Assembly (NCBI RefSeq): GCF_018457175.1
Contig: NZ_JAGFNU010000006.1
Location: 1-64,000, forward strand
Direction of reading: 5' to 3'
DNA: 64,000 nt
Origin: Pseudohalocynthiibacter aestuariivivens
GTDB taxonomy: Bacteria > Pseudomonadota > Alphaproteobacteria > Rhodobacterales > Rhodobacteraceae
The position numbers and the translations under genes are program-made. This document shows positions 1 to 64,000 of this stretch, piece after piece. The stretch's first letter is position 1. Every line of letters begins with the position of its first letter. The notes under the pieces were generated by a model. It was not told where the DNA came from. It did no database searches and saw only the letters and a list, made by a program, of their open reading frames with translations.

Positions 1-123
1 ATCAATGTTTGGCTCAGGCAATACAACCGGATAAGACCACATCACGCATTGAACATGCGCCCGCCAGTGCTTGAAACCTTATTAGAGAAAACGAAAATTA
101 CTGGTACTGAAATTGGGGGCTAG
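1..123 (+). CDS. IS3-family transposase (OrfB), C-terminal end only
   Basis: The window opens inside a reading frame that runs 40 codons to a TAG stop at 121-123. It encodes INVWLRQYNRIRPHHALNM followed by a Pro-Pro pair and ends in TGTEIGG. This is the typical last segment of the DDE integrase core of IS3-type transposases, which join the element ends to target DNA. The upstream part lies outside the window, so it cannot be told whether the gene is intact. No terminal inverted repeat could be recognised after the stop. Family identity is fairly secure; the exact IS group is not. Confidence 0.75.
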   Translation: MNVWLRQYNRIRPHHALNMRPPVLETLLEKTKITGTEIGG

Positions 124-334
124 ACAACCGATTTAACGCTGATACTATTGCTCAAGAAGGGGAGTATGGGACTGGCGGTAGCGGAGTACCTACAGCACAA
201 TCTAGGGTTCTTGAGTTGGTCTTCTTTCTCGCGACAATCCAAGAGCCGACGTAATCGAGCTGTCCGTCATCAGGGATAATGGTCTTAAGAGCTGCTTGAG
301 CTAATAGAGTATCTGGCCTATCTGGTTGGATTGA

Positions 335-440
335 TTATGCAGCAGTCTTGCGGTGTTGCAAGCGCGGGGCTTCGATGGTCTATCGTTTAATCCTTTCTCG
401 TTGTTTCAGAATGGCTTGGCCCTTTCCGCGTCTCAGCAGT
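335..440 (-). pseudogene. Remnant of a second integrase-type transposase, C-terminus with amber stop
   Basis: Read on the minus strand, this stretch encodes GKGQAILKQRERIKR, then an in-frame TAG (380-382), then TIEAPRLQHRKTAA and a TAA stop at 335-337. That is a usual C-terminal tail of rve-type (IS3/IS481-like) transposases, broken by the stop and lacking everything upstream. It points towards the transposase tail at 1-123, so the two pieces are not one element. It is decayed mobile DNA. Confidence 0.65.
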
Positions 441-712
441 CGACATTCTCACCACCTCAGAAATTCTGCATCTCACCCGCTCGTGTACTGGCGTGCTGGG
501 TGCTGCTATGGTGCTATGTCGGTACGTGACCGGCGTGCTGCGTCGGTATTTTTCTGAACGGCATGCACAGCGCCGCGTTAGCGGCTGTCAGGCGTCATTT
601 ATATTTAAGGGAGTCCGACATCGCCGAATGGCGGCTTTCGGACAGATCACTAGATAGCGCGTCTGCACTATCGCAAGCACACAAGAATGTGCCTGCGCAG
701 TCCAAAATGTGG
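441..712. other. Unassigned stretch, no supported gene
   Basis: No coding region with a credible start, ribosome binding site or recognisable product is visible here. The open frames on the plus strand run through unrelated DNA and antisense to the SnoaL-like gene. The only structure seen is the short hairpin-forming sequence at 572-588, repeated at 1355-1371. Confidence 0.5.
572..588. repeat. 17-bp hairpin-forming direct repeat, copy 1
   Basis: The sequence GCCGCGTTAGCGGCTGT occurs here and again at 1355-1371. Its first 14 bases fold as a five-base-pair hairpin (GCCGC/GCGGC) with a GTTA loop. The two copies flank the SnoaL-like gene and lie in the same orientation. Function is unknown. Confidence 0.5.
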
Positions 713-1105
713 CTACTTGCCTTCGGCCTGCCGTCCATAATCCTCAGCATCAAACCACCCGCGAGAAGCCTTTACCTTGAGGTCGTCACCAACTTCCCAT
801 TCTTCCCATCCCCGAATGTTCAGCGGATTTCCACTGGCTGCATCGTGCCCTGTGAATGTCCAAACGAAAATCACATGAGTTCCAGCACAACGCACATCAT
901 CACAGGTGAGCGTCAAATCTGGGACATCCGCATAAAAGCCTGCAGCCATATCCTGAACGCGCGACCGACCACTCCATGGATCGCCATTGTTTATAATGAT
1001 TTCGCCGTCTTCTGCGTAGAAAGAGGCCACCGCCTCTGCGGACTTAGAGTTCCAAGCTGCAGTATAGTCTGCCGCCATCTTGGCCACTGCTTGCGCATCA
1101 ATCAT
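713..1105 (-). CDS. SnoaL-like / NTF2-fold protein
   Basis: A protein of 130 residues with the features of the SnoaL/NTF2-like superfamily, small alpha+beta barrels that act as isomerases, hydrolases or ligand-binding proteins. Near the N-terminus it carries the usual helix (AADYTAAWNSKS) followed by VASFYAEDGEIIINNG. Towards the end come the strand segments HVIFVWTFTGHD and WEEWEVGDDLKVKASRGWFD. The ATG at 1105 is chosen because a GGTGAGG ribosome binding site lies just upstream, and the frame upstream of it does not look coding. The gene stands alone among mobile-element debris; its substrate cannot be inferred. Confidence 0.75.
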   Translation of the reverse strand: MIDAQAVAKMAADYTAAWNSKSAEAVASFYAEDGEIIINNGDPWSGRSRVQDMAAGFYADVPDLTLTCDDVRCAGTHVIFVWTFTGHDAASGNPLNIRGWEEWEVGDDLKVKASRGWFDAEDYGRQAEGK

Positions 1106-1441
1106 TGCCTCACCTTTCCCAATTAATATACCCGCATCATGACATGTAGCCTTCATTCGTCCAGTGCAATTTGCCGCGTTTTATTAGTATTTCCCCCGAT
1201 AGCCGCCATTCGATACATAAGAGAAAGCAGGTCTTCTGCAGACCGGTCGTCCGAGGCATTCTGTCAGAAATCAGCGGCGCTGAGTGCCTCCTGTGGTGCG
1301 TGTTTGCAGTTTTTTGCTGATACGGCATACCCAACACCGCGTGTGTTGGTGTGGGCCGCGTTAGCGGCTGTGAGGAATGTACTCAAACATCGTTAGAGTG
1401 TGTCGGTGAGGCCGTGTGTATTGGGCTTGGACGTATGACTG
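1106..1441. other. Unassigned stretch, no supported gene
   Basis: No convincing gene is seen. Short open frames on both strands lack ribosome binding sites and family features. The second copy of the 17-bp hairpin repeat lies at 1355-1371. The region carries the promoter of the minus-strand SnoaL-like gene at its left side. Confidence 0.45.
1355..1371. repeat. 17-bp hairpin-forming direct repeat, copy 2
   Basis: Identical to the sequence at 572-588 and in the same orientation. See that entry for its structure. Confidence 0.5.
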
Positions 1442-1582
1442 TTATGCGGGACTTTGCTGCCATTCATAGCAGTTGGATATCTCGATTAGGTTCGGGTCAG
1501 GGTCACGTAAATAAATTGAGCGTATTTTATCCTCAGCACCTATTTGATCGACAGGTCCTTCCATGATCGTTATCGCCATTGT
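1442..1582 (-). pseudogene. C-terminal fragment of a VOC (glyoxalase/bleomycin-resistance fold) protein
   Basis: About 46 codons on the minus strand resemble the last betaalphabetabetabeta element of vicinal-oxygen-chelate proteins. The key stretches are EGPVDQIGA, IRSIYLRDPDPNLIEIS and a final aromatic tail. Proteins of this kind usually read RDPDGNLIE at this point, and the glutamate is the metal ligand. The frame continues upstream, but the encoded sequence there does not match the family, and a different gene on the other strand occupies 1648-1827. The fragment is therefore read as the stranded end of a deleted gene. Confidence 0.6.
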
Positions 1583-1647
1583 ATCGGCGCCATCGGTACG
1601 ACCAGGCTTTATGAAAGCTCCAACATAATGATAAGGTAGACGACCCA

Positions 1648-1827
1648 ATGACCGAACGTTACGAACGCCACCGCCAAGCTTGGACACATGAGGAAATTCA
1701 AAAGCTGCATATGCTGGTGTCAAAGGGGATGAGTTTAAAGGCTATTGCCAAAGCTCTCACGCGTTCTGAGGAATCGACTAAGAATAGAGCAAAACAAGAC
1801 AAGCTGAAAATTCAAAAAATGCGCTAA
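1648..1827 (+). CDS. Small helix-turn-helix (SANT/Myb-like) protein
   Basis: A 59-residue basic protein beginning MTERYERHRQAW and ending KLKIQKMR. The central part (WTHEEIQKLHMLVSKGMSL, then KAIAKALTRSEESTKNRAK) has the spacing of a SANT/Myb-like helix-turn-helix: a tryptophan and acidic first helix, then a KAIA turn, then a basic recognition helix. Such small proteins are found in alphaproteobacteria as presumed DNA-binding proteins of unknown target. An AAGGTAG ribosome binding site lies 8 bases before the ATG. It is probably intact even though it lies between decayed genes. Confidence 0.7.
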   Translation: MTERYERHRQAWTHEEIQKLHMLVSKGMSLKAIAKALTRSEESTKNRAKQDKLKIQKMR

Positions 1828-2275
1828 TTCCTGACGCTCGGCTCATCACAAGAGCTTCTTTCGTGCCAGCGTCCGGCTGATTGATATTGTTCGCCGACCT
1901 CAGTGCTTCTTTTCGAACGTATTTGCACGATGTACTTTGACGATTGCCACACTTGACTAGGTATGGCGCAAAGGCGAGCTAGGATTTGCATGGAGTCAAA
2001 CTACCAAGAATGCGATTGAGCGCGCGCTAGTAGGGGGAGGTGCAACCTCTCAAGTCATCAGAACGGGACCGGCGCGGGTAGTCACTTTTTTACGTGTGCA
2101 GTTGAAAGGCAAAATCAAGACACTTTTCCGAAGCGTTAACGCGCGAGGCATGGGGCCTTACCATGAATTTTCAAATTGGCACGAAGTTTGGTTGTATTCT
2201 AGCGTGGCACATTTGTTCAATATATAAAGCTTCTTATTAGCCATGCAAATATCCGCCATCAAATACGGTTGAGGA
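1828..2275. other. Unassigned stretch, no supported gene
   Basis: This 448-base stretch holds no reading frame with a recognisable product, start signal or length that would support a gene on either strand. Its composition looks less like the coding DNA to the right, as expected for decayed or horizontally acquired DNA. Confidence 0.45.
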
Positions 2276-2497
2276 TTAGCAGTAGACGGTTTCAGCCCCA
2301 TCATTGACCCGACAAGCCCCATCAACAACCTGAAGGACGGCTTCTATGAAATCAGGATCTCTTGAGAGGAGGCGGTAATTCATCCCCGCAACTGACGCTT
2401 GTGCGGGTTGGACACCTAAACCCAACACCTGAACAACATCGTTAACTAGATAACCTGCCATAAAAGCAATCGCAGCGGTTGCATAAATTCGTTTCAT
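2276..2497 (-). CDS. Small membrane or exported hypothetical protein
   Basis: A 73-residue protein of unknown function. Residues 1-18 (MKRIYATAAIAFMAGYLV) form a positively charged start and a hydrophobic segment, so it is either an uncleaved anchor or a signal peptide that might be cut near AQAS (about residues 34-37). The rest is short and contains two cysteines close to the C-terminus (GACRVNDG and the final VYC). The ATG at 2497 is preferred over the longer frame because AAAGGCAAG precedes it. No neighbour suggests a role. Confidence 0.55.
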   Translation of the reverse strand: MKRIYATAAIAFMAGYLVNDVVQVLGLGVQPAQASVAGMNYRLLSRDPDFIEAVLQVVDGACRVNDGAETVYC

Positions 2498-2947
2498 AAC
2501 TTGCCTTTCATATCCAATGATCTTGTCAGTATATTTGGTAAAACACTTCAATGCTGCATCTGTCTTTTTTCCTTTCACGAGCGTGAACGTTTCGTTGCTT
2601 CTTGACACATGCCAATAAGAGCGATTGTTGCCGCAAGGATAGTGTTCTTAAGCATATTCTGTCCTTATTGAAATTATCGCTGCCAAAACCAGCGTCGTGG
2701 CGCAGGCCTTTGATCCGTCAAGAGGTTTTGGGTCGCGCAGTGACACAGCTGTGGTTCATCGTCTAACCGCACTCAACATGCCCTTGCTCGAACTGGTAGT
2801 ATTCATCTCTTTCGTTCTATGTTGCTTCCGCAAACCCTTTCCGCTCATTACCCACGAATTACAGAATTAAGTGGGGGACAATACGGGGGATAGATAGTCA
2901 TCGAGTCACTATTTATTAAATAATATCAATAACATATAATATTTTAG
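2498..2947. other. Intergenic region on the 3' side of tRNA-Ser
   Basis: No gene is seen in this 450-base stretch. The part nearest the tRNA (about 2900-2947) is very AT-rich. It also holds the G-rich pair of repeats at 2871-2893. The position on the 3' side of the tRNA suits the edge of an integrated element. Confidence 0.5.
2871..2893 (+). repeat. G-rich direct repeat beside tRNA-Ser, possible integrase-related site
   Basis: GTGGGGGACA is followed within a few bases by ACGGGGGATA, giving two copies of a GGGGGA(C/T)A unit. The pair lies about 55 bases beyond the 3' end of tRNA-Ser(GCT). G-rich repeats of this kind occur, as I recall, near tyrosine-integrase genes of alphaproteobacterial islands. 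No integrase gene is present here, so the link is inference. Confidence 0.35.
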
Positions 2948-3040
2948 TGGCGGAGACGAAGGGATTCGAACCCTCGAGACCCTTCCGGGCCTACTCCCTT
3001 AGCAGGGGAGCGCCTTCGACCACTCGGCCACATCTCCGCC
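2948..3040 (-). tRNA. tRNA-Ser (anticodon GCT)
   Basis: Read on the minus strand, the sequence folds as a class II tRNA. GGCGGAG at the 5' end pairs with CTCCGCC at the 3' end. The D arm contains GGCCGAGTGG, and the anticodon stem-loop reads CTCCCCTGCTAAGGGAG with anticodon GCT. A long variable arm (CCCGGAAGGGTCTCG) and the T loop GGTTCGAATCC follow. The long variable arm and GCT anticodon mark it as serine, decoding AGC/AGU. The CCA end is not encoded. It borders the mobile-element region to the left. Confidence 0.95.
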
Positions 3041-3284
3041 GATGCGTATATTTGCACGAAGCCGTGGTTGCAACATGGTTTTGATGATCTGACGCGCTTA
3101 TCCTGAGAAAATCTTAAACAGCTTCCTCAGACCTACTTGTTTTGATGGATGCATTGATTGGCACTCGTCGGCGCGGAACGTGCGACGTTGGTGGCAAACA
3201 TTTCTGCAAGCAGACTAAGCGCCATCAAACGAACGAAAAAACGCAAAAACCCCTGCTCCTTGGCGTCAAAGTCATTCTTAGGAA

Positions 3285-4382
3285 TTAGGCGTTGAACAGG
3301 AAATGCAGCACATCGCCGTCTTTAACTTCGTAGCCTTTACCTTCAACACGCATTTTTCCGGCGTCCTTGGCACCCTGCTCGCCTTTTAATGCCACAAAAT
3401 CGTCAAAGGCGATGGTTTCCGAACGGATAAATCCGCGTTCAAAATCCCCGTGGATGACACCAGCAGCTTGTGGTGCCAGGGTGCCGCGCCTGATGGTCCA
3501 GGCGCGCGCCTCTTTCGGACCGACCGTGAAATAGGTTTGCAGCTCGAGTAGCTCGTAGCCAGCCCGGATTAACCGGTCCAGACCAGCTTCGTGTAGTCCC
3601 ATTTCTTCAAGAAACATGGTGGCTTCTTCTGGGTCCAACTGGCTTATTTCTTCTTCAATCTGGGCCGAAATAACCACATGAGCAGCACCCTGCTCTGCCG
3701 CCATTTTCGCAACTTTTTCAGAGTGCTCATTCCCCGTTGCGGCAGAGTCTTCGTCAACGTTGCAGACAAAAAGTATCGGCTTCGTCGTCAGAAGCTGTAG
3801 CGTGTTCCATGCTTTAAGGTCGTCCTTATCCACCTCTACGGTGCGGGCCGGATTGCCGTCTTCCAGCACAGCCAAAGCCTGACGCAGCAGGCGCTCTTGC
3901 TGGACCGCGTCCTTATCGCCACCTTTTACCTTACGAACAATGTTTTGCAGGCGGCGTTCGATTGATTCCATATCCGCAAGCATAAGCTCGGTCTCGATGG
4001 TTTCCGCGTCTTCAACCGGATCGACCCGGCCTTCAACGTGGGTGACATCGCCGTCTTCAAAACACCGCAGCACATGTGCAATGGCGTCAACTTCCCGAAT
4101 GTTTGCAAGAAACTGGTTTCCAAGCCCTTCGCCTTTTGAGGCACCTTTCACGAGCCCCGCGATATCGACAAATGTCATTCGGGTCGGGATGATTTGCTTT
4201 GACCCGGCGATACCAGCGAGTGTTTCAAGCCGTGAGTCGGGTACGCCAACCTCGCCGACGTTCGGCTCGATTGTGCAGAACGGGAAGTTCGCCGCCTGTG
4301 CGGCGGCGGTTTTTGTCAACGCATTGAACAATGTCGACTTACCTACATTAGGCAGGCCAACGATCCCCATTTTGAAACCCAT
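3285..4382 (-). CDS. ychF: Redox-regulated ATPase YchF (Obg-like GTPase family)
   Basis: A 365-residue cytoplasmic P-loop protein of the YchF/OLA1 group, which binds ribosomes and prefers ATP over GTP. The N-terminus MGFKMGIVGLPNVGKST holds the Walker A motif. Other marks are DIAGLVKGASKGEGLGNQFL (Walker B and switch II), the helical arm in the middle, and the C-terminal TGS-type domain (YELLELQTYFTVGP onward, ending GDVLHFLFNA). The start at 4382 is chosen over a longer frame because homologues begin MGFK and an AAGGA site precedes it. It is single copy with no obvious operon partner. Confidence 0.95.
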   Translation of the reverse strand: MGFKMGIVGLPNVGKSTLFNALTKTAAAQAANFPFCTIEPNVGEVGVPDSRLETLAGIAGSKQIIPTRMTFVDIAGLVKGASKGEGLGNQFLANIREVDAIAHVLRCFEDGDVTHVEGRVDPVEDAETIETELMLADMESIERRLQNIVRKVKGGDKDAVQQERLLRQALAVLEDGNPARTVEVDKDDLKAWNTLQLLTTKPILFVCNVDEDSAATGNEHSEKVAKMAAEQGAAHVVISAQIEEEISQLDPEEATMFLEEMGLHEAGLDRLIRAGYELLELQTYFTVGPKEARAWTIRRGTLAPQAAGVIHGDFERGFIRSETIAFDDFVALKGEQGAKDAGKMRVEGKGYEVKDGDVLHFLFNA

Positions 4383-4462
4383 ATCGTTCACGTCCTTGCT
4401 TGCATTCATCCAAACTCGGACGCATCTACGAAATAAGCGCTACCGGGGTCAACGCAAATAGA

Positions 4463-5293
4463 TCAATTGTTGATAACACGCGTCTGCCCGGCAACGTTAA
4501 CAGACTGCCCTTTGCCCGGGTTGGGATCGACGATAAGCCGCGACGGCACACCCATATCTACACCCTGATGCACCGTAAATGGCTCTGTAACCTGCGCGCT
4601 GTCACGCATGTAACCGGCCAGTGCCGCGGCAGCGGCACCCGTTGCCGGGTCTTCGTAGACTCCATGACCCGCAAAGGGGTTCCGGCTGTGGATGGTATTA
4701 GCATTTTCGCGCCAGACCAGATTGATTGTGACAAGGCTATGCGCCTGCATCAGCGCAGCACCCTTGTCGAAATCATATTTCATGCCCTTAAGCGCCTCGT
4801 GTGTCGCCAAAGGTATCAGCAAATGCTCCGCACCGCCGTTGATGCGCGCCATATCCAGAGATGGATCAATATCCGCTTCCGTCCAACCAAATAGTGCGAG
4901 CGCGTCAGCACGCAGGTCCGGCTCAACATCTCTGTAAGACGTGTTGGGAGAAACGAGCCGTGCACTCCAGGCACCATCTTCCTCAAAGGCTTCGACGGTT
5001 ATCTCAGTGTCATTCAATGTTAAAGCATACTTACCAGCGCCATTGGTTTTCCCAAGCTCCGCGCCCAGCGCGATTGTTGCATGACCGCAAAACGGCACTT
5101 CGGCTTCTGGCGCAAAGTACCGCACCCGGAACCCACCTTTTTGCGGGGCTGCAAAAACGGTTTCCGAATAACCGACTTCTGCAGCCACCTCCTGCATTTG
5201 ATCTGCCGTGGGTAACTCATTTGTCAGGACTACACCTGCCGGGTTTCCACCTTTTCCATCTGATGAAAAGGCAGCACGTCGTTCTACTTTCAC
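4463..5293 (-). CDS. PhzF family isomerase/epimerase
   Basis: A 276-residue protein of the PhzF family, which has two similar diaminopimelate-epimerase-like halves and catalyses proton shifts in small molecules. Visible marks are GGNPAGVVL (residues 15-23), the presumed catalytic glutamate in GYSETVF (residue 44), PFCGHATIALG and, in the second half, EDPATGAAAAALAGY. The GTG at 5293 is chosen because AAGGAA lies just upstream and it matches the expected start; the longer frame carries unrelated sequence. The true substrate of most PhzF homologues outside phenazine producers is unknown. It diverges from trpA. Confidence 0.9.
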   Translation of the reverse strand: MKVERRAAFSSDGKGGNPAGVVLTNELPTADQMQEVAAEVGYSETVFAAPQKGGFRVRYFAPEAEVPFCGHATIALGAELGKTNGAGKYALTLNDTEITVEAFEEDGAWSARLVSPNTSYRDVEPDLRADALALFGWTEADIDPSLDMARINGGAEHLLIPLATHEALKGMKYDFDKGAALMQAHSLVTINLVWRENANTIHSRNPFAGHGVYEDPATGAAAAALAGYMRDSAQVTEPFTVHQGVDMGVPSRLIVDPNPGKGQSVNVAGQTRVINN

Positions 5294-5470
5294 TTTGAAT
5301 TCCTTTTTCTGCTTTGCACAGAAGTAGAAACACCGCGTTTCATGTTCAAATTGCAATTTTTGATAAGAAGTATTGCGATTGCTTAGATTAGCCAAAGATT
5401 TTTGTCGGAATACCATTGAAATTCACTAAAAGCTCGCGCAAACCCTGTTGAAAGATATTGAGGGACTCCC

Positions 5471-6262
5471 ATGACACGGATTGATCAGAAATTCTCTGAA
5501 TTACGTAAAGCAGGCAAAAAAGCTTTTGTGACGTATGTCATGGCAGGTGACCCGAACTACGAAACGTCGCTTGAGATTGTCAAAGGCCTGCCTGCTGCCG
5601 GCGTTGATGTTATTGAACTGGGCATTCCTTTCACTGACCCTATGGCAGATGGACCCACGATCCAGTTTGCAGGGCAGCGCGCCCTTGCTGCGGGCATGAC
5701 ACTTGAACGCACGCTTCAGCTTGCGCGCGACTTTCGCAAAACCGACAATGAAACGCCAATTGTTCTTATGGGGTACTACAACCCGATCTATAATCGTGGC
5801 GTTGACAAGTTTCTGGTCGATGCGAAAGCTGCTGGTATCGACGGCATGATTGTCGTCGATCTGCCCCCAGAGGAAGATGGAGAGCTTTGCATTCCGGCGC
5901 AGGCCGCAGGAATGAATTTCATTCGCCTCGCGACACCTACAACCGATGACAAACGCCTACCGAAAGTGCTGCAAAACACGTCTGGTTTCGTCTACTACGT
6001 TTCTATAACCGGCATCACAGGCGCGGCCGAGGCAGAGGCAGCGAATGTTGGCCCCGAGGTTGCACGCATCAAAGCGAAAACAGATTTGCCTGTAATCGTT
6101 GGTTTTGGCATCAACACTCCTGAAAAATCCGAAGCTATTGCACGCATTGCCGACGGTGCTGTTGTTGGCTCTGCGATCGTGAAGCGAATTGGCGATGGCG
6201 ACTCTCCAGCTGACGTTCTGGCATTTATTAAATCGCTCGCTGATGGGGCGCACCGCGCCTAA
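5471..6262 (+). CDS. trpA: Tryptophan synthase alpha chain
   Basis: A 263-residue TIM-barrel subunit that cleaves indole-3-glycerol phosphate to indole and glyceraldehyde 3-phosphate; the indole is channelled to TrpB. Catalytic Glu49 ([11 protein letters not shown]) and Asp60 (MADGP) fall at the canonical positions. Other marks are the loop YYNPIYNRG, the VDLPPEE segment and the phosphate-binding VGFGI and GSAIVK stretches. A GAGGGA site precedes the ATG. Unlike in many bacteria, trpA does not adjoin trpB, which is encoded with trpF on the other strand at 14793-16672. The reaction therefore depends on two separate transcripts in this window. Confidence 0.97.
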
Positions 6263-6265
6263 GCT

Positions 6266-6721
6266 TCAGTCTTTAGCATCTCGGTCTTCGTCTAAAAGTT
6301 CTCGTAGCTCCTGAAGCAATGGCAGCACCTCTGCCAACCGTTCCGCAGGTATTTTCCGAGAAACTCTTTCGAAAACTGGAATTGCAGTGGCTATTGCCAC
6401 CTTACGAAACGAGCGCCCTTCCTCTGTCAGCCAGACTTGTTTTGACCGCTTGTCCTTTGGATTTGGGCGCATCTCTGCCAATCCGTGTTTGACCAGCCCA
6501 GCCAATGTATGTGTCATCGTGGTCTTTGGAACCTGAAAGGCGCGAGCCAGAGCGAGTGGCGTACCACCATCTCCAACCCTCACCAAATGGTTGATCACTG
6601 TGAAATGCGACATCAGTAAACCTGCTGGCAAACGCGCCTCTAGCCCTGCAGAAACAAGTTGGTCAAGTATACCGATTTCCGTGAAAAACGAAAAGTAAGT
6701 CGCTGTCTGTTCTTTATCCAT
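6266..6721 (-). CDS. MarR family transcriptional regulator
   Basis: A 151-residue winged helix-turn-helix protein. The recognition region is ALARAFQVPKTTMTHTLAGL and the wing carries NPKDKRSKQVWLTEEGR, the usual MarR pattern. It acts as a dimer on DNA. Its start overlaps the end of the upstream oxidoreductase gene by 8 bases, so the two are co-transcribed and the regulator probably controls that operon. The twin palindromes at 7834-7869 in front of the operon are its likely operators. The effector is not known. The C-terminus is acidic (ELLDEDRDAKD). Confidence 0.85.
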   Translation of the reverse strand: MDKEQTATYFSFFTEIGILDQLVSAGLEARLPAGLLMSHFTVINHLVRVGDGGTPLALARAFQVPKTTMTHTLAGLVKHGLAEMRPNPKDKRSKQVWLTEEGRSFRKVAIATAIPVFERVSRKIPAERLAEVLPLLQELRELLDEDRDAKD

Positions 6722-7820
6722 TCAACATCCGTGTTTCGAGCGGCCAGCGCGGGGATTGCGCCACATCAGGACCGTATCCCAGGCGCCCAAGCATTTGAAC
6801 TGTTTCTCCCGGCTCGGTAAGTATCTCGTGGATATGCGTGTAATGCTCGGCCATTTCTGGGTATTCCTGCAAGGCTTGGCTGACAGGATGCAGGGAAAGC
6901 CCTAAACCCGTGGTCGCAAGATTCAACCGAACCCAGCGGCGCCCGGCGTCAATCTGGTCTCTCCGCGTATTTTGACCGGTTTTGATAACGGCATAAGCCG
7001 GGGACGCCATTGCAATATCGCGAAACATCTCCTGCGTCGTCGCGAACTGTTTGCTGGACGGGTCACGCTGCCCGTCCCGTGTTACAGCCCCGAAAGCGAC
7101 CAGGGTTTCCACCAGTGGGCCGCCCAAGGATATGCCGTCAGGATTGGCGTTGATTTCTGCCTTACCAAGACGAAGCAAATCAATGCTTTCGCTGAGGGTC
7201 CGGGGTGTTTCGGACTCAACCTTCATGGCCTGCCAAGTCAGTTCGCGAATTTCCACAACACGTTCAAGTTGGGTAATGATCTCACCATATCCTGAAAGCG
7301 CGTCCACTATTTCACCAGGAACAGGGGTATCGGCAAACGGTTTTCGACAGGTTCTACGCCCCAGTATTTGCGAGAATAGTAGGTCTTTTTGCGCGCCCTC
7401 GCTAAAATCAGCAATCGCAACTGGCCCGTCTTCGCCTTCAGGATAAATCTTTAAGTCCACTGCAAAGCCGCGTTCTGCAGCAGCAATTCGCATCAGCTCC
7501 AGAAAGCAACCAAGCCCGATGACAAGTTGACGCTGAAAAGGGTCGGTGTGTTCCAGCTCTCGTGTCGTGTCCCGGTAAAGAACGATTCGATTTTCACCTT
7601 TAAGGTCGACCAACCAAGGTTGGCGGTTATGCGGGTTTGGCGCAAGGATCGCATAAGACAATGCGAAATGGCGGATGTCTTCATATCCTCCTGCCCGCTC
7701 CCAGGGCATCAGGGCCTTATCTGGCCTTCGTGTTGCGGCGAATCCACCCGCTGCTGAACCTGCGGCCAGAATAATCCCGCCTCCGATAAGGGCTAGTGTT
7801 CTACGTCGTGATAGGGTCAT
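6714..7820 (-). CDS. Acg-family FMN-binding oxidoreductase with twin-arginine signal
   Basis: A 368-residue protein related to the Acg/nitroreductase-like flavoproteins. It begins with a twin-arginine signal (MTLSRRRTLALIGGG and a hydrophobic stretch to about residue 28), so it is probably exported folded with its cofactor. Family marks are LAPNPHNRQPWLVDL, the flavin-binding RRTCRKPF, RRWVRLNLATTGLGLSLHP and LGRLGYGP near the end. The ATG at 7820 is chosen because GGAGGT lies 5 bases upstream. It heads an operon with the MarR gene. Acg-like proteins may sequester FMN or reduce quinone-like compounds; which applies here is unknown. Confidence 0.8.
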   Translation of the reverse strand: MTLSRRRTLALIGGGIILAAGSAAGGFAATRRPDKALMPWERAGGYEDIRHFALSYAILAPNPHNRQPWLVDLKGENRIVLYRDTTRELEHTDPFQRQLVIGLGCFLELMRIAAAERGFAVDLKIYPEGEDGPVAIADFSEGAQKDLLFSQILGRRTCRKPFADTPVPGEIVDALSGYGEIITQLERVVEIRELTWQAMKVESETPRTLSESIDLLRLGKAEINANPDGISLGGPLVETLVAFGAVTRDGQRDPSSKQFATTQEMFRDIAMASPAYAVIKTGQNTRRDQIDAGRRWVRLNLATTGLGLSLHPVSQALQEYPEMAEHYTHIHEILTEPGETVQMLGRLGYGPDVAQSPRWPLETRMLNG

Positions 7821-7833
7821 CTCAACCTCCATT

Positions 7834-7869
7834 AGTACGATATCGCACTATTAAGTTCGAAATCGTACT
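7834..7869. promoter_or_regulatory. Twin palindromic operators, MarR-type
   Basis: Two palindromes, at 7834-7849 (AGTACGATATCGCACT) and 7854-7869 (AGTTCGAAATCGTACT), share the pattern AGTNCGANNTCGNACT. Their starts are exactly 20 bases apart, about two helical turns, so two dimers could bind the same face of DNA. They lie between the Acg-type oxidoreductase/MarR operon and the divergent lactate dehydrogenase gene. Binding by the MarR protein of 6266-6721 is inference from position. Confidence 0.65.
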
Positions 7870-7976
7870 AATTCAACCCCTTTGTTATTTTGATCGCAAA
7901 AATTACATAAAACTTGCAGGTTTTTTGCTTGATTGGTAAACGGCGCTTACCAAAATCAGCCACAAAGGCCAGCCGC

Positions 7977-9140
7977 ATGCCCATCATCACAAATATCGAA
8001 GACCTGAAACGCATCTATAAGCGTCGCACACCCAAGATGTTTTACGACTATGCAGAATCAGGCAGCTGGACCGAACAAACCTTTCGCGAAAACACCTCTG
8101 ATTTTGAAAAGATCAGGCTACGCCAGCGGATCGCCGTCGACATGTCCGGACGCACAACAGCTACCCAAATGATTGGGCAGGATGTTTCCATGCCCGTCGC
8201 GCTGGCCCCTGTTGGGTTGACTGGCATGCAATGCGCTGACGGCGAAATCAAGGCCGCCCGCGCGGCAGAGAAATTTGGCGTTCCTTTCACACTTTCCACA
8301 ATGTCGATCTGCTCGATCGAGGATGTGGCGGAAAACACAACCGCACCATTCTGGTTTCAGGTCTATACGCTGCGGGATGACGATTTCATGCGCAATCTGG
8401 TTGATCGCGCGAAGGCGGCGAAATGCAGTGCGCTCGTTATTACGGTCGACCTTCAAATATTGGGACAACGCCACAAAGACCTTAAGAACGGCCTTTCCGC
8501 GCCACCCAAGCTGACAGTTAAATCAATTGCCAACATGATGACCAAGGCGCATTGGGGGCTTGGGATGCTTGGCACCAAACGCCGTTTCTTTGGAAATGTT
8601 GTCGGGCACGCAAAGGGCGTTTCTGATCCGTCTTCGCTTGCATCCTGGACGGCCGAGGCGTTTGACCCAACGCTTGACTGGAAAAAGATCGCGAAGATCA
8701 AGAAAATGTGGGGCGGCAAGGTGATCCTTAAGGGTATTCTGGATGCCGACGACGCCCGTATGGCGCTTGAAGTTGGTGCAGATGCAATTATCGTTTCCAA
8801 CCACGGTGGACGGCAACTAGACGGTGCAATTTCTTCGATCCGCGCCCTGCCCTCGATACTTGAGGCGGTTGGTGACAAGATTGAAGTTCACTTAGACAGT
8901 GGAATTCGCTCTGGTCAGGACGTTTTAAAAGCCTGCGCATTGGGGGCGAAGGGTACATATATTGGCCGTGCCTTTGTCTATGGTCTTGGCGCAATGGGCG
9001 AAGCCGGTGTGACAAAGGCGCTTGAGGTGATCCACAAAGAGCTTGATACCTCGATGGCGCTCTGCGGTCATCGCGACCTGAAAGACGTCGGACGCGACGT
9101 ACTGCTGGTTCCAGAGGACTTTGAAGGCCGCTGGGTGTAG
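7977..9140 (+). CDS. lldD: FMN-dependent alpha-hydroxy-acid dehydrogenase, L-lactate dehydrogenase type
   Basis: A 387-residue TIM-barrel flavoprotein that oxidises L-lactate or a related 2-hydroxy acid and passes electrons to the quinone pool. It begins MPIITNIEDLKRIYKRRTPK, the normal start of the family in this order. The catalytic histidine lies in SNHGGRQLDG, and FMN-phosphate contacts are seen in HLDSGIRSGQDVLKA and GAKGTYIGRAF. The ATG at 7977 is preferred to a longer frame because of the family start and an AAAGG site. It diverges from the Acg/MarR operon and may share its control region. Exact substrate is uncertain. Confidence 0.85.
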   Translation: MPIITNIEDLKRIYKRRTPKMFYDYAESGSWTEQTFRENTSDFEKIRLRQRIAVDMSGRTTATQMIGQDVSMPVALAPVGLTGMQCADGEIKAARAAEKFGVPFTLSTMSICSIEDVAENTTAPFWFQVYTLRDDDFMRNLVDRAKAAKCSALVITVDLQILGQRHKDLKNGLSAPPKLTVKSIANMMTKAHWGLGMLGTKRRFFGNVVGHAKGVSDPSSLASWTAEAFDPTLDWKKIAKIKKMWGGKVILKGILDADDARMALEVGADAIIVSNHGGRQLDGAISSIRALPSILEAVGDKIEVHLDSGIRSGQDVLKACALGAKGTYIGRAFVYGLGAMGEAGVTKALEVIHKELDTSMALCGHRDLKDVGRDVLLVPEDFEGRWV

Positions 9141-9342
9141 CAACACATAGCCGGAAGGCCGTTCCCTGTATGACATACGCGCGTATTTTGCAGAACTTTG
9201 TTCCAAAATCCACGCCAAAGCTGACCTGATCGACCAAATTGGCGATTTGGCCTCTTTCCAAGGGCTTCCGAGTCGTCTATACGCGCGGCTTCACGCGGGC
9301 ATACACCCTTGGAGGATGACCGCATAACCTAGGAGAATAACC

Positions 9343-10005
9343 ATGGCTGGAGAGATCCCAGATCTTAACGCTACGGTACGCACGGGGACAGGCAAGGGGG
9401 CCGCTCGCAAATCTCGCCGCGAAGGCAACGTACCTGGCATCGTATACGGCGGCGGCACTGATCCGCTCCCGGTTGAAGTACCGTTTAACGTACTGTTCAC
9501 AAGGCTAAAACAGGGCCGGTTCCTGTCAACATTGTTCAACCTTAAAGTTGACGGTCACGACGACGTTCGCGTTATCTGCCGTAACGTTCAACGTGATGTT
9601 GTTAAAGACCTGCCGACACACCTTGATCTGCTGCGTCTGCACCGGAACACCAAAATCGCACTGTTCATTCATGTTGATTTCATTAACGAAGAGGAAGCTC
9701 CTGGCATTAAACGCGGTGGCGTTCTGACCGTTGTGCGCCCGGAAGTAGAGCTTTTGGTGACTGCTGGCGATATTCCTGAGAAGCTGACCGTCGATCTGAC
9801 TGGCCTTGATGTTGGCGATACAGTGACAATTTCCGACATCGATCTGCCAAAGGGTGCCAAGGTAACCATCGACCGTGATTTTGTGATTGCGAACATCTCT
9901 GCTCCATCCAGCCTGCGCTCTGCAGATGACGAGGATGAAGACGAAGGTGAAAGCACTGAAGTCGAAGCGGATGAGGAAAGCACCGAAGAGGCTGCTGAAG
10001 AATAA
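9343..10005 (+). CDS. rplY: 50S ribosomal protein L25 (general stress form, CTC type)
   Basis: A 220-residue long-form L25, which binds 5S rRNA in the large subunit. The N-terminal 5S-binding domain (about residues 1-95) shows [19 protein letters not shown]. The C-terminal domain (about 100-190) includes VRPEVELLV and [14 protein letters not shown]. The last 35 residues are almost wholly acidic ([17 protein letters not shown]), a tail often seen in alphaproteobacterial L25. A strong AGGAGA site precedes the ATG. It is followed by a terminator hairpin and then pth, the usual neighbour. Confidence 0.95.
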
Positions 10006-10032
10006 AAGCACCGCTTTTGTTTCGAATATTCG

Positions 10033-10053
10033 CGCGGGGCCATTGGCCCCGCG
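10033..10053 (+). terminator. Terminator hairpin after rplY
   Basis: CGCGGGGCC and its complement GGCCCCGCG form a GC-rich stem of about nine pairs with a tiny loop, followed by TTTGCATTT. The T run is short, so termination may be partial. Confidence 0.6.
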
Positions 10054-10217
10054 TTTGCATTTAATGGTTTCCTCAGCTTTTCGCGGGTAAATAAAATCCA
10101 AACACTTTTCGATGCTCGTCACCTTGCCTGGCACTTGCAACAAGTTGAGCATTTGATTCTTCTTCAGGCTTACCCTGCCTCTGGCTTCCCCATGGCAAAG
10201 CCGCTAAAACGAGCCCC

Positions 10218-10892
10218 ATGAAACTCTTTGTTGGCCTTGGAAATCCGGGCGCGAAATACGCGCGAAACCGACACAATATCGGTTATATAGCTGTTGAACG
10301 TATCGCCGAAGAACACGGGTTCAGCCCCTGGCGCAAAAAATTTCAGGGCCAAGTTTCAGAAGGGCGGCTTGGAAACGTAAAAATCGTTCTGCTGAAACCA
10401 GAAACCTTCATGAACCTTTCAGGTCAATCCGTTGGCGAGGCGATCCGGTTTTACAAAATCGCGCCGGAAGATGTTATTGTTTTTCATGACGAACTTGACC
10501 TTGCACCCGGCAAGCTGCGTGTAAAGCAGGGTGGTGGACACGCCGGGCATAACGGCCTGCGCTCATTGCATCAGCACATTGGTGACGCGTATGAACGTGT
10601 GCGCCTTGGCATTGGGCATCCCGGCCACAAAGACAGGGTTGCTGGCTACGTCCTGCATGATTTTGCCAAAGCAGATGCAGCGTGGCTGGACGATCTTATC
10701 AGCGGTTTGGCAGAGGCTGCTCCGATGCTCGCCGCTGGCGACAGCAGCAAGTTTCTGAACGCAGTGGCGCTCAGGCTTTCCCCGCAACGAAAGAACAACA
10801 AGCCGGAATCAAAACGATCTGAAGCGCCAGAAAAACCAGAAGTTCAGAAGCAAAAATCTCCGTTTCAACGCTTGTTGGATAAGTTTTCTTGA
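10218..10892 (+). CDS. pth: Peptidyl-tRNA hydrolase
   Basis: A 224-residue cytoplasmic enzyme that frees tRNA from prematurely released peptidyl-tRNA. The catalytic histidine is residue 19 (RNRHNIGY), with Asn10 in VGLGNPG. The stretches KPETFMNLSGQ, HDELDLAPGKLRVKQGGG and GHNGLRS complete the active site. The last 35 residues form a lysine-rich tail (RKNNKPESKRSEAPEKPEVQ) beyond the usual fold. Its stop overlaps the TTG start of the DUF2332 gene, so the two are translated together. Confidence 0.96.
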   Translation: MKLFVGLGNPGAKYARNRHNIGYIAVERIAEEHGFSPWRKKFQGQVSEGRLGNVKIVLLKPETFMNLSGQSVGEAIRFYKIAPEDVIVFHDELDLAPGKLRVKQGGGHAGHNGLRSLHQHIGDAYERVRLGIGHPGHKDRVAGYVLHDFAKADAAWLDDLISGLAEAAPMLAAGDSSKFLNAVALRLSPQRKNNKPESKRSEAPEKPEVQKQKSPFQRLLDKFS

Positions 10893-11944
10893 GCTTTCAT
10901 GAAACAGCACATTTTCAAGCGGACGCCTGCGATGCGCTTGGATCTCCATTTACCGCGACGCTGTGTCGTATCTTCGCGGATTTACCAACGAACGCCGGCG
11001 CGGTTGCCCAAAAATTATCGAGCTGGCCCGGTGATCCTTCTGCGCGAGGTGGCGCTGTCGCACTGCGGCTTGCCGGTGCGCTACACGCACTGGTGCTGCT
11101 TGAGCGTCACCCCGCCCTAGTGGCCCAATATCCCCCGCATCATGACCTAACAAACATTGTGTCGCTTCGCGCCGCTGTTCATTCAGCTCTCATTGATGAA
11201 GAAGCTTTCATTCTTCAGTGGCTTAAGTCCCCGCCCCAAACCAACGAAGTACGCCGATCCAGCGCTTTGATCCCAGCGTTCCATACATTGGCCAGCAAAC
11301 TTGACATGCCCTTTGTGCTGTCCGAACTTGGGGCAAGTGCCGGTCTTAATATGATCTGGGATCAGTTCGCGCTTTCAATTGGAGATCATACATGGGGTGA
11401 TCCGCAAAGCCCGGTTCAGCTTAACCCTGACTGGAGCGGCTCGCTGCCCCCGAAGACTGAAATCAGAATCCAAAACAGAGCGGCCTGTGATCAGGCTCCG
11501 CTCTCTCCAGATAACCCAGATGATCGACTTCGACTGTTGGCCTACACTTGGCCAGACCAATCTGAGCGTATGCAAAGAACCAAAGCCGCGCTAGCCATGG
11601 CCGCAACTGGTGGCTTTAATGTAGAGCGTGCGGATGCAGCAGACTGGCTCGAAACAAGGTTAAAGACCTCGTGCTCAGGCTCCCTACATATCGTCTACCA
11701 TTCGATCTTTTGGCAATACTTGCCAAAGGAGACAGCGAACCGGGCATCCAGTCTTTTGAAGACAGCAGGAAATCGCGCAACACGCGCAGCCCCACTTGCT
11801 TGGCTGCGGTTGGAGCCCGATGTGCATAACGATGGCGCTGCGATCACCCTGACACTATGGCCGAGCGGCCAGACTGTAACGTTAGGGCGTGCCGATTTTC
11901 ACGGTCGCTGGGTTAGATGGGCCGGTCTGACGTCGCCGAAATAG
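10889..11944 (+). CDS. DUF2332 family protein
   Basis: A 351-residue protein of the DUF2332 family, whose function is not established. Visible family features are the opening HFQADACDALGSPF, the HHDLTN segment, the glycine-rich VLSELGASAGLN, which looks like a nucleotide- or SAM-binding loop, and YHSIFWQYLP. The TTG start at 10889 overlaps the pth stop (TTGA). No ATG lies near the expected N-terminus, so this start is chosen by coupling and family length. SAM-dependent methyltransferase activity is a possibility but is not shown. Confidence 0.75.
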   Translation: MSFHETAHFQADACDALGSPFTATLCRIFADLPTNAGAVAQKLSSWPGDPSARGGAVALRLAGALHALVLLERHPALVAQYPPHHDLTNIVSLRAAVHSALIDEEAFILQWLKSPPQTNEVRRSSALIPAFHTLASKLDMPFVLSELGASAGLNMIWDQFALSIGDHTWGDPQSPVQLNPDWSGSLPPKTEIRIQNRAACDQAPLSPDNPDDRLRLLAYTWPDQSERMQRTKAALAMAATGGFNVERADAADWLETRLKTSCSGSLHIVYHSIFWQYLPKETANRASSLLKTAGNRATRAAPLAWLRLEPDVHNDGAAITLTLWPSGQTVTLGRADFHGRWVRWAGLTSPK

Positions 11945-11999
11945 CGTTAAGGCAGGCATTTCCAACTCGTGCAATTCGTTTCTTCAAAAGGAGGAGACC

Positions 12000-13163
12000 A
12001 TGTCCCGAAAATTCAAAATCGCGCTAAAAGCATTGCTGGTTTTGCTGGTCGTTCTTGCCGCGGCAGCGCTTTGGAAGCGTGACGAAATTGCCCGCCTTAT
12101 TGCCGTCAACGCCTTATTTTCTGAAGAAAAAATAGTATCAAACTTCAGCAATATGGATGCCGCGTTCTTAACCGTTGATGTGCCGCGCGGCGATGGCCCG
12201 GCAAGCCTTCTGCCTAAAGGGACGCCTGCAAGCTTACCACCCGGGATAGAAGATTGGGTCAAAGAACGGCAGGTGACGTCGCTTGTTGTTCTAAAAGATG
12301 GAAAAATCGTTTTCGAAGACTACTATCTTGGCACATCTTCTGACGATCTACGTATCTCATGGTCTATTGCCAAAAGTTTTCTTTCAGCGCTGATAGGCTT
12401 GTTGGTTGAGGATGGGTCAATCCGTTCCCTTGATGCCCAAGTAACCGACTATGCCCCTTTGCTGATGGGGTCCGCTTACGAAGGTGTAACCATCCGAAAT
12501 GTCCTGCAAACGTCAAGTGGAGTGAAGTTTGACGAAGATTATCTGGACTACAACTCCGATATTAATCGCATGGGTCGGGTCATTGCATTGGGGCAGGCGC
12601 TTGATAGTTTTACCGCGAAACTTGTTGAACGAATTTCCGAACCCGGTGCCGCGTGGAAGTATGTTTCGATCGACACCCATGTAATCGGTATGGTGATCCG
12701 TGGTGCAACAGGGCGTTCCATTCCTGACTTGCTATCGGAACGCATTATTATCCCCATGGGGGTTGAGAGGACGCCCTTCTACGTCACCGATGGGGAGGGT
12801 GTTGCCTTTGTACTTGGCGGATTAAACATGACCACACGCGACTATGCGCGACTTGGGTTAATGTACGCCCAGAAGGGTAAAATCGACGGGCAGCAAGTTG
12901 TGCCCAGCGCTTGGGTCGAAGAGTCAACTGCGGCTACTGCGCCGACTACGGAGGATGAATATGGTTATGGATATCAATGGTGGATACCCAAGGACGCCAC
13001 TCCCGGTGAATTTATGGCACGCGGCATTTACGGCCAGTACCTTTACATCAATCAGCGGCGCGGCATTGTAATCGCCACAAGCGCTGCTGACCGAAGTTTC
13101 CGGGATACAGGCGTAGACGACCAGAACGTTGCATTGTTTCGTTTAATCGCGGAAAGCCTTTAG
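12000..13163 (+). CDS. Serine hydrolase, class C beta-lactamase family, membrane anchored
   Basis: A 387-residue protein with an N-terminal hydrophobic segment (residues 7-24) that anchors or exports it, followed by a penicillin-binding/class C fold. The catalytic SxxK is S122-I-A-K125 in SWSIAKSF. The second element is probably KYVSID, and the third the RGIYGQYLYI stretch near the C-terminus. Such proteins act as esterases, peptidases or transpeptidase-like hydrolases in the periplasm. A strong AAAGGAGGAG site precedes the ATG. Substrate cannot be predicted, and there is no sign that it is a true beta-lactamase. Confidence 0.85.
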   Translation: MSRKFKIALKALLVLLVVLAAAALWKRDEIARLIAVNALFSEEKIVSNFSNMDAAFLTVDVPRGDGPASLLPKGTPASLPPGIEDWVKERQVTSLVVLKDGKIVFEDYYLGTSSDDLRISWSIAKSFLSALIGLLVEDGSIRSLDAQVTDYAPLLMGSAYEGVTIRNVLQTSSGVKFDEDYLDYNSDINRMGRVIALGQALDSFTAKLVERISEPGAAWKYVSIDTHVIGMVIRGATGRSIPDLLSERIIIPMGVERTPFYVTDGEGVAFVLGGLNMTTRDYARLGLMYAQKGKIDGQQVVPSAWVEESTAATAPTTEDEYGYGYQWWIPKDATPGEFMARGIYGQYLYINQRRGIVIATSAADRSFRDTGVDDQNVALFRLIAESL

Positions 13164-13219
13164 CAAAAGCTTGCGCGTTTCTAACCCTGACTTATGCTTA
13201 CACTAGGAAGAGTGGTGTG

Positions 13220-13594
13220 ATGGAGAAAGATCCTTCGATAAATGTATTGGGCGGCAAGCTAGAGCCGTGTTCCTTTGCACCTGCCACAGGATATTTCCGG
13301 GATGGTCACTGCAACACTTGTGCGCAGGATCAGGGTAGCCACACGGTCTGTACAATTGTCACAGCAGAGTTTTTAGCGTTTTCAAAATATCTTGGAAACG
13401 ACCTGTCCACGCCGCGTCCTGAATTCGGCTTTGCAGGGCTGGAACCCGGGGACCAATGGTGTTTATGTGCCAGCCGGTTTTTGCAGGCGCATGACGAAGG
13501 GTGTGCCCCAAATGTGGTTCTCAAGGCGACCCATCGGCGCGCACTTGCAATCGTTCCGCTTGATATTCTGGAGTTTTACGCTGCGTCAAAATGA
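13220..13594 (+). CDS. DUF2237 family protein
   Basis: A 124-residue protein matching DUF2237, a small family of unknown function. It begins with NVLGGKLEPCSFAPATGYFRDG (split here as NVLGGKLEPCS and GYFRDG), carries cysteines in HCNTCAQDQGSHTVCT, and ends with the highly conserved GDQWCLCASRF and a PLDILEFY tail. The many cysteines suggest metal or redox chemistry, though nothing proves this. An ATG at 13220 and a GTG one codon earlier are both possible; AGGAAG precedes them. Confidence 0.85.
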   Translation: MEKDPSINVLGGKLEPCSFAPATGYFRDGHCNTCAQDQGSHTVCTIVTAEFLAFSKYLGNDLSTPRPEFGFAGLEPGDQWCLCASRFLQAHDEGCAPNVVLKATHRRALAIVPLDILEFYAASK

Positions 13595-13793
13595 ATTTCC
13601 TCATTCCTCAAATCGCGCATTTACAGATTTAACGCGTTACCCCTCGATCATTTAAACTAATCAGATCAAGAATTTAAACCAACACAAGCGTGTTTGTTGA
13701 GTAATCCTTGCCGACAGTTGAAAAATAGATGCTGCGAACCCAGCGCTTTCTGGTAACATTTTCGTGATAATTGAGCTGAGTTAGGGAAAATCT

Positions 13794-14726
13794 ATGAAAG
13801 TATCCATTGTTCAACAGCCTCCGGTATACCTCAAGTTAGAAAAATCATTGGAAAGAGCGGTTGAACTTGTCGCGCAATCTGCAAAGCAGGGATGCGAGAT
13901 GGTCGTGTTCCCGGAAACATGGCTTCCCGGATATCCAACGTTTGTCTGGAGACTTTCGCCAGGTGCCGGGATGGGCAAAACAGATGAACTGTTTGCGTTG
14001 TCTCTGGCAAATTCGGTTGACCTGAGTAAAAACGGCCTGGCGCTCTTGCAAGAAGCTGCAAAAGAACACGGCGTTGTTATTGTCATCGGCTATCAGGAGG
14101 TTGATGGCTCACTCAGTGGCAGCACCCTGTTCAACAGCTGCGCGATTATAGACGCTGACGGCAAACTGGTGAACAACCACAGGAAACTAATGCCAACAAA
14201 TCCGGAGCGGATGGTTTGGGGTTTTGGTGACGGATCTGGCCTGAATGTTGTAGAGACCGCCGTTGGCCGGGTTGGCGCATTGATCTGCTGGGAAAACTTC
14301 ATGCCCTTGGCGCGCTTCGCGCTCTACGCTCAGAACATTGATATCTATGTTGCCCCAACGTGGGACAGCGGCGAAACTTGGCTATCCACCATGCAGCATA
14401 TCGCACGCGAAGGTGGCTGTTGGGTGATCGGTTGCGCAACCGCGCTTGAAGCAAAAGACATCCCAAAGGACATTCCGTACCGAGAAGAGCTTTTCCCGAA
14501 TAATGATGAATGGGTGAACCCAGGCGATGCCGTAGTTTACAAACCCTTTGGCGGTATCGCCGCCGGACCAATGCATCAGGAAAAAGGGCTGCTTATTGCC
14601 GAAATCGACGTTAGCGCAGCACGCGCTTCCCGAAGGAAATTTGATGTCAGTGGCCACTACGCGCGCCCGGACGTCTTTACCCTGAACGTAAACCGTCAAA
14701 AACAAACGCCTGTGACGTTCAGTTAG
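13794..14726 (+). CDS. Nitrilase / carbon-nitrogen hydrolase family protein
   Basis: A 310-residue cytoplasmic enzyme of the nitrilase superfamily, with the complete catalytic set: Glu41 in VVFPETWLPGY, Lys131 in NNHRKLMPT, and Cys165 in GALICWENF. The context ETW and CWEN are as in true nitrilases, which turn nitriles into carboxylic acids and ammonia. Some close relatives act as cyanide dihydratases or amidases. It is a single gene; AGGGAAA precedes the ATG. It converges on trpB with only 66 bases between the stops, where no clear terminator is visible. Confidence 0.88.
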   Translation: MKVSIVQQPPVYLKLEKSLERAVELVAQSAKQGCEMVVFPETWLPGYPTFVWRLSPGAGMGKTDELFALSLANSVDLSKNGLALLQEAAKEHGVVIVIGYQEVDGSLSGSTLFNSCAIIDADGKLVNNHRKLMPTNPERMVWGFGDGSGLNVVETAVGRVGALICWENFMPLARFALYAQNIDIYVAPTWDSGETWLSTMQHIAREGGCWVIGCATALEAKDIPKDIPYREELFPNNDEWVNPGDAVVYKPFGGIAAGPMHQEKGLLIAEIDVSAARASRRKFDVSGHYARPDVFTLNVNRQKQTPVTFS

Positions 14727-14792
14727 AACCTGTAACTGTATCGTCGTGCAGTAAGCGCCCAGCCCATGATTCGAAAGGCAGGGTTCTAAAAC

Positions 14793-16022
14793 TCAGTCAC
14801 CATCGTTCATCTCAATCCCAAGCGCTTTGGCGACAGTGAAGATGTCTTTGTCACCCCGGCCACACATGTTCATGATGATGATATGATCCTTGGGCAGTTC
14901 AGGCGCAATTTTCATCACATGTGCCAGCGCATGGCTCGGCTCGAGCGCCGGAATGATGCCTTCCTGCTCGCAACAGAACTGGAACGCTTCCAGCGCTTCT
15001 TTGTCGGTGATTGAAACGTATTGGGCGCGGCCTATGTCATGCAGCCATGAATGTTCTGGGCCAATGCCGGGGTAATCAAGACCGGCCGAAATTGAGAACC
15101 CTTCGAGGATTTGACCATCATCATCCTGTAACAGATAAGTTCGATTGCCATGCAGCACGCCCGGGCGGCCACCTGTAAGCGACGCGCAATGTTCCATCTT
15201 GGCGTTCACGCCTTTGCCACCGGCCTCTACCCCGATGATGTTCACATCTGTGTCGTCGAGGAAGGGATAGAACAATCCCATTGCGTTAGACCCGCCACCA
15301 ATCGCTGCGATAAGCGTGTCGGGCAGTCGACCCTCTTGCTCCTGCAACTGCTCCTTCGCTTCCTTGCCGATGATAGACTGGAAATCGCGGACCATCGCCG
15401 GGTATGGGTGCGGCCCTGCAACAGTACCGATGCAATAGAAGGTATCGCGCACGTTGGTAACCCAGTCCCGCAGCGCGTCATTCATCGCGTCCTTGAGCGT
15501 ACCACGACCAGAGGTAACAGAGATAACCTCTGCGCCAAGCAGCTTCATGCGGAACACATTAGGCGCCTGACGTTCGACATCGTGCGCACCCATATAGACA
15601 ATGCATTTAAGGCCGAAGCGGGCGCAGACGGTCGCTGTCGCAACCCCATGCTGCCCAGCGCCAGTTTCAGCGATAATACGTGTCTTTCCCATTCGTCGAG
15701 CCAGTAGAATCTGACCCAGAACGTTGTTGATCTTATGCGCACCGGTATGGTTCAGTTCGTCCCGCTTGAGATAAATTTTTGCGCCACCCAGCGCCCCTGT
15801 CAGACGTGGTGCAAAATAGAGCGGGCTTGGGCGACCAACATAGTGCTTCCAGAGATCATCCATCTCGGCCCAGAAACTATCATCCGTTTTTGCCTTTTCA
15901 TATTCGGCCTCAAGATCAAGGATCAGCGGCATCAGCGTTTCAGAAACGAAGCGCCCGCCAAATTTGCCAAAGCGGCCATTTTCGTCGGGACCGCTCATGA
16001 AACTGTTGAAAAGGTCATTCAT
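14793..16022 (-). CDS. trpB: Tryptophan synthase beta chain
   Basis: A 409-residue PLP enzyme that condenses indole with serine to give tryptophan. The PLP lysine lies in [11 protein letters not shown], the catalytic glutamate in [11 protein letters not shown], and the phosphate loop in GGGSNAMG. The beginning [17 protein letters not shown] is typical. Its ATG overlaps the trpF stop (ATGA), so translation is coupled. It lies at the end of the ihfB-lapA-trpF-trpB group, apart from trpA. Confidence 0.97.
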
Positions 16023-16672
16023 GTCTTCTCTCCTCTCGCGGCCTTAATAAAATCCGCGATCAATCTCTCGTCCTTTACCCCCGGCGCCGTTTCCACGCCC
16101 GAAGCTACATCTACCTGTTTCGCGCCCGTCATGCTGATTGCCTCGGCAACATTCAATGGGGTCAAACCCCCGGCAAGCATCCATGGCACAGACCAGCGCT
16201 GCCCGGCGATCAGCCGCCAGTCAAACGAAAGTCCGTTGCCACCCGGAAGTTCCGCCTCTTTGGGAGGTTTCGCGTCTATCAGCAATTGATCGGCGATTTT
16301 ACTAAATTCAGAAATAGCCGCAAGATCACCCTCATCTGCGACCCCAATAACCTTCATGACAGGCAAACCATAACGGGCACGAATCTCGGCAACACGTTCT
16401 ACACTTTCAGAACCGTGCAACTGCAACATATCAAGTGGAACACGTCCAACGATGTCATCCAGAAACGCGTTGTCAGCATTTACGGTCAGGGCCACTTTGG
16501 CAATGCCAAGCGGCACATCAACGGCCAGCGACCGGGCATCATCCACGCTAATGTAGCGGGGAGATTTAGAAAAAAAGTTAAATCCGACATAGGCCGCGCC
16601 AGCCTTAGCTGCGGCAGCGACATGGGCCGCATCGCGCAGCCCGCAAATTTTGACTTTGATCTCAGATACCAT
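16019..16672 (-). CDS. trpF: Phosphoribosylanthranilate isomerase
   Basis: A 217-residue TIM-barrel enzyme catalysing the third step of tryptophan synthesis, an Amadori rearrangement. The general base cysteine lies in [12 protein letters not shown], the general acid aspartate in LIDAKPPKE, and phosphate contacts in [14 protein letters not shown] and [15 protein letters not shown]. It is coupled to trpB by an ATGA overlap and follows lapA at a short distance. The ribosome binding site is weak, in keeping with expression from an upstream message. Confidence 0.95.
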
Positions 16673-16703
16673 AGGGGCGGTCTAGCGCGTTGTGGCAGCC
16701 GCC

Positions 16704-17054
16704 TCAAGTACCGTCCTCTAGCAAGGCCAGAACATCGTCTTTGCCGCTATTCTTTTCAGAACGCAGACGCGATACTTCCTGAGCCAGCTTTGACGCCTCG
16801 CGCTTGGCCCGTGCGGCTTCTGCGCGCTGCTTATGCTCACGTATCCATTCCCAGACGAAGCCAATCAATAGGCCCGCAACGATGCCACCGAAAATTACCA
16901 GAAACAGCGGAAGCTCAATCACTTTGCTGTAGCCAATTAACGAGGCGAGTTCATCAGGCAACAAGCGTAGAGTCACCGCATCGCGATTTGCGAGCGCGAC
17001 AGTGATCAGGCAAATTCCAAGGATTGCCAAAAAAGCGTAGCGAAAATAGCGCAT
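16704..17054 (-). CDS. lapA: LapA family (DUF1049) inner membrane protein
   Basis: A 116-residue protein with two membrane segments (about residues 4-21 and 50-67) and a charged cytoplasmic coiled tail (WIREHKQRAEAARAKREAS onward). This is the layout of LapA, which in enterobacteria works with LapB to regulate lipopolysaccharide synthesis. Only the membrane part and helix are clear; no lapB partner lies in the window. It sits between ihfB (6 bases upstream) and trpF, an arrangement common in Rhodobacterales. Confidence 0.8.
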   Translation of the reverse strand: MRYFRYAFLAILGICLITVALANRDAVTLRLLPDELASLIGYSKVIELPLFLVIFGGIVAGLLIGFVWEWIREHKQRAEAARAKREASKLAQEVSRLRSEKNSGKDDVLALLEDGT

Positions 17055-17060
17055 AGGTTC

Positions 17061-17342
17061 TTATTTTCCGTTCAGACGGTCGCGAAGCAACTTTCCTGTC
17101 TTAAAGAACGGGACGTATTTTTCTTCAACCGAAACCGATTCACCAGTGCGCGGATTGCGACCAATACGTGCATCACGTTTTTTGACAGAGAAGGCGCCGA
17201 AGCCGCGCAATTCGACCCGGTCGCCGTTGGCCATGGCCTCGATAATCTCTTCGAAAATGGTGTTTACGATGCGCTCTACGTCACGTTGGTAGAGATGTGG
17301 ATTTTCATCAGCAATTTTTTGGACCAGCTCCGAACGGATCAT
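17061..17342 (-). CDS. ihfB: Integration host factor subunit beta
   Basis: A 93-residue DNA-bending protein of the HU/IHF family that pairs with IhfA. It begins [17 protein letters not shown] and has the DNA-binding arm [16 protein letters not shown], in which the proline inserts into the minor groove. The C-terminus reads [14 protein letters not shown], all normal for IhfB. The ATG at 17342 is chosen because the fold starts there; the upstream part of the frame is not conserved. It lies downstream of rpsA, the usual order, separated by a terminator. Confidence 0.95.
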
Positions 17343-17565
17343 CCCTTGTATCCCCCATGTATAGGACTTGCGCAATTTTGGCAGCGCGATTTCTTTCTGA
17401 GACTATATGAAATTTCCTTAAAGTGAGAAACTATTTGAGAAACTTCCACAGAAAAAACCCCGGATTCCCGGTATTTAAGGGTTAAAAAGCCACTCTGGCA
17501 CACGCCGAGGCGACGCCAGTCGCGCTGAGACGCAGAAAAATCTGCTCCGCGTCTGATTGATTCGC

Positions 17566-17601
17566 ACAAAAAAACGGCCCCGACACAATGCGGGGCCGTT
17601 T
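17566..17601 (-). terminator. Rho-independent terminator of rpsA
   Basis: On the minus strand AAACGGCCCCG and CGGGGCCGTTT form an 11-pair stem with an eight-base loop, followed directly by a run of T residues. It lies 23 bases beyond the rpsA stop. Confidence 0.9.
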
Positions 17602-17624
17602 CTAATTCCAGGTTCAGAATAGTG

Positions 17625-19304
17625 TTATTCGTCGCCTTTAAGTGCGGCACCAAGAATGTCGCCCAAAGATGCGCCAGAGTCAGAAGAACCATACTGTTCA
17701 ACTGCTTCTTTCTCTTCAGCGATTTCGCGGGCTTTGATCGACAGGCCCAGACGGCGCGATTTTGCATCAACGTTGGTTACACGAACGTCGACCTTATCAC
17801 CTACGCCAAAACGCTCTGGGCGTTGTTCAGAGCGGTCACGCGACAAGTCGGAACGACGAATGAAGGATTTCATGCCTTCATATTCAACCTCGATGCCACC
17901 GTCTTCGATTGCGGTCACTTCAACAGTGATGATCGAACCGCGTTTAACGCCATCGGTTGCGCCTTCAAATGGATCTTCGCCCAGTGCTTTGACCGAAAGG
18001 CTGATACGTTCTTTTTCAACGTCAACTTCGGTTACAACTGCCTTGACGACATCACCTTTGTGGTAGTCGCCAATCACGTCTTCGCCCCGACCTTCCCAAG
18101 TCAAGTCAGAGAGGTGAACCATGCCGTCGATGTCGTTTTCAAGGCCAATGAACAAACCGAACTCGGTGATGTTCTTGACTTCGCCTTCAACTTCTTTCCC
18201 AACCGGGTTGTTTTCAGCGAAGACTTCCCATGGGTTACGCATGGTTTGTTTGAGGCCAAGCGAAACGCGGCGTTTGCTGCTGTCGATTTCCAGAACCATG
18301 ACTTCAACCTCTTGCGAGGTAGACACGATTTTGCCCGGATGAACGTTCTTTTTCGTCCAGGACATTTCTGAAACGTGAACCAGACCTTCAACACCTGGCT
18401 CCAGCTCAACAAATGCGCCGTAATCAGTAATGTTTGTCACGCGACCTTTGTGCACAGACTCAAGCGGGAATTTCGCGGCAACCGCATCCCATGGATCATC
18501 CTGCAGCTGTTTCATGCCAAGGCTGATACGGTGAGTTTCTTTGTTGATCTTGATGACTTGAACCTTAACGGTTTCACCAATCGCCAGAATCTCGGACGGG
18601 TGATTCACCCGACGCCATGCCATATCGGTAACGTGAAGCAGACCATCAACACCGCCGAGGTCAACAAATGCACCGTATTCGGTGATGTTTTTAACAACAC
18701 CGTCAACTGAATCACCTTCGGCCAGCTGACCGATAACTTCAGCGCGCTGTTCGGCACGTGATTCTTCGAGGATCGCGCGACGTGAAACAACGATGTTGCC
18801 ACGGCGGCGATCCATTTTCAAAACCTGGAATGGCTGCTTCAGACCCATCAGCGGGCCTGCGTCACGCACGGGGCGCACATCAACCTGACTACCAGGCAGG
18901 AACGCAACTGCACCGCCAAGGTCGACGGTAAAGCCACCTTTAACGCGGCCAAAGATCGCGCCTTCGACACGTTCTTCGTCTGCATATGCTTTTTCGAGGC
19001 GATCCCATGCTTCTTCGCGGCGGGCCATTTCACGGGAAATGACAGCTTCACCACGCGAGTTTTCGACCTGGCGAAGAAAGACTTCGACATCGTCACCAAC
19101 AGCAATTTCAGGGGTTTCGCCAGGATTTGCGAATTCTTTAATATCTACGCGGCCTTCCATTTTGTAGCCGACGTCGATGATGGCCTGACCGGCTTCAATA
19201 GCGATCACTTTGCCTTTAACGACAGACCCCTCTTCGGGTGTGTCAATTTCGAAGCTTTCTTGTAGAAGGGCTTCGAACTCTTCCATAGAATTTGATTGAG
19301 CCAT
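17625..19304 (-). CDS. rpsA: 30S ribosomal protein S1
   Basis: A 559-residue protein made of six S1 (OB-fold) RNA-binding domains, which draws mRNA to the 30S subunit. The repeats can be seen from the recurring pattern G-x-V-x-x-I-T-x-Y-G-A-F-V-D-L (for example KNITEYGAFVDLGGVDGLL at about residues 200-220 and VTNITDYGAFVELE at about 290). The first two repeats are divergent, as usual. The C-terminus is short and ends in LGDILGAALKGDE. It lies between cmk and ihfB, the conserved alphaproteobacterial order. Confidence 0.97.
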   Translation of the reverse strand: MAQSNSMEEFEALLQESFEIDTPEEGSVVKGKVIAIEAGQAIIDVGYKMEGRVDIKEFANPGETPEIAVGDDVEVFLRQVENSRGEAVISREMARREEAWDRLEKAYADEERVEGAIFGRVKGGFTVDLGGAVAFLPGSQVDVRPVRDAGPLMGLKQPFQVLKMDRRRGNIVVSRRAILEESRAEQRAEVIGQLAEGDSVDGVVKNITEYGAFVDLGGVDGLLHVTDMAWRRVNHPSEILAIGETVKVQVIKINKETHRISLGMKQLQDDPWDAVAAKFPLESVHKGRVTNITDYGAFVELEPGVEGLVHVSEMSWTKKNVHPGKIVSTSQEVEVMVLEIDSSKRRVSLGLKQTMRNPWEVFAENNPVGKEVEGEVKNITEFGLFIGLENDIDGMVHLSDLTWEGRGEDVIGDYHKGDVVKAVVTEVDVEKERISLSVKALGEDPFEGATDGVKRGSIITVEVTAIEDGGIEVEYEGMKSFIRRSDLSRDRSEQRPERFGVGDKVDVRVTNVDAKSRRLGLSIKAREIAEEKEAVEQYGSSDSGASLGDILGAALKGDE

Positions 19305-19412
19305 GTGGTCTCAGTTTCCTTTACATTTATTTTCTGGCCGTGCGGTTGTCTCCGCCGGTCTTTGGGTTTCAATTGGTCGATACAGTTGTTCACAAAACAA
19401 TAAGGGCCGTGG

Positions 19413-20033
19413 TTAACCCCGACCCTGCTCGATCTTTTGTTTTACGGCGTGAACAGCCTTTTCGACAGCGGCGTCTATAGACAATTCTGACGTATCTAGC
19501 AAGAGCGCATCGTCAGCAGGGCGCATCGGGGCTGCTGCCCGCTCGCTATCGCGGGCGTCGCGGGCACGCAGGTCTGCAAGAACACTTTCGAACGTCACGT
19601 CGAGTCCTTTTTCGTTCAGTTCCGAAAAACGGCGCTCTGCGCGAACTTCATCACTTGCCGTGACATAAAGCTTCACCTCGGCCTCCGGGCAAATAACCGT
19701 GCCGATATCACGTCCATCTAACACCGCACCGCCCAATCGGCGTGCAAACGCCTTTTGAAAAGCAATCAAAGCTTTTCGAACCTCAGGATCAGCCGCAACT
19801 TTTGAGGCAGCTTGCGCAACTTCGGGTGTACGCAATTCTTCACCAGCCAAATCCTCAGGACGAAGGGTTTTCGCCGCTTTCACAGGGTCTTCACCCAAAA
19901 GCACCCGCCGTCCGGTTGCCCGGTACAAAAGCCCTGTATCGAGATGTGCAAAACCAAAACAGGCCGCGACGGCCATGGAGATCGTACCTTTTCCTGCGGC
20001 GGCAGGCCCGTCTATCGCTACGGTAAAACTCAT
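19413..20033 (-). CDS. cmk: Cytidylate kinase
   Basis: A 206-residue nucleoside monophosphate kinase that phosphorylates CMP and dCMP. The Walker A loop is [17 protein letters not shown] at the N-terminus. The CMP-binding region includes [10 protein letters not shown] and [19 protein letters not shown], and the lid carries [10 protein letters not shown]. The start at 20033 is chosen because GGAGCAAGA precedes it and homologues begin here. In many relatives aroA lies directly upstream; here an AraC gene, a YHS gene and a MarR gene come between. Confidence 0.95.
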
Positions 20034-20180
20034 TCTTGCTCCAAAACTCATGGGTTGCCGGGTAATCAGCCGCGTATGATCTGTCAAACGGAATACCGTT
20101 CACTTGTCAAATCGTCCAAAATTTCTGTCAGATCGTTCAGTCCGGCTTTGAACTCGGTTTCACAACCCTATCTCGCGGGT

Positions 20181-21125
20181 ATGGACCCAATCAGTGATAT
20201 TCTTTCGCATCTTGATTTTCGCGGGATGCTGTACTTTTCCACCCGGTTTTCTGGTAAATGGGGTGTGCATGTTCCTGCCGATGAATACGTGATCAGGTTT
20301 CATCTCGTTCTTCGTGGTACATGTCACGCCCGAATTGGCCGTTCTTCGGATCACTACACACTCAAACCTGGTGATTTCCTGATGATCCCCCGCGGCCAGG
20401 AGCATGACATCATGGGTGATCCACGATCCGCAACACCGCCGCTCGAGACCGTTCTTTCTGATGCGGGTTATTCGGGCACTGGCCCTCTTATCTATGGGCT
20501 TCAGGATCATGGGGAGCCGACGCGTATGCTGTGTGGGCATTTCGTGTTTGATACACCCCCAAAAAGGCAAAGCTTTTTAAACGCATTTCCTGACCAGATC
20601 ATCGCCCGAAACTTACCGGACTATTCAAACGAATGGCTAATGACGACATTACTGCAACTAGAGCATGAAACGCAGGAGCAGGCACCAGGCCACGACGCCA
20701 TTCTTCACCGAATGACTGAAATTCTGTTTGTTCAGGCCATTCGTGTTTGGATGAAGCAGCAAGATATACCAAAAGGTGTGCTTCTTGCGCTGGCTGATAA
20801 ACAGATTTCAAAGGCACTCACGGCGCTACATGCAGCCCCCGAACAACCGTGGACCGTTGCAGAGCTTGGAACGATCGCGGGAATGTCACGTTCCGTCTTT
20901 GCACAACGGTTTCACCAGCTTACAAATACCACGCCGTTACGCTACCTGACAGAATGGCGTTTACAAAAAGCACGCAAACTGCTTGGGGCTGGCTCCCTTT
21001 CGGTCGAAAAAATCGCAGAAGGTGTGGGCTATCGTTCGGTCGCGTCTTTCAGCCGTGTCTATGCGCGTGAGTTTGGGGAAGGGCCGGGAAGTACGCGTCG
21101 TGCTGCGCTGCAACGGGTCGCCTGA
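20181..21125 (+). CDS. AraC family transcriptional regulator with cupin sensor domain
   Basis: A 314-residue regulator. Residues 1-185 form a cupin-like domain (GDFLMIPRGQEHDIMGD holds the barrel turn) of the kind found in the AraC cupin_6 group. The C-terminal 100 residues contain two helix-turn-helix units: WTVAELGTIAGMSRSVFAQRF, whose second helix is MSRSVFAQRF, and SVEKIAEGVGYRSVASFSRVY. The ATG at 20181 gives the normal family start; the open frame continues upstream over cmk antisense and is not used. The effector is unknown. The YHS gene downstream is a possible target. Confidence 0.88.
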   Translation: MDPISDILSHLDFRGMLYFSTRFSGKWGVHVPADEYVIRFHLVLRGTCHARIGRSSDHYTLKPGDFLMIPRGQEHDIMGDPRSATPPLETVLSDAGYSGTGPLIYGLQDHGEPTRMLCGHFVFDTPPKRQSFLNAFPDQIIARNLPDYSNEWLMTTLLQLEHETQEQAPGHDAILHRMTEILFVQAIRVWMKQQDIPKGVLLALADKQISKALTALHAAPEQPWTVAELGTIAGMSRSVFAQRFHQLTNTTPLRYLTEWRLQKARKLLGAGSLSVEKIAEGVGYRSVASFSRVYAREFGEGPGSTRRAALQRVA

Positions 21126-21254
21126 ACATCTCGTCGACCCTTCGGACGCATAGCAATATTTGCCGGATGCGCGGACATGGCGAGATAAGTCTGAAGCCCC
21201 ATTTTCCTTCTGTCGGCACCATTAACCGACGAAAGTTAACTGAAGGATGAAATC

Positions 21255-21734
21255 ATGAAAAGTTTTGTAATGGCTGCCATTGCGGCGTCCACCATGCTCA
21301 CGGTCACCTCAGCATTTGCTGCAGATGAAATTAATGTTGCACCTGGCATTTCTGCTGCTGGCGCGCCTTTGGCTCTTCACGGCGCTGACCCTGTTGCTTT
21401 GCTCAACGGTGAAAAAGTTGCGCTCGGTTCCTCTTACCTTTCCGGAACTCACAACGGTGCATCTTACTACTTCACATCTCCTCAGAACGCTGGAGCATTC
21501 ATGGAAAACCCAGCCCGTTTTGAGCCCCAGAACGGTGGATTTTGCACCTACGGTGTTTCCGTTGGTAAAAAGTTCGATGGCGACCCACGTCACTTTGTCG
21601 TCCACGATGACAAGCTTTTTGTCTTCCTGAACGCTGCGACACGTGATCTTTTCCTTGAAGATATTGATGGCACGATTGCCAATGCAGACGCACAGTGGGA
21701 AAAAATTCAGCATACTGCTGCTGCAGAGCTGTAA
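21255..21734 (+). CDS. YHS-domain exported protein
   Basis: A 159-residue protein with a signal peptide (residues 1-22, cut after AFA) and a YHS-like domain in the rest. It shows ALHGADPVALLNG, SGTHNGASYYFTSPQNAGAF, NPARFEPQNGGFCTYGVSVG and an aromatic tail. YHS domains bind metal or haem-like ligands in many transport-related proteins, but for this exported group no function is established. A GAAGGA site precedes the ATG and a terminator follows the stop. Confidence 0.82.
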   Translation: MKSFVMAAIAASTMLTVTSAFAADEINVAPGISAAGAPLALHGADPVALLNGEKVALGSSYLSGTHNGASYYFTSPQNAGAFMENPARFEPQNGGFCTYGVSVGKKFDGDPRHFVVHDDKLFVFLNAATRDLFLEDIDGTIANADAQWEKIQHTAAAEL

Positions 21735-21746
21735 ATTCAATCTCGG

Positions 21747-21770
21747 AAGGGGGCTACTCGGCCCCCTTTC
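21747..21770 (+). terminator. Terminator of the YHS-domain gene
   Basis: AAGGGGGC and GCCCCCTT form an eight-pair GC-rich stem around TACTCG, followed by a short T stretch. It lies directly before the operator of the next gene. Confidence 0.8.
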
Positions 21771-21771
21771 T

Positions 21772-21788
21772 TGACATCCTGAATGTCA
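21772..21788 (+). promoter_or_regulatory. Palindromic operator within the MarR gene promoter
   Basis: TGACAT CCTGA ATGTCA is a perfect six-base inverted repeat that overlaps a TTGACA -35-like hexamer (21771-21776). It lies 22 bases before the start of the MarR gene at 21810. Autoregulation is the simplest reading. Confidence 0.5.
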
Positions 21789-21809
21789 TAATGGATTAGG
21801 GGATTCATT

Positions 21810-22265
21810 ATGACACAAAAATCAGATCTCCTTTACGACCTCATCTTGCTTGCACGACCAATCCATCAACAGGTCGAAGCTGCAATCGCTGCGATGCTTT
21901 CCGAAACGACTGTGACAGTCCGAATGCGCGCCGTGCTAGAACAACTGGAAAACCTCGAAACCGCCACCGTTCCGCAAGTTGCAAAGCAACTCGGAATACA
22001 GCGGCAGTATGTTCAGGTCATGATGAATGAAGTCGAAGCTGCCGGGCTCGTGAAAAAACAAGTGAACCCGGCCCACAAACGTTCCGTTCTGTTTGAGCTT
22101 AGCAGCGCTGGAAAAAACGTAATCACCCAGATTCGAAAAGCTGAAATGGCCGTCGTCGAAAGCATTTCACAAGAGCTTACTTTTGATTCCGTCAACAAGG
22201 CGCATCAGGTCGCAGAGCACGTGCTGGAAGGGTTTCGCAACCTGAACGAAAGTCTAAAGGCCTAA
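21810..22265 (+). CDS. MarR family transcriptional regulator
   Basis: A 151-residue winged helix-turn-helix protein with a long helical N-terminus. The recognition part is ATVPQVAKQLGIQRQYVQVMM and the wing reads NPAHKRSVLFELSSAGK. It differs clearly from the MarR gene at 6266-6721. It stands alone with its own operator-like promoter, so it probably regulates itself. Nothing in the context reveals the effector; the neighbouring YHS and AraC genes are candidates for control. Confidence 0.83.
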   Translation: MTQKSDLLYDLILLARPIHQQVEAAIAAMLSETTVTVRMRAVLEQLENLETATVPQVAKQLGIQRQYVQVMMNEVEAAGLVKKQVNPAHKRSVLFELSSAGKNVITQIRKAEMAVVESISQELTFDSVNKAHQVAEHVLEGFRNLNESLKA

Positions 22266-22318
22266 GCCTGCTTTTGTGATTTTCTGAATCGTTGCGTCGG
22301 GCTTAATGACGTCTCTCT

Positions 22319-23665
22319 TCATGAATCTCGTGTGACGTTTGCACCAAGTGCAGCCATCAATGGCTCAAACACGGGAAAAGACGTTGCAATTGGTGCGCCA
22401 TCATCAACCGAAACCGGATTTTGCGCAGCCATACCCAAACACATGAACGACATTGCAATCCTATGATCGAGGTGGCTTTTGCAGGTTGCGCCTCCCGGCA
22501 CACCGCCCTGCCCCATTCCATGAACAATCAAAGTGTCTTCATCTTCTTCAATCGTTACACCACAGGCTTCCAACCCGCGTGCCATCGCATCGATACGGTC
22601 GCATTCTTTCACCCGCAGCTCTTTGACACCGCGCATCACGGTCGTACCGGTTGAAAGGGCAGCAACCACAGAAAGAATTGGATATTCGTCGATCATTGAC
22701 GGCGCGCGTTCTGGCGGAACTTCGACACCTTTAGTCTCGCTTGCGCGCACCCTTAGATCTGCGACAGGCTCACCACCTTCTTCGCGCTCGTTTTCGAACG
22801 CTATATCGGCACCCATTTCAATCAAGGTCGTATAGAGCCCATTGCGCGTTGGGTTCAGGCTGACACCCGGAACGGTGATTTCAGAGCCCGGTACAATAAC
22901 CGCCGCGCAAACAGGAAAAGCAGCAGAACTTGGGTCGCGAGGCACGGCAATGTCCTGCGGCGTCAGTTCCGGCTGGCCGGTGAGGGTAATCTTTCTGCCC
23001 TCATTTGTATCTTCGACGGTAAGTTCGGCCCCAAAGCCAGCAAGCATTCGCTCTGTATGGTCACGGGTTGCTTCCTTTTCGATCACGACTGTTTTTCCGG
23101 GCGCATTTAGCCCTGCTAGCAAAACTGCAGATTTCACCTGCGCCGACGGCATTGGTACAGTGTAGGTCACCGGTACAGGTTCCGCCGCTCCAACAATCGT
23201 CATTGGAAGCTTGCCGCCGTCACGCCCGTGGGCTTGCGCGCCAAAAAGTGCAATCGGGTCTGTCACGCGTCCCATAGGGCGTTTGTTAAGCGACGCATCG
23301 CCAGTGAATGTTGCGGTTATCGGCTGTGTTGCCATCGCCCCCACAATCAGGCGGACACCCGTTCCGGAGTTCCCGCAATCAATCACATTCTCGGGCTCAG
23401 CAAACCCGCCGACGCCAACACCGTGAACGGACCATTCTCCTGGGCCGTGCTGGCTGACCTCTGCCCCAAAAGCACGCATCGCTTTTGCAGTATCCAGCAC
23501 ATCCTCACCTTCAAGCAAGCCCGTGATACGCGTTTCACCAACAGCCATCGCGCCGAGGATCAGTGACCGATGCGAAATTGACTTATCACCTGGAACCTGT
23601 GCCACACCGCTCAGCGGGCCGCATTTCGATGACGTCATTGGAATTGGGGTGTCATGGCCGGACAT
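22319..23665 (-). CDS. aroA: 3-phosphoshikimate 1-carboxyvinyltransferase (EPSP synthase)
   Basis: A 448-residue shikimate pathway enzyme that adds enolpyruvate from PEP to shikimate 3-phosphate. Marks: [15 protein letters not shown] near the N-terminus, [40 protein letters not shown] and the [10 protein letters not shown] segment. Over its length it resembles the Agrobacterium CP4 (class II) enzymes. At the site that governs glyphosate binding, however, it reads [10 protein letters not shown], with glycine at residue 101 where CP4 has alanine. The start [10 protein letters not shown] matches the family. It lies apart from cmk by three inserted genes. Confidence 0.95.
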
Positions 23666-23739
23666 GGGTATTTCCTTGAAAGCGCGAAGTACGCGCGGTG
23701 ATAGCGCAAGCGCCCAAGGAGGTCCATCGGGTTTGGCAC

Positions 23740-23786
23740 CAAGATTTTTACAAAAAATCTTGCCAAAATTCTTTACAAGAATTTTG
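23740..23786. repeat. Tandem pair of 10-bp hairpins (copy A)
   Basis: CAAGATTTTT-ACA-AAAAATCTTG (23740-23762) is followed after one base by CAAAATTCTT-TAC-AAGAATTTTG (23764-23786). Each is a perfect 10-pair stem with a three-base loop. The pair lies just beyond the trmB stop and may act as its terminator. The same architecture recurs at 51546-51589. Confidence 0.75.
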
Positions 23787-23792
23787 TACCGG

Positions 23793-24509
23793 TCACTTGC
23801 GGCGGAATGTCAGGTAATGCGGTATGCGCCCTTCGCGTAGCGCTTTTTGCTCGTACCGGGTTGGAATCCAATCCGGCCAGGGCTTACGCCAATCGTCTGG
23901 TCCCTCCGCAAGCCACTCAAAATCGTTACGGGGCATCATCTGTTCAAGGGTTTGACGCACATAGTCCTGAATGTCGGTCGCGACCCGAAAGATCGCGCCC
24001 GGTTTCAGCACCCGCGCTAAAGGGTCAAGGTGCTCTGGCGTCACAAAGCGTCGCCTATGGTGGCGTTTCTTCGGCCATGGGTCCGGATAAAGCAGGAACG
24101 CTCGTGCGACTGATGCCTCCGGTAATACATCAAACATATCACGCACATCACCAGGGTGAATCGCGACATTGGGCACGTTTGCTTCACGGATTTTCCCGAG
24201 CAGCATCGCCACACCATTGATGTATGGCTCACACCCTATGATGCCAACATCAGCGTTTTGCTGTGCCTGATGCACCATATGCTCGCCACCGCCAAATCCG
24301 ACCTCGAGCCAAAGCGGTTTGTCATCAAAAAGAGCTTTCAGATCAAGCGGGGTACGGTCCGGGTTTTCGTCCCAAGTAACCGGCCCAGGTGATAGCTTTG
24401 CGAGGTCTTCATTCAGATATGCTTTCTGGCTATCCCGCAGGTGCTTTCCCTTAAAGCGACCGTAAAAGTTTCGCCAAGGTGCACCATTCTTCCCATCGTT
24501 CTCAGACAT
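23793..24509 (-). CDS. trmB: tRNA (guanine-N7)-methyltransferase
   Basis: A 238-residue SAM-dependent enzyme making m7G46 in tRNA. The SAM loop is [11 protein letters not shown], then [13 protein letters not shown], and the family signature [19 protein letters not shown] follows. The C-terminus includes [14 protein letters not shown]. It is the last gene of a metK-queF-trmB group (8 bases from queF), so it shares the SAM/SAH riboswitch control. This makes sense, since its cofactor is SAM. Confidence 0.95.
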
Positions 24510-24517
24510 AACGTCCC

Positions 24518-24982
24518 TCAGCCACGTCCGCGATAGGGCTGGACACCCTGATCCGGAATCCAGACCCCGTCGGGTGCTGGCCCGGTTTGCCAGAAGACAT
24601 CAATCGGGATACCGCCGCGCGGGTACCAATAGGCCCCGATCCGAAGCCAAACCGGATCGAGAAGATCACCTAAACGTTTGCCTATGTCGATGGTGCAGTC
24701 TTCGTGGAAAGCGCCGTGGTTGCGAAAGGAAGTCAAGTAAAGTTTCAATGACTTTGATTCCACCAGCCAATCTCGGGGAACATAATCTATCACGATGTGC
24801 GCAAAGTCCGGTTGCCCCGTCATTGGGCAGATTGATGTAAACTCCGGTGCCGTGAAGCGAACAACATACTCTGTCCCGGAATGGCTGGCGGGTACTTTTT
24901 CAAGCACAGCTTCTTCCGGGTTTTTGGGTTGTTCGACTTCGTTGCCAAGTAGCGACAAACCAGACACATCCGTTTTTGCCAA
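24518..24982 (-). CDS. queF: NADPH-dependent 7-cyano-7-deazaguanine reductase
   Basis: A 154-residue unimodular (YkvM-type) reductase of the T-fold family that turns preQ0 into preQ1 in queuosine synthesis. The catalytic cysteine is in [14 protein letters not shown]. The NADPH-contact motif is [23 protein letters not shown], written here as ESKSLKLYL and FRNHGAFHE. It ends with [10 protein letters not shown]. It lies 16 bases after metK and 8 bases before trmB. Upstream there is no room for a preQ1 riboswitch, so control runs through metK. Confidence 0.94.
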
Positions 24983-24998
24983 GACAGTCTCCTTTGAC

Positions 24999-26180
24999 CT
25001 AAACGGCTTTTTTCAAAAGATCGACGAGATCGGTTCGTTCCCAGCTAAACCCGCCGTCAGCATCAGGAATACGCCCAAAATGCCCATATGCCGCAGTGCG
25101 CTGATAAATTGGTTTGTTCAGCCCCAGATGTTGGCGAATACCCCTTGGTGTAAGGTCCATGCATTCTGCAACCGCCTTCTCAATCTCGGCCTCATGCACC
25201 TCGCCCGTGCCATGTGCATCAACATAGATAGACAAAGGTTTTGCAACGCCGATCGCGTAGGAAAGCTGCAACGTACACCGTTCCGCCATGCCCGCCGCCA
25301 CAATATTCTTGGCTAAGTAACGCGCCGCATAGGCCGCAGACCGGTCTACCTTGGTCGGGTCTTTCCCGGAAAACGCACCCCCCCCATGCGGGGCCGCGCC
25401 ACCATAGGTATCAACGATAATCTTACGTCCGGTCAGACCTGCGTCCCCATCTGGGCCGCCAATCACAAACGTACCTGTCGGGTTTACGTGCCATTCGGTT
25501 TCTGCTGTCAACCAACCATCCGGCAGTACTTCGCGAATATATGGTTCTACAATTTCGCGTATATCGTCCGAGGTTTGTGCCTCGTCAGAATGCTGAGTTG
25601 AGAGCACAACAGAGCCGATACCCACCGGCTTGCCGCCTTCATAGTGAACCGAGAGTTGGGATTTTGCGTCTGGACGCAATGTAGGTTCATTGCCTGATTT
25701 GCGCACCTCGGCAAGGCGGCGCAGAATTGCATGTGCATAGTGTATGGGGGCAGGCATAAGCTCTTCAGTTTCTCTGACTGCATAGCCAAACATAATACCC
25801 TGGTCACCCGCACCTTCGTCTTTATTATCAGCCGCATTCACGCCTTGCGCGATATGAGCGGATTGTTCGTGCAGGAGGTTTGTGACCTCAACAGTTTCCC
25901 AATGAAACTTTTCCTGCTCATAACCGATATCCCGGATGCAATCACGCGCGATCTGGTCAATCCGGCCCATACAATCTTTCAGTTTTGCCTGGTCCGACAG
26001 CCCAACCTCACCACCAATGACGACCCTGTTTGTTGTGGCGAAGGTTTCACAGGCGACACGCGCCTCGGGCTCTTCGCTTAGAAAAGCGTCAAGGACTGCA
26101 TCTGAAATACGGTCGCAGACTTTATCTGGGTGGCCTTCTGAAACAGATTCAGAAGTAAAAATGTAGTTTTGGCGGGACAT
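24999..26180 (-). CDS. metK: S-adenosylmethionine synthetase
   Basis: A 393-residue cytoplasmic enzyme making SAM from methionine and ATP. Marks: [20 protein letters not shown] at the N-terminus, QGIMFGYA, the phosphate-binding [15 protein letters not shown] and [14 protein letters not shown]. The ATG at 26180 is used because the SAM/SAH riboswitch ends in a GGAGC ribosome binding site placed 7 bases before it; a longer frame upstream lies within the riboswitch. It leads the metK-queF-trmB group. Confidence 0.97.
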
Positions 26181-26184
26181 GAAA

Positions 26185-26230
26185 CGCTCCATTTAAAAAA
26201 CCCACCACGCCAGGAAGCCGTTGTGGTGGT
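26185..26230 (-). promoter_or_regulatory. SAM/SAH riboswitch upstream of metK
   Basis: On the minus strand the leader reads ACCACCACAACGGCTTCCTG, then GCGTGGTGGG, an AT-rich linker and GGAGCG just before the metK start. CCACCAC pairs with GTGGTGG to form the stem, and GCTTCC in the loop can pair with GGAGC to form the pseudoknot that hides the ribosome binding site. This matches the SAM/SAH class known from Rhodobacterales metK genes. Ligand binding would lower metK translation. Confidence 0.92.
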
Positions 26231-26265
26231 AAGATATGTCTGCGTAAGGCCGTGAGCGTTGGGCG

Positions 26266-27768
26266 TCAATCGCTATTTCGAAAACGGGCGATCATTAGCA
26301 CCGCTAAAAAAACAATAAGCAACAAGACAACAAGACTGTCACCAGTTTTGCTGTAAAAAGTCGCGCGCGCAGCGTTTGGTAATACGGCGTCAAGATAGCC
26401 AGCCTGACCCAAAGGCAGGCTTTCAACGACCTGTCCCGTTGCATCAATAACCGCTGAAACCCCGGTATTTGCGACGCGCACCATGGGCAGGCCTTGTTCG
26501 ACAGCGCGAAACCGGGCCTGTGCAAGGTGCTGGTAAGGGCCCGTCACCTTTCCAAACCAGGCGTCATTGGTAATTTGCAATAACCAGTCGGGTCGCTCGG
26601 GTGCCGCATTTACATCTTGTGGAAAGATCACCTCGTAGCAGATCAGTGGCAGAACGCGACCTAGGGGTCCAAGATCAAGCAATACAGGCCCGGGCCCGGG
26701 TGAAAAGCCGAAACCATTTTGGGCGGCAAAACCGACAAGACCCATATTCGCCGCTACCGACCCACCCGGTACATATTCGCCAAAAGGTACAAGATGGTGC
26801 TTGTCATAAACCGCCTGAAGAAAGCCGGTACTGTCCACGACCGCAAGACTGTTGAACCCCCGGTCGCCGTCACGCCGTTGTGCGCCAAAAACAACCTGCG
26901 CCTCACCTGCGGCATCGGAGATCAATGGGAGCACCGGACTGTCAGCGGTTAATGCATAGGGCACAGCCGTTTCCGGCCATATGATCAGATTTGGGTTTCC
27001 CTCTGCCGCCGTGAAATCCAATTGACGACGGAAAAAGACCGGGATCATTTCAGGATCCCATTTTTGATGCTGGGGCGCGTTGGGTTGGATCAGACGAACA
27101 ACAGGACGCGGTTCATCATTAGGTTCAAGCGCGCCTGGCTCGTAAAATGCACCCAAAGGATAGAGTATCCCAAGCAACAGAACGCTTCCAAAGTTGCGTG
27201 GGGTTTGCTTCAACAAAACCCGATGCACACTTTCCGCGAACAACAACGTGAGCAACGTCAGCCCATGCGGCCCAAAAACGGCGGCCAGTTGTAGAACCGG
27301 CGTCTCTGTCCAGATGTATGATAACAGCCCCCAAGGGAACCCGGTCAGAACGTAAGACCGCAGCAACTCTGTTGCTGTCCAGGTTAAAGCGAGTGTCACT
27401 GTGCCGCCACCCATTCTGCGTGCCAGTGCAAAAGCCAGACCCCAGAACAGGGCCATACCGCCCGCAAGGCCAACCAACGCAAACGGGGCCATCCATCCGT
27501 GTCGTGCAACATCTACAAGGAAAGGCTCAACAATCCAGAACAAGACGAGGCCGAAATACCCCAGACCTGCTGACCAACCAATCAGAGCCGCTTGTTTTGC
27601 ACCCTCTGTTACACTGTAGAGCGCGACCAAAACCACCAGCGCCGGCAAAGCCAGCCACCAAAGATTCCATGGCGCTTGTCCCAGCCCGGCAAACACACCC
27701 ATCAAAAGTGCGAACAACAGTTGAACGCGGGATGACCACGCCGAAACACGCGCCAAAAGCTTAGGCAT
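26266..27768 (-). CDS. lnt: Apolipoprotein N-acyltransferase
   Basis: A 500-residue inner-membrane enzyme that N-acylates the lipid-modified cysteine of lipoproteins. The first 200 residues hold about six membrane segments. The nitrilase-like domain has catalytic Glu (LIIWPETAVPYA), Lys (YDKHHLVPFGEYVPG) and Cys (LPLICYEVIFPQDV), and a final membrane helix (LVVLLLIVFLAVLM) closes it. Its start overlaps the corC stop by 8 bases. The lipoprotein at 30366-30662 is a possible client. Confidence 0.95.
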   Translation of the reverse strand: MPKLLARVSAWSSRVQLLFALLMGVFAGLGQAPWNLWWLALPALVVLVALYSVTEGAKQAALIGWSAGLGYFGLVLFWIVEPFLVDVARHGWMAPFALVGLAGGMALFWGLAFALARRMGGGTVTLALTWTATELLRSYVLTGFPWGLLSYIWTETPVLQLAAVFGPHGLTLLTLLFAESVHRVLLKQTPRNFGSVLLLGILYPLGAFYEPGALEPNDEPRPVVRLIQPNAPQHQKWDPEMIPVFFRRQLDFTAAEGNPNLIIWPETAVPYALTADSPVLPLISDAAGEAQVVFGAQRRDGDRGFNSLAVVDSTGFLQAVYDKHHLVPFGEYVPGGSVAANMGLVGFAAQNGFGFSPGPGPVLLDLGPLGRVLPLICYEVIFPQDVNAAPERPDWLLQITNDAWFGKVTGPYQHLAQARFRAVEQGLPMVRVANTGVSAVIDATGQVVESLPLGQAGYLDAVLPNAARATFYSKTGDSLVVLLLIVFLAVLMIARFRNSD

Positions 27769-28663
27769 TCATTACATCAGGAAGGCGCACACGCAGCCGC
27801 TTTATACGGCGTGGATCAGCATCGACCACTTCGAACTCGGGACCATCCGGATGGCGGATCATTTCACCCCGGGCGGGAACGCGGCCTGACAAAACAAACA
27901 CCAGACCACCCAAGGTATCAATTTCTTCGTCATCGATATTTTGGGTCAGGCTCTGACCAATTTCGGCTTCAAATTCATCAAGCGGAGCACGTGCCTCGAC
28001 TAGGTAGCATCCCGGCTTTTCACTCGTCCAATACTGACCTTCATCCAGATCATGCTCGTCTTCGATCTCACCAATCACCTGTTCAATCAGGTCTTCGATA
28101 GTAACCAGCCCGTCAACGCCGCCATATTCATCGATCACCAATGCCATATGAATACGTTCTGACTGCATTTTCTGCAGCAAAACACCGATTGGCATCGAAG
28201 GGGGCGCATAGAGCAGCGGTCGGAGCAGGCTTTTAACCGCGAAACGTCCGCCGTTCCCGGTGCCGTTAAACCCGTGTTTCAAGGCAAGATCTTTGAGGTG
28301 GATCAACCCGATCGGCGTATCAAGTGTTCCACTATAAACCGGCAACCGTGTTAGGCCACTGTCACGAAAGACCTGAACCAGCTCGTCTTTGTGAATGTCG
28401 TTGGAAATTGCAATAATTTCGACTTTCGGAATAGCAACATCTTCAACACGCATACTACGCAGGTTCACCATTCCTCTTGGTGAACTATCGGAACTGCCAT
28501 TCAGCGGAACGACATCTTCCGTTGCATCATCTAAGTCTGAAGGTGAAAGGGCACCAATAATACGGCTAAAAAAGCCGCGCTGCCCCAATGTTTCGGTCTC
28601 GTGTGTCTCAAACTCTTGCGCGCTTTGCGCTGCGCTAGAGGAGCCTTCGCTTGTGTCGCCCAT
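27761..28663 (-). CDS. corC: CorC/HlyC family CBS-domain protein
   Basis: A 300-residue cytoplasmic protein with two CBS domains (about residues 80-215, for example MVNLRSMRVEDVAIPKVEII and HMALVIDEYGGVDGLVTIED) and a C-terminal CorC_HlyC domain (about 225-295, ending RIKRLRVRLPD). Members are linked to magnesium/cobalt efflux or to envelope upkeep. The ATG at 28663 follows AAAGGAAAA; a longer frame is not used. It lies between ybeY and lnt as in most alphaproteobacteria. Its actual role here is not certain. Confidence 0.92.
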   Translation of the reverse strand: MGDTSEGSSSAAQSAQEFETHETETLGQRGFFSRIIGALSPSDLDDATEDVVPLNGSSDSSPRGMVNLRSMRVEDVAIPKVEIIAISNDIHKDELVQVFRDSGLTRLPVYSGTLDTPIGLIHLKDLALKHGFNGTGNGGRFAVKSLLRPLLYAPPSMPIGVLLQKMQSERIHMALVIDEYGGVDGLVTIEDLIEQVIGEIEDEHDLDEGQYWTSEKPGCYLVEARAPLDEFEAEIGQSLTQNIDDEEIDTLGGLVFVLSGRVPARGEMIRHPDGPEFEVVDADPRRIKRLRVRLPDVMNA

Positions 28664-28698
28664 TTTTCCTTTCCAAGTGTTCCGACACAATTAGTGTC

Positions 28699-29214
28699 CT
28701 AAATATTATATGGGTCTGCAATTCCCAAATCCGCAAGTATCTCTTTCTCCACCCCCTCCATAAGGGCTGCATCTTCTTCGCATATGTGATCATAACCCAA
28801 CAGATGTAAGACCCCATGCACAATTAGATGGGTAACATGTTCTTTAGGCGATTTTGCGGCTGCGTTCGCTTCGGATAAGCACGTCTCATACGAAATTGCA
28901 ATATCACCAAGTTCTACTGGCATTCCGGTCGGATCTTTTCCTGGCGGTGCGGGCGTGCCACCGGGTTGATCTGCGGCGCGGTCTTCGCTGGGCCAGGACA
29001 ACACATTTGTTGCCGTTGGCTTTTCCCGAAATTCGCTGTTCAACTCTGCTATTCTGGCGTCGTTGCACCCCATAACGCAAATTTCAAATTTCTGCGGATC
29101 ATGCGCCAAATGCTTCAACGTCGCAGTCGCAGCGGCCTGAGAAAGCGCCTCAAGGTTCAACGCATCCCAGCGCTCGTCTTCAACAATTGTGTCAACAAGA
29201 TCAGAGGCGGGCAT
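28699..29214 (-). CDS. ybeY: Endoribonuclease YbeY
   Basis: A metal-dependent RNase of about 171 residues used in 16S rRNA 3'-end maturation and ribosome quality control. The zinc motif HGVLHLLGYDH, with three histidines in the H-x3-H-x5-H pattern, is complete, and the family segment REKPTATNVLSWPSE is present. The start is uncertain: ATG at 29214 (beginning MPASDLVDTIVED) is used, but ATG at 29226 and TTG at 29235 are in frame. All overlap the end of phoH, so the pair is co-translated. Confidence 0.93.
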   Translation of the reverse strand: MPASDLVDTIVEDERWDALNLEALSQAAATATLKHLAHDPQKFEICVMGCNDARIAELNSEFREKPTATNVLSWPSEDRAADQPGGTPAPPGKDPTGMPVELGDIAISYETCLSEANAAAKSPKEHVTHLIVHGVLHLLGYDHICEEDAALMEGVEKEILADLGIADPYNI

Positions 29215-30217
29215 CGTCGCGATCATAAGCTTCAATGATTTTTGCGATCAACGGATGCCGCACGACATCTTTGGCAGTAAAATAATTAAACGATATGCTA
29301 TCGATATCTTTGAGCAACCGTTCAGCATCATGCAATCCACTTGTCACACCACGCGGCAGGTCCACCTGTGAACGGTCACCGGTAATAACCATCCGTGACC
29401 CCTCACCAAGGCGGGTCAGGAACATTTTCATCTGCATGGTTGTGGCGTTCTGTGCTTCGTCAAGCACGACGAAAGCGTTGGACAGCGTTCGCCCACGCAT
29501 AAACGCAAGCGGCGCAATCTCGATCCGTTTATCCTCGATAAGCTTCGCAACCTGTTTGCCTGGCAGAAAATCAGCCAACGCGTCGTAAAGGGGTTGCATG
29601 AAGGGGTCGACCTTTTCTTTCATGTCGCCCGGTAAGAACCCCAACCTTTCACCGGCCTCGACAGCGGGACGCGAGAGGATAATTCTGTCGACATGGCCAC
29701 CGATAAACATACTGACACCAACCGCGACGGCCAAATATGTTTTACCCGTCCCGGCAGGCCCGATGCCAAAAGCCATTTCATTCTGATAAAGCGCCTGCAC
29801 ATAGGCATTCTGCGCTTCAGTACGCGGTACAATGGTTTTTTTTCGGGTGTTTATCTCAACCCGACCTCCCCGGAACATTTCCAGTTGGTCGCCATCGCGG
29901 ATTCCAGTGTCCTTTTCAGAATCACCCATTCTAATTTCACCGTCGATATCGCCGGGCTCAAAGCTTTGCCCGGCTTCAAGCCGAACGTATAGCGCCTGCA
30001 ATACCTCGGCCGCTTTTTCACGTGCTCCCGACTCGCCCAGAACCGCAAGCAGATTTCCCCGGCGCAAAATCTGCACCGATAATTTTTCTTCAATCTGAGT
30101 TAAATTTTTATCAAACTCACCACAAAGGTCGATCAATAACCGATTATCAGGGAATTCCAGAAGAGTTTCTTCTGCCTCTTCTGTGTTTGGCGGTGGTGTC
30201 AACGCACGAATATCCAA
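29201..30217 (-). CDS. phoH: PhoH family ATPase
   Basis: A 338-residue P-loop ATPase related to the N-terminal part of superfamily I helicases. An N-terminal KH-like region (about residues 20-90) is followed by Walker A GPAGTGKTYLA, Walker B FVVLDEAQNAT and the sensor VITGDRSQVDLPRG. A TTG start at 30217 (beginning LDIRALTPPP, read as Met) is preferred, since GGAG lies 7 bases upstream and homologues begin close to this point. It leads the phoH-ybeY-corC-lnt group and is shielded from the gene pair upstream by a terminator. Confidence 0.93.
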   Translation of the reverse strand: MDIRALTPPPNTEEAEETLLEFPDNRLLIDLCGEFDKNLTQIEEKLSVQILRRGNLLAVLGESGAREKAAEVLQALYVRLEAGQSFEPGDIDGEIRMGDSEKDTGIRDGDQLEMFRGGRVEINTRKKTIVPRTEAQNAYVQALYQNEMAFGIGPAGTGKTYLAVAVGVSMFIGGHVDRIILSRPAVEAGERLGFLPGDMKEKVDPFMQPLYDALADFLPGKQVAKLIEDKRIEIAPLAFMRGRTLSNAFVVLDEAQNATTMQMKMFLTRLGEGSRMVITGDRSQVDLPRGVTSGLHDAERLLKDIDSISFNYFTAKDVVRHPLIAKIIEAYDRDDARL

Positions 30218-30309
30218 AAATATCTCCGTTGGGTGCAAGTTAAGACCGATGGTGCCAAGTCGCGCGCCGGTGTGCAAGCACACATTGCAAAACATCACGT
30301 AACTGCAAC

Positions 30310-30342
30310 AAAATAGCCGCGAAGACTGATCGCGGCTATTTT
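30310..30342 (-). terminator. Terminator of the OmpA/lipoprotein pair
   Basis: AAAATAGCCGCG and CGCGGCTATTTT form a perfect 12-pair stem around a nine-base loop. On the minus strand it follows the lipoprotein stop by 24 bases and precedes phoH. The ends of the stem supply the A and T runs, so it could act in both directions. Confidence 0.85.
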
Positions 30343-30365
30343 GGTTTTCTGGGTGTGTTTAGATA

Positions 30366-30662
30366 TCAGATCGGGTCGCCAATGGTTGTCCCATCATGAT
30401 ACCCGCCGATTGCTGTGCTTGGCGGGGCAGAGCCGGAACAGACCGGACGGCCAAGACGATCAAGCCTTGTGCTAAGATAACCCTCGATGCCATCATCAAT
30501 AATCCAGTGATCGCACCCATTCGGGTCAATCCAGATTCCCGCTTGAAGCTCGGTCAGGTCTTTTGAGTCAACAAAGCGGTCAACGGTTTTGTCTACTTTT
30601 TCTGTGCATGCAGAAAGAACTGCTACAGAGGCGAGAATTGTAAAACCATGTAAGATTTTCAT
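30366..30662 (-). CDS. Putative lipoprotein with DPxGCxHW module
   Basis: A 98-residue exported lipoprotein. The signal region (MKILHGFTILASVAVLSAC) ends in the lipobox LSAC, so Cys19 is probably acylated. The mature part holds GIWIDPNGCDHWIIDDGIEG and then YLSTRLDRLGRPVCSG, nearly the same module as in the OmpA protein encoded upstream. Two cysteines of this module could form a disulfide. GGAGAG lies before the ATG. The pair is co-transcribed (14 bases between them) and terminated at 30310-30342. Function is unknown; a cell-envelope role is inferred. Confidence 0.75.
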   Translation of the reverse strand: MKILHGFTILASVAVLSACTEKVDKTVDRFVDSKDLTELQAGIWIDPNGCDHWIIDDGIEGYLSTRLDRLGRPVCSGSAPPSTAIGGYHDGTTIGDPI

Positions 30663-30676
30663 GTCGGTTCTCTCCT

Positions 30677-31246
30677 TCAGCGGACACAAATGATTTCGAC
30701 GCGGCGGTTCTGCTGCATGCCCGCAGCGGTCGTGTTGGTAGCACGTGGCTGTCGTTCGCCATAACCGCGCACATCGGCAACACTTGCACCTGCGCTACGC
30801 GCAATGCTCGCAACAGCGTTTGCCCGGTTTTCGGAAAGGCGCATGTTGTACTGATCACTCGCGCGGCTATCAGTGTGACCAATGACAATGTAGGAATTCA
30901 CGCCATCCTGACGGAAGAACTCTGCAAGACGCTGGCGGTTTGTTGCGTTGATTGAATAGCGGTCCGTTGCAAACAACTGGTCAGAACTCATCACAGCACA
31001 GGTATCCAGTTGGCGACATACTGGCGTACCATCGCGATTGAGGTGGTTATCCATGTAACCTTCCCAACCGTCGTCCATCACCCAATGTTCGCAACCATCC
31101 GGATCAACCCAGATCGTCGGGACATAACGTTCCCCTCTCACGGTTTGCTGCGCCATACTCGGGCCAGCCAAAAATGCAAACGTCAGTGCAAGAGCAGAAA
31201 CGCCCCCCAGCACGAACCGAATGCTTTTTAAATATCTGATCAACAC
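30677..31246 (-). CDS. OmpA-family protein with DPxGCxHW module
   Basis: A 189-residue exported protein. The signal peptide runs to about residue 32 (cut after MAQ or GPSMA). Next comes the module IWVDPDGCEHWVMDDGWEG and YMDNHLNRDGTPVCR (about residues 45-79). The OmpA C-terminal domain covers about 95-189, with FATDRYSINATNRQRLAEF, VIGHTDSRASDQYNMRLSEN and VRGYGERQPRATN. The OmpA domain binds peptidoglycan, so the protein probably tethers the outer envelope to the wall. It lacks a visible membrane barrel. It forms a pair with the downstream lipoprotein. Confidence 0.85.
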   Translation of the reverse strand: MLIRYLKSIRFVLGGVSALALTFAFLAGPSMAQQTVRGERYVPTIWVDPDGCEHWVMDDGWEGYMDNHLNRDGTPVCRQLDTCAVMSSDQLFATDRYSINATNRQRLAEFFRQDGVNSYIVIGHTDSRASDQYNMRLSENRANAVASIARSAGASVADVRGYGERQPRATNTTAAGMQQNRRVEIICVR

Positions 31247-31470
31247 CGCTTACATCCTTGTTCTCAATTGGTGCAGCGGAGAAACCACAGGATGTATTTT
31301 CCCGGTTCTGTGCCGCCACAAAATCAGGAGGATATTAGCAAATTTTACAATAAAAAGAATGCACTAGGTCAGTTCATCGTGTCCAATCAGGAAACACTGA
31401 TACAACTTTAGGTACATTGTCTCGACATATCGCTGAAAATACCTTCACGATACTGTCAAAATCGTTAACG

Positions 31471-32811
31471 TCAGGAAACTGGAGCTGTCTTTTCCAGGAT
31501 TTCGCCACCCAGAGAGTTTCGCTCGCTCCCGGTGATTCTCACCCATTTGATATCGCCAGTCGCAATATTCGGATCGCTGACATGCACAGCATGCAAATAC
31601 TCAGATTTTCCGACCATTTGGCCATCCAGCCGCCCTGGTTTTTCAAACAAAACCTTCACATCGCGACCAATCATTTCGTTCTGAATCTCGCTCTGCTGAC
31701 GTGCAAGAAGCGCTTGAAGGCGATAGAGACGCTCTGTCTTCGCGGCTTCATCCACCTGCGCGCGCTCTGCTGCGGGCGTCCCGGGGCGCGTAGAATACTT
31801 AAAGGAATAGGCCTGTCCGTAACGCACCTCTTCGATCAAGCGCATGGTGTCCTGAAAATCATCTTCAGTTTCACCCGGAAACCCGACAATAAAGTCTCCG
31901 GATAGCAAAATATCCGGGCGTGCTTTGCGAATACGCTCAATAATGCGCAGATATTCTTTGGCGGTATGTTTGCGGTTCATTCCTTTCAGAACCTTATCGC
32001 TGCCAGATTGAACCGGAAGATGCAGGTAGGGCATCAGTTTTTCACAGGCACCATGCGCTTCGATTAACGTGTCATCCATATCGTTGGGGTGGCTTGTGGT
32101 AAAACGAATACGTTCCAGACCGTCGATGTCATTCAGCACCCAGATGAGCCGCGCTAATGTATAGTCGCCACCTTCTCCTGCACCGTGATAGGCATTCACA
32201 TTCTGACCCAATAGGGTAATCTCGCGAACACCCCGTTCGACCAAGTCTCGCGCTTCGCCGAGAATTCGGTCAACCGGGCGGCTGACCTCTGCACCGCGGG
32301 TGTAGGGCACCACACAGAACGCACAGAACTTATCGCATCCCTCCTGCACCGTCAGAAAAGCAGTCGGGCCGCGTTTTGCCTTGGGGCGTTTTGCAAGGTG
32401 ATCAAACTTGTCTTCCTCAGGGAAATCCGTGTCCAGCGCCTTCTTACCGGCCTCAACCTCGAGCATCATTTCTGGCAAGCGGTGATAGGTCTGTGGCCCA
32501 ACAACCAGATTGACCATCGGTTGACGCCGCATAATTTCGGCCCCTTCGGCCTGTGCGACGCAACCGGCAACACCGATCTTCAGGTCCGGGTTTTCTGCTT
32601 TCAGCCCTTTAAATCGCCCAAGTTCCGAATAAATTTTTTCCGCCGCCTTTTCACGAATGTGACAGGTGTTCAGCAGAATCATATCCGCGTCTTCAACTAC
32701 ATCTGTTGTTGTGTAACCCGAGGTGCCCAGCGCCTCAGCCATTCGTTCGCTGTCATAGACATTCATCTGACAGCCATAGGTCTTGATGAAAAGTTTCTTT
32801 GCGTCCGACAT
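31471..32811 (-). CDS. miaB: tRNA-2-methylthio-N6-dimethylallyladenosine synthase
   Basis: A 446-residue radical-SAM methylthiotransferase acting on i6A37 in tRNA. The N-terminal MTTase domain begins with [19 protein letters not shown], with further cysteines in [11 protein letters not shown] and [11 protein letters not shown]. These bind one iron-sulfur cluster. The radical SAM triad is [20 protein letters not shown] domain forms the C-terminus ([20 protein letters not shown]). It lies upstream of the phoH group, as usual in alphaproteobacteria, but the OmpA pair is inserted between. Confidence 0.96.
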
Positions 32812-32941
32812 GGCCCTTAGCCTTTACATCTGTTCAGTGGAGCTTCCTATAGAAAGAGAAGCGCGGCTGCAACGCTTGCAATGAACAGAAAATTAATCGA
32901 TTTTGGACAAAACGGACCGGCAAAAGGCGGGCAGCAGGCAA

Positions 32942-33811
32942 ATGATCTACAACGATCTCAAGGATTTTCTGTCAAAAGGCAAAGAGGTGCTGGCCAAAGG
33001 CCCGATTGCGCTGATTCTTGTCGAAGATCTGGTCGAAGTCGACACAACCATCCGACACCACCAGCAGGCCGGGTTCAAAGAGACATTGGTTTTTGCTCCG
33101 CCGGAGTTAGAGCTTCCTGACGTTCTGGAAAAGGCAATACATCGCATTCCGTTTAATATGCACGAAAATGGCGCGACGGAAACGGCGGTGAACGCCATCA
33201 ATGACGCCGCGCCAGATGTCTGGATCTACTACTGCTACAACGCCGAATATCTTTTCTATCCGTTTTGTGAAACGCGCAGCATAGGTGAAATGCTGGCCTT
33301 CAATTCTGAGGAGCGCCGGGATTCCGTCTTAACTTATGTCGTCGATCTCTATGCGGGCGATCTTAATGAATACCCCACCGCAGTCTCGCTGGAAGACGCA
33401 CATATGGATAAAACTGGGTACTACGCCCTCGCGCGCAAAGACCCTGACAATCACTTTCATCCGAAGGAACGCCAGCTTGATTTCTTTGGCGGGCTGCGCT
33501 GGCGGTATGAGGAACATATCCCGATGATCCGGCGCAAGATTGACCGGATTGCCCTGTTCAAAAGCAAACCGGGATTGCGGTTACTGCCAAGCCATACCTT
33601 CAACGATGAAGAAATGAATACCTACGCTTGCCCCTGGCACCACAACATCACGGCGTCAATTTGCAGTTTCCGAACTGCAAAAGCGCTGAAATCAAACCCC
33701 GGCAGCAAGTTTGATATCGAAAGCTTCACCTGGCACAATTCCACAACGTTCGAGTGGCATTCGCAGCAATTGCTGGATCTTGGCTTGATGGAGCCGGGGC
33801 AGTGGTTTTAG
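32942..33811 (+). CDS. Glycosyltransferase family 2-like protein
   Basis: A 289-residue cytoplasmic protein whose N-terminal half resembles GT2-type folds. A beta-alpha start (ALILVEDLVEVDTTIRHH) is followed by a strand ending in DVWIYYCYNAEYLFYPF, where an acidic/aromatic motif could bind nucleotide-sugar. The second half (HFHPKERQLDFFGGLRWRYE, TYACPWHHNITASICSF) is rich in aromatics and histidine and is not readily matched. Roseobacters often carry a gene like this annotated as glycosyltransferase. Activity is unproven. AGCAGG lies just upstream of the ATG. Confidence 0.5.
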   Translation: MIYNDLKDFLSKGKEVLAKGPIALILVEDLVEVDTTIRHHQQAGFKETLVFAPPELELPDVLEKAIHRIPFNMHENGATETAVNAINDAAPDVWIYYCYNAEYLFYPFCETRSIGEMLAFNSEERRDSVLTYVVDLYAGDLNEYPTAVSLEDAHMDKTGYYALARKDPDNHFHPKERQLDFFGGLRWRYEEHIPMIRRKIDRIALFKSKPGLRLLPSHTFNDEEMNTYACPWHHNITASICSFRTAKALKSNPGSKFDIESFTWHNSTTFEWHSQQLLDLGLMEPGQWF

Positions 33812-33814
33812 AGC

Positions 33815-34618
33815 CTACTCCTGCGGAAGCGTCGCGATGTAACTCAGCACATCCCCTGCAACGTCAGGACCAAACACACGAAGATTGATCATTTCAACAC
33901 CCGGATGGGCGTTCAGAATCTTGTTCATGACTTCATCAGGAGCAGCAACCGCTTCGGTCCCGACATAGGCAGGCCCATCTTCATCGCCCCAATCAAGACT
34001 ACGCCCGTCAAATCCATGGCATACAGCACAGGTTGTCTGAAAAATCGCGCGTCCGCTGTCTGGATCGCCTGCGATGATTTCTCGAGTTGCGAGATCGACG
34101 TAATTCGCCATGTCAATCTGACCCCGGGAAACGAAGGCCGCTAAGCGCGCCAGTTCTTCGTCACTGATCATCTCAGCGGTAAAACCATGTGTGGGGGCCC
34201 TCATCGTGGTCGCTATCTCGGCCTCATCCATTCCAATAGCTTCGGAGATACCTTTGATCCCCGTGAAATGGCTGCCAGAACGATAAACGCCCTCAGCCCC
34301 CAGATAGTCCCATCCATGGCATTCTTTGCAGCGCCATGTTGTTGAGCCGTCCTTTTTGCCCGTTGCGGGATAAGAGGGATGCGTCCCTTCCGGCTCGTCC
34401 CTATCAAGCGCAACCCACCAGTTGTCATAAATGCGCCCACCCGCAGCGAGCGTCCAAGCGTCTGTTGGATTTTCCGGAGCACCGTGCACAAACATTTGTG
34501 CCTCTTCACCATGCGAATAGTCATGGTTTTCCGCTTCACTGGCTTCGAGCTGCCCCGCGGCACCCGCAACCAAAGCTGTTACTACTATTGCTGAAAAACT
34601 TAACGAAAATAGTCGCAT
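33815..34618 (-). CDS. Dihaem c-type cytochrome
   Basis: A 267-residue periplasmic protein with a signal peptide (residues 1-26) and two CXXCH haem-binding sites: WRCKECHGWDYLG (about residue 97) and FQTTCAVCHGFDG (about 197). The methionines in TMRAPTHGFTAEM and near EMINLRVFG could serve as haem ligands. It is an electron carrier or a subunit of a larger oxidase or dehydrogenase, but no enzyme partner lies beside it. It converges with the glycosyltransferase-like gene, 3 bases apart. Confidence 0.85.
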   Translation of the reverse strand: MRLFSLSFSAIVVTALVAGAAGQLEASEAENHDYSHGEEAQMFVHGAPENPTDAWTLAAGGRIYDNWWVALDRDEPEGTHPSYPATGKKDGSTTWRCKECHGWDYLGAEGVYRSGSHFTGIKGISEAIGMDEAEIATTMRAPTHGFTAEMISDEELARLAAFVSRGQIDMANYVDLATREIIAGDPDSGRAIFQTTCAVCHGFDGRSLDWGDEDGPAYVGTEAVAAPDEVMNKILNAHPGVEMINLRVFGPDVAGDVLSYIATLPQE

Positions 34619-34880
34619 ATCCCCTCCCGAGGTTTCCGCGCCTTAAAAGCGCAGCGATTCGCGACGTTCCCTAAATTCAGTTTAGCATTGTTTTATCTAA
34701 CGATGCTGGAGATTCCGGAACTCAACTGTGCAACGTTAATTTCTGAAATTTTGAAGGATCTTCACATTGTTGAGCTGCGGTTATCGATTGGCCTGCAATA
34801 ACAATTCTCAACGTAAGTTGATTGGGTGCTTCGACCAGAATTCAGTTATGCGTATCTGTAGCTCAGCACACGGAATTGAA

Positions 34881-35264
34881 ATGAAAGCTGTTCTTGATGA
34901 AATGATGCCGAACGATCACCCGGAGAACGGGACTTTCCGCATTGTTAAAGAGGACGTTATCCGCTGGGCGGTGGCGGAATCACGTACGCTACCCGATTTC
35001 TACGAAAAACTCGCATTGTACTTGGCCAAGGAATACCACCAAGGACGTTTGTCCTTTGAAATTTGTGATGCAATTGTAAATGATCTTTGGGTTGTAATTC
35101 TTCACGAGCATCGTGGAGAATTCAAAATACCCGAAATGTTCTATGAAGTATTCAGCGCCTTTGACGAAGGCGAATATCACCATTCAAAAGACAAAAGCGA
35201 TGATCCGATTTCTGACTACACTGATCCATGGATCGCAGAAATTTTGGAGAAGTTTTTAGACTAA
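34881..35264 (+). CDS. Hypothetical protein, acidic
   Basis: A 127-residue soluble acidic protein that is not recognised. It starts MKAVLDEMMPNDHPENG and shows a mostly helical composition with aromatic stretches (FYEKLALYLAKEYHQG, AIVNDLWVVILHEHRG, EVFSAFDEGEYH). No signal peptide, membrane segment or motif is seen. The ATG at 34881 is chosen because the frame upstream is poorly structured; the ribosome binding site is weak. It lies between the cytochrome gene and irr, on the opposite strand from irr. Confidence 0.55.
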   Translation: MKAVLDEMMPNDHPENGTFRIVKEDVIRWAVAESRTLPDFYEKLALYLAKEYHQGRLSFEICDAIVNDLWVVILHEHRGEFKIPEMFYEVFSAFDEGEYHHSKDKSDDPISDYTDPWIAEILEKFLD

Positions 35265-35311
35265 AGCAGCGCTTTTGAGTATTACCCGCAATTCATAAAT
35301 TGAAGGTAGTC

Positions 35312-35728
35312 CTAAACCCGCCGCACCCGGATCACGACGTCAACCTTGCTGACTTCTGCACCCTCGGGTGCCTCGGGCAGGCGTGAAATCACGAGTTGCT
35401 CCGCAGGGGCATCGGTCAGCTCGTGGCTGTCTTCCCAGAAAAAATGCGGGTGGTCCGTGATATTGGTGTCAAAATAGCTTTTTGAACCATCCACCGTTAC
35501 CTCACGCATCAATCCGGCGTCACAGAACGCGCGTAGCGTGTTGTAGACCGTCGCGAGCGACACCTTGTCACCCGTAGCAACAGAGGCAGCATACAGGCTT
35601 TCTGCCGTCACATGGCGATCATTGCCATCACCCACCAATAATGTAGCCAACGACATGCGCTGACGCGTCGGGCGCAGGCCCGCGCTGCTAAGCCAGGATG
35701 TACCTCTCTCGGTCGCGCGGATGGTCAT
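35312..35728 (-). CDS. irr: Iron response regulator Irr (Fur family)
   Basis: A 138-residue Fur-family repressor that senses iron through haem in alphaproteobacteria. The helix-turn-helix is GLRPTRQRMSLATLL and the wing region KVSLATVYNTLRAFCDAGLM. The metal/haem part is TDHPHFFWEDSHELTD, where Irr proteins usually carry an H-x-H or HHH motif; here it reads H-P-H. The start is uncertain: ATG at 35728 or GTG at 35755. It diverges from fabA, the standard Rhodobacterales arrangement, and may affect fatty acid gene expression through shared control DNA. Confidence 0.9.
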   Translation of the reverse strand: MTIRATERGTSWLSSAGLRPTRQRMSLATLLVGDGNDRHVTAESLYAASVATGDKVSLATVYNTLRAFCDAGLMREVTVDGSKSYFDTNITDHPHFFWEDSHELTDAPAEQLVISRLPEAPEGAEVSKVDVVIRVRRV

Positions 35729-35913
35729 AAGAGGACTACTTTCGGTTGCTTCCACCTCATATATGGCTGAATTCGCGCCAATTTCAAATGATTTTCAATT
35801 GCAACTACCCTCCAGAGCCTTTTTATTTGTTGGATTTGCAACCCTTGCCACCCGTCTTTTTCAGGTGCTAAACGGGTGATAACAAATACATGACGAACAG
35901 GGGGCGGGTCTCT

Positions 35914-36426
35914 ATGGCCGAATATCCAAGCAGTTTTGACAAAGAGGGGCTTTTGAAGTGCGCGCGGGGCGAACTTTTTGGCCCCGGTAACGCTCAGTTG
36001 CCGCTGCCCCCGATGCTGATGATGGACCGCATCACCGAAATCAGCGCGGATGGCGGTGCCAATGGCAAAGGCCATGTTGTTGCTGAATTCGACATTACCC
36101 CCGACCTGTGGTTTTTCGAATGCCACTTCCCCGGCAACCCAATCATGCCCGGCTGTCTTGGTCTTGACGGCTTGTGGCAACTTACCGGCTTCAATCTGGG
36201 CTGGCGCGGCATGCTAGGCAGGGGCATGGCCCTTGGCGTGGGCGAAGTGAAGCTTAAAGGCATGGTCAAACCCGACCGCAAAATGTTGCGTTATTACGTG
36301 GACTTTACAAAGGTGATCGACCGTCGTCTGAAGATGGGCGTCGCGGATGGCCGGGTTGAAGCGGATGGCGAAGAGATCTATCTCGTAAAAGATATGAAGG
36401 TCGGCCTGGCAACAGACGCCAGCTGA
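35914..36426 (+). CDS. fabA: 3-hydroxydecanoyl-ACP dehydratase/isomerase
   Basis: A 170-residue hot-dog-fold enzyme that dehydrates 3-hydroxydecanoyl-ACP and isomerises the product, starting unsaturated fatty acid synthesis. The catalytic histidine is residue 71 in [20 protein letters not shown] and the aspartate residue 85. The ATG at 35914 ([16 protein letters not shown]) fits the family. It forms an operon with fabB and fabI. The presence of fabA with fabB shows the anaerobic-type route to unsaturated lipids. Confidence 0.96.
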
Positions 36427-36446
36427 CATCAAGGAAAGGACTACCC

Positions 36447-37673
36447 ATGCGCCGCGTCGTTATCACCGGAATAGGGATCATTTCACCCATTGGCAACAAT
36501 GCCGAAGAGGTTACTGCTTCGCTGCAAGCAGGAAAATCCGGGGTTATATTTGAGGAGAACTATGCCGCGAATGGTTTTCGCAGCCAAGTTGCCGGTATTC
36601 CAAAGATCGATCTGGTTGAATCCATAGACAAGCGCCAGCTTCGCTTTATGGGGCCGGGTGCTGCCTATAATTATCTTGCGATGGAACAGGCAATCGCCGA
36701 CTCCGGACTCGAAGACAATGAAGTGTCCAACCCGCGCACCGGGCTGGTAATGGGCTCTGGCGGGCCATCTACGTCGAACTTCTTTACGGCTTTCACAGCA
36801 GTTAAAGAGAAAGGCGCACCCAAGCGTATGGGTCCTTTTATGGTGACCCGCTGCATGTCATCTACCAATTCTGCCTGCCTTGCCACGCCCTTCAAAATCA
36901 AGGGTATAAACTATTCAATAACATCTGCCTGCTCTACCAGTGCGCATTGCATCGGTAATGGGGTCGAGCAAATTCAGATGGACAAACAGGACATCGTTTT
37001 TGCGGGCGGCGGCGAAGAGGTCGACTGGACCCTTTCCTGCCTGTTTGACGCAATGGGTGCGATGTCGAGCAAGTATAACGACACGCCCGAAACGGCCTCT
37101 CGCCCATTTGATGCGACCCGCGATGGCTTTGTCATAGGCGGCGGCGGCGGTGTCTTGGTGTTAGAAGAACTAAGCCACGCATTGGCACGCGGAGCCAAGA
37201 TATACGCCGAAGTCACCGGCTATGGCGCGACGTCGGACGGCTACGACATGGTCGCACCATCTGGCGAAGGCGGCGAACGTTCTATGAAAGTGGCACTATC
37301 CACGATCGGCGATCGCAAAATCGACTATATCAACGCACATGGCACATCGACGCCAGCAGGCGATGTCACCGAAATAGAAGCCGTTCGTCGCGTCTTTGGC
37401 CGGGGTAGCACTCCGCCAATAAGTTCTACAAAATCGCTGACAGGTCACAGTCTGGGCGCAACCGGTGTACACGAGGCAATCTATTCGCTTCTGATGATGA
37501 AAGACAATTTTATCACAGCGTCTGCCAATATCACCGAACTTGACCCGGCACTTGATGAAGGTGAAATTGTGACAACGCGCCTGAATGACGTAAATCTTGA
37601 TACAGTCCTTTCAAACAGCTTTGGGTTTGGCGGCACAAATGCCACCTTGATCATGAGCAAATATCACGGATGA
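36447..37673 (+). CDS. fabB: 3-oxoacyl-ACP synthase I
   Basis: A 408-residue ketoacyl-ACP synthase that lengthens fatty acids, including cis-3-decenoyl-ACP. The active cysteine is residue 162 in [13 protein letters not shown]. The two histidines are in [13 protein letters not shown] and [11 protein letters not shown], completing the Cys-His-His triad. The [11 protein letters not shown] end is typical. It starts 20 bases after fabA and is followed by fabI after 9 bases. Confidence 0.97.
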
Positions 37674-37682
37674 TTAAATAAA

Positions 37683-38471
37683 ATGCCTGAGTTGATGAAG
37701 GGAAAGCGCGGCCTGATCATGGGGGTCGCCAACGAACGTTCTATAGCCTGGGGCATTGCAAAAGCGATGGCCGCCGAAGGTGCAGAACTGGCGTTCACCT
37801 ACCAGGGTGAGGCTTTTGGAAAACGGGTCGCCCCGCTCGCGGAAAGCCTCGGCTCGGATATACTGGTCGATGCAGATGTCAATAATGATGCATCGCTTGA
37901 TCTGGCATTTCAGACGCTCAAAGATCGTTGGGGCAGCCTGGATTTTGTCGTCCACGCAATCGCATTTTCTGACAAAAACGAACTCACGGGCCGTTTCATC
38001 AACACAAGCCGCGAAAACTTCAAAAATTCGCTGTGTATTTCCTGCTACTCGCTGATCGAAGTCGCACGCCGGGCCGCCCCGCTAATGAGCGATGGCGGCA
38101 CAATCCTGACCCTGACCTACCAAGGCTCAAACCGGGTGACACCGTATTACAACGTGATGGGTGTTGCGAAGGCCGCGCTGGAAAGTTCTGTGCGTTACCT
38201 TGCGAATGACCTGGGACCAGAAGGTATTCGCGTAAACGCGATCAGCCCCGGCCCGATGAAAACCCTGGCCGGAGCCGCGATAGGCGGCGCGCGCAAAACC
38301 TTTCGCCAGACAGAAGCGAACAGCCCGCTGCGCAGCAATGCGACGTTGGAGGCAATCGGAGGTACTGCAGTTTACCTCGCCTCTGAATATGGGGCTTGCA
38401 CGACGGGTGAAATTATCACGGTTGATGGCGGCTACCATGTTTTGGGAATGCCACAGCCTGAAAACCTGTAG
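37683..38471 (+). CDS. fabI: Enoyl-ACP reductase (NADH)
   Basis: A 262-residue short-chain reductase that completes each fatty acid elongation cycle. The nucleotide site is GVANERSIAWGIAKA, with the FabI-type Tyr156 and Lys163 in PYYNVMGVAKAAL. GEIITVDGGYHVLGM ends the fold. The first five residues are MPELM, with a second ATG at residue 5. It is the last gene of the fabA-fabB-fabI operon. The hairpin at 38482-38509 follows. Confidence 0.95.
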   Translation: MPELMKGKRGLIMGVANERSIAWGIAKAMAAEGAELAFTYQGEAFGKRVAPLAESLGSDILVDADVNNDASLDLAFQTLKDRWGSLDFVVHAIAFSDKNELTGRFINTSRENFKNSLCISCYSLIEVARRAAPLMSDGGTILTLTYQGSNRVTPYYNVMGVAKAALESSVRYLANDLGPEGIRVNAISPGPMKTLAGAAIGGARKTFRQTEANSPLRSNATLEAIGGTAVYLASEYGACTTGEIITVDGGYHVLGMPQPENL

Positions 38472-38481
38472 GTAACACAGG

Positions 38482-38509
38482 CACCAAGGGCTGCTTTGAG
38501 CCCTTGGTG
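38482..38509 (+). terminator. Hairpin after fabI
   Basis: CACCAAGGGCT and AGCCCTTGGTG form a perfect 11-pair stem with a six-base loop, ending the fab operon. It lacks a T run, so it may stabilise the message end or require Rho. Confidence 0.55.
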
Positions 38510-38618
38510 ACCGTCTCCGGCTTTTCAGGGAATGTCCGCTGTTGGGCTTACCAAATCGTAGACGCCTGACAGAATTCGTTGTAGATATCCCGACCGTTTG
38601 ATTTTGAGGAGACACCCC

Positions 38619-39011
38619 ATGGATCGGTTCACGGGAAGTTGCCTTTGTGGCAACGTGCAATTTACTGCGTTGGGAAACCCATACCGGGTGGGCCTTTGTC
38701 ACTGCCTAGGTTGCCGTAAGCATCATGGGGCGCTCTTTTATGCTTCCGCGGTGTTCCCTCAGGATGCGGTTACAATCGAAGGCGAAACACGCAACTACGC
38801 CGGGAGATTTTTCTGTCCACGTTGCGGTTCGTCAGTTTTTGCACGCAGCGAAGACGAAATCGAAGTGCACTTGGGATCGTTGGATGCTGCGGACCAACTC
38901 GTGCCAACTTACGAAAGCTGGACCGTTCATCGTGAGTCTTGGTTGCCTCCATTTCCGGAAACGAGGCTGTACGAGCACGGTCGTGAAACCACTGGTAGGG
39001 CTGAGAATTAA
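38619..39011 (+). CDS. GFA-family zinc protein
   Basis: A 130-residue protein of the glutathione-dependent formaldehyde-activating (GFA) fold family, a CENP-V-like zinc-binding fold. Cysteines in GSCLCGNVQF, HCLGCRKHHG and FFCPRCGSSVF provide the two zinc sites. Few members truly act on S-hydroxymethylglutathione, so the activity here is unknown. GAGGAG precedes the ATG at 38619. It is a single gene with no formaldehyde-pathway neighbours. Confidence 0.85.
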   Translation: MDRFTGSCLCGNVQFTALGNPYRVGLCHCLGCRKHHGALFYASAVFPQDAVTIEGETRNYAGRFFCPRCGSSVFARSEDEIEVHLGSLDAADQLVPTYESWTVHRESWLPPFPETRLYEHGRETTGRAEN

Positions 39012-39307
39012 ATTCCGCAATCTTTGAAAAGCGGTTATTCGGCTAAAAGTAAGGGATGTCAGCTTTATCCTGTGTGGATTGTGTATGGACCCCGCCTTAT
39101 TGCAACGGTTTTGATGGGTCTGGTTCAGGATCACGATTGCTGACGTATTACCGGCTTCTATGAGCGGCCCGATACCTCGTTTACGAATTGTTAACACTCT
39201 GCTGCCACAGACCCGTCAATGATCGGGACAGGATATAACCATTAAGTGAATGGCCCTTTTCCTCGCCAAATCGCTATGCCAATCTCGCCGCAACCAAGGA
39301 GAACACC

Positions 39308-39997
39308 ATGCCTATCACAACTTGTGTCTTTGACGCCTACGGAACACTGTTTGACGTATCCGCTGCGGCGCGTGAAGCAGCGGCAGAGCCGGGGCGCGAA
39401 GCGTTCGCTGACCTCTGGCCCAAAGTTGCAAATGACTGGCGGTTGAAGCAACTGCAATACACCTGGCTACGCGCCGTTGCTGATGCCCATGCAGATTTCT
39501 GGGATGTCACGCAAAACGGGCTGGACTGGGCACTCGAAGCATCGGGTCTTGATGGCGATGCCGAATTAAGAGAGCGTCTGTTGCAGCTTTACTGGGAGCT
39601 TTCGGCTTACCCCGAAGTTCCCAAAATGCTGGCAACACTCAAAGAGAACGGCATGCAAACCGCGATTCTGTCAAACGGCTCCCCCGCAATGCTGGATGGC
39701 GCTGTAAAATCCGCCGGCCTGTCTGACGTGCTTGACGACGTTTTGTCGGTTGAATCTGTCGGTGTCTTCAAGCCTCACCGCAGCGTTTATGACCTCGTCG
39801 GCAAACGGTTTGGCACAAAACCTGATCAGGTTTTGTTTGTCTCTTCAAATGGTTGGGATGCTGCTGCTGCAACAGGTTATGGCTTCCAGACTGCATGGGC
39901 CAATCGCGCAAATGAACCGGTAGACAGACTGCCCTGGGTCCCGCATAACATACTGAGCAATCTTACAACGATCCCAGATCTAGCCCAGCGCCTTTAA
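39308..39997 (+). CDS. Haloacid dehalogenase type II (HAD superfamily)
   Basis: A 229-residue hydrolase resembling L-2-haloacid dehalogenases. The nucleophile is Asp9 in VFDAYGTLFDV. The downstream motif set is ILSNGSPAMLDGA, VFKPHRSVYDL and VSSNGWDAAAA, the pattern of type II dehalogenases rather than phosphatases. It would convert 2-haloacids to 2-hydroxyacids with inversion. It leads a group with an alpha/beta hydrolase (3 bases downstream) and a dehydratase. Whether the natural substrate is halogenated is not shown. Confidence 0.85.
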   Translation: MPITTCVFDAYGTLFDVSAAAREAAAEPGREAFADLWPKVANDWRLKQLQYTWLRAVADAHADFWDVTQNGLDWALEASGLDGDAELRERLLQLYWELSAYPEVPKMLATLKENGMQTAILSNGSPAMLDGAVKSAGLSDVLDDVLSVESVGVFKPHRSVYDLVGKRFGTKPDQVLFVSSNGWDAAAATGYGFQTAWANRANEPVDRLPWVPHNILSNLTTIPDLAQRL

Positions 39998-40000
39998 CAT

Positions 40001-40822
40001 ATGAAACATTACACATCTTCTGATGGTTTGACCCTCGCCTTCCAGGATGAAGGCGAGGGTCTTCCTTTGCTATGCCTCTCTGGCCTGACGCGAAACTCGA
40101 CTGACTTCGATTATGTCGTTCCGCATTTAAAAAACATCCGGGTGATCAGGCCGGACTATCGCGGCCGCGGCGCATCGGAGCATGCTGACTATACGACCTA
40201 CACTGTTCCAACAGAGGCACGGGATGTGTTGGAACTGATGGATCATCTGGGCCTTGAAAAGGCAGCCATTCTTGGCACCTCGCGTGGCGGACTTATTGCG
40301 ATGGGGCTGGCAGGTACAGTTAAGGACCGGCTGCTTGGCGTTTGCCTGAATGACATCGGCCCAGAGATTGCGCACGAAGGTCTGCGAAACATTATGACCT
40401 ACCTCGGTCGTCGCCCTCCGCAAAAAACGTTTGAAGATGCGGCAATTGCCCGGGCCAAGTTTATGGTCGGTTTCCACGATGTTCCCATATCCCGCTGGGA
40501 CGATGAAGTACGCAAACATTATGTCGAAACTGACCACGGTCTTGGCATCACCTATGACGCAAAACTACGCCGCGCTGTTGAAGTTGCAAGCGCGCAGCCT
40601 GCCCTAGACCTCTGGCCATTTTTTGATGCACTTCAAGGGTTGCCGCTGGCACTGATCCGCGGTGAAAACTCTGACCTTTTGTCACCGGAAACGGCCTCTG
40701 AAATGCAGCGCCGCCGCCCTGACATGGTGTTTGCTAATATCCCCGACCGCGCGCATGTGCCTTTTCTCGACGAACCTGAAAGCCTTGAAATCATTTCACA
40801 ATTTCTGGATAAAATCCGATGA
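40001..40822 (+). CDS. Alpha/beta hydrolase
   Basis: A 273-residue hydrolase fold protein. The oxyanion region is LLCLSGLTRNSTDF, the nucleophile elbow GTSRGGL (serine), and the catalytic histidine is probably in DRAHVPFLDEPE. The aspartate may lie in LIRGENSDLLS. It lies directly between the HAD dehalogenase and the dehydratase, overlapping the latter by 4 bases. It may be an esterase, epoxide hydrolase or lactonase; the sequence does not decide. Confidence 0.83.
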   Translation: MKHYTSSDGLTLAFQDEGEGLPLLCLSGLTRNSTDFDYVVPHLKNIRVIRPDYRGRGASEHADYTTYTVPTEARDVLELMDHLGLEKAAILGTSRGGLIAMGLAGTVKDRLLGVCLNDIGPEIAHEGLRNIMTYLGRRPPQKTFEDAAIARAKFMVGFHDVPISRWDDEVRKHYVETDHGLGITYDAKLRRAVEVASAQPALDLWPFFDALQGLPLALIRGENSDLLSPETASEMQRRRPDMVFANIPDRAHVPFLDEPESLEIISQFLDKIR

Positions 40823-41814
40823 CAGATATCACAATGATCGAAGCGGCTGCTAAGCGTCTAAAGGGTCACGCGCGGCGCACCCCACTTTTGTCTTCGCCGT
40901 TTCTGGATGAAATCGCCGGGCGCCGGGTTTTTGTGAAACCTGAATGCCTTCAACATACCGGGTCCTTCAAATTTCGCGGAGCGTGGTCAGCCCTTTCTGC
41001 GCTTGATCCTGCGGTGCGAACCAAGGGTGTGATCGCTTTTTCTTCGGGAAACCATGCACAAGGCGTTGCGCTTGCCGCACGCATGCATGGCGTCCCATCC
41101 GTCATAGTGATGCCGTATGACGCGCCCCACCTGAAGATCGACAATACCCGCGCGTTGGGGGCAGAGGTTGTTCTTTATGACCGTTTCGGCGAAGACCGCG
41201 ATGCGATTGGGGAGACGTTATCAAAGGAACGCGGCCTTACTTTGATCAAGCCGTATGACGAGCCTTTGGTCATCGCAGGCCAGGGTACAACTGGCCTTGA
41301 AATAGCAGAGCAGGCGGCTCACGAGGGCATTGACAAGGCAGATGTCATTGTCTGCTGCGGTGGTGGTGGCCTTACTTCTGGTATCGCGCTGGCACTCGAA
41401 GCGCGTGCTCCGGGTTTGCGCGCGCGTCCTGCAGAGCCTGAAAATTTTGATGATGCGACCCGGTCACTGCTATCTGGGAACATTGAAACAAATGCCTCTG
41501 GCAACCAATCCATTTGCGATGCAATTGTAACTCCTTCGCCCGGCCAGATTACTTTCCCGATCATGCAGCGACTTTGCGGCCCCGGAATTGTTGCAACGGA
41601 TGAAGAATGCCTGAAAACAATGGCCCTTGCCTTTCTGAGGTTGAAAATTATTCTTGAACCCGGAGGCGCAATCGCCCTTGCTTCTGCGTTGTTCCATCAG
41701 GATGAGATTAAGGGTGATGCAGTGATTTGCGTTGCATCGGGAGGAAATGTCGACGCCGATGTCTATCAGGATGCGTTACGTAAATATGGAACTCCCAATC
41801 CAACTGACAGCTAG
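40819..41814 (+). CDS. Threonine/serine dehydratase (PLP fold type II)
   Basis: A 331-residue PLP enzyme. The PLP lysine lies in HTGSFKFRGAWSAL, the substrate loop in FSSGNHAQGVALAA, and the phosphate loop in CCGGGGLTSGIALA. These are marks of threonine dehydratases and serine racemases. There is no C-terminal ACT domain, so it is a catabolic or racemase-like form, not the feedback-regulated IlvA. It is coupled to the upstream hydrolase by ATGA. Substrate could also be hydroxyaspartate, which close relatives use. Confidence 0.85.
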   Translation: MTDITMIEAAAKRLKGHARRTPLLSSPFLDEIAGRRVFVKPECLQHTGSFKFRGAWSALSALDPAVRTKGVIAFSSGNHAQGVALAARMHGVPSVIVMPYDAPHLKIDNTRALGAEVVLYDRFGEDRDAIGETLSKERGLTLIKPYDEPLVIAGQGTTGLEIAEQAAHEGIDKADVIVCCGGGGLTSGIALALEARAPGLRARPAEPENFDDATRSLLSGNIETNASGNQSICDAIVTPSPGQITFPIMQRLCGPGIVATDEECLKTMALAFLRLKIILEPGGAIALASALFHQDEIKGDAVICVASGGNVDADVYQDALRKYGTPNPTDS

Positions 41815-41860
41815 AAACTGTAAGGCGCAGCTAAGAAAGCGGCGAAGGCCAATCCCTAAA

Positions 41861-41892
41861 TAATTGACACTGACAATTAGCTGGTGCGATAG
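41861..41892 (+). promoter_or_regulatory. pobA: Promoter with inverted-repeat operator before pobA
   Basis: TAATTG-ACACTGA-CAATTA is a perfect six-base inverted repeat (41861-41879) overlapping a -35-like TTGACA at 41864. A weak CGATAG -10-like hexamer follows after 17 bases. It lies about 20-50 bases before the pobA start. No regulator gene adjoins the operon, so the protein that binds it is unknown. Confidence 0.45.
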
Positions 41893-43082
<1,190 letters not shown>

Positions 43083-43083
<1 letters not shown>

Positions 43084-43877
43084 TGTTGATGGCTCAACTG
43101 AACGATATCAACGTCCACTATGTGGACGAAGGCGACCGGAATGGCGCACCTGTTGTTTTTGCAAACTCACTTGGGACTGATTTTCGCCTATGGGACCAAA
43201 TCATTCCACTGCTTCCGCCGGGACTACGATTAATACGCTATGATAAACGCGGCCACGGGCTGACGACCTGCCCGGCGGGCGACTATTTCATGGGTGATCT
43301 GGTTCAGGACGCGGCGCGTCTGCTTGATATGCTGGGTGTCAAAGGCTGTGTCTTTGTTGGCCTTTCAATTGGTGGAATGATTGCACAAGGATTGGCGGCT
43401 GAAAGGCTGGACCTTGTTCGCGCCATGGTCATTTCCAATACAGCCGCAAAAATCGGCACACCCGAGATTTGGAAAGGCCGTATCGAAACGGTTCGCAAAG
43501 GGGGTGTTGCGGCACTCGAGCAACCTATTCTTGAACGCTGGTTTTCCAAACGCTTTCATCGGGAAAATGCTGCAGAGCTTGATGGCTGGCGCAACATGCT
43601 CTGCCGGACGCCGGCAGCCGGATATGCAGGTTGCTCTGCCGCGATTTCCGAGACAGATTTGTTTGACAGCACGGCACGGCTTACGTTGCCGACGCTCGCG
43701 ATTGCTGGTTCCGAAGATGGGTCTACCCCGCCAGATCTGGTGCGCGAAACCGCTGATCTGATCAGGGGGTCACGCTTTCATCTGGTCCGGGGTGCGGGCC
43801 ACCTTCCCTGCGTTGAAAACCCAAATGAATACGCAGAGGTTCTGACCGCTTTTCTGGAGGAGGTCGGCCATGTCTGA
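43083..43877 (+). CDS. pcaD: 3-oxoadipate enol-lactonase
   Basis: A 264-residue alpha/beta hydrolase that opens the enol-lactone to 3-oxoadipate. The nucleophile elbow is VGLSIGGMIAQGL, the aspartate in IAGSEDGSTPPDL and the histidine in GAGHLPCVENP. The start ATG at 43083 overlaps the pobA stop by one base (an alternative start is at 43089). It overlaps pcaC by 8 bases. Separate pcaD and pcaC genes are present rather than a fused pcaL. Confidence 0.94.
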
Positions 43878-44250
43878 CCGATACAACGACGGCATGAAAA
43901 CCCGCCGCGAAATTCTAGGCGATGCACATGTCGACCGTGCAGAGGCCGCTAAAACCGCTTTTGACACGCCCTTTCAAGAGCTTATCACCGAAGGGGCATG
44001 GGGTACTGTCTGGGCGCGCGACACGATCACGCCGCGCGAACGTTCAATGCTGACGCTGACTTTGTTAGCGGCTCTTGGGCATTGGGAAGAATTTGCAATG
44101 CATATTCGTGCCACCGAAAACACCGGCGCCAGCCCCGAAGATGTACGCGAGGCCATGCTACACGTCGCGATCTACGCCGGGGTTCCTGCGGCCAACCACG
44201 CGCTGAGAATCGCACGCGACACCTATCACGAAATGGGGGTTACACTATGA
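43870..44250 (+). CDS. pcaC: 4-carboxymuconolactone decarboxylase
   Basis: A 126-residue protein of the AhpD-like CMD family that decarboxylates 4-carboxymuconolactone to the enol-lactone. The family signature is seen in [21 protein letters not shown] and [20 protein letters not shown]. It overlaps pcaD by 8 bases and pcaH by 4 bases, so it is tightly coupled in the operon. Confidence 0.95.
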
Positions 44251-44978
44251 CCAACAGATCACCCACTGAATACTACCAGCGAGACCGGCAGTGGCATCCG
44301 CCAGCGTTCGCTCCTGACTATAAAACGTCATTGTCGCGCTCGCCACGCATGCCCTTGCTGTCGCTTGAAAATGCTTTGGGAGAGGTGACAGGCCCGGTTT
44401 TCAGCCACAATGATATTGCGGAAATTGACAATGACCTGCTGAACAATTTCACACATGGGGGCGAGCCGATTGGCGAGCGGATCATCCTGCATGGCCGCGT
44501 GATCGACGAAAACGCAAGGCCCGTTCCCCATACGCTCGTCGAGATTTGGCAGGCGAACGCAGGCGGGCGTTACCGGCATAAGAAAGATACCTATCTTGCC
44601 CCAATTGACCCGAATTTCGGTGGTTGCGGGCGGACGATGACTGATGCGGACGGGTATTACTTTTTTCGCACGGTAAAACCCGGCGCATATCCCTGGCGCA
44701 ATTGGATCAACAGTTGGCGACCTGCGCACATACACGTTTCAATCTTTGGGTCTGGCTTTGCGCAACGACTAATTACACAGTTGTATTTTGAGGGCGATCC
44801 GCTCATTGCGAAATGCCCTATTGTGCAATCTATCCCTGACCCCGAAGCTGTAGATCAACTGATCGCCGCTCTTGATATGAACGCCACCATCCCTCTGGAT
44901 TCAATCGCTTACAAGTTTGATATTGTGCTGCGCGGGCGGCGCTCTACCCTGTTTGAAAACCGGCTGGAGGGGAACTGA
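44247..44978 (+). CDS. pcaH: Protocatechuate 3,4-dioxygenase beta chain
   Basis: A 243-residue subunit that holds the ferric iron and cleaves protocatechuate to 3-carboxy-cis,cis-muconate. Iron ligands are expected from the tyrosines around [19 protein letters not shown] and the histidines in [32 protein letters not shown] is the family strand pair. The ATG at 44247 overlaps pcaC (ATGA). It pairs with pcaG just downstream. Confidence 0.96.
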
Positions 44979-45583
44979 TGGTACAGAAACTTAACTACCT
45001 CAAGGAAACCCCATCACAAACCGCAGGGCCTTACGTTCATATAGGACTGGCCCCCGGCGCAGCAGGGTTTGAGATTTTTGATCAGGAACTTGGCTGGGAC
45101 ATCGCAGGACCAAACGCAAAAGGTGAACGTATTCGCGTAGAAGGTTATGTCTATGACGGAACCGGTGCACCCGTAAAAGATGTTATGCTTGAGGTCTGGC
45201 AGGCCAATGCAGAAGGGGTCTATGCCCATCCCGAAGATGGCCGCGCGGTTGAAGACGGCTTTCGTGGCTGGGGGCGGGTGATCACCAATTTCGGAACCGG
45301 ACTCTGGGGTTTTGATACTGTAAAGCCCGGCGCAACACCGGGTCGAAACGGAACCACACAAGCACCGCATCTGAATCTTTGGATCGTGGCGCGTGGCATC
45401 AATGTCGGGCTAAGTACACGCATGTACTTTGATGACAGCGACAATTCCGCAGACCCGATTCTGGGCCTTATCGAACAGGCTCATCGTCGCGATACTTTGA
45501 TCGCAACACGACAAAATGATGATATCTATCGTTTCGACATACACTTACAGGGTGACGCCGAGACCGTTTTTCTGGATATATAG
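44978..45583 (+). CDS. pcaG: Protocatechuate 3,4-dioxygenase alpha chain
   Basis: A 201-residue partner of PcaH. It has the same beta-fold core (LKETPSQTAGPYVHIGLAPG, VEGYVYDGTGAPVKDVMLEV, APHLNLWIVARGINVGLSTR) but not the full set of iron ligands, as usual for the alpha chain. It overlaps the pcaH stop by one base. The BKACE gene begins after 5 bases. Confidence 0.96.
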   Translation: MVQKLNYLKETPSQTAGPYVHIGLAPGAAGFEIFDQELGWDIAGPNAKGERIRVEGYVYDGTGAPVKDVMLEVWQANAEGVYAHPEDGRAVEDGFRGWGRVITNFGTGLWGFDTVKPGATPGRNGTTQAPHLNLWIVARGINVGLSTRMYFDDSDNSADPILGLIEQAHRRDTLIATRQNDDIYRFDIHLQGDAETVFLDI

Positions 45584-45588
45584 GTCTC

Positions 45589-46419
45589 ATGAAAAATCCT
45601 TGTATCATTTGCGTCGCCATCACCGGATCTGTGCCGAAAAAGGCTAACAATCCGGCGGTGCCGGTCACCATCTCTGAGCAGATTGAATCAACCCACGCCG
45701 CGTTTGAGGCCGGGGCCAGTATCGCCCATTGCCACGTGCGCAACGACGATGAAACGCCAACGTCCGACCCGGAAAAATTTGCCCGCCTCAAGGAAGGTCT
45801 GGAAAAACACTGCCCCGGTATGATCATCCAGCTTTCGACAGGTGGCCGCTCAGGTGCCGGGAACGAACGTGGTGGCATGCTGCCGTTGCGGCCAGATATG
45901 GCATCACTTTCCGTCGGCTCCAACAACTTCCCAACTCGTGTTTATGAGAATCCACCCGATCTTGTGAATTGGCTCGCGTCCGAAATGAAAACCTATGATG
46001 TGAAGCCCGAGATCGAGGCTTTTGATCTTTCGCACATCGTACAGGCCACACGCATGCAGGCCGATGGCCGTTTGAACGGGCCGCTCTACGTTCAATTTGT
46101 GATGGGTGTAAAGAACGCTATGCCCGTGGATAAGGAAATCTTTGATTTCTATATCAAAACGTTGAACCGGCTCGCACCTGATGCGCTTTGGTGTGGCGCT
46201 GGTGTTGGCCCGGGGCAAATCATGGTCAACGAATGGTCGATAGCCGCCGGTGGGCACACGCGCACGGGATTAGAAGACAACATGCGTCTTGACCGCGATC
46301 ACCTTGCACCGTCAAACGCAGCGCTTGTGGAACGCGCCGTAGACCTATGCGAAAAATATGAGCGCCCCGTCGCAACGTGGCAGGAAGCGCGGAAAATTCT
46401 TGGTTTGAGAGCCACATAA
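45589..46419 (+). CDS. Beta-keto acid cleavage enzyme (BKACE/DUF849 family)
   Basis: A 276-residue TIM-barrel zinc enzyme. Family members react a beta-keto acid with acetyl-CoA to give acetoacetate and a new acyl-CoA. Zinc ligands are His47 and His49 (SIAHCHVRNDD) and Glu229 (GHTRTGLEDNM), with Arg225 beside them. The first loop is ITGSVPKKANNP; where the lysine-pathway enzyme Kce has a glutamate for the substrate amine, this one seems to have Val15 followed by Pro-Lys-Lys. It lies between pcaG and pcaB with almost no spacing, so it is part of the pathway. Use of 3-oxoadipate as substrate is inferred. Confidence 0.88.
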   Translation: MKNPCIICVAITGSVPKKANNPAVPVTISEQIESTHAAFEAGASIAHCHVRNDDETPTSDPEKFARLKEGLEKHCPGMIIQLSTGGRSGAGNERGGMLPLRPDMASLSVGSNNFPTRVYENPPDLVNWLASEMKTYDVKPEIEAFDLSHIVQATRMQADGRLNGPLYVQFVMGVKNAMPVDKEIFDFYIKTLNRLAPDALWCGAGVGPGQIMVNEWSIAAGGHTRTGLEDNMRLDRDHLAPSNAALVERAVDLCEKYERPVATWQEARKILGLRAT

Positions 46420-47748
46420 ATGGCAACAACACCCTTTGACAGCGCAATTACCCGTGACTTGTTTTACGACGCAGAGGTAGGAAAGCTGTTCACTGACAGT
46501 GCAGAAGTCCGGGCAATGATGCTGGTCGAGGGCACGCTTGCCAAGGTGCAGGGCAAGCTTGGCATGATCCCTGAAATCAGTGCTGCCGCCATTCACCGTG
46601 CTGGTCTTGAGATACAGATCGACCCCGGTGGGCTGTCAGCAGAAACCGGTAAAAACGCTGTCGTCGTCCCTGCCCTCGTCGCTGCATTCCGCAAGGCAAT
46701 GGAGGCACCGGAACACGCACAATACCTGCATTGGGGCGCAACATCGCAAGACATAATAGACACCGGGCTTGTGCTGCGTCTTCGACAGGTTTTGTCAATT
46801 TACGAGACACGGATAAAAGCGCTCGTCAAAACCCTCGGTTCACTGGCTGAGGAGCACGCAACTTTGCCAATGGCGGCGCGGACATGGGGTCAGACCGCCA
46901 CTGTCACAAGTTTTGGCGCAGTCGTTGCGAGCTGGGGAACCCCGTTTATCAATCATCTTGATCGACTGGCAGTATTGCGCCCACGCCTTCTGAACGTCTC
47001 TCTTTCCGGGGCGGCGGGAACATTGTCTGCAATGGGTGACGACGGCCCTAAAATACGCGCGGCCCTGGCAGAAGCCTTGTCTCTGAATGATCCGGCAAGG
47101 TCGTGGCATTCGACACGCGATAGTCTTGCAGAACTTGCAGGCTGGCTGACACTTGTTACCGGCAGCCTTGGAAATTTCGGCGAAGACATTTTGCTGATGA
47201 CACAATCAGGGATCAACGAGGTATCACTGTCCTCGGGCGGCGGTTCTTCGACTATGCCGCAAAAATCAAATCCGGTCTTGCCTTCGCTTCTGGTTGCTTT
47301 GGCTGGACAGACCTCGGCCCTTAACAATGTCATGCAATCCGCCACAAAGCACCGTCAACAACGTGACGGCGCGGCATGGATGTGCGAATGGATGAGCCTG
47401 CCGCAGATGTGCATGGCGACTGCGCGCGCCCTATCGGCAGCGACGGAACTAGCGAACACCCTAAGCCCGAACAATGCGGCAATGGCGGCCCATATCGACG
47501 ATGGCACCGGCCTGATCTATGCCGAAGCGTTGTCTTTCGCGCTGGTGCCCGGCCTTTCCCGTCCAGATGCTCAGGCTGCTGTAAAGGAGCTTTGCCAACA
47601 AATGCTTGATCAAAGAGAACCCTTACGCAAGCTCGCATCGAAACGGTGGCCGGACGTTGACTTTGGCACAATGTTTTCCCACATTGCCCAGCTTGGACAG
47701 GCCCCGGCGGAGGCACGAGACTTTGCGAAATCTGCTAAAGCTCTTTAA
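46420..47748 (+). CDS. pcaB: 3-carboxy-cis,cis-muconate cycloisomerase
   Basis: A 442-residue member of the fumarase/aspartase superfamily that cyclises 3-carboxymuconate to 4-carboxymuconolactone. Marks are YLHWGATSQDIIDTGLV, the central helix bundle, and the signature loop SSGGGSSTMPQKSNPVLPSL. This is a bacterial PcaB and is not related to the enolase-type muconate cycloisomerases such as the gene at 50209. It begins directly after the BKACE stop and ends the operon. Confidence 0.96.
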   Translation: MATTPFDSAITRDLFYDAEVGKLFTDSAEVRAMMLVEGTLAKVQGKLGMIPEISAAAIHRAGLEIQIDPGGLSAETGKNAVVVPALVAAFRKAMEAPEHAQYLHWGATSQDIIDTGLVLRLRQVLSIYETRIKALVKTLGSLAEEHATLPMAARTWGQTATVTSFGAVVASWGTPFINHLDRLAVLRPRLLNVSLSGAAGTLSAMGDDGPKIRAALAEALSLNDPARSWHSTRDSLAELAGWLTLVTGSLGNFGEDILLMTQSGINEVSLSSGGGSSTMPQKSNPVLPSLLVALAGQTSALNNVMQSATKHRQQRDGAAWMCEWMSLPQMCMATARALSAATELANTLSPNNAAMAAHIDDGTGLIYAEALSFALVPGLSRPDAQAAVKELCQQMLDQREPLRKLASKRWPDVDFGTMFSHIAQLGQAPAEARDFAKSAKAL

Positions 47749-47814
47749 CTAAACCGCGTAGTTCACTATCTACATCGGCACGTGCGGACATCCGGGCCGC
47801 GCGCGGAGCAAACC

Positions 47815-49035
47815 ATGTCCAACCGCCTGCCCATGTTGTTTATCCTGATCACGCTGATGATCGATTCCATGGGTATTGGGCTGATCATGCCCGTGATGCC
47901 GGATCTCATCATTGATGTGCAGGGTGGTGATCTTGCGTCTGCCGCTATATGGGGCGGCGTGCTGGCGACCAGTTTCGCCGTGATGCAATTCCTGTTCTCG
48001 CCTGTCGTTGGCAGCTTGTCCGACAGGTTTGGCCGCCGTCCTGTTTTACTTATTTCACTCGCTGTCATGGCGCTGGATTACGCGGTCATGGCGATTGCAG
48101 GCACGATCTGGCTGCTGTTTGTCGGACGCATCATTGGTGGCATCACTGCCGCCACGCAATCTACCGCGTCTGCCTTTGTTGCGGACATATCAGCCCCTGA
48201 AAAGAAGGCTCAGAATTTTGGGCTGATGAGCGCGGCTTTTGGCGTTGGCTTTGTGATTGGCCCGATGTTTGGCGGTTTGCTGTCGACCTTTGGGCCACGT
48301 GCGCCCTTTGTCGCCGCTGCGGCGCTGGCGGGGTTAAACTTCGCCTTTGGCTATTTTGTGCTGCCCGAAACCGTAACTGACCGCATCCGCCGCCCGTTTA
48401 TGTGGCGACGCGCGAACCCGTTTGGCGCCTTCAAAAACATTGGGAACTTGCCGGGCTTAAAAGGTCTTCTTGTGGTGTATTTCCTCTATCAGATTGCGTT
48501 CTTCGTTTATCCGGCAATCTGGAGCTATTTCACACAAGAACGCTTTGGCTGGGAACCGGTGATGGTCGGCTATTCTCTGGCTGCATTCGGTGTTTCCATC
48601 GCAATCGTACAGGGTGGGCTGATACGCCTGATCATTCCGCGTTTGGGCGAAAGTCGAACTGTGATTATAGGCTTTTTGTTCAACATGATCGCCTGTCTTG
48701 CGATTGGCACAATTACAAATGGCTGGGTGGTTCTTGCACTGACACCGCTGACAGCACTCGGCGCAATAGCTGGGCCTGCAATGCAAGGAATCATTTCACG
48801 CATTGCGGGCGATGATCAGCAGGGTGAACTTCAGGGAGTGCTGGCCAGTGTTGCCGCAATTGGCACAATCCTGTCGCCGTTGATTATGACCTCCACCTTC
48901 AGTTATTTCAGCAACCCGGCGGCGCCGATCTATTTGCCCGGGGCACCATTTTTGCTTTCGATGGTGCTTATGGGACTTTGCGCGTTCGTTTTTCTCGCGA
49001 CATCACGCCGTAGCGTTGCAACCTCAACACCATAA
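47815..49035 (+). CDS. MFS transporter, TetA/multidrug-efflux type
   Basis: A 406-residue major facilitator with 12 predicted membrane segments. The MFS motif A between helices 2 and 3 is GSLSDRFGRRPVLLISL, and the TetA-like N-terminus is LFILITLMIDSMGIGLIMPV. Motif C (GAAFGVGFVIGPMFGG, near AAFGVGFVIGPMFGGLL) suggests an antiporter that exports drugs. GGAGC precedes the ATG. It follows pcaB by 66 bases. It could export aromatic acids or be unrelated to the pathway. Confidence 0.85.
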   Translation: MSNRLPMLFILITLMIDSMGIGLIMPVMPDLIIDVQGGDLASAAIWGGVLATSFAVMQFLFSPVVGSLSDRFGRRPVLLISLAVMALDYAVMAIAGTIWLLFVGRIIGGITAATQSTASAFVADISAPEKKAQNFGLMSAAFGVGFVIGPMFGGLLSTFGPRAPFVAAAALAGLNFAFGYFVLPETVTDRIRRPFMWRRANPFGAFKNIGNLPGLKGLLVVYFLYQIAFFVYPAIWSYFTQERFGWEPVMVGYSLAAFGVSIAIVQGGLIRLIIPRLGESRTVIIGFLFNMIACLAIGTITNGWVVLALTPLTALGAIAGPAMQGIISRIAGDDQQGELQGVLASVAAIGTILSPLIMTSTFSYFSNPAAPIYLPGAPFLLSMVLMGLCAFVFLATSRRSVATSTP

Positions 49036-49126
49036 TCTCTGTTTGCGACATGTTTTTGTCGCGTGCCCCCTTGCAGCCCAGCGCTGAACTTCGCACCCTA
49101 CTGTGAACACAACAGGAGCTTTGCCC

Positions 49127-50212
49127 ATGTCCCAAATCCGCGCCGCCGTGGCACATACCTTCGGCCATCCCCTTTCCATCGAAGACGTGATACTACGCGC
49201 GCCCGAGATGGGTGAAGTCGAAGTCACGCTGGAAGCCTGCGCAATCTGCCACTCTGATATTGCGTTTATCGACGGTGGCTGGGGCGGAACCCTTCCTGCA
49301 GTCTATGGACACGAGGCGGCTGGCCGGATTTCGGCCCTAGGCCAAGGGGTTCAAGGCTATGCGGTTGGCGACCCGGTTCTTGTAACACTGATCCGCTCTT
49401 GCGGTGCCTGTGCACCTTGTTCAGGTGGCTCTCCGGTTTCCTGTGAATCGCCGACTCCGATGCATGGGCCGATCACACTGCCCGACGGCAGCCCGGTCGA
49501 GCAGGCAATGGCCTGTGGCGCATTTGCTGAAAAGGTTGTCGTGCACCCCAGCCAGATTGTTCCGATCCCCGAGAATATGGCGATGGATGTTGCTTCGCTC
49601 CTGTCTTGCGGCGTGATTACCGGTGTTGGCGCGGTGGTGAATTCTGCCGAATTGCGTCCCGGCCAGACCGCTGTCGTAATCGGCGCGGGTGGCGTTGGCC
49701 TTAACGCTATTCAGGGCGCACGCATCGCCGGTGCCGCAAAGATAATCGCCATCGACATGCTTGAGGAAAAGCTGGACGTCGCAATGGAATTTGGCGCGAC
49801 CCACGGGATTTTGGCAAGCTCCGAGAAACCCTGGGAACAGATTTCCGAATTGACGGGAGGGCATATGGCCGATGCTGTTTTCGTGACGGTTGGCGCGATT
49901 CCAGCCTATGAAAGTGCGCCGCGTTATCTTTCCCGCAAAGGCAAGATGGTGATGGTTGGCATGCCACACTCTGGAGCAAATGCATCCTATGAGCCGGTTG
50001 TCATCGCCGCTCTTGGGCAAAGCATGATTGGAACAAAGATGGGCGACGTTGTCTTGCGCCGCGATATCCCATGGTTGATCGACCTCTACCAGCAAGGCCG
50101 TCTGAAACTGGACGAACTGATTTCAGGTCGCTGGTCGCTGGATCAGATAAACGAGGCGATAGCCGATACCAAAACAGGTGCGGCACGCCGTAATGTGGTG
50201 ATGTTCAAATGA
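49127..50212 (+). CDS. Zinc-dependent alcohol dehydrogenase
   Basis: A 361-residue medium-chain dehydrogenase. The catalytic zinc cysteine and histidine are in ACAICHSDIAFID and YGHEAAGRIS. The structural zinc site is reduced to CGACAPCSGGSPVSCE. The NAD fold is VVIGAGGVGLNAIQGA. The start at 49127 follows AGGAG with proper spacing. It overlaps the downstream enolase-superfamily gene by 4 bases, so the two probably act in one route, perhaps sugar-acid or polyol breakdown. Confidence 0.87.
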   Translation: MSQIRAAVAHTFGHPLSIEDVILRAPEMGEVEVTLEACAICHSDIAFIDGGWGGTLPAVYGHEAAGRISALGQGVQGYAVGDPVLVTLIRSCGACAPCSGGSPVSCESPTPMHGPITLPDGSPVEQAMACGAFAEKVVVHPSQIVPIPENMAMDVASLLSCGVITGVGAVVNSAELRPGQTAVVIGAGGVGLNAIQGARIAGAAKIIAIDMLEEKLDVAMEFGATHGILASSEKPWEQISELTGGHMADAVFVTVGAIPAYESAPRYLSRKGKMVMVGMPHSGANASYEPVVIAALGQSMIGTKMGDVVLRRDIPWLIDLYQQGRLKLDELISGRWSLDQINEAIADTKTGAARRNVVMFK

Positions 50213-51447
50213 AACTGCGAGACCTTGAAATATTCACCGTTGCCCCGCCACCGCCCGGATGGGGTGGGCGCTACTGGACATTCGTGAAACTCACGACCGA
50301 CAACGGCATCGTTGGGTATGGAGAATGCTATGCCACATCGGTTGGCCCCAAAGCCATGGATGCCGTCATAACGGATGTCTTTGAACGGCACATGCAAGGT
50401 GAAAACCCCGAAAACATAGAGCTCATGTTCCGCCGCGCCTATTCCTCGGGCTTCACGCAGCGGCCTGACCTTACGGTGATCGGTGCATTCTCTGGTCTTG
50501 AAATCGCGTGTTGGGATATTCTTGGCAAGGCGCATGATCGCCCTGTTTATGCGCTGATGGGTGGACTGATGAATGAACGCATCCGCTCTTACACCTATCT
50601 CTACCCGATGGAACACCATTCGCTTAGCGAGTTCTGGACATCGCCTGACATGGCCGCAGAATGCGCTGCTGCAATGGTAGACTTGGGCTTTACTGCGGTG
50701 AAATTCGACCCGGCAGGCCCCTATACTGCGCGTGGTGGCCATATGCCCGCGATGAGCGATATCAGCCAGTCGGTCGCCTTTTGCAAAGCGATACGCGAGG
50801 CGGTTGGAGACAAGGCAGATTTACTATTCGGCACACACGGGCAATTCTCAACCGGTGGTGCCATACGACTTGGCAAGGCGATAGAGCCTTATTCCCCACT
50901 CTGGTTTGAGGAACCGATTCCGCCGGATAATGTAAATGAGATGGCCAAGGTCGCCCGCGCGACATCCACCCCGATTGCAACCGGTGAACGGCTGACCACA
51001 AAGGCTGAATTCGCAACAGTCCTGCGCTCGGGTGCGGCGACAATCCTGCAGCCCGCCCTTGGACGATCCGGCGGTATTTTGGAAACCAAAAAGATTGCCG
51101 CAATGGCCGAAGTCTACAACGCCCAAATAGCACCGCATTTATATGCGGGACCCGTGGAATGGGCAGCCAATATTCAGCTTGCCGCGAACATACCAAACCT
51201 GCTGCTTGCGGAAACCATTGGCACGGGCGGTGATTTCCACCTGCCGCTGATCAAACACTCCATAACCTGGGAAGACGGATTTATAATCGCGCCCACTGCC
51301 CCTGGGCTCGGCATTGAATTTGACGAAGGCCTTGCACGGGCCAATCCGTTCACTGGAACCGGCCTGCACCTTGAGATGCAGGAAGCGCCCTGTGACTACA
51401 AGAATGGCAACGTTTTCTTAGGTGGTGCTCCGGCGCGCGAAGACTAG
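50209..51447 (+). CDS. Enolase-superfamily protein (mandelate racemase/muconate lactonizing type)
   Basis: A 412-residue barrel enzyme. The N-terminal capping domain is followed by TAVKFDPAGPYTARGGHMP, ADLLFGTHGQ, LWFEEPIPPD (Glu234/Glu235) and ATGERLTT (Glu260). A histidine sits in IAPHLYAGPVEW. Sugar-acid dehydratases of this superfamily share the set. The first metal ligand is normally an aspartate two residues before the NG; here the region reads F-G-T-H-G-Q and the aspartate seems to be replaced by Gly208. It is coupled to the alcohol dehydrogenase by ATGA. Exact reaction is unknown. Confidence 0.82.
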   Translation: MKLRDLEIFTVAPPPPGWGGRYWTFVKLTTDNGIVGYGECYATSVGPKAMDAVITDVFERHMQGENPENIELMFRRAYSSGFTQRPDLTVIGAFSGLEIACWDILGKAHDRPVYALMGGLMNERIRSYTYLYPMEHHSLSEFWTSPDMAAECAAAMVDLGFTAVKFDPAGPYTARGGHMPAMSDISQSVAFCKAIREAVGDKADLLFGTHGQFSTGGAIRLGKAIEPYSPLWFEEPIPPDNVNEMAKVARATSTPIATGERLTTKAEFATVLRSGAATILQPALGRSGGILETKKIAAMAEVYNAQIAPHLYAGPVEWAANIQLAANIPNLLLAETIGTGGDFHLPLIKHSITWEDGFIIAPTAPGLGIEFDEGLARANPFTGTGLHLEMQEAPCDYKNGNVFLGGAPARED

Positions 51448-51478
51448 ATTTACAGACTTCGTGATTGGTCATCAAAAG

Positions 51479-51507
51479 AAAGAGGAGCGTTAAGAACGCT
51501 CCTCTTT
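51479..51507 (+). terminator. Terminator of the ADH/enolase-superfamily operon
   Basis: AAAGAGGAGCGTT and AACGCTCCTCTTT form a perfect 13-pair stem with an AAG loop, followed by GAGTTTGTT. The AAA/TTT ends allow use in both directions between the two convergent groups. Confidence 0.85.
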
Positions 51508-51545
51508 GAGTTTGTTATTAAGCGACGTTTGCTTTGCGCGGAGAT

Positions 51546-51589
51546 CAAGGATTTTCTAAAAATCCTTGTCAAAAATCTTTGTAAGATTT
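51546..51589. repeat. Tandem pair of hairpins (copy B)
   Basis: CAAGGATTTT-CTA-AAAATCCTTG (51546-51568) is a perfect 10-pair stem with a three-base loop. After one base a second hairpin follows at 51570-51589, with a shorter core AAATCTT/AAGATTT around a TGT loop. The layout matches the pair at 23740-23786. It lies between convergent genes and may be a terminator or a dispersed repeat. Confidence 0.7.
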
Positions 51590-51604
51590 ATTCTCCCACG
51601 TGGC

Positions 51605-52870
51605 TTAGCTACGTCCCTTCCATGGCACCAGATAGTTTTCAGCCTTACGCATCAGGATATCGATGCCGTAACCGATGACGCCAATCAGGATGATCCCCAT
51701 GATCACGATGTCGGTCAGCTGGAACTTTGAGGCCGCAATGATCATCATCCCGGCGCCCTTTTGCGCCGCAACAAGTTCTGCTGCCACAACTGTTCCCCAA
51801 CAAACACCCATTGCAACCCGCGCACCGGTAAAGATTTCCGGCAAAGAGTTGGGCACAATCACGTGCCGCATGATCTGACCACGTGACGCCCCCAACGAAT
51901 AGGCTGCGTGAATCTTGGTAATATTCACACCAGACACACCCGCCCGCGCTGCGATCGTCATGATCCAGAGCGCCGCAAGAAACAGCAACACGATCTTCCC
52001 GGTTTCCCAAATTCCGAACCAGATGATCACCAGCGGGATCAGAGCAAGTGGTGGTACGGGGCGCATGAATTCAACGATTGGATCAAACCAGCCACGGAAC
52101 CAACTGCTGAGCCCCATCGCGTATCCCAGCGGGATACCGACAAGTGACCCAAGGACAAAGCCTGCAATCACCCTCATCAGCGAGGAACTCAGGTGTTCGA
52201 TTAGCGTAAAGTTCTGATAGCCTGACCCGGAGATTTCAACAAGACGCGACCAGACCGCTTCAGGCGACGGCAGCCAAATCGGTTCCATTTGCCAGCCTTT
52301 TCTCGGCTCAAAATTGATCGTGCCTTTTCCTGTCAGACTGACCCGTCCGGCGTCGACCATAACTTCCTTGCCCGGCTCAATCGCCTGTCCGTCAATCGCC
52401 GTAATGCGAAAGCCGTCCTCTCCGCTTCCCTCATCATTTCCCTTTGTCTGAACAAGGCCGCTGCGCCATGCACCCACCGAAGCAACATCATTTTTAGCAA
52501 ACCCGTCGCCCGGTTCTACTTCGGGTTCTTCATCTGCGCTGCCGGTTTTGCGAACAACAACGGTGACCGTTGCGTCATCCGTCGCGCCCGCAGCATTCGT
52601 TGCGGTGTAGGTGAACGTCGCATCCCCAACAAAAGGACCCGGCGCATGAATCGGTGTCAACTTAGAGCCGGTAAAGGCACCCCAAATCAGAAATATGGAC
52701 AGAACTGAGATGATAGAGGCAGCCCTGTTGGGCTTTACCGCACTTTCGTCGCCGAATGTCACCGTCTTCAGACTGGTGAAATCATGCTTGGCGGTCATCA
52801 TTTTTGTTGCGGTACTCACAAGAAAAAAGGCACCTACAAACAAAATGATATAGATAATCAGAATGGTCAT
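51605..52870 (-). CDS. tauC: Taurine-type ABC transporter permease with adhesin-like insertion
   Basis: A 421-residue permease, far longer than usual TauC (about 275). Residues 200-420 are the normal permease domain (SSSLMRVIAGFVLGSLVGIP and the EAA-type loop SLGASRGQIMRHVIVPNSLP). The first 70 residues hold two membrane segments (2-21 and 51-67). Between them and the permease part lies a beta-rich piece (about 78-190) resembling tandem-95/bacterial Ig repeats: GDATFTYTATNAAGATDDA and FRITAIDGQAIEPGKEV. It overlaps tauB (ATGA) and pairs with TauA and TauB. Confidence 0.88.
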   Translation of the reverse strand: MTILIIYIILFVGAFFLVSTATKMMTAKHDFTSLKTVTFGDESAVKPNRAASIISVLSIFLIWGAFTGSKLTPIHAPGPFVGDATFTYTATNAAGATDDATVTVVVRKTGSADEEPEVEPGDGFAKNDVASVGAWRSGLVQTKGNDEGSGEDGFRITAIDGQAIEPGKEVMVDAGRVSLTGKGTINFEPRKGWQMEPIWLPSPEAVWSRLVEISGSGYQNFTLIEHLSSSLMRVIAGFVLGSLVGIPLGYAMGLSSWFRGWFDPIVEFMRPVPPLALIPLVIIWFGIWETGKIVLLFLAALWIMTIAARAGVSGVNITKIHAAYSLGASRGQIMRHVIVPNSLPEIFTGARVAMGVCWGTVVAAELVAAQKGAGMMIIAASKFQLTDIVIMGIILIGVIGYGIDILMRKAENYLVPWKGRS

Positions 52871-53673
52871 GCTGCGCCCTCCGTCCGGCCCATGATCTCT
52901 TCTTCCATTTCCCAGATCATCGACAGAATTTCTTCTCGCGTTTCGGAATAGCCTTTGGCTTTTTTCACCTCACGCAAATCTGCGTTCACACCCATTTCAG
53001 CATATGGCAACTGGTATTCCTTATGGATGCGCCCTGGCCGTGGTGCCAGCACCAACAACCGCTCACCCAGCAAAATAGCCTCTTCCACCGAATGGGTGAT
53101 CAGAATCACGGTCTTGCCGGTCTCTTTCCAAAGTTTCAGAACAAGGCCTTGCATTTTTTCACGGGTCAGCGCGTCAAGTGCACCTAACGGTTCATCCATC
53201 AGGATAACATCAGGGTCATTTGCCAGACATCGCGCCAGCGCAACACGCTGTTGCATACCACCTGACAATTCGTAAACCGCCTTGTCTTTAAAATCGCCCA
53301 ATCCGACGACCTCCAGCAAATGTTCAACGGTCTCGTTGCGCTCTGATCTGGGCAGCCCTTTCATCCGGGGTCCAAAATCAACGTTTTCACGCACGCTCAT
53401 CCATTCAAACAGCGCACCTTGCTGAAAGACCATTCCACGCTCTGCATCAGGGCCGGTCACTGTATGGCCATTCAGAACAACTTGTCCTTCAGTGGGCGCC
53501 AGAAAACCCGCGATGATATTCAAAAGCGTTGTCTTGCCGCAGCCCGATGGCCCAAGCACAGACATCAGCTCGCCTTCTTTGATATTCAGTGATACGTCCT
53601 TCAACGCCTGAATCGATGTTCCGTTCGGCAAGTCAAATCGCATTGAGATATTTTCGATTAATAGCCCTGTCAC
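52867..53673 (-). CDS. tauB: Taurine-type ABC transporter ATPase
   Basis: A 268-residue ABC ATPase that drives sulfonate import. Walker A is VLGPSGCGKTTLLNII, the ABC signature YELSGGMQQRVALARCL and Walker B VILMDEPLGALDAL. The GTG at 53673 follows AAGGGGA and gives the typical start VTGLLIENISMRF; a longer frame is not used. The C-terminus carries a short extension (SMIWEMEEEIMGRTEGAA). It belongs to the tauABC unit, coupled to tauC by a 4-base overlap. Confidence 0.93.
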   Translation of the reverse strand: MTGLLIENISMRFDLPNGTSIQALKDVSLNIKEGELMSVLGPSGCGKTTLLNIIAGFLAPTEGQVVLNGHTVTGPDAERGMVFQQGALFEWMSVRENVDFGPRMKGLPRSERNETVEHLLEVVGLGDFKDKAVYELSGGMQQRVALARCLANDPDVILMDEPLGALDALTREKMQGLVLKLWKETGKTVILITHSVEEAILLGERLLVLAPRPGRIHKEYQLPYAEMGVNADLREVKKAKGYSETREEILSMIWEMEEEIMGRTEGAA

Positions 53674-53740
53674 GCTAACGTCCCCTTTGCTGTCCCTAAT
53701 AGAAAAACGGCGCGCCGGATGGCGCGCCATTTAATAAGGT

Positions 53741-54742
53741 TTACATCGCAGATGCGGCCTGTAGCGCTGCCGTATTCACCGTTGCGTCATAAGAGTCGAG
53801 GGCTGAATCGATTGAACCTGCACCTACAAAGACGTCTGCGACGCCTTTCATGAAGATCTGGCTACCGCCACCGAGCCATTTATCGCTCAGCTGGTCTTCG
53901 ACGCTTGGGAAAGTGAAAGTAGCGATCGTCGCGCGGGTATCTTCCAGTTCCATACCAGCGTCCTTAGCGATAACCGGCAACATTTCTTCAACGCCTTCGC
54001 CAGAATTCCAGCGCTCGTTCATCTCTGCGGTGACAGCGAGGAACTTCGCAAGCAGTTCACCTTCTTCCGCAACAAAGTTTGCTGGTGCGGTTGTCACGTC
54101 AAACACCAGAATGCCGAGTTCTTCCTTTTCGGCTCCTGTCAGCAGCACGTTGCCGTTTTCTTTCATTCGACGCAGTGCGCCACCCCAACCGCAGGCCATA
54201 TCGATAGAACCTTGCGACAATGCAGCGGCACTTTCAGCAGGCGCCATGTCGACAACTTCCAACGACGCCACATCAACGCCAAAGTGGTTCATCTGAGACA
54301 AGAAGCCATAGTGCGCAGCAGTACCAAGAGGTACAGCAACTTTCTTGCCGGCAAGCTCGGACGCACTGGATGCGTCGATCTCAAGGCTCGATGCCACAAC
54401 GCAATTGTCGTTGTCAGAATAGGACACGGCCACGTCAACGATCTGGATGTCCTGACCAGCAGATACCGCAACTACGAAGGGCGGAACGCCCTGGCTGACA
54501 GAGATATCCACGTCGCCCGACGCCATCGCCGCGCTCATTGCAGTTCCGGTGTCAAACGCTACCCAGTTTACCTTGACGCCCATTGCTTCATCATAAAGGC
54601 CATTCACTTTCGCAAACTGAAAAGGCATCGGCCATTCCAGGAAGTAGGCGACAGTAATTTCGTCGGCAGCATATGCTGCCTGAGCACCCGTCAACATAGC
54701 TACACCAGCAACTGCACTCATAAATTTGGTTTTAAGTTTCAT
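53741..54742 (-). CDS. tauA: Taurine-type ABC transporter substrate-binding protein
   Basis: A 333-residue periplasmic binding protein with a clear signal peptide (residues 1-26, cut after AYA). The fold is the NMT1/TauA type: DEITVAYFLEWPMPFQFAK, VAFDTGTAMSAAMASGDVDI, AGKKVAVPLGTAAHYGFLSQ. Sulfonate contacts would come from the loops near these segments. The promoter region lies in the 385-base gap shared with tauR. It is the first gene of tauABC. Taurine is the likely ligand, though a related sulfonate is possible. Confidence 0.92.
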   Translation of the reverse strand: MKLKTKFMSAVAGVAMLTGAQAAYAADEITVAYFLEWPMPFQFAKVNGLYDEAMGVKVNWVAFDTGTAMSAAMASGDVDISVSQGVPPFVVAVSAGQDIQIVDVAVSYSDNDNCVVASSLEIDASSASELAGKKVAVPLGTAAHYGFLSQMNHFGVDVASLEVVDMAPAESAAALSQGSIDMACGWGGALRRMKENGNVLLTGAEKEELGILVFDVTTAPANFVAEEGELLAKFLAVTAEMNERWNSGEGVEEMLPVIAKDAGMELEDTRATIATFTFPSVEDQLSDKWLGGGSQIFMKGVADVFVGAGSIDSALDSYDATVNTAALQAASAM

Positions 54743-55127
54743 TCTTTTCTCCCGGTTATTTTACCGCTTCAGCGGTTTGATTTTATCGATTTGGAACAGC
54801 AAAACTTTTTTGTTTTGTCTTGATTTTGACCAAAGCATTACACAGCGAACCACAGAACCCGATTCCAAAATAGCCCCGAATTTCGATTGCGATTCTCTTG
54901 CTCCTTCCATTCTGAGACGTTTCTGCCAAGCCTTTCACAGAAATTTTGCAGACAAAAATTCTGCTCTAAGTCTAAGCAATTTCAAAATTTTTCAAGTTTT
55001 TTTGTTCGCGACCTCCACTCAGGAAACCGCTCTTGCGTCTCCTGCTATTGAACATGAATAATGCCTCATCGTAAAGTCCAGTATCTCCAGTTTACATTGC
55101 GCGATAAGACCAGTTAAAGAACACAAC
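54743..55127. promoter_or_regulatory. Divergent control region of tauABC and tauR
   Basis: No gene is seen in this 385-base gap. It serves as promoter DNA for tauA (minus) and tauR (plus). Visible items are the small palindrome ACCGCT-TC-AGCGGT in the tauA leader (54763-54776), AT-rich stretches, a GGGAGAAAA ribosome binding site before tauA, and the CTGG boxes at 55078-55114. Confidence 0.6.
55078..55114 (-). promoter_or_regulatory. Putative TauR boxes (ACTGG repeats) upstream of tauR/tauA
   Basis: On the minus strand ACTGG occurs three times: AACTGGTCTT, AAACTGGAGAT and ATACTGGACTTTA. Their CTGG cores lie at 55110-55113, 55087-55090 and 55078-55081, so the spacings are 23 and 9 bases. As I recall, TauR of Rhodobacter capsulatus binds direct repeats with a CTGGAC core. 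The match to that motif is inference. Confidence 0.5.
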
Positions 55128-56582
55128 ATGGCAATATCTGAAGAAACATTTTTCCTCGAGAACCGATTCGAGGGCACTCTCCAAAGCCAGATTCAACAAA
55201 TGGTGGCAGAGGGAATTCTGTCTGGACGCTTTCGACCCGGTGAAAAAATGCCCTCTTCGCGGAAGCTGGCCAAACATCTCGGTGTGTCGCGGCTGACCGT
55301 GACGCTTGCATATAACGAGCTCATATCTGACGACTACCTGACGTCGCATGGCCGCTCTGGTTACTTCATATCCCAAAGTGCGCCTCCACCACCGGAGTTT
55401 TCAGCTGGTCATTCCCGAGACAGCGTTGACTGGTCGCGCGCAATTGGACGGCGGTTTTCCGGCGCTCGATTGGTTGAGAAACCGGTTGACTGGGAGGCGT
55501 TCCCTTATCCCTTTGTCTATGGGCAAGCGGACCCAACGCTGTTTGATCAGCAAAACTGGCGCCTTTGTGCGCTTCAGGCACTCGGCCGCAAGGACTTTTC
55601 AAGCCTGACGGCAGACTATGCCGAAAGGGATGACCCGAAGCTGGTTGAGTTTATCGCGCGTCACACGCTCCCGCGGCGCGGAATATTAGCACGCCCAGAA
55701 GAAATCCTGATCACTATAGGGGCGCAAAACGCCCTCTGGCTTGCTGCACAGATACTCCTGACGCAACGACGTACCGCAGCTTATGAAAACCCCTGCTATC
55801 CGGGTTTGCGAGAAATTTTAACTCAGGCGCGGTGTCATCTGGCCCCTATCCCAGTTGACGATGATGGTCTTCCACCCGACCTGCTGCCAGACGAAACGGA
55901 CGTCGTCTTTACGACTCCAAGCCATCAGTGCCCAACCTCGACAACAATGTCGCTTAAACGCAGGCAGACATTGCTGGAACGCGCACGTGAACGGGATTTT
56001 CTGGTCGTTGAAGACGACTATGAGTTTGAAATGTCGTTCCTGACCAAAGCATCACCAGCGCTTAAGTCTCTGGATGAAGATGGTCGCGTTATCTATGTAG
56101 GCTCTTTTTCCAAATCCCTTTTTCCGGGACTGAGGTTGGGGTATCTGGTCGGTTCTGCACCATTTATTCAGGAAGCCCGCGCGCTCCGATCCTCGGTCCT
56201 GCGCCATATACCCGGTCACACGCAGCGTACCACCGCCTATTTTCTGTCGCATGGACACTATGATGCTCTCGTGCGCCGTATTCGAAATGCGCTTCATGAA
56301 CGGCGTGAATTGATGGACCAGGAAATCCGCAAGCATGGCCTTTCCATCGCTGGGCGTGCCAGCTTTGGCGGGTCTTCGTTCTGGATGTCGACCGGGCCTG
56401 GCATTGACGTCGACGATCTGACAACCCGCCTCAAGGCACGGGGCGTCTTAATTGAACCCGGAACACCGTTTTTTGAAACGGCCGATGAAGGACGAGAATA
56501 CTTTCGTCTTGCCTATTCTTCGATACCGCTTGCTAAGATTCCCAAGGGCATCGCCATTCTTGCTGAAGAAATGGGCCGCTAA
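55128..56582 (+). CDS. tauR: MocR-type regulator TauR (GntR helix-turn-helix fused to aminotransferase fold)
   Basis: A 484-residue regulator. Residues 10-85 form a GntR winged helix (RPGEKMPSSRKLAKHLGVSR followed by LTVTLAYNELI). The rest resembles class I aminotransferases, with the PLP lysine in VGSFSKSLFPGLRLGYL and the PLP-phosphate region near GAQNALWLAAQ. In TauR taurine reacts with the bound PLP to activate the taurine genes. It diverges from tauABC and lies just before xsc, as in other Rhodobacterales. No tpa gene follows, though it does in many relatives. Confidence 0.93.
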   Translation: MAISEETFFLENRFEGTLQSQIQQMVAEGILSGRFRPGEKMPSSRKLAKHLGVSRLTVTLAYNELISDDYLTSHGRSGYFISQSAPPPPEFSAGHSRDSVDWSRAIGRRFSGARLVEKPVDWEAFPYPFVYGQADPTLFDQQNWRLCALQALGRKDFSSLTADYAERDDPKLVEFIARHTLPRRGILARPEEILITIGAQNALWLAAQILLTQRRTAAYENPCYPGLREILTQARCHLAPIPVDDDGLPPDLLPDETDVVFTTPSHQCPTSTTMSLKRRQTLLERARERDFLVVEDDYEFEMSFLTKASPALKSLDEDGRVIYVGSFSKSLFPGLRLGYLVGSAPFIQEARALRSSVLRHIPGHTQRTTAYFLSHGHYDALVRRIRNALHERRELMDQEIRKHGLSIAGRASFGGSSFWMSTGPGIDVDDLTTRLKARGVLIEPGTPFFETADEGREYFRLAYSSIPLAKIPKGIAILAEEMGR

Positions 56583-56639
56583 GGGAGCCCGCAAAGACTG
56601 TACAAGACCGAGTGCTGCAAATTCAACGTTGACAAAAAC

Positions 56640-56674
56640 TTCCGTTAATGAGACTTAAGGTCTCATTAACGGAA
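56640..56674 (+). promoter_or_regulatory. Perfect palindrome with 15-bp arms upstream of xsc
   Basis: TTCCGTTAATGAGAC, then TTAAG, then GTCTCATTAACGGAA. The arms match at every base. It lies after the tauR stop and 115 bases before the xsc start, right next to a TTGACA hexamer (56629-56634). It may be the tauR terminator, but no T run follows, or an operator for xsc. Confidence 0.6.
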
Positions 56675-56677
56675 ATG

Positions 56678-56710
56678 CTGGCTATAGAGTGCACCCAAAA
56701 CTGGACCTAC
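56678..56710 (+). promoter_or_regulatory. Putative TauR boxes upstream of xsc
   Basis: GCTGGCTATA and ACTGGACCTA carry CTGG cores at 56678-56681 and 56701-56704, 23 bases apart. The spacing equals that of two boxes before tauR (55087 and 55110), and CTGGACCTA resembles the TauR motif recalled from Rhodobacter. They lie 80-110 bases before xsc. Binding is inferred. Confidence 0.45.
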
Positions 56711-56789
56711 ATGAAGGCAAAGCTAAGCAGTAGCCTACGCGCTGAAATCATATAAATTGGCCCAGCCCGCCACGTCGAGGAGACACCGC

Positions 56790-58559
56790 ATGAAAATGAC
56801 AACTGAAGAAGCCTTTGTAAAAACCCTCCAGATGCATGGGATCGAACATGCCTTCGGTATCATCGGCTCGGCAATGATGCCGATTTCCGATATCTTTGGC
56901 AAAGCCGGTATCACCTTCTGGGATTGTGCACATGAAGGCTCCGGCGGCATGATGGCGGACGGATACACCCGTGCCACCGGCAAGATGTCAATGATGATCG
57001 CTCAGAACGGACCGGGCATCACCAACTTTGTGACCGCCGTAAAAACCGCTTACTGGAACCACACTCCCGTACTGCTCGTGACACCACAAGCCGCGAACAA
57101 GACTATGGGTCAAGGTGGCTTTCAGGAAGTCGAGCAAATGGCCGCGTTCGAAGACATGGTATGCTATCAGGAAGAAGTCCGCGACCCTACCCGTATGGCC
57201 GAGGTTCTGAACCGCGTTATTCTGAACGCCAAACGCTACAGCGCCCCGGCACAGATCAACGTGCCACGCGACTACTTCACGCAGGTCGTTGACATCGAAC
57301 TGCCTCAGATCGTCGAATTCGAAACCCCGGCCGGCGGTGAAGCCGCACTGGATCAGGCCGCTGAATTGCTGTCAAATGCCAAGTTCCCTGTAATCCTGAA
57401 CGGCGCCGGCGTTATTCTTGCCGACGCAATTCCGGCGTCCGCCGCTCTGGCTGAAAGACTTGATGCACCCGTCTGCTGTGGTTACCAGCACAATGATGCC
57501 TTCCCGGGCTCTCACCCGTTGCATGCGGGTCCTCTTGGCTACAATGGCTCGAAAGCAGGTATGCAGCTGATCAATCAGGCTGATGTTGTTTTGTGCCTTG
57601 GCACGCGCCTCAACCCATTCTCAACACTGCCGGGCTATGGAATCGACTACTGGCCCACAAACGCTAAAATCATTCAGGTTGACGTCAAGCCAGAGCGTAT
57701 CGGCCTGACCAAGCCAGTTGCCGTTGGCATCGTGGGCGACGCCAAAAAGGTTGCGGCAACACTGCTGGAAAAACTGTCAGATACTGCAGGCGATGCAGGG
57801 CGTGACGCGCGTAAAGCGAAAATCGCCACAACTAAATCGGCTTGGGCGCAGGAACTCAGCTCGATGGATCACGAGCAGGACGATCCCGGCACCACATGGA
57901 ACGAGCGCGCACGTGCTGCCAAGCCCGACTGGCTCAGCCCACGTCGTGCATGGCGAGCGATTCAGGCCGCGCTACCAAAAGACGCGATCATCTCTTCCGA
58001 TATCGGCAACAACTGCGCTATCGGTAACGCCTACCCGTCGTTTGAAGAAGGCCGTAAATACCTCGCACCAGGTCTATTTGGCCCATGCGGCTATGGCCTG
58101 CCGGCGGTTGTTGGTGCGAAAATCGGCTGCCCCGATGTTCCCGTTGTCGGCTTCTCCGGTGACGGTGCTTTCGGCATCGCAGTAACCGAGCTGACCGCGA
58201 TCGGCCGCAAAGAATGGCCTGCCGTGACCCAGATCGTGTTCCGCAACTACCAGTGGGGAGCCGAAAAACGTAATTCGACACTGTGGTTTGATGACAACTT
58301 CGTCGGCACCGAACTGGACACTCAGGTGTCTTATGCCGGCATCGCCAAGGCCTGCGGCCTGAAAGGTGTTGTCGCGCGTACGATGGACGAACTGACCGAT
58401 GCTCTGGACCAAGCGATCAAGGATCAGAAAAACGGTATCACCACACTGATCGAAGCCATGATAAATCAGGAACTGGGCGAACCGTTCCGTCGCGACGCAA
58501 TGAAAAACCCGGTTGAAGTTGCCGGTATCAGCGCAGACGATATGCGTCCGCAGTCTTAA
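56790..58559 (+). CDS. xsc: Sulfoacetaldehyde acetyltransferase
   Basis: A 589-residue thiamine diphosphate enzyme that splits sulfoacetaldehyde with phosphate into acetyl phosphate and sulfite. The activating glutamate is probably in DCAHEGSGGMMADGY near residue 50. The ThDP-magnesium motif begins VVGFSGDGAFG and ends FRNYQWGAEKRN. LGTRLNPFSTLPGYGIDYWP is typical of Xsc, not of related acetolactate synthases. GAGGAG precedes the ATG at 56790. It is followed by pta, whose product uses the acetyl phosphate. Confidence 0.97.
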   Translation: MKMTTEEAFVKTLQMHGIEHAFGIIGSAMMPISDIFGKAGITFWDCAHEGSGGMMADGYTRATGKMSMMIAQNGPGITNFVTAVKTAYWNHTPVLLVTPQAANKTMGQGGFQEVEQMAAFEDMVCYQEEVRDPTRMAEVLNRVILNAKRYSAPAQINVPRDYFTQVVDIELPQIVEFETPAGGEAALDQAAELLSNAKFPVILNGAGVILADAIPASAALAERLDAPVCCGYQHNDAFPGSHPLHAGPLGYNGSKAGMQLINQADVVLCLGTRLNPFSTLPGYGIDYWPTNAKIIQVDVKPERIGLTKPVAVGIVGDAKKVAATLLEKLSDTAGDAGRDARKAKIATTKSAWAQELSSMDHEQDDPGTTWNERARAAKPDWLSPRRAWRAIQAALPKDAIISSDIGNNCAIGNAYPSFEEGRKYLAPGLFGPCGYGLPAVVGAKIGCPDVPVVGFSGDGAFGIAVTELTAIGRKEWPAVTQIVFRNYQWGAEKRNSTLWFDDNFVGTELDTQVSYAGIAKACGLKGVVARTMDELTDALDQAIKDQKNGITTLIEAMINQELGEPFRRDAMKNPVEVAGISADDMRPQS

Positions 58560-58580
58560 TTGTTCTAAAAACCTCCTTAT

Positions 58581-58610
58581 CGGCCCCCGGAACTTGTTTT
58601 TCGGGGGCCG
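58581..58610 (+). terminator. Hairpin between xsc and pta
   Basis: CGGCCCCCG and CGGGGGCCG form a nine-pair stem around a 12-base loop. It has no T run after it, so it may slow or stabilise the message rather than stop it. It could lower pta output relative to xsc. Confidence 0.5.
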
Positions 58611-58651
58611 GTACTCCCGGCGGCATCGCCGCCTGACCGTGAAATTTACCG

Positions 58652-59593
58652 ATGACCTCGCCATTCCTCACTTCGCGCGAACCGACCTGCCCAGCAGATC
58701 TGATAGAGCGTGCCGCCGCCTTACCCTCTCCGCGTGTCGTGATTGCCCGCGCCGGATCCCCATTGCCAATGCAAGCCGCGTTTGAGGCGACCAAAGCGGG
58801 TCTTATGACCCCGATTTTCACAGGTGAAGCTGCCGATATTTCGCGCGAAGCAGCCGCATTGAACTGGGATATTTCCCAATACCAACTGATCCAAACAAAA
58901 GGCGAGGAAGAAGCTGGCCAAGCTGCTGCCGCACTATGTGGCAATAGACAGGCTGATGTCTTGATGAAAGGCCAGCTTCACACTGACGTTTTCATGAAAT
59001 CGGCCCTCAACCGCGATGCGGGTCTGCGTACAGGTCGCCGCCTTGTTCATATTTTCCATGTCACGCATCCAGATGGTGGACGCCCGCTTTTGATTTCTGA
59101 CGCCGCGGTCAACGTGGCGCCAAACCTTGAAACCCGGCAAGACGCGATCCGCGCGGTTACAACCCTGCTTCAGCAACTTGGCACCGCGCGCCCAAAAATA
59201 GCGATACTCTCGGCAACTGAATCCCCGATCCCCTCTGTCCCGAGCGCGGTAGAAGGCCGTGAACTTTCTGAATGGGCGGCGCAAAACGTGCCTGATGCCG
59301 ATGTATCCGGACCATTGGCGCTTGATTTGATCCTGTCACCAGACTCCGTCGCCGTAAAAGGACTGACCGATGATCCTGTCGCAGGTCAGGCCGACGCTGT
59401 CATTGTGCCGGACATTGTTTCGGGTAACACGCTGTTCAAGGCACTTGTGTATCTGTCTGGTGGATGCGCAGCCGGTCTGGTGCTTGGCGCAAAGGTGCCG
59501 CTGCTGCTGACCAGCCGTGCTGATCCGCCCGCTGCGCGCCTTGCATCCGTAGCGCTTGCCGCAATCCATTGCGCTGGGATAACCCCCGAATGA
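58652..59593 (+). CDS. pta: Phosphate acetyltransferase (short form)
   Basis: A 313-residue enzyme of the phosphate acetyl/butyryltransferase family that turns acetyl phosphate from Xsc into acetyl-CoA. Marks are RVVIARAGSPLPMQAAFEA, ADVLMKGQLHTDVFMKSALN, LISDAAVNVAPNLETRQDAI and the C-terminal VKGLTDDPVAGQADAVIVPD. It lacks the large N-terminal domain of the enterobacterial Pta. Its stop overlaps the sulfite exporter gene (ATGA). Confidence 0.92.
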   Translation: MTSPFLTSREPTCPADLIERAAALPSPRVVIARAGSPLPMQAAFEATKAGLMTPIFTGEAADISREAAALNWDISQYQLIQTKGEEEAGQAAAALCGNRQADVLMKGQLHTDVFMKSALNRDAGLRTGRRLVHIFHVTHPDGGRPLLISDAAVNVAPNLETRQDAIRAVTTLLQQLGTARPKIAILSATESPIPSVPSAVEGRELSEWAAQNVPDADVSGPLALDLILSPDSVAVKGLTDDPVAGQADAVIVPDIVSGNTLFKALVYLSGGCAAGLVLGAKVPLLLTSRADPPAARLASVALAAIHCAGITPE

Positions 59594-60348
59594 ATGCTTT
59601 GGTCGAAATCACCGGGCTGCCAATGCTGCATCTTGTCCTTTTGGGCCTGATCACATTTGTCGCCGGTGTTGTACGTGGCTTTTCAGGGTTTGCTTTGTCA
59701 GCCGTGGTGATGGCGACGGCGCTGTTTATCCTGCCCCCTGTCAAGCTTATCCCGATACTTTGGTTTCTCGAGTTTTCTGCTAATATTCTTATGGTTCGAA
59801 ACGGGATTAAAGAAGCAAATATGACCGTGGTCATGGGGCTTGTCATTGGATCAATCCTTGGTTACCCGATCGGCCTTTCGCTGACTCACAGCCTGCCGGT
59901 TGAAACATCAAAACTGGTTGCGCTATGCATCGTTCTTACGCTCGCCTTTACGCAAATATTGCGCGTTCGCCTGGCCTTCCTTGCAACATTGCCTGGTCTT
60001 TACGGTGCTGGCCTGATTTCAGGTGTCGTCAGTGGCCTTGCCTCTGTCGGGGGAATGGTTGTCGCGCTTTATGTTTTGGCAAGCACGGCGCCCGCACGCG
60101 AAATGCGGGCCTCTTTGGTGATGTATCTGACCGTCTCGCTTATCAGCAGCCTCGTTTTTCTTATCTCCTACGGCATGATGGACCGCGCCACCATTGCCCT
60201 TGGTCTTTTATTCAGTCTTCCAACCATGCTGGGAGTCGCTGTTGGAAAACAGATGTTTTCACCCAGACTTGAACCCTATTACCGCCCTTTTTGCCTAAGC
60301 CTGTTGATGGTATTAGCAGGAACGGGAATCCTAAGATTGGCGACTTAA
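59590..60348 (+). CDS. tauE: TauE/SafE-type sulfite or anion exporter
   Basis: A 252-residue membrane protein with about eight hydrophobic segments. The first is HLVLLGLITFVAGVVRGFSG, a family signature (GFxGFALS follows). TauE/SafE proteins export sulfite or organosulfonates. Placed between pta and soeA, it most probably exports sulfite released by Xsc. It is coupled to pta by an ATGA overlap. Whether export or oxidation dominates depends on conditions. Confidence 0.88.
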   Translation: MNALVEITGLPMLHLVLLGLITFVAGVVRGFSGFALSAVVMATALFILPPVKLIPILWFLEFSANILMVRNGIKEANMTVVMGLVIGSILGYPIGLSLTHSLPVETSKLVALCIVLTLAFTQILRVRLAFLATLPGLYGAGLISGVVSGLASVGGMVVALYVLASTAPAREMRASLVMYLTVSLISSLVFLISYGMMDRATIALGLLFSLPTMLGVAVGKQMFSPRLEPYYRPFCLSLLMVLAGTGILRLAT

Positions 60349-60451
60349 AAGAACATGCGTTTCGTAAAGTCCAAAACAACCAGAATAATAGTCGCGCAAA
60401 CGACAGAATTCAGCTTAAGTGTCTCAAGCATTTACACAGCAGGGAAGCCAT

Positions 60452-63247
60452 ATGTCCTTTAATCAGCCAGCCCTGGAGACCTCCCCAAAGGTTTCTGACG
60501 AAATCCGCAAGACGACATGTTACATGTGTGCCTGTCGCTGTGGGATTAATGTGCATCTTAAGGACGGCAAGGTCGCCTATATCGAAGGCAATCGTGATCA
60601 CCCTGTGAACAAGGGTGTGCTTTGTGCCAAAGGGTCTGCGGGCATTATGCAGGTCAATGCACCCTCGCGCCTGCGCGCACCCCTAAAGCGGGTTGGCCCG
60701 CGCGGTTCTGGCGAATTCGAAGAAATCAGTTGGGAAGAGGCGCTGAGCCTCGCGACAAGCTGGCTGCAGCCGATCCGCCATGAAGCCCCGGAAAAGCTCG
60801 CCTTTTTTACCGGGCGCGATCAGTCGCAATCTTTCACATCCTTCTGGGCGCAGGGGTTTGGCACCCCAAACTACGCGGCACACGGTGGGTTCTGCTCGGT
60901 CAATATGGCCGCAGCGGGAATCTACACGATGGGTGGTGCGTTTTGGGAGTTCGGTCAGCCTGACTGGGATCACACAAAACTGTTCATGCTGTTTGGTGTT
61001 GCCGAAGACCATGATTCAAACCCGATCAAAATGGGCCTTGGTAAAATCAAGGCCAATGGTGCCAAGGTCATCGGCGTGAACCCGATCCGGTCCGGCTATA
61101 ACGCGATTGCTGATGAATGGGTCGGCATCACACCCGGCACCGATGGTCTGTTCATTCTGTCGCTCATACATGAATTGATAAAGGCGGGTAAGATCGACCT
61201 CGACTACCTGTCGCGTTACACCAATGCCCCGGTTCTGATTGATGCTGAAACCGGGCTTCTGATGCGGGATAAAAACGGCAAGCAACTTGTCGTTGATCGT
61301 AAAACCCGCAAACTGGCGCCCTTTGACAAGCGCGGCGTTCGCCCTGACCTTGCAGCCACGCACGAAGGCAACCGCACGGTTTTCCAACTGATGGCCGAGC
61401 GTTATCTGGACGAACAATATGCACCAGAAGCCGTTGCCGAACGTTGCGGCATCCCTGCTGGGCGCATTCGCAAAATCGCGGCTGAAATTGCCCGTGTCGC
61501 CTTTGACGAGGCCATTGTGCTTGAGCGGCCGTGGACAGATTTTCGCGGTGAGAAACACGCTCAGATGACGGGTCGGCCAGTCTCTTTCCATTCTATGCGC
61601 GGAGTGTCAGCGCATTCCAACGGGTTCCAGACCTGTCGCGCGCTGCACGTGCTGCAAATCATTCTTGGTACGGTCGAGGTGCCCGGCGGCTTCCGCTTCA
61701 AACCGCCCTATCCAAAACCGGTGGAGGCGCACCCGACTCCGCATTGCCATTCAAAACCCGACTGCCCGCTTGATGGGCCGCACCTTGGATTTGTGCATGG
61801 GCCTGAGCATCTTGCTCTTAAAGAAGACGGCACAGCGGCGCGCATTGACAAGGCGTTCACCTGGGAAAACCCGATGTCGTCACATGGCCTGATGCATATG
61901 GTGATCTCTAACGCCCATGCAGGGGACCCATACAAGATCGACACGCTGTTCATGTATATGGCGAATATGTCTTGGAATTCATCGATGAACACCGGCGGTG
62001 TCATGCAGATGCTGACGGACACGGATGAAAACGGTGACTACGTTATTCCGCACATCATCTATTCGGACGCTTACAGTTCAGAAATGGTGGCCTATGCTGA
62101 TCTCATTCTGCCGGACACCACCTATCTTGAACGGCATGATTGTATCTCGCTGCTTGACCGCCCGATCTGCGAGGCGGACGGTGCGGCAGATGCGATCCGC
62201 TGGCCGCTGATAGAACCTGACCGCGATGTACGCGGCTTCCAATCTGTTCTGGTCGACCTTGCAAACCGCATGAAACTTCCCGGCTTTGTAAACGAAGATG
62301 GCTCTGCCAAATACAAAGATTACGCCGATTATATCGTGAACCACGAACGCCGCCCGGGCATTGGCCCGCTTGCAGGTTTCCGCGGGGACGGGTCTGAGTC
62401 AGGCCGGGGTGCCGTAAACCCCGATCAGCTTGATCGCTACATTGAAAACGGTGGCTTTTTTGTCGAGCATATCCCAACAGAGGCAAGTTACTATAAACCG
62501 TGGAACACAGCCTATCAGGACTGGGCGGTTGGCATGGGTATCTATGATGCGCCCCAGCCTTACCTGTTCCAGCTTTATGTCGAGCCGATGCGCAAATTCC
62601 AGCGCGCCGCCGAAGGGCATGGCGAGCGCCAGCCGCCAGAGCATCTACGCAAACGCATCATCGACACGATGGACCCGCTGCCAATCTGGTATGCACCGTT
62701 TGAAGACAGCAATGTTGATACGGAAAAATTCCCGATCCACGCGCTGACCCAGCGCCCGATGGCGATGTATCATTCGTGGGGAACGCAGAATGCATGGCTG
62801 CGTCAGATTCACGGTGTGAACCCGCTTTATGTACCAACAAAGATTTGGGAAGAGCATGGCTTTGCCGACGGTGACTGGGCGCGTGTCACCTCGGCCCATG
62901 GTGAAATTACGGTTCCGGTCGCACTTATGGCTGCACTGAACGAAAAAACAATCTGGACGTGGAACGCGATTGGCAAGCGCAAAGGCACCTGGGCCCTGGA
63001 TGAGAACGCACCAGAGGCCACCAAAGGCTTCCTGCTCAACCATTTGATTCACGAGCTTCAACCCCCCAAAGGCGATGGAATGCGCTGGTCAAATTCCGAT
63101 CCGATCACAGGTCAGGCCGCTTGGTTTGATCTCAGGGTGAAGATTGAAAAGGCCATTGCCCCAAGTGAATCACAGCCCGTCTTCGACCCGATCAAATCAC
63201 CGGTCGGGAAAGGTGCAAAAAATCTGACGTGGAAGGTGGGGAAATGA
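60452..63247 (+). CDS. soeA: Sulfite dehydrogenase molybdopterin subunit SoeA
   Basis: A 931-residue complex iron-sulfur molybdoenzyme subunit. The N-terminal [4Fe-4S] motif is CYMCACRCGINVH and later GVLCAKGSAG. It shows the bis-MGD fold with FTGRDQSQSFTSFWAQGFG and, near the end, the MGD dinucleotide domain (FADGDWARVTSAHGEITVPV). There is no twin-arginine signal, so it works on the cytoplasmic side, as Soe does. SoeABC oxidises sulfite to sulfate and passes electrons to quinone. Other CISM members (such as polysulfide reductase) are similar; the sulfonate context decides. The ATG at 60452 follows AGGGAAG. Confidence 0.92.
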   Translation: MSFNQPALETSPKVSDEIRKTTCYMCACRCGINVHLKDGKVAYIEGNRDHPVNKGVLCAKGSAGIMQVNAPSRLRAPLKRVGPRGSGEFEEISWEEALSLATSWLQPIRHEAPEKLAFFTGRDQSQSFTSFWAQGFGTPNYAAHGGFCSVNMAAAGIYTMGGAFWEFGQPDWDHTKLFMLFGVAEDHDSNPIKMGLGKIKANGAKVIGVNPIRSGYNAIADEWVGITPGTDGLFILSLIHELIKAGKIDLDYLSRYTNAPVLIDAETGLLMRDKNGKQLVVDRKTRKLAPFDKRGVRPDLAATHEGNRTVFQLMAERYLDEQYAPEAVAERCGIPAGRIRKIAAEIARVAFDEAIVLERPWTDFRGEKHAQMTGRPVSFHSMRGVSAHSNGFQTCRALHVLQIILGTVEVPGGFRFKPPYPKPVEAHPTPHCHSKPDCPLDGPHLGFVHGPEHLALKEDGTAARIDKAFTWENPMSSHGLMHMVISNAHAGDPYKIDTLFMYMANMSWNSSMNTGGVMQMLTDTDENGDYVIPHIIYSDAYSSEMVAYADLILPDTTYLERHDCISLLDRPICEADGAADAIRWPLIEPDRDVRGFQSVLVDLANRMKLPGFVNEDGSAKYKDYADYIVNHERRPGIGPLAGFRGDGSESGRGAVNPDQLDRYIENGGFFVEHIPTEASYYKPWNTAYQDWAVGMGIYDAPQPYLFQLYVEPMRKFQRAAEGHGERQPPEHLRKRIIDTMDPLPIWYAPFEDSNVDTEKFPIHALTQRPMAMYHSWGTQNAWLRQIHGVNPLYVPTKIWEEHGFADGDWARVTSAHGEITVPVALMAALNEKTIWTWNAIGKRKGTWALDENAPEATKGFLLNHLIHELQPPKGDGMRWSNSDPITGQAAWFDLRVKIEKAIAPSESQPVFDPIKSPVGKGAKNLTWKVGK

Positions 63248-63351
63248 GTTTGAATTCTTACAAGTTCCACTGCTCAGCACCTTTAAAGTTTTGCAAAACC
63301 CCCGGTTTCAAAACATTGAAAACTTTAAATTCGGAGGGTCGTCATGACTGA
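63244..63351 (+). CDS. Possible 35-residue ORF coupled to soeA and soeB
   Basis: An ATG overlapping the soeA stop (ATGA) opens a 35-codon frame ending in a TGA that overlaps the soeB start region. The product would be a basic peptide (MSLNSYKFHCSAPLKF and further lysines). The same DNA also folds as a strong hairpin (63282-63329). No ribosome binding site other than coupling is seen, and no family match is apparent, so it may be only chance. Confidence 0.25.
   Translation: MSLNSYKFHCSAPLKFCKTPGFKTLKTLNSEGRHD
63282..63329 (+). repeat. Long inverted repeat between soeA and soeB
   Basis: TTTAAAGTTTTGCAA (63282-63296) pairs with TTGAAAACTTTAAA (63316-63329), 14 pairs with one bulged base, around a 19-base loop. 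It occupies most of the intergenic gap and may set the ratio of SoeA to SoeB or protect the soeA message. Confidence 0.6.
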
Positions 63352-64000
63352 TCTGCCGACCCACACCGAAAAAAAGCTTGGCCTTGTCATCGACCTTGAT
63401 ACCTGTGTCGGCTGCCATGCCTGTGTTGTTTCCTGCAAGGGCTGGAACACCGAAAACTACGGTGCGCCGCTGTCTGATATGGATGCCTACGGTGCCGAGC
63501 CTGTGGGAACCTTCCTGAACCGGGTTCATTCCTACGAAGTTCAGCCAGAGCAAGGGTTTGCGCAAACTGTGCATTTCCCGAAATCCTGTCTGCATTGCGA
63601 AGATGCGCCCTGCGTCACGGTCTGCCCCACCGGGGCGAGCTACAAGCGTTTGGAAGATGGTATCGTACTGGTAAACGAAAGCGATTGTATTGGCTGTGGT
63701 CTGTGCGCCTGGGCCTGCCCCTACGGCGCGCGTGAACTGGACCAGGTGGAAGGGGTGATGAAAAAATGCACCCTTTGCGTGGATCGTATATATAACAATA
63801 ACTTACCCGAAGAAGACCGGGTTCCCGCATGCGTCAGAACCTGCCCTTCGGGCGCGAGACACTTTGGCGATCTGGGTGATCCTGACAGCGAGGTCAGCCA
63901 GTTGGTTGAAGCCCGTGGCGGCATGGATCTGATGCCCGAACAGGGAACCAAGCCCGTCAACAAGTACCTGCCACCCCGCCCAAAGGATACATGGGAAGAG
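63344..64000 (+). CDS. soeB: Sulfite dehydrogenase iron-sulfur subunit SoeB (cut by window end)
   Basis: The first 219 residues of an electron-transfer subunit. It begins MTDLPTHTEKKLGLVIDLDT. The four ferredoxin-type clusters are visible as CVGCHACVVSCK, SCLHCEDAPCVTVCP, CIGCGLCAWACP and CTLCVDRIY with RTCPSGA. These carry electrons from SoeA to the membrane subunit SoeC, which would lie downstream outside the window. A GGAGGG site precedes the ATG. Confidence 0.93.
   Translation, partial: MTDLPTHTEKKLGLVIDLDTCVGCHACVVSCKGWNTENYGAPLSDMDAYGAEPVGTFLNRVHSYEVQPEQGFAQTVHFPKSCLHCEDAPCVTVCPTGASYKRLEDGIVLVNESDCIGCGLCAWACPYGARELDQVEGVMKKCTLCVDRIYNNNLPEEDRVPACVRTCPSGARHFGDLGDPDSEVSQLVEARGGMDLMPEQGTKPVNKYLPPRPKDTWEE

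Follow-up and report, generated by a model that had tools for sequence, protein, structure and literature searches.

The window analysed here is a 64,000-nucleotide stretch of the Pseudohalocynthiibacter aestuariivivens genome, and it holds a taurine locus in which the minus strand carries tauCBA and the plus strand carries tauR, xsc, pta and genes resembling tauE and soe; the last two names rest on a reading of the translations. tauR (55128-56582, plus strand) encodes a MocR-type regulator with a GntR domain and an aminotransferase-like domain. xsc (56790-58559, plus strand) encodes sulfoacetaldehyde acetyltransferase, which scores 932.7 bits with TIGR03457 against a cut-off of 676.4. On the minus strand, tauA (53741-54742) encodes a taurine-type ABC transporter binding protein, and tauB (52867-53730) and tauC (51605-52870) are its partners. 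The best-scoring models are taurine transporter models, yet the scores lie under the equivalog cut-offs. Some further features of the locus deserve mention. The tauC-like permease (51605-52870) is 421 residues long and resembles TauC only from about residue 194, while its N-terminal half contains a stretch that, judged by eye, resembles a secreted repeat. The tauA leader carries a stem (ACCGC/GCGGT, loop TTCA, 54763-54776) about 20 nt 5' of the start codon, which is scored as terminator-like on the plus strand. Finally, we note that a 32-mer at window positions 9-40 (C41:9) recurs identically at C1:10, C3:113307, C16:19487, C21:10104, C23:10, C25:7225 and C43:31674 in the same genome, three of the copies lying right at a contig start; it is probably a repeat at which the assembly broke.

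Both tauR and xsc are preceded by paired CTGG boxes. Upstream of tauR, minus-strand CTGG cores lie at 55110-55113 and 55087-55090, 23 nt apart, and a third is present at 55078-55081; upstream of xsc, plus-strand cores begin at 56678 and 56701, again 23 nt apart, the second lying within ACTGGACCTA (56700-56709). These cores were pointed out in an earlier note on this DNA, and its coordinates hold. We scored the box as CTGGNCYTA, which has eight defined positions, so that a pair can reach at most 16. Before tauR, box 1 (CTGGTCTTA, 55105-55113, minus strand) agrees at 8/8 positions and lies 14 nt from the tauR ATG, and box 2 (CTGGAGATA, 55082-55090, minus strand) agrees at 6/8 and lies 23 nt from box 1. 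Before xsc, box 1 (CTGGCTATA, 56678-56686, plus strand) agrees at 6/8 and box 2 (CTGGACCTA, 56701-56709, plus strand), 23 nt further, at 8/8. The third CTGG box near tauR (CTGGACTTT, 55073-55081, minus strand; 7/8) lies 9 nt beyond box 2 and is a candidate only.

Are these pairs chance matches? The bare arrangement CTGG-N19-CTGG is not rare. It arises in 27/5000 and 19/5000 shuffles of the two intergenic stretches, and it occurs six times in the 64-kb window where 1.74 occurrences were expected, a count that 1 of 100 shuffles reaches; it is thus only mildly unusual and weak evidence alone. The full box is more discriminating. The best full-box pair at 22 or 23 nt scores 14/16 in both the tauA-tauR and the tauR-xsc stretch, and this score is reached in 1/5000 and 2/5000 dinucleotide shuffles, respectively. 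These shuffles, together with the orientation and conservation described below, all oppose a chance origin, which we consider scarcely credible. Across the 3.9-Mb genome, CTGGNCYTA-N14-CTGGNCYTA is found at four places with two mismatches and at none with fewer, and the tauR and xsc pairs are two of the four. When up to three mismatches are allowed, the pair is rarer than its reversed control (62 versus 121 places); consequently, the box pair does not predict the regulon genome-wide, and we abandoned its use for that purpose.

To what extent are the paired boxes conserved? The set of tauR relatives comprised 80 loci from named genomes and further loci, filtered by tblastn bit score and by a match start near the query start. 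After filtering there were 99 tauR upstream regions; the window counts as one of these and as one of the 75 xsc loci, and L001 was left out as a duplicate of the window. Upstream regions were scanned in both orientations for pairs scoring at least 14/16 at spacings of 15-45 nt; the controls were Markov resamplings scanned in one orientation, and they gave 0 to 0.5 pairs per set. Pairs at 22 or 23 nt precede xsc in 69/75 regions, tpa in 47/56 and tauR in 73/99, so the box pairs are conserved in relatives. The orientation of the pairs differs between promoters. Upstream of xsc, 69/75 regions have a forward pair (61 at 23 nt, 8 at 22 nt) and none a reverse pair, and upstream of tpa, 50/56 have a forward pair (38 at 23 nt, 9 at 22 nt) and one a reverse pair. 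Upstream of tauR, 79/99 have a reverse pair (62 at 22 nt, 12 at 23 nt) and two a forward pair. The boxes therefore point toward the gene at xsc and tpa and away from it at tauR. In the same scan at the same score, the regions upstream of tauB, pta, soeA and tauE yield only zero or one pair in either direction. Upstream of tauA, where the earlier note also suggested a motif search, 15/32 regions contain a pair, but all are reverse and none is forward; the pairs point away from tauA and appear to be the sites of tpa in shared intergenic regions. Exact CTGG pairs show the same preferences. On the minus strand upstream of tauR they are 22 nt apart in 49/99 loci and 23 nt apart in 8/99, while on the other strand no exact-CTGG spacing exceeds four loci. 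On the plus strand between tauR and xsc, they are 23 nt apart in 27/72 and 22 nt apart in 4, three of the 75 stretches having been left out as longer than 600 bp. The positions whose conservation reaches 0.35 bits are those of the boxes, the box edges and the promoter, and not most of the spacer.

The earlier note took the equal spacing at the two promoters as its point of departure. This part of its reasoning does not generalize: among the 68 loci in which both dyads (pairs of direct repeats) are recognized at a threshold of 13, the usual combination is 22 nt at tauR with 23 nt at xsc (51/68), followed by 22 with 22 (6), 23 with 23, as in the window (5), and 23 with 22 (2), although these counts are not independent because, on the TauR tree, spacing changes 7 times at tauR and 3 times at xsc. 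The two closest relatives (L033 and L034) have a 20-nt dyad at tauR, and two Paracoccus loci (L181 and L184) have no dyad near tauR. Conservation strongly supports the pattern itself, a pair of direct repeats spaced by about two helical turns, which is of a kind already known, to judge from the accessible text of PMC5320631. A strict code, with 22 nt for autoregulation and 23 nt for activation, was considered and rejected: the window genome's own tpa has 22 nt, as do 9/56 relatives at tpa and 8/75 at xsc, and loci with a divergent tauA also have 22 nt. The third box near tauR likewise drops out of the pattern. At its offset (55073-55081 in the window) only one box of at least 7/8 is found among 93 tauR dyads, and none among the 92 dyads other than that of the window; bare CTGG cores 9 nt apart occur within 350 nt upstream of tauR in 5/99 loci, the window included.

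The window thus combines, next to taurine genes and a gene for a MocR-type TauR, direct repeats that agree at 8 and 6 and at 6 and 8 of eight positions, a 23-nt spacing and conservation of both in relatives. On the strength of these observations, we propose that the paired CTGG boxes are very probably TauR binding sites of the known kind. TauR would bind as a head-to-tail dimer to a pair of CTGGNCYTA direct repeats 22-23 bp apart.

Where do the repeats lie relative to the promoters? A candidate xsc −10 element, TAGCCT (56731-56736, plus strand), begins 30 nt from box 2, and TA is found at +30 from xsc box 2 in 58/71 relatives, compared with a mean of 2.0 at other offsets. By general promoter geometry, this would place box 2 next to the −35 region, the position of a class II activator. 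We propose that TauR, in the presence of taurine, would activate xsc from beside the −35 region, because the repeats are directed toward this gene and the second is 30 bp upstream of the −10 element. TauR would activate tpa as well as xsc. However, a single geometry does not hold for all activated promoters, since TA at +30 is frequent at xsc and occurs in only 1/54 cases at tpa. The window genome's own tpa, on another contig, is preceded by CTGGACTTA-22-CTGGATGAT, with GATAAT 31 nt beyond box 2; its box 2 (CTGGATGAT) is degenerate. This tpa (C1:136415-137773, L173) is unlinked to the taurine locus, while many relatives have tpa near tauR, and the gene ahead of it is SMC-like by a reading of its translation.

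At tauR the arrangement is different, and the earlier note had overlooked both that the tauR dyad points against tauR and that it overlaps the tauR promoter. The dyad overlaps a candidate core promoter, TTTACA-N17-TTAAAG (55091-55119, plus strand), which is absent from the listing of a simple consensus promoter scan of the window; if this promoter is used, the tauR transcript would be almost leaderless. Box 1 lies 14 nt from the tauR ATG in 35/93 dyads, and all 35 have a spacing of 22 nt. Of the 51 loci whose box 1 is 12-15 nt from the ATG, 40 have TTG at the −35 position and 40 have TA at the −10 position, with a 17-nt spacer; this spacer contains box 1, and box 2 directly precedes the −35 element. 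A dyad laid over the −35 and −10 elements is the layout of an autorepressor. We propose that TauR would act as a repressor of tauR, because the repeats, which are directed away from this gene, interleave with its −35 and −10 elements.

Alternatively, the tauR-side dyad could be chiefly an activator site of the divergent tauABC genes, as expected in Sinorhizobium meliloti, rather than an autorepressor site. The dyad does point toward tauA, and a candidate tauA −10 element, TATTCA (55055-55060, minus strand), begins 30 nt from its box 2. In eleven loci in which tauA is divergent from tauR (ten of rhizobial type and one filed as Roseateles), TA is found at +30 from box 2 in 10/11. The set from which these are drawn has 15 loci, of which the four without a divergent tauA (L183 and L213-L215) also have no TA at +30; L181 and L184 stand outside it. 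An apparent third box 23 nt further along in S. meliloti and its relatives was discarded, as it coincides with the −10 element at +30. Taurine induction of S. meliloti tauA was studied together with tauR, according to the part of PMC4254191 available to us. Against this reading, tpa is co-directional with tauR in 58/60 loci that have tpa in reach, and the reverse dyad is kept in 17/18 loci with a co-directional tpa no more than 400 bp upstream of tauR; there the dyad belongs to tauR, as it serves no divergent gene. Moreover, the dyad overlaps the conserved tauR core promoter, and TA at +30 on the tauA side is found in only 7/92 tauR dyads of the main set of relatives. In the window, about 340 bp separate the dyad from the tauA start, so that a long leader would be needed, and the tauA product is only about 28% identical to S. 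meliloti TauA. We therefore regard an activator site of tauABC as possible but doubtful, and we favor autorepression of tauR. The two roles could be combined: as TATTCA is placed at +30 like the rhizobial tauA −10 element, the tauR-side dyad may also activate the divergent tauA in the window genome.

A second feature that the earlier note had missed is located beside the xsc dyad. A perfect palindrome of 35 bp with 15-bp arms and the core TGAGAC-N5-GTCTCA (56640-56674, alike on both strands) is found upstream of xsc, and its core ends exactly 13 nt before the dyad. With up to 3/14 mismatches, the core is present in 24/75 xsc upstream regions. It ends 12-14 nt before box 1 in 17 of the 24, the window included, and at exactly 13 nt in 15; in the other seven it is elsewhere, or there is no dyad to measure from. 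The 15-bp perfect stem could be read as a tauR transcription terminator or a mere hairpin, and a terminator-like call with a T-run is indeed made here on the minus strand. No such call is made in the direction of tauR, however, and in the listed relatives that share the core the perfect arms are just 7-10 bp. The fixed register to the TauR box and the recurrence of the same core before iseK, described below, also argue against a terminator or hairpin, which we judge quite improbable.

Because xsc is shared with isethionate breakdown and might therefore carry the site of a second regulator, we searched 12 genomes with the palindrome for further copies. With at most one mismatch, 32 distinct places were found, versus 6 for the reversed control. 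Twelve are the xsc sites (12/12 genomes, by coordinates); 11 of the genomes contribute a further site each from the interval separating a GMC dehydrogenase gene from a TRAP binding protein gene, and the other nine places are elsewhere. Of the 20 places outside xsc, 12 were opened: 11 are iseJ-iseK intervals and one is inside an open reading frame. The cluster includes an IclR-type gene in 11/11 loci. A single protein each of IseJ, IseK and IclR was examined with family models, and the other assignments rest on tblastn. In Ruegeria pomeroyi, iseR, iseM, iseL, iseK and iseJ are annotated in consecutive loci (PMC4334477, accessible part), and from their kind and order we infer that the cluster genes of the relatives are the R. 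pomeroyi ise genes. With up to 2/14 mismatches, the palindrome is upstream of iseK in 26/27 distinct loci, versus 0/720 in shuffles; because 11 of the 27 were reached through the palindrome itself, the 15 loci found by protein alone are the fairer set, and 14 of these have it. The 27 loci leave out four IseK genomes (G032, G035, G482 and G483). The relatives thus share the palindrome between these iseK loci and 16 xsc promoters that have it in register besides that of the window.

Does the palindrome accompany the isethionate route? IseK is found in 15/16 genomes with the palindrome in register compared with 15/57 others (Fisher p 1.3e-6), L080 being left out of the IseK search; however, the palindrome changes only 4 times on the TauR tree, and independent pairs cannot reach significance. 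We therefore do not count this co-occurrence as independent evidence, as it is inseparable from descent. In L090 the palindrome is present but no IseK was detected; conversely, IseK occurs in 15 genomes that lack the palindrome in register.

From its position in both kinds of promoter, the palindrome is most likely the operator of the IclR-type isethionate regulator, IseR. Since this assignment rests on neighborhood, the palindrome might instead belong to a different regulator that also controls the isethionate cluster; the constant presence of the IclR-type gene in the cluster and the annotation of R. pomeroyi iseR, beside iseKLM-iseJ, as the isethionate dissimilation regulator (PMC4334477, as far as its text was available) make this unlikely. 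If IseR is the regulator, the palindrome, in its fixed register 13 bp upstream of the xsc dyad, would be an IseR operator and xsc a two-input promoter. The two inputs would probably be taurine and isethionate, because relatives share the register and carry a copy of the palindrome before iseK near the IclR regulator.

The window genome has the same palindrome at xsc that the relatives have at their ise-type clusters, and it has an iseR-like gene. This iseR is intact (contig C34, 7692-8474 of the stretch L257) and encodes a protein of 260 residues that is 55% identical to the L250 protein. It is found in a remnant of an isethionate-type cluster (7692-9336 of L257) inside the contig, in which iseM is truncated and overlaps a C-terminal iseJ fragment. 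The best match to iseJ elsewhere in the genome, by a genome-wide search, has 53% identity. iseK has no tblastn match in L257, L258 and the window, and both iseL and iseK are absent, by reading, from the fetched L257 stretch. Judged from what is left in these stretches, the isethionate cluster of this genome is mostly deleted, and iseR and the palindrome remain. With up to two mismatches, the genome holds four palindrome places besides xsc, versus 18 for the reversed control, and none is on C34; the one of the four inspected (C40:257560) is inside an open reading frame. With fewer places than its control, this search was set aside as a means of finding targets.

How do these sites compare with known systems? 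GabR of Bacillus subtilis activates and represses from one divergent region; unlike GabR, tauR here mostly has a dyad of its own. GabR is otherwise alike: it too is a MocR regulator that uses direct repeats, and it combines activation of its targets with repression of its own gene (PMC5320631, available text). The closest precedent is the Rhodobacter capsulatus TauR operator (Wiethaus et al. 2008, as cited in the parts of PMC5320631 and PMC4494728 available to us), at which a MocR-type TauR upregulates taurine genes through direct repeats of CTGGACYTAA, the published TauR consensus (PMC5320631). What differs here is that tauR sites (reverse) and xsc sites (forward) are compared across about 100 loci, which brings out the 22/23-nt difference. 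In the same portion of PMC5320631, the reconstructed TauR regulons (Suvorova and Rodionov 2016) include tauABC, tpa, xsc, pta and tauE and, in some Rhodobacterales, also bisC, dmsC and hybA, and the repeats are one or several helical turns apart at a distance that may vary slightly; that portion states neither a difference in orientation or spacing between tauR and its targets nor an IseR site. Neither this difference nor the overlap with the tauR promoter was met in the literature searched. Likewise, an IseR operator or joint control of xsc by TauR and IseR was not found in the literature searched, outside of which the key 2008 and 2010 papers lie. The R. pomeroyi iseR-iseM-iseL-iseK-iseJ cluster has, by its description, the same gene kinds in the same order as the palindrome loci of the relatives, and no operator is described for it in the accessible part of PMC4334477; the window genome, in contrast, keeps only iseR and fragments there. 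Thus, while TauR direct repeats are already known, the recurrence of the palindrome at isethionate promoters of relatives is, as far as we found, unreported. Finally, isethionate is reported not to induce xsc and tpa of R. capsulatus (PMC11423573, in the part available), which fits, without proving, a restriction of the palindrome to lineages that have the ise route.

Taken together, we consider it highly probable that TauR would act through direct-repeat operators at xsc, as an activator, and at tauR, as an autorepressor, and that an IseR palindrome would make xsc a two-input promoter. A broader picture is, in our estimation, somewhat better than even. We propose that the xsc promoter of a group of marine Rhodobacteraceae would be a composite switch in which an IseR palindrome and a TauR dyad are held in a fixed register (13 + 23 + 30 bp to the −10 element), such that either taurine or isethionate would induce the shared Xsc, while TauR would limit itself through an opposite dyad over its own promoter. 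In the window genome, iseR would be left with xsc as its only recognized target, either as a regulatory relic or as a reused regulator.

Two widespread sulfonates, taurine and isethionate, can both be broken down by way of Xsc. The present analysis places the known TauR motif at base resolution, reveals that its orientation and spacing differ between the promoters TauR would activate and the regulator's own, and proposes a candidate operator for IseR.
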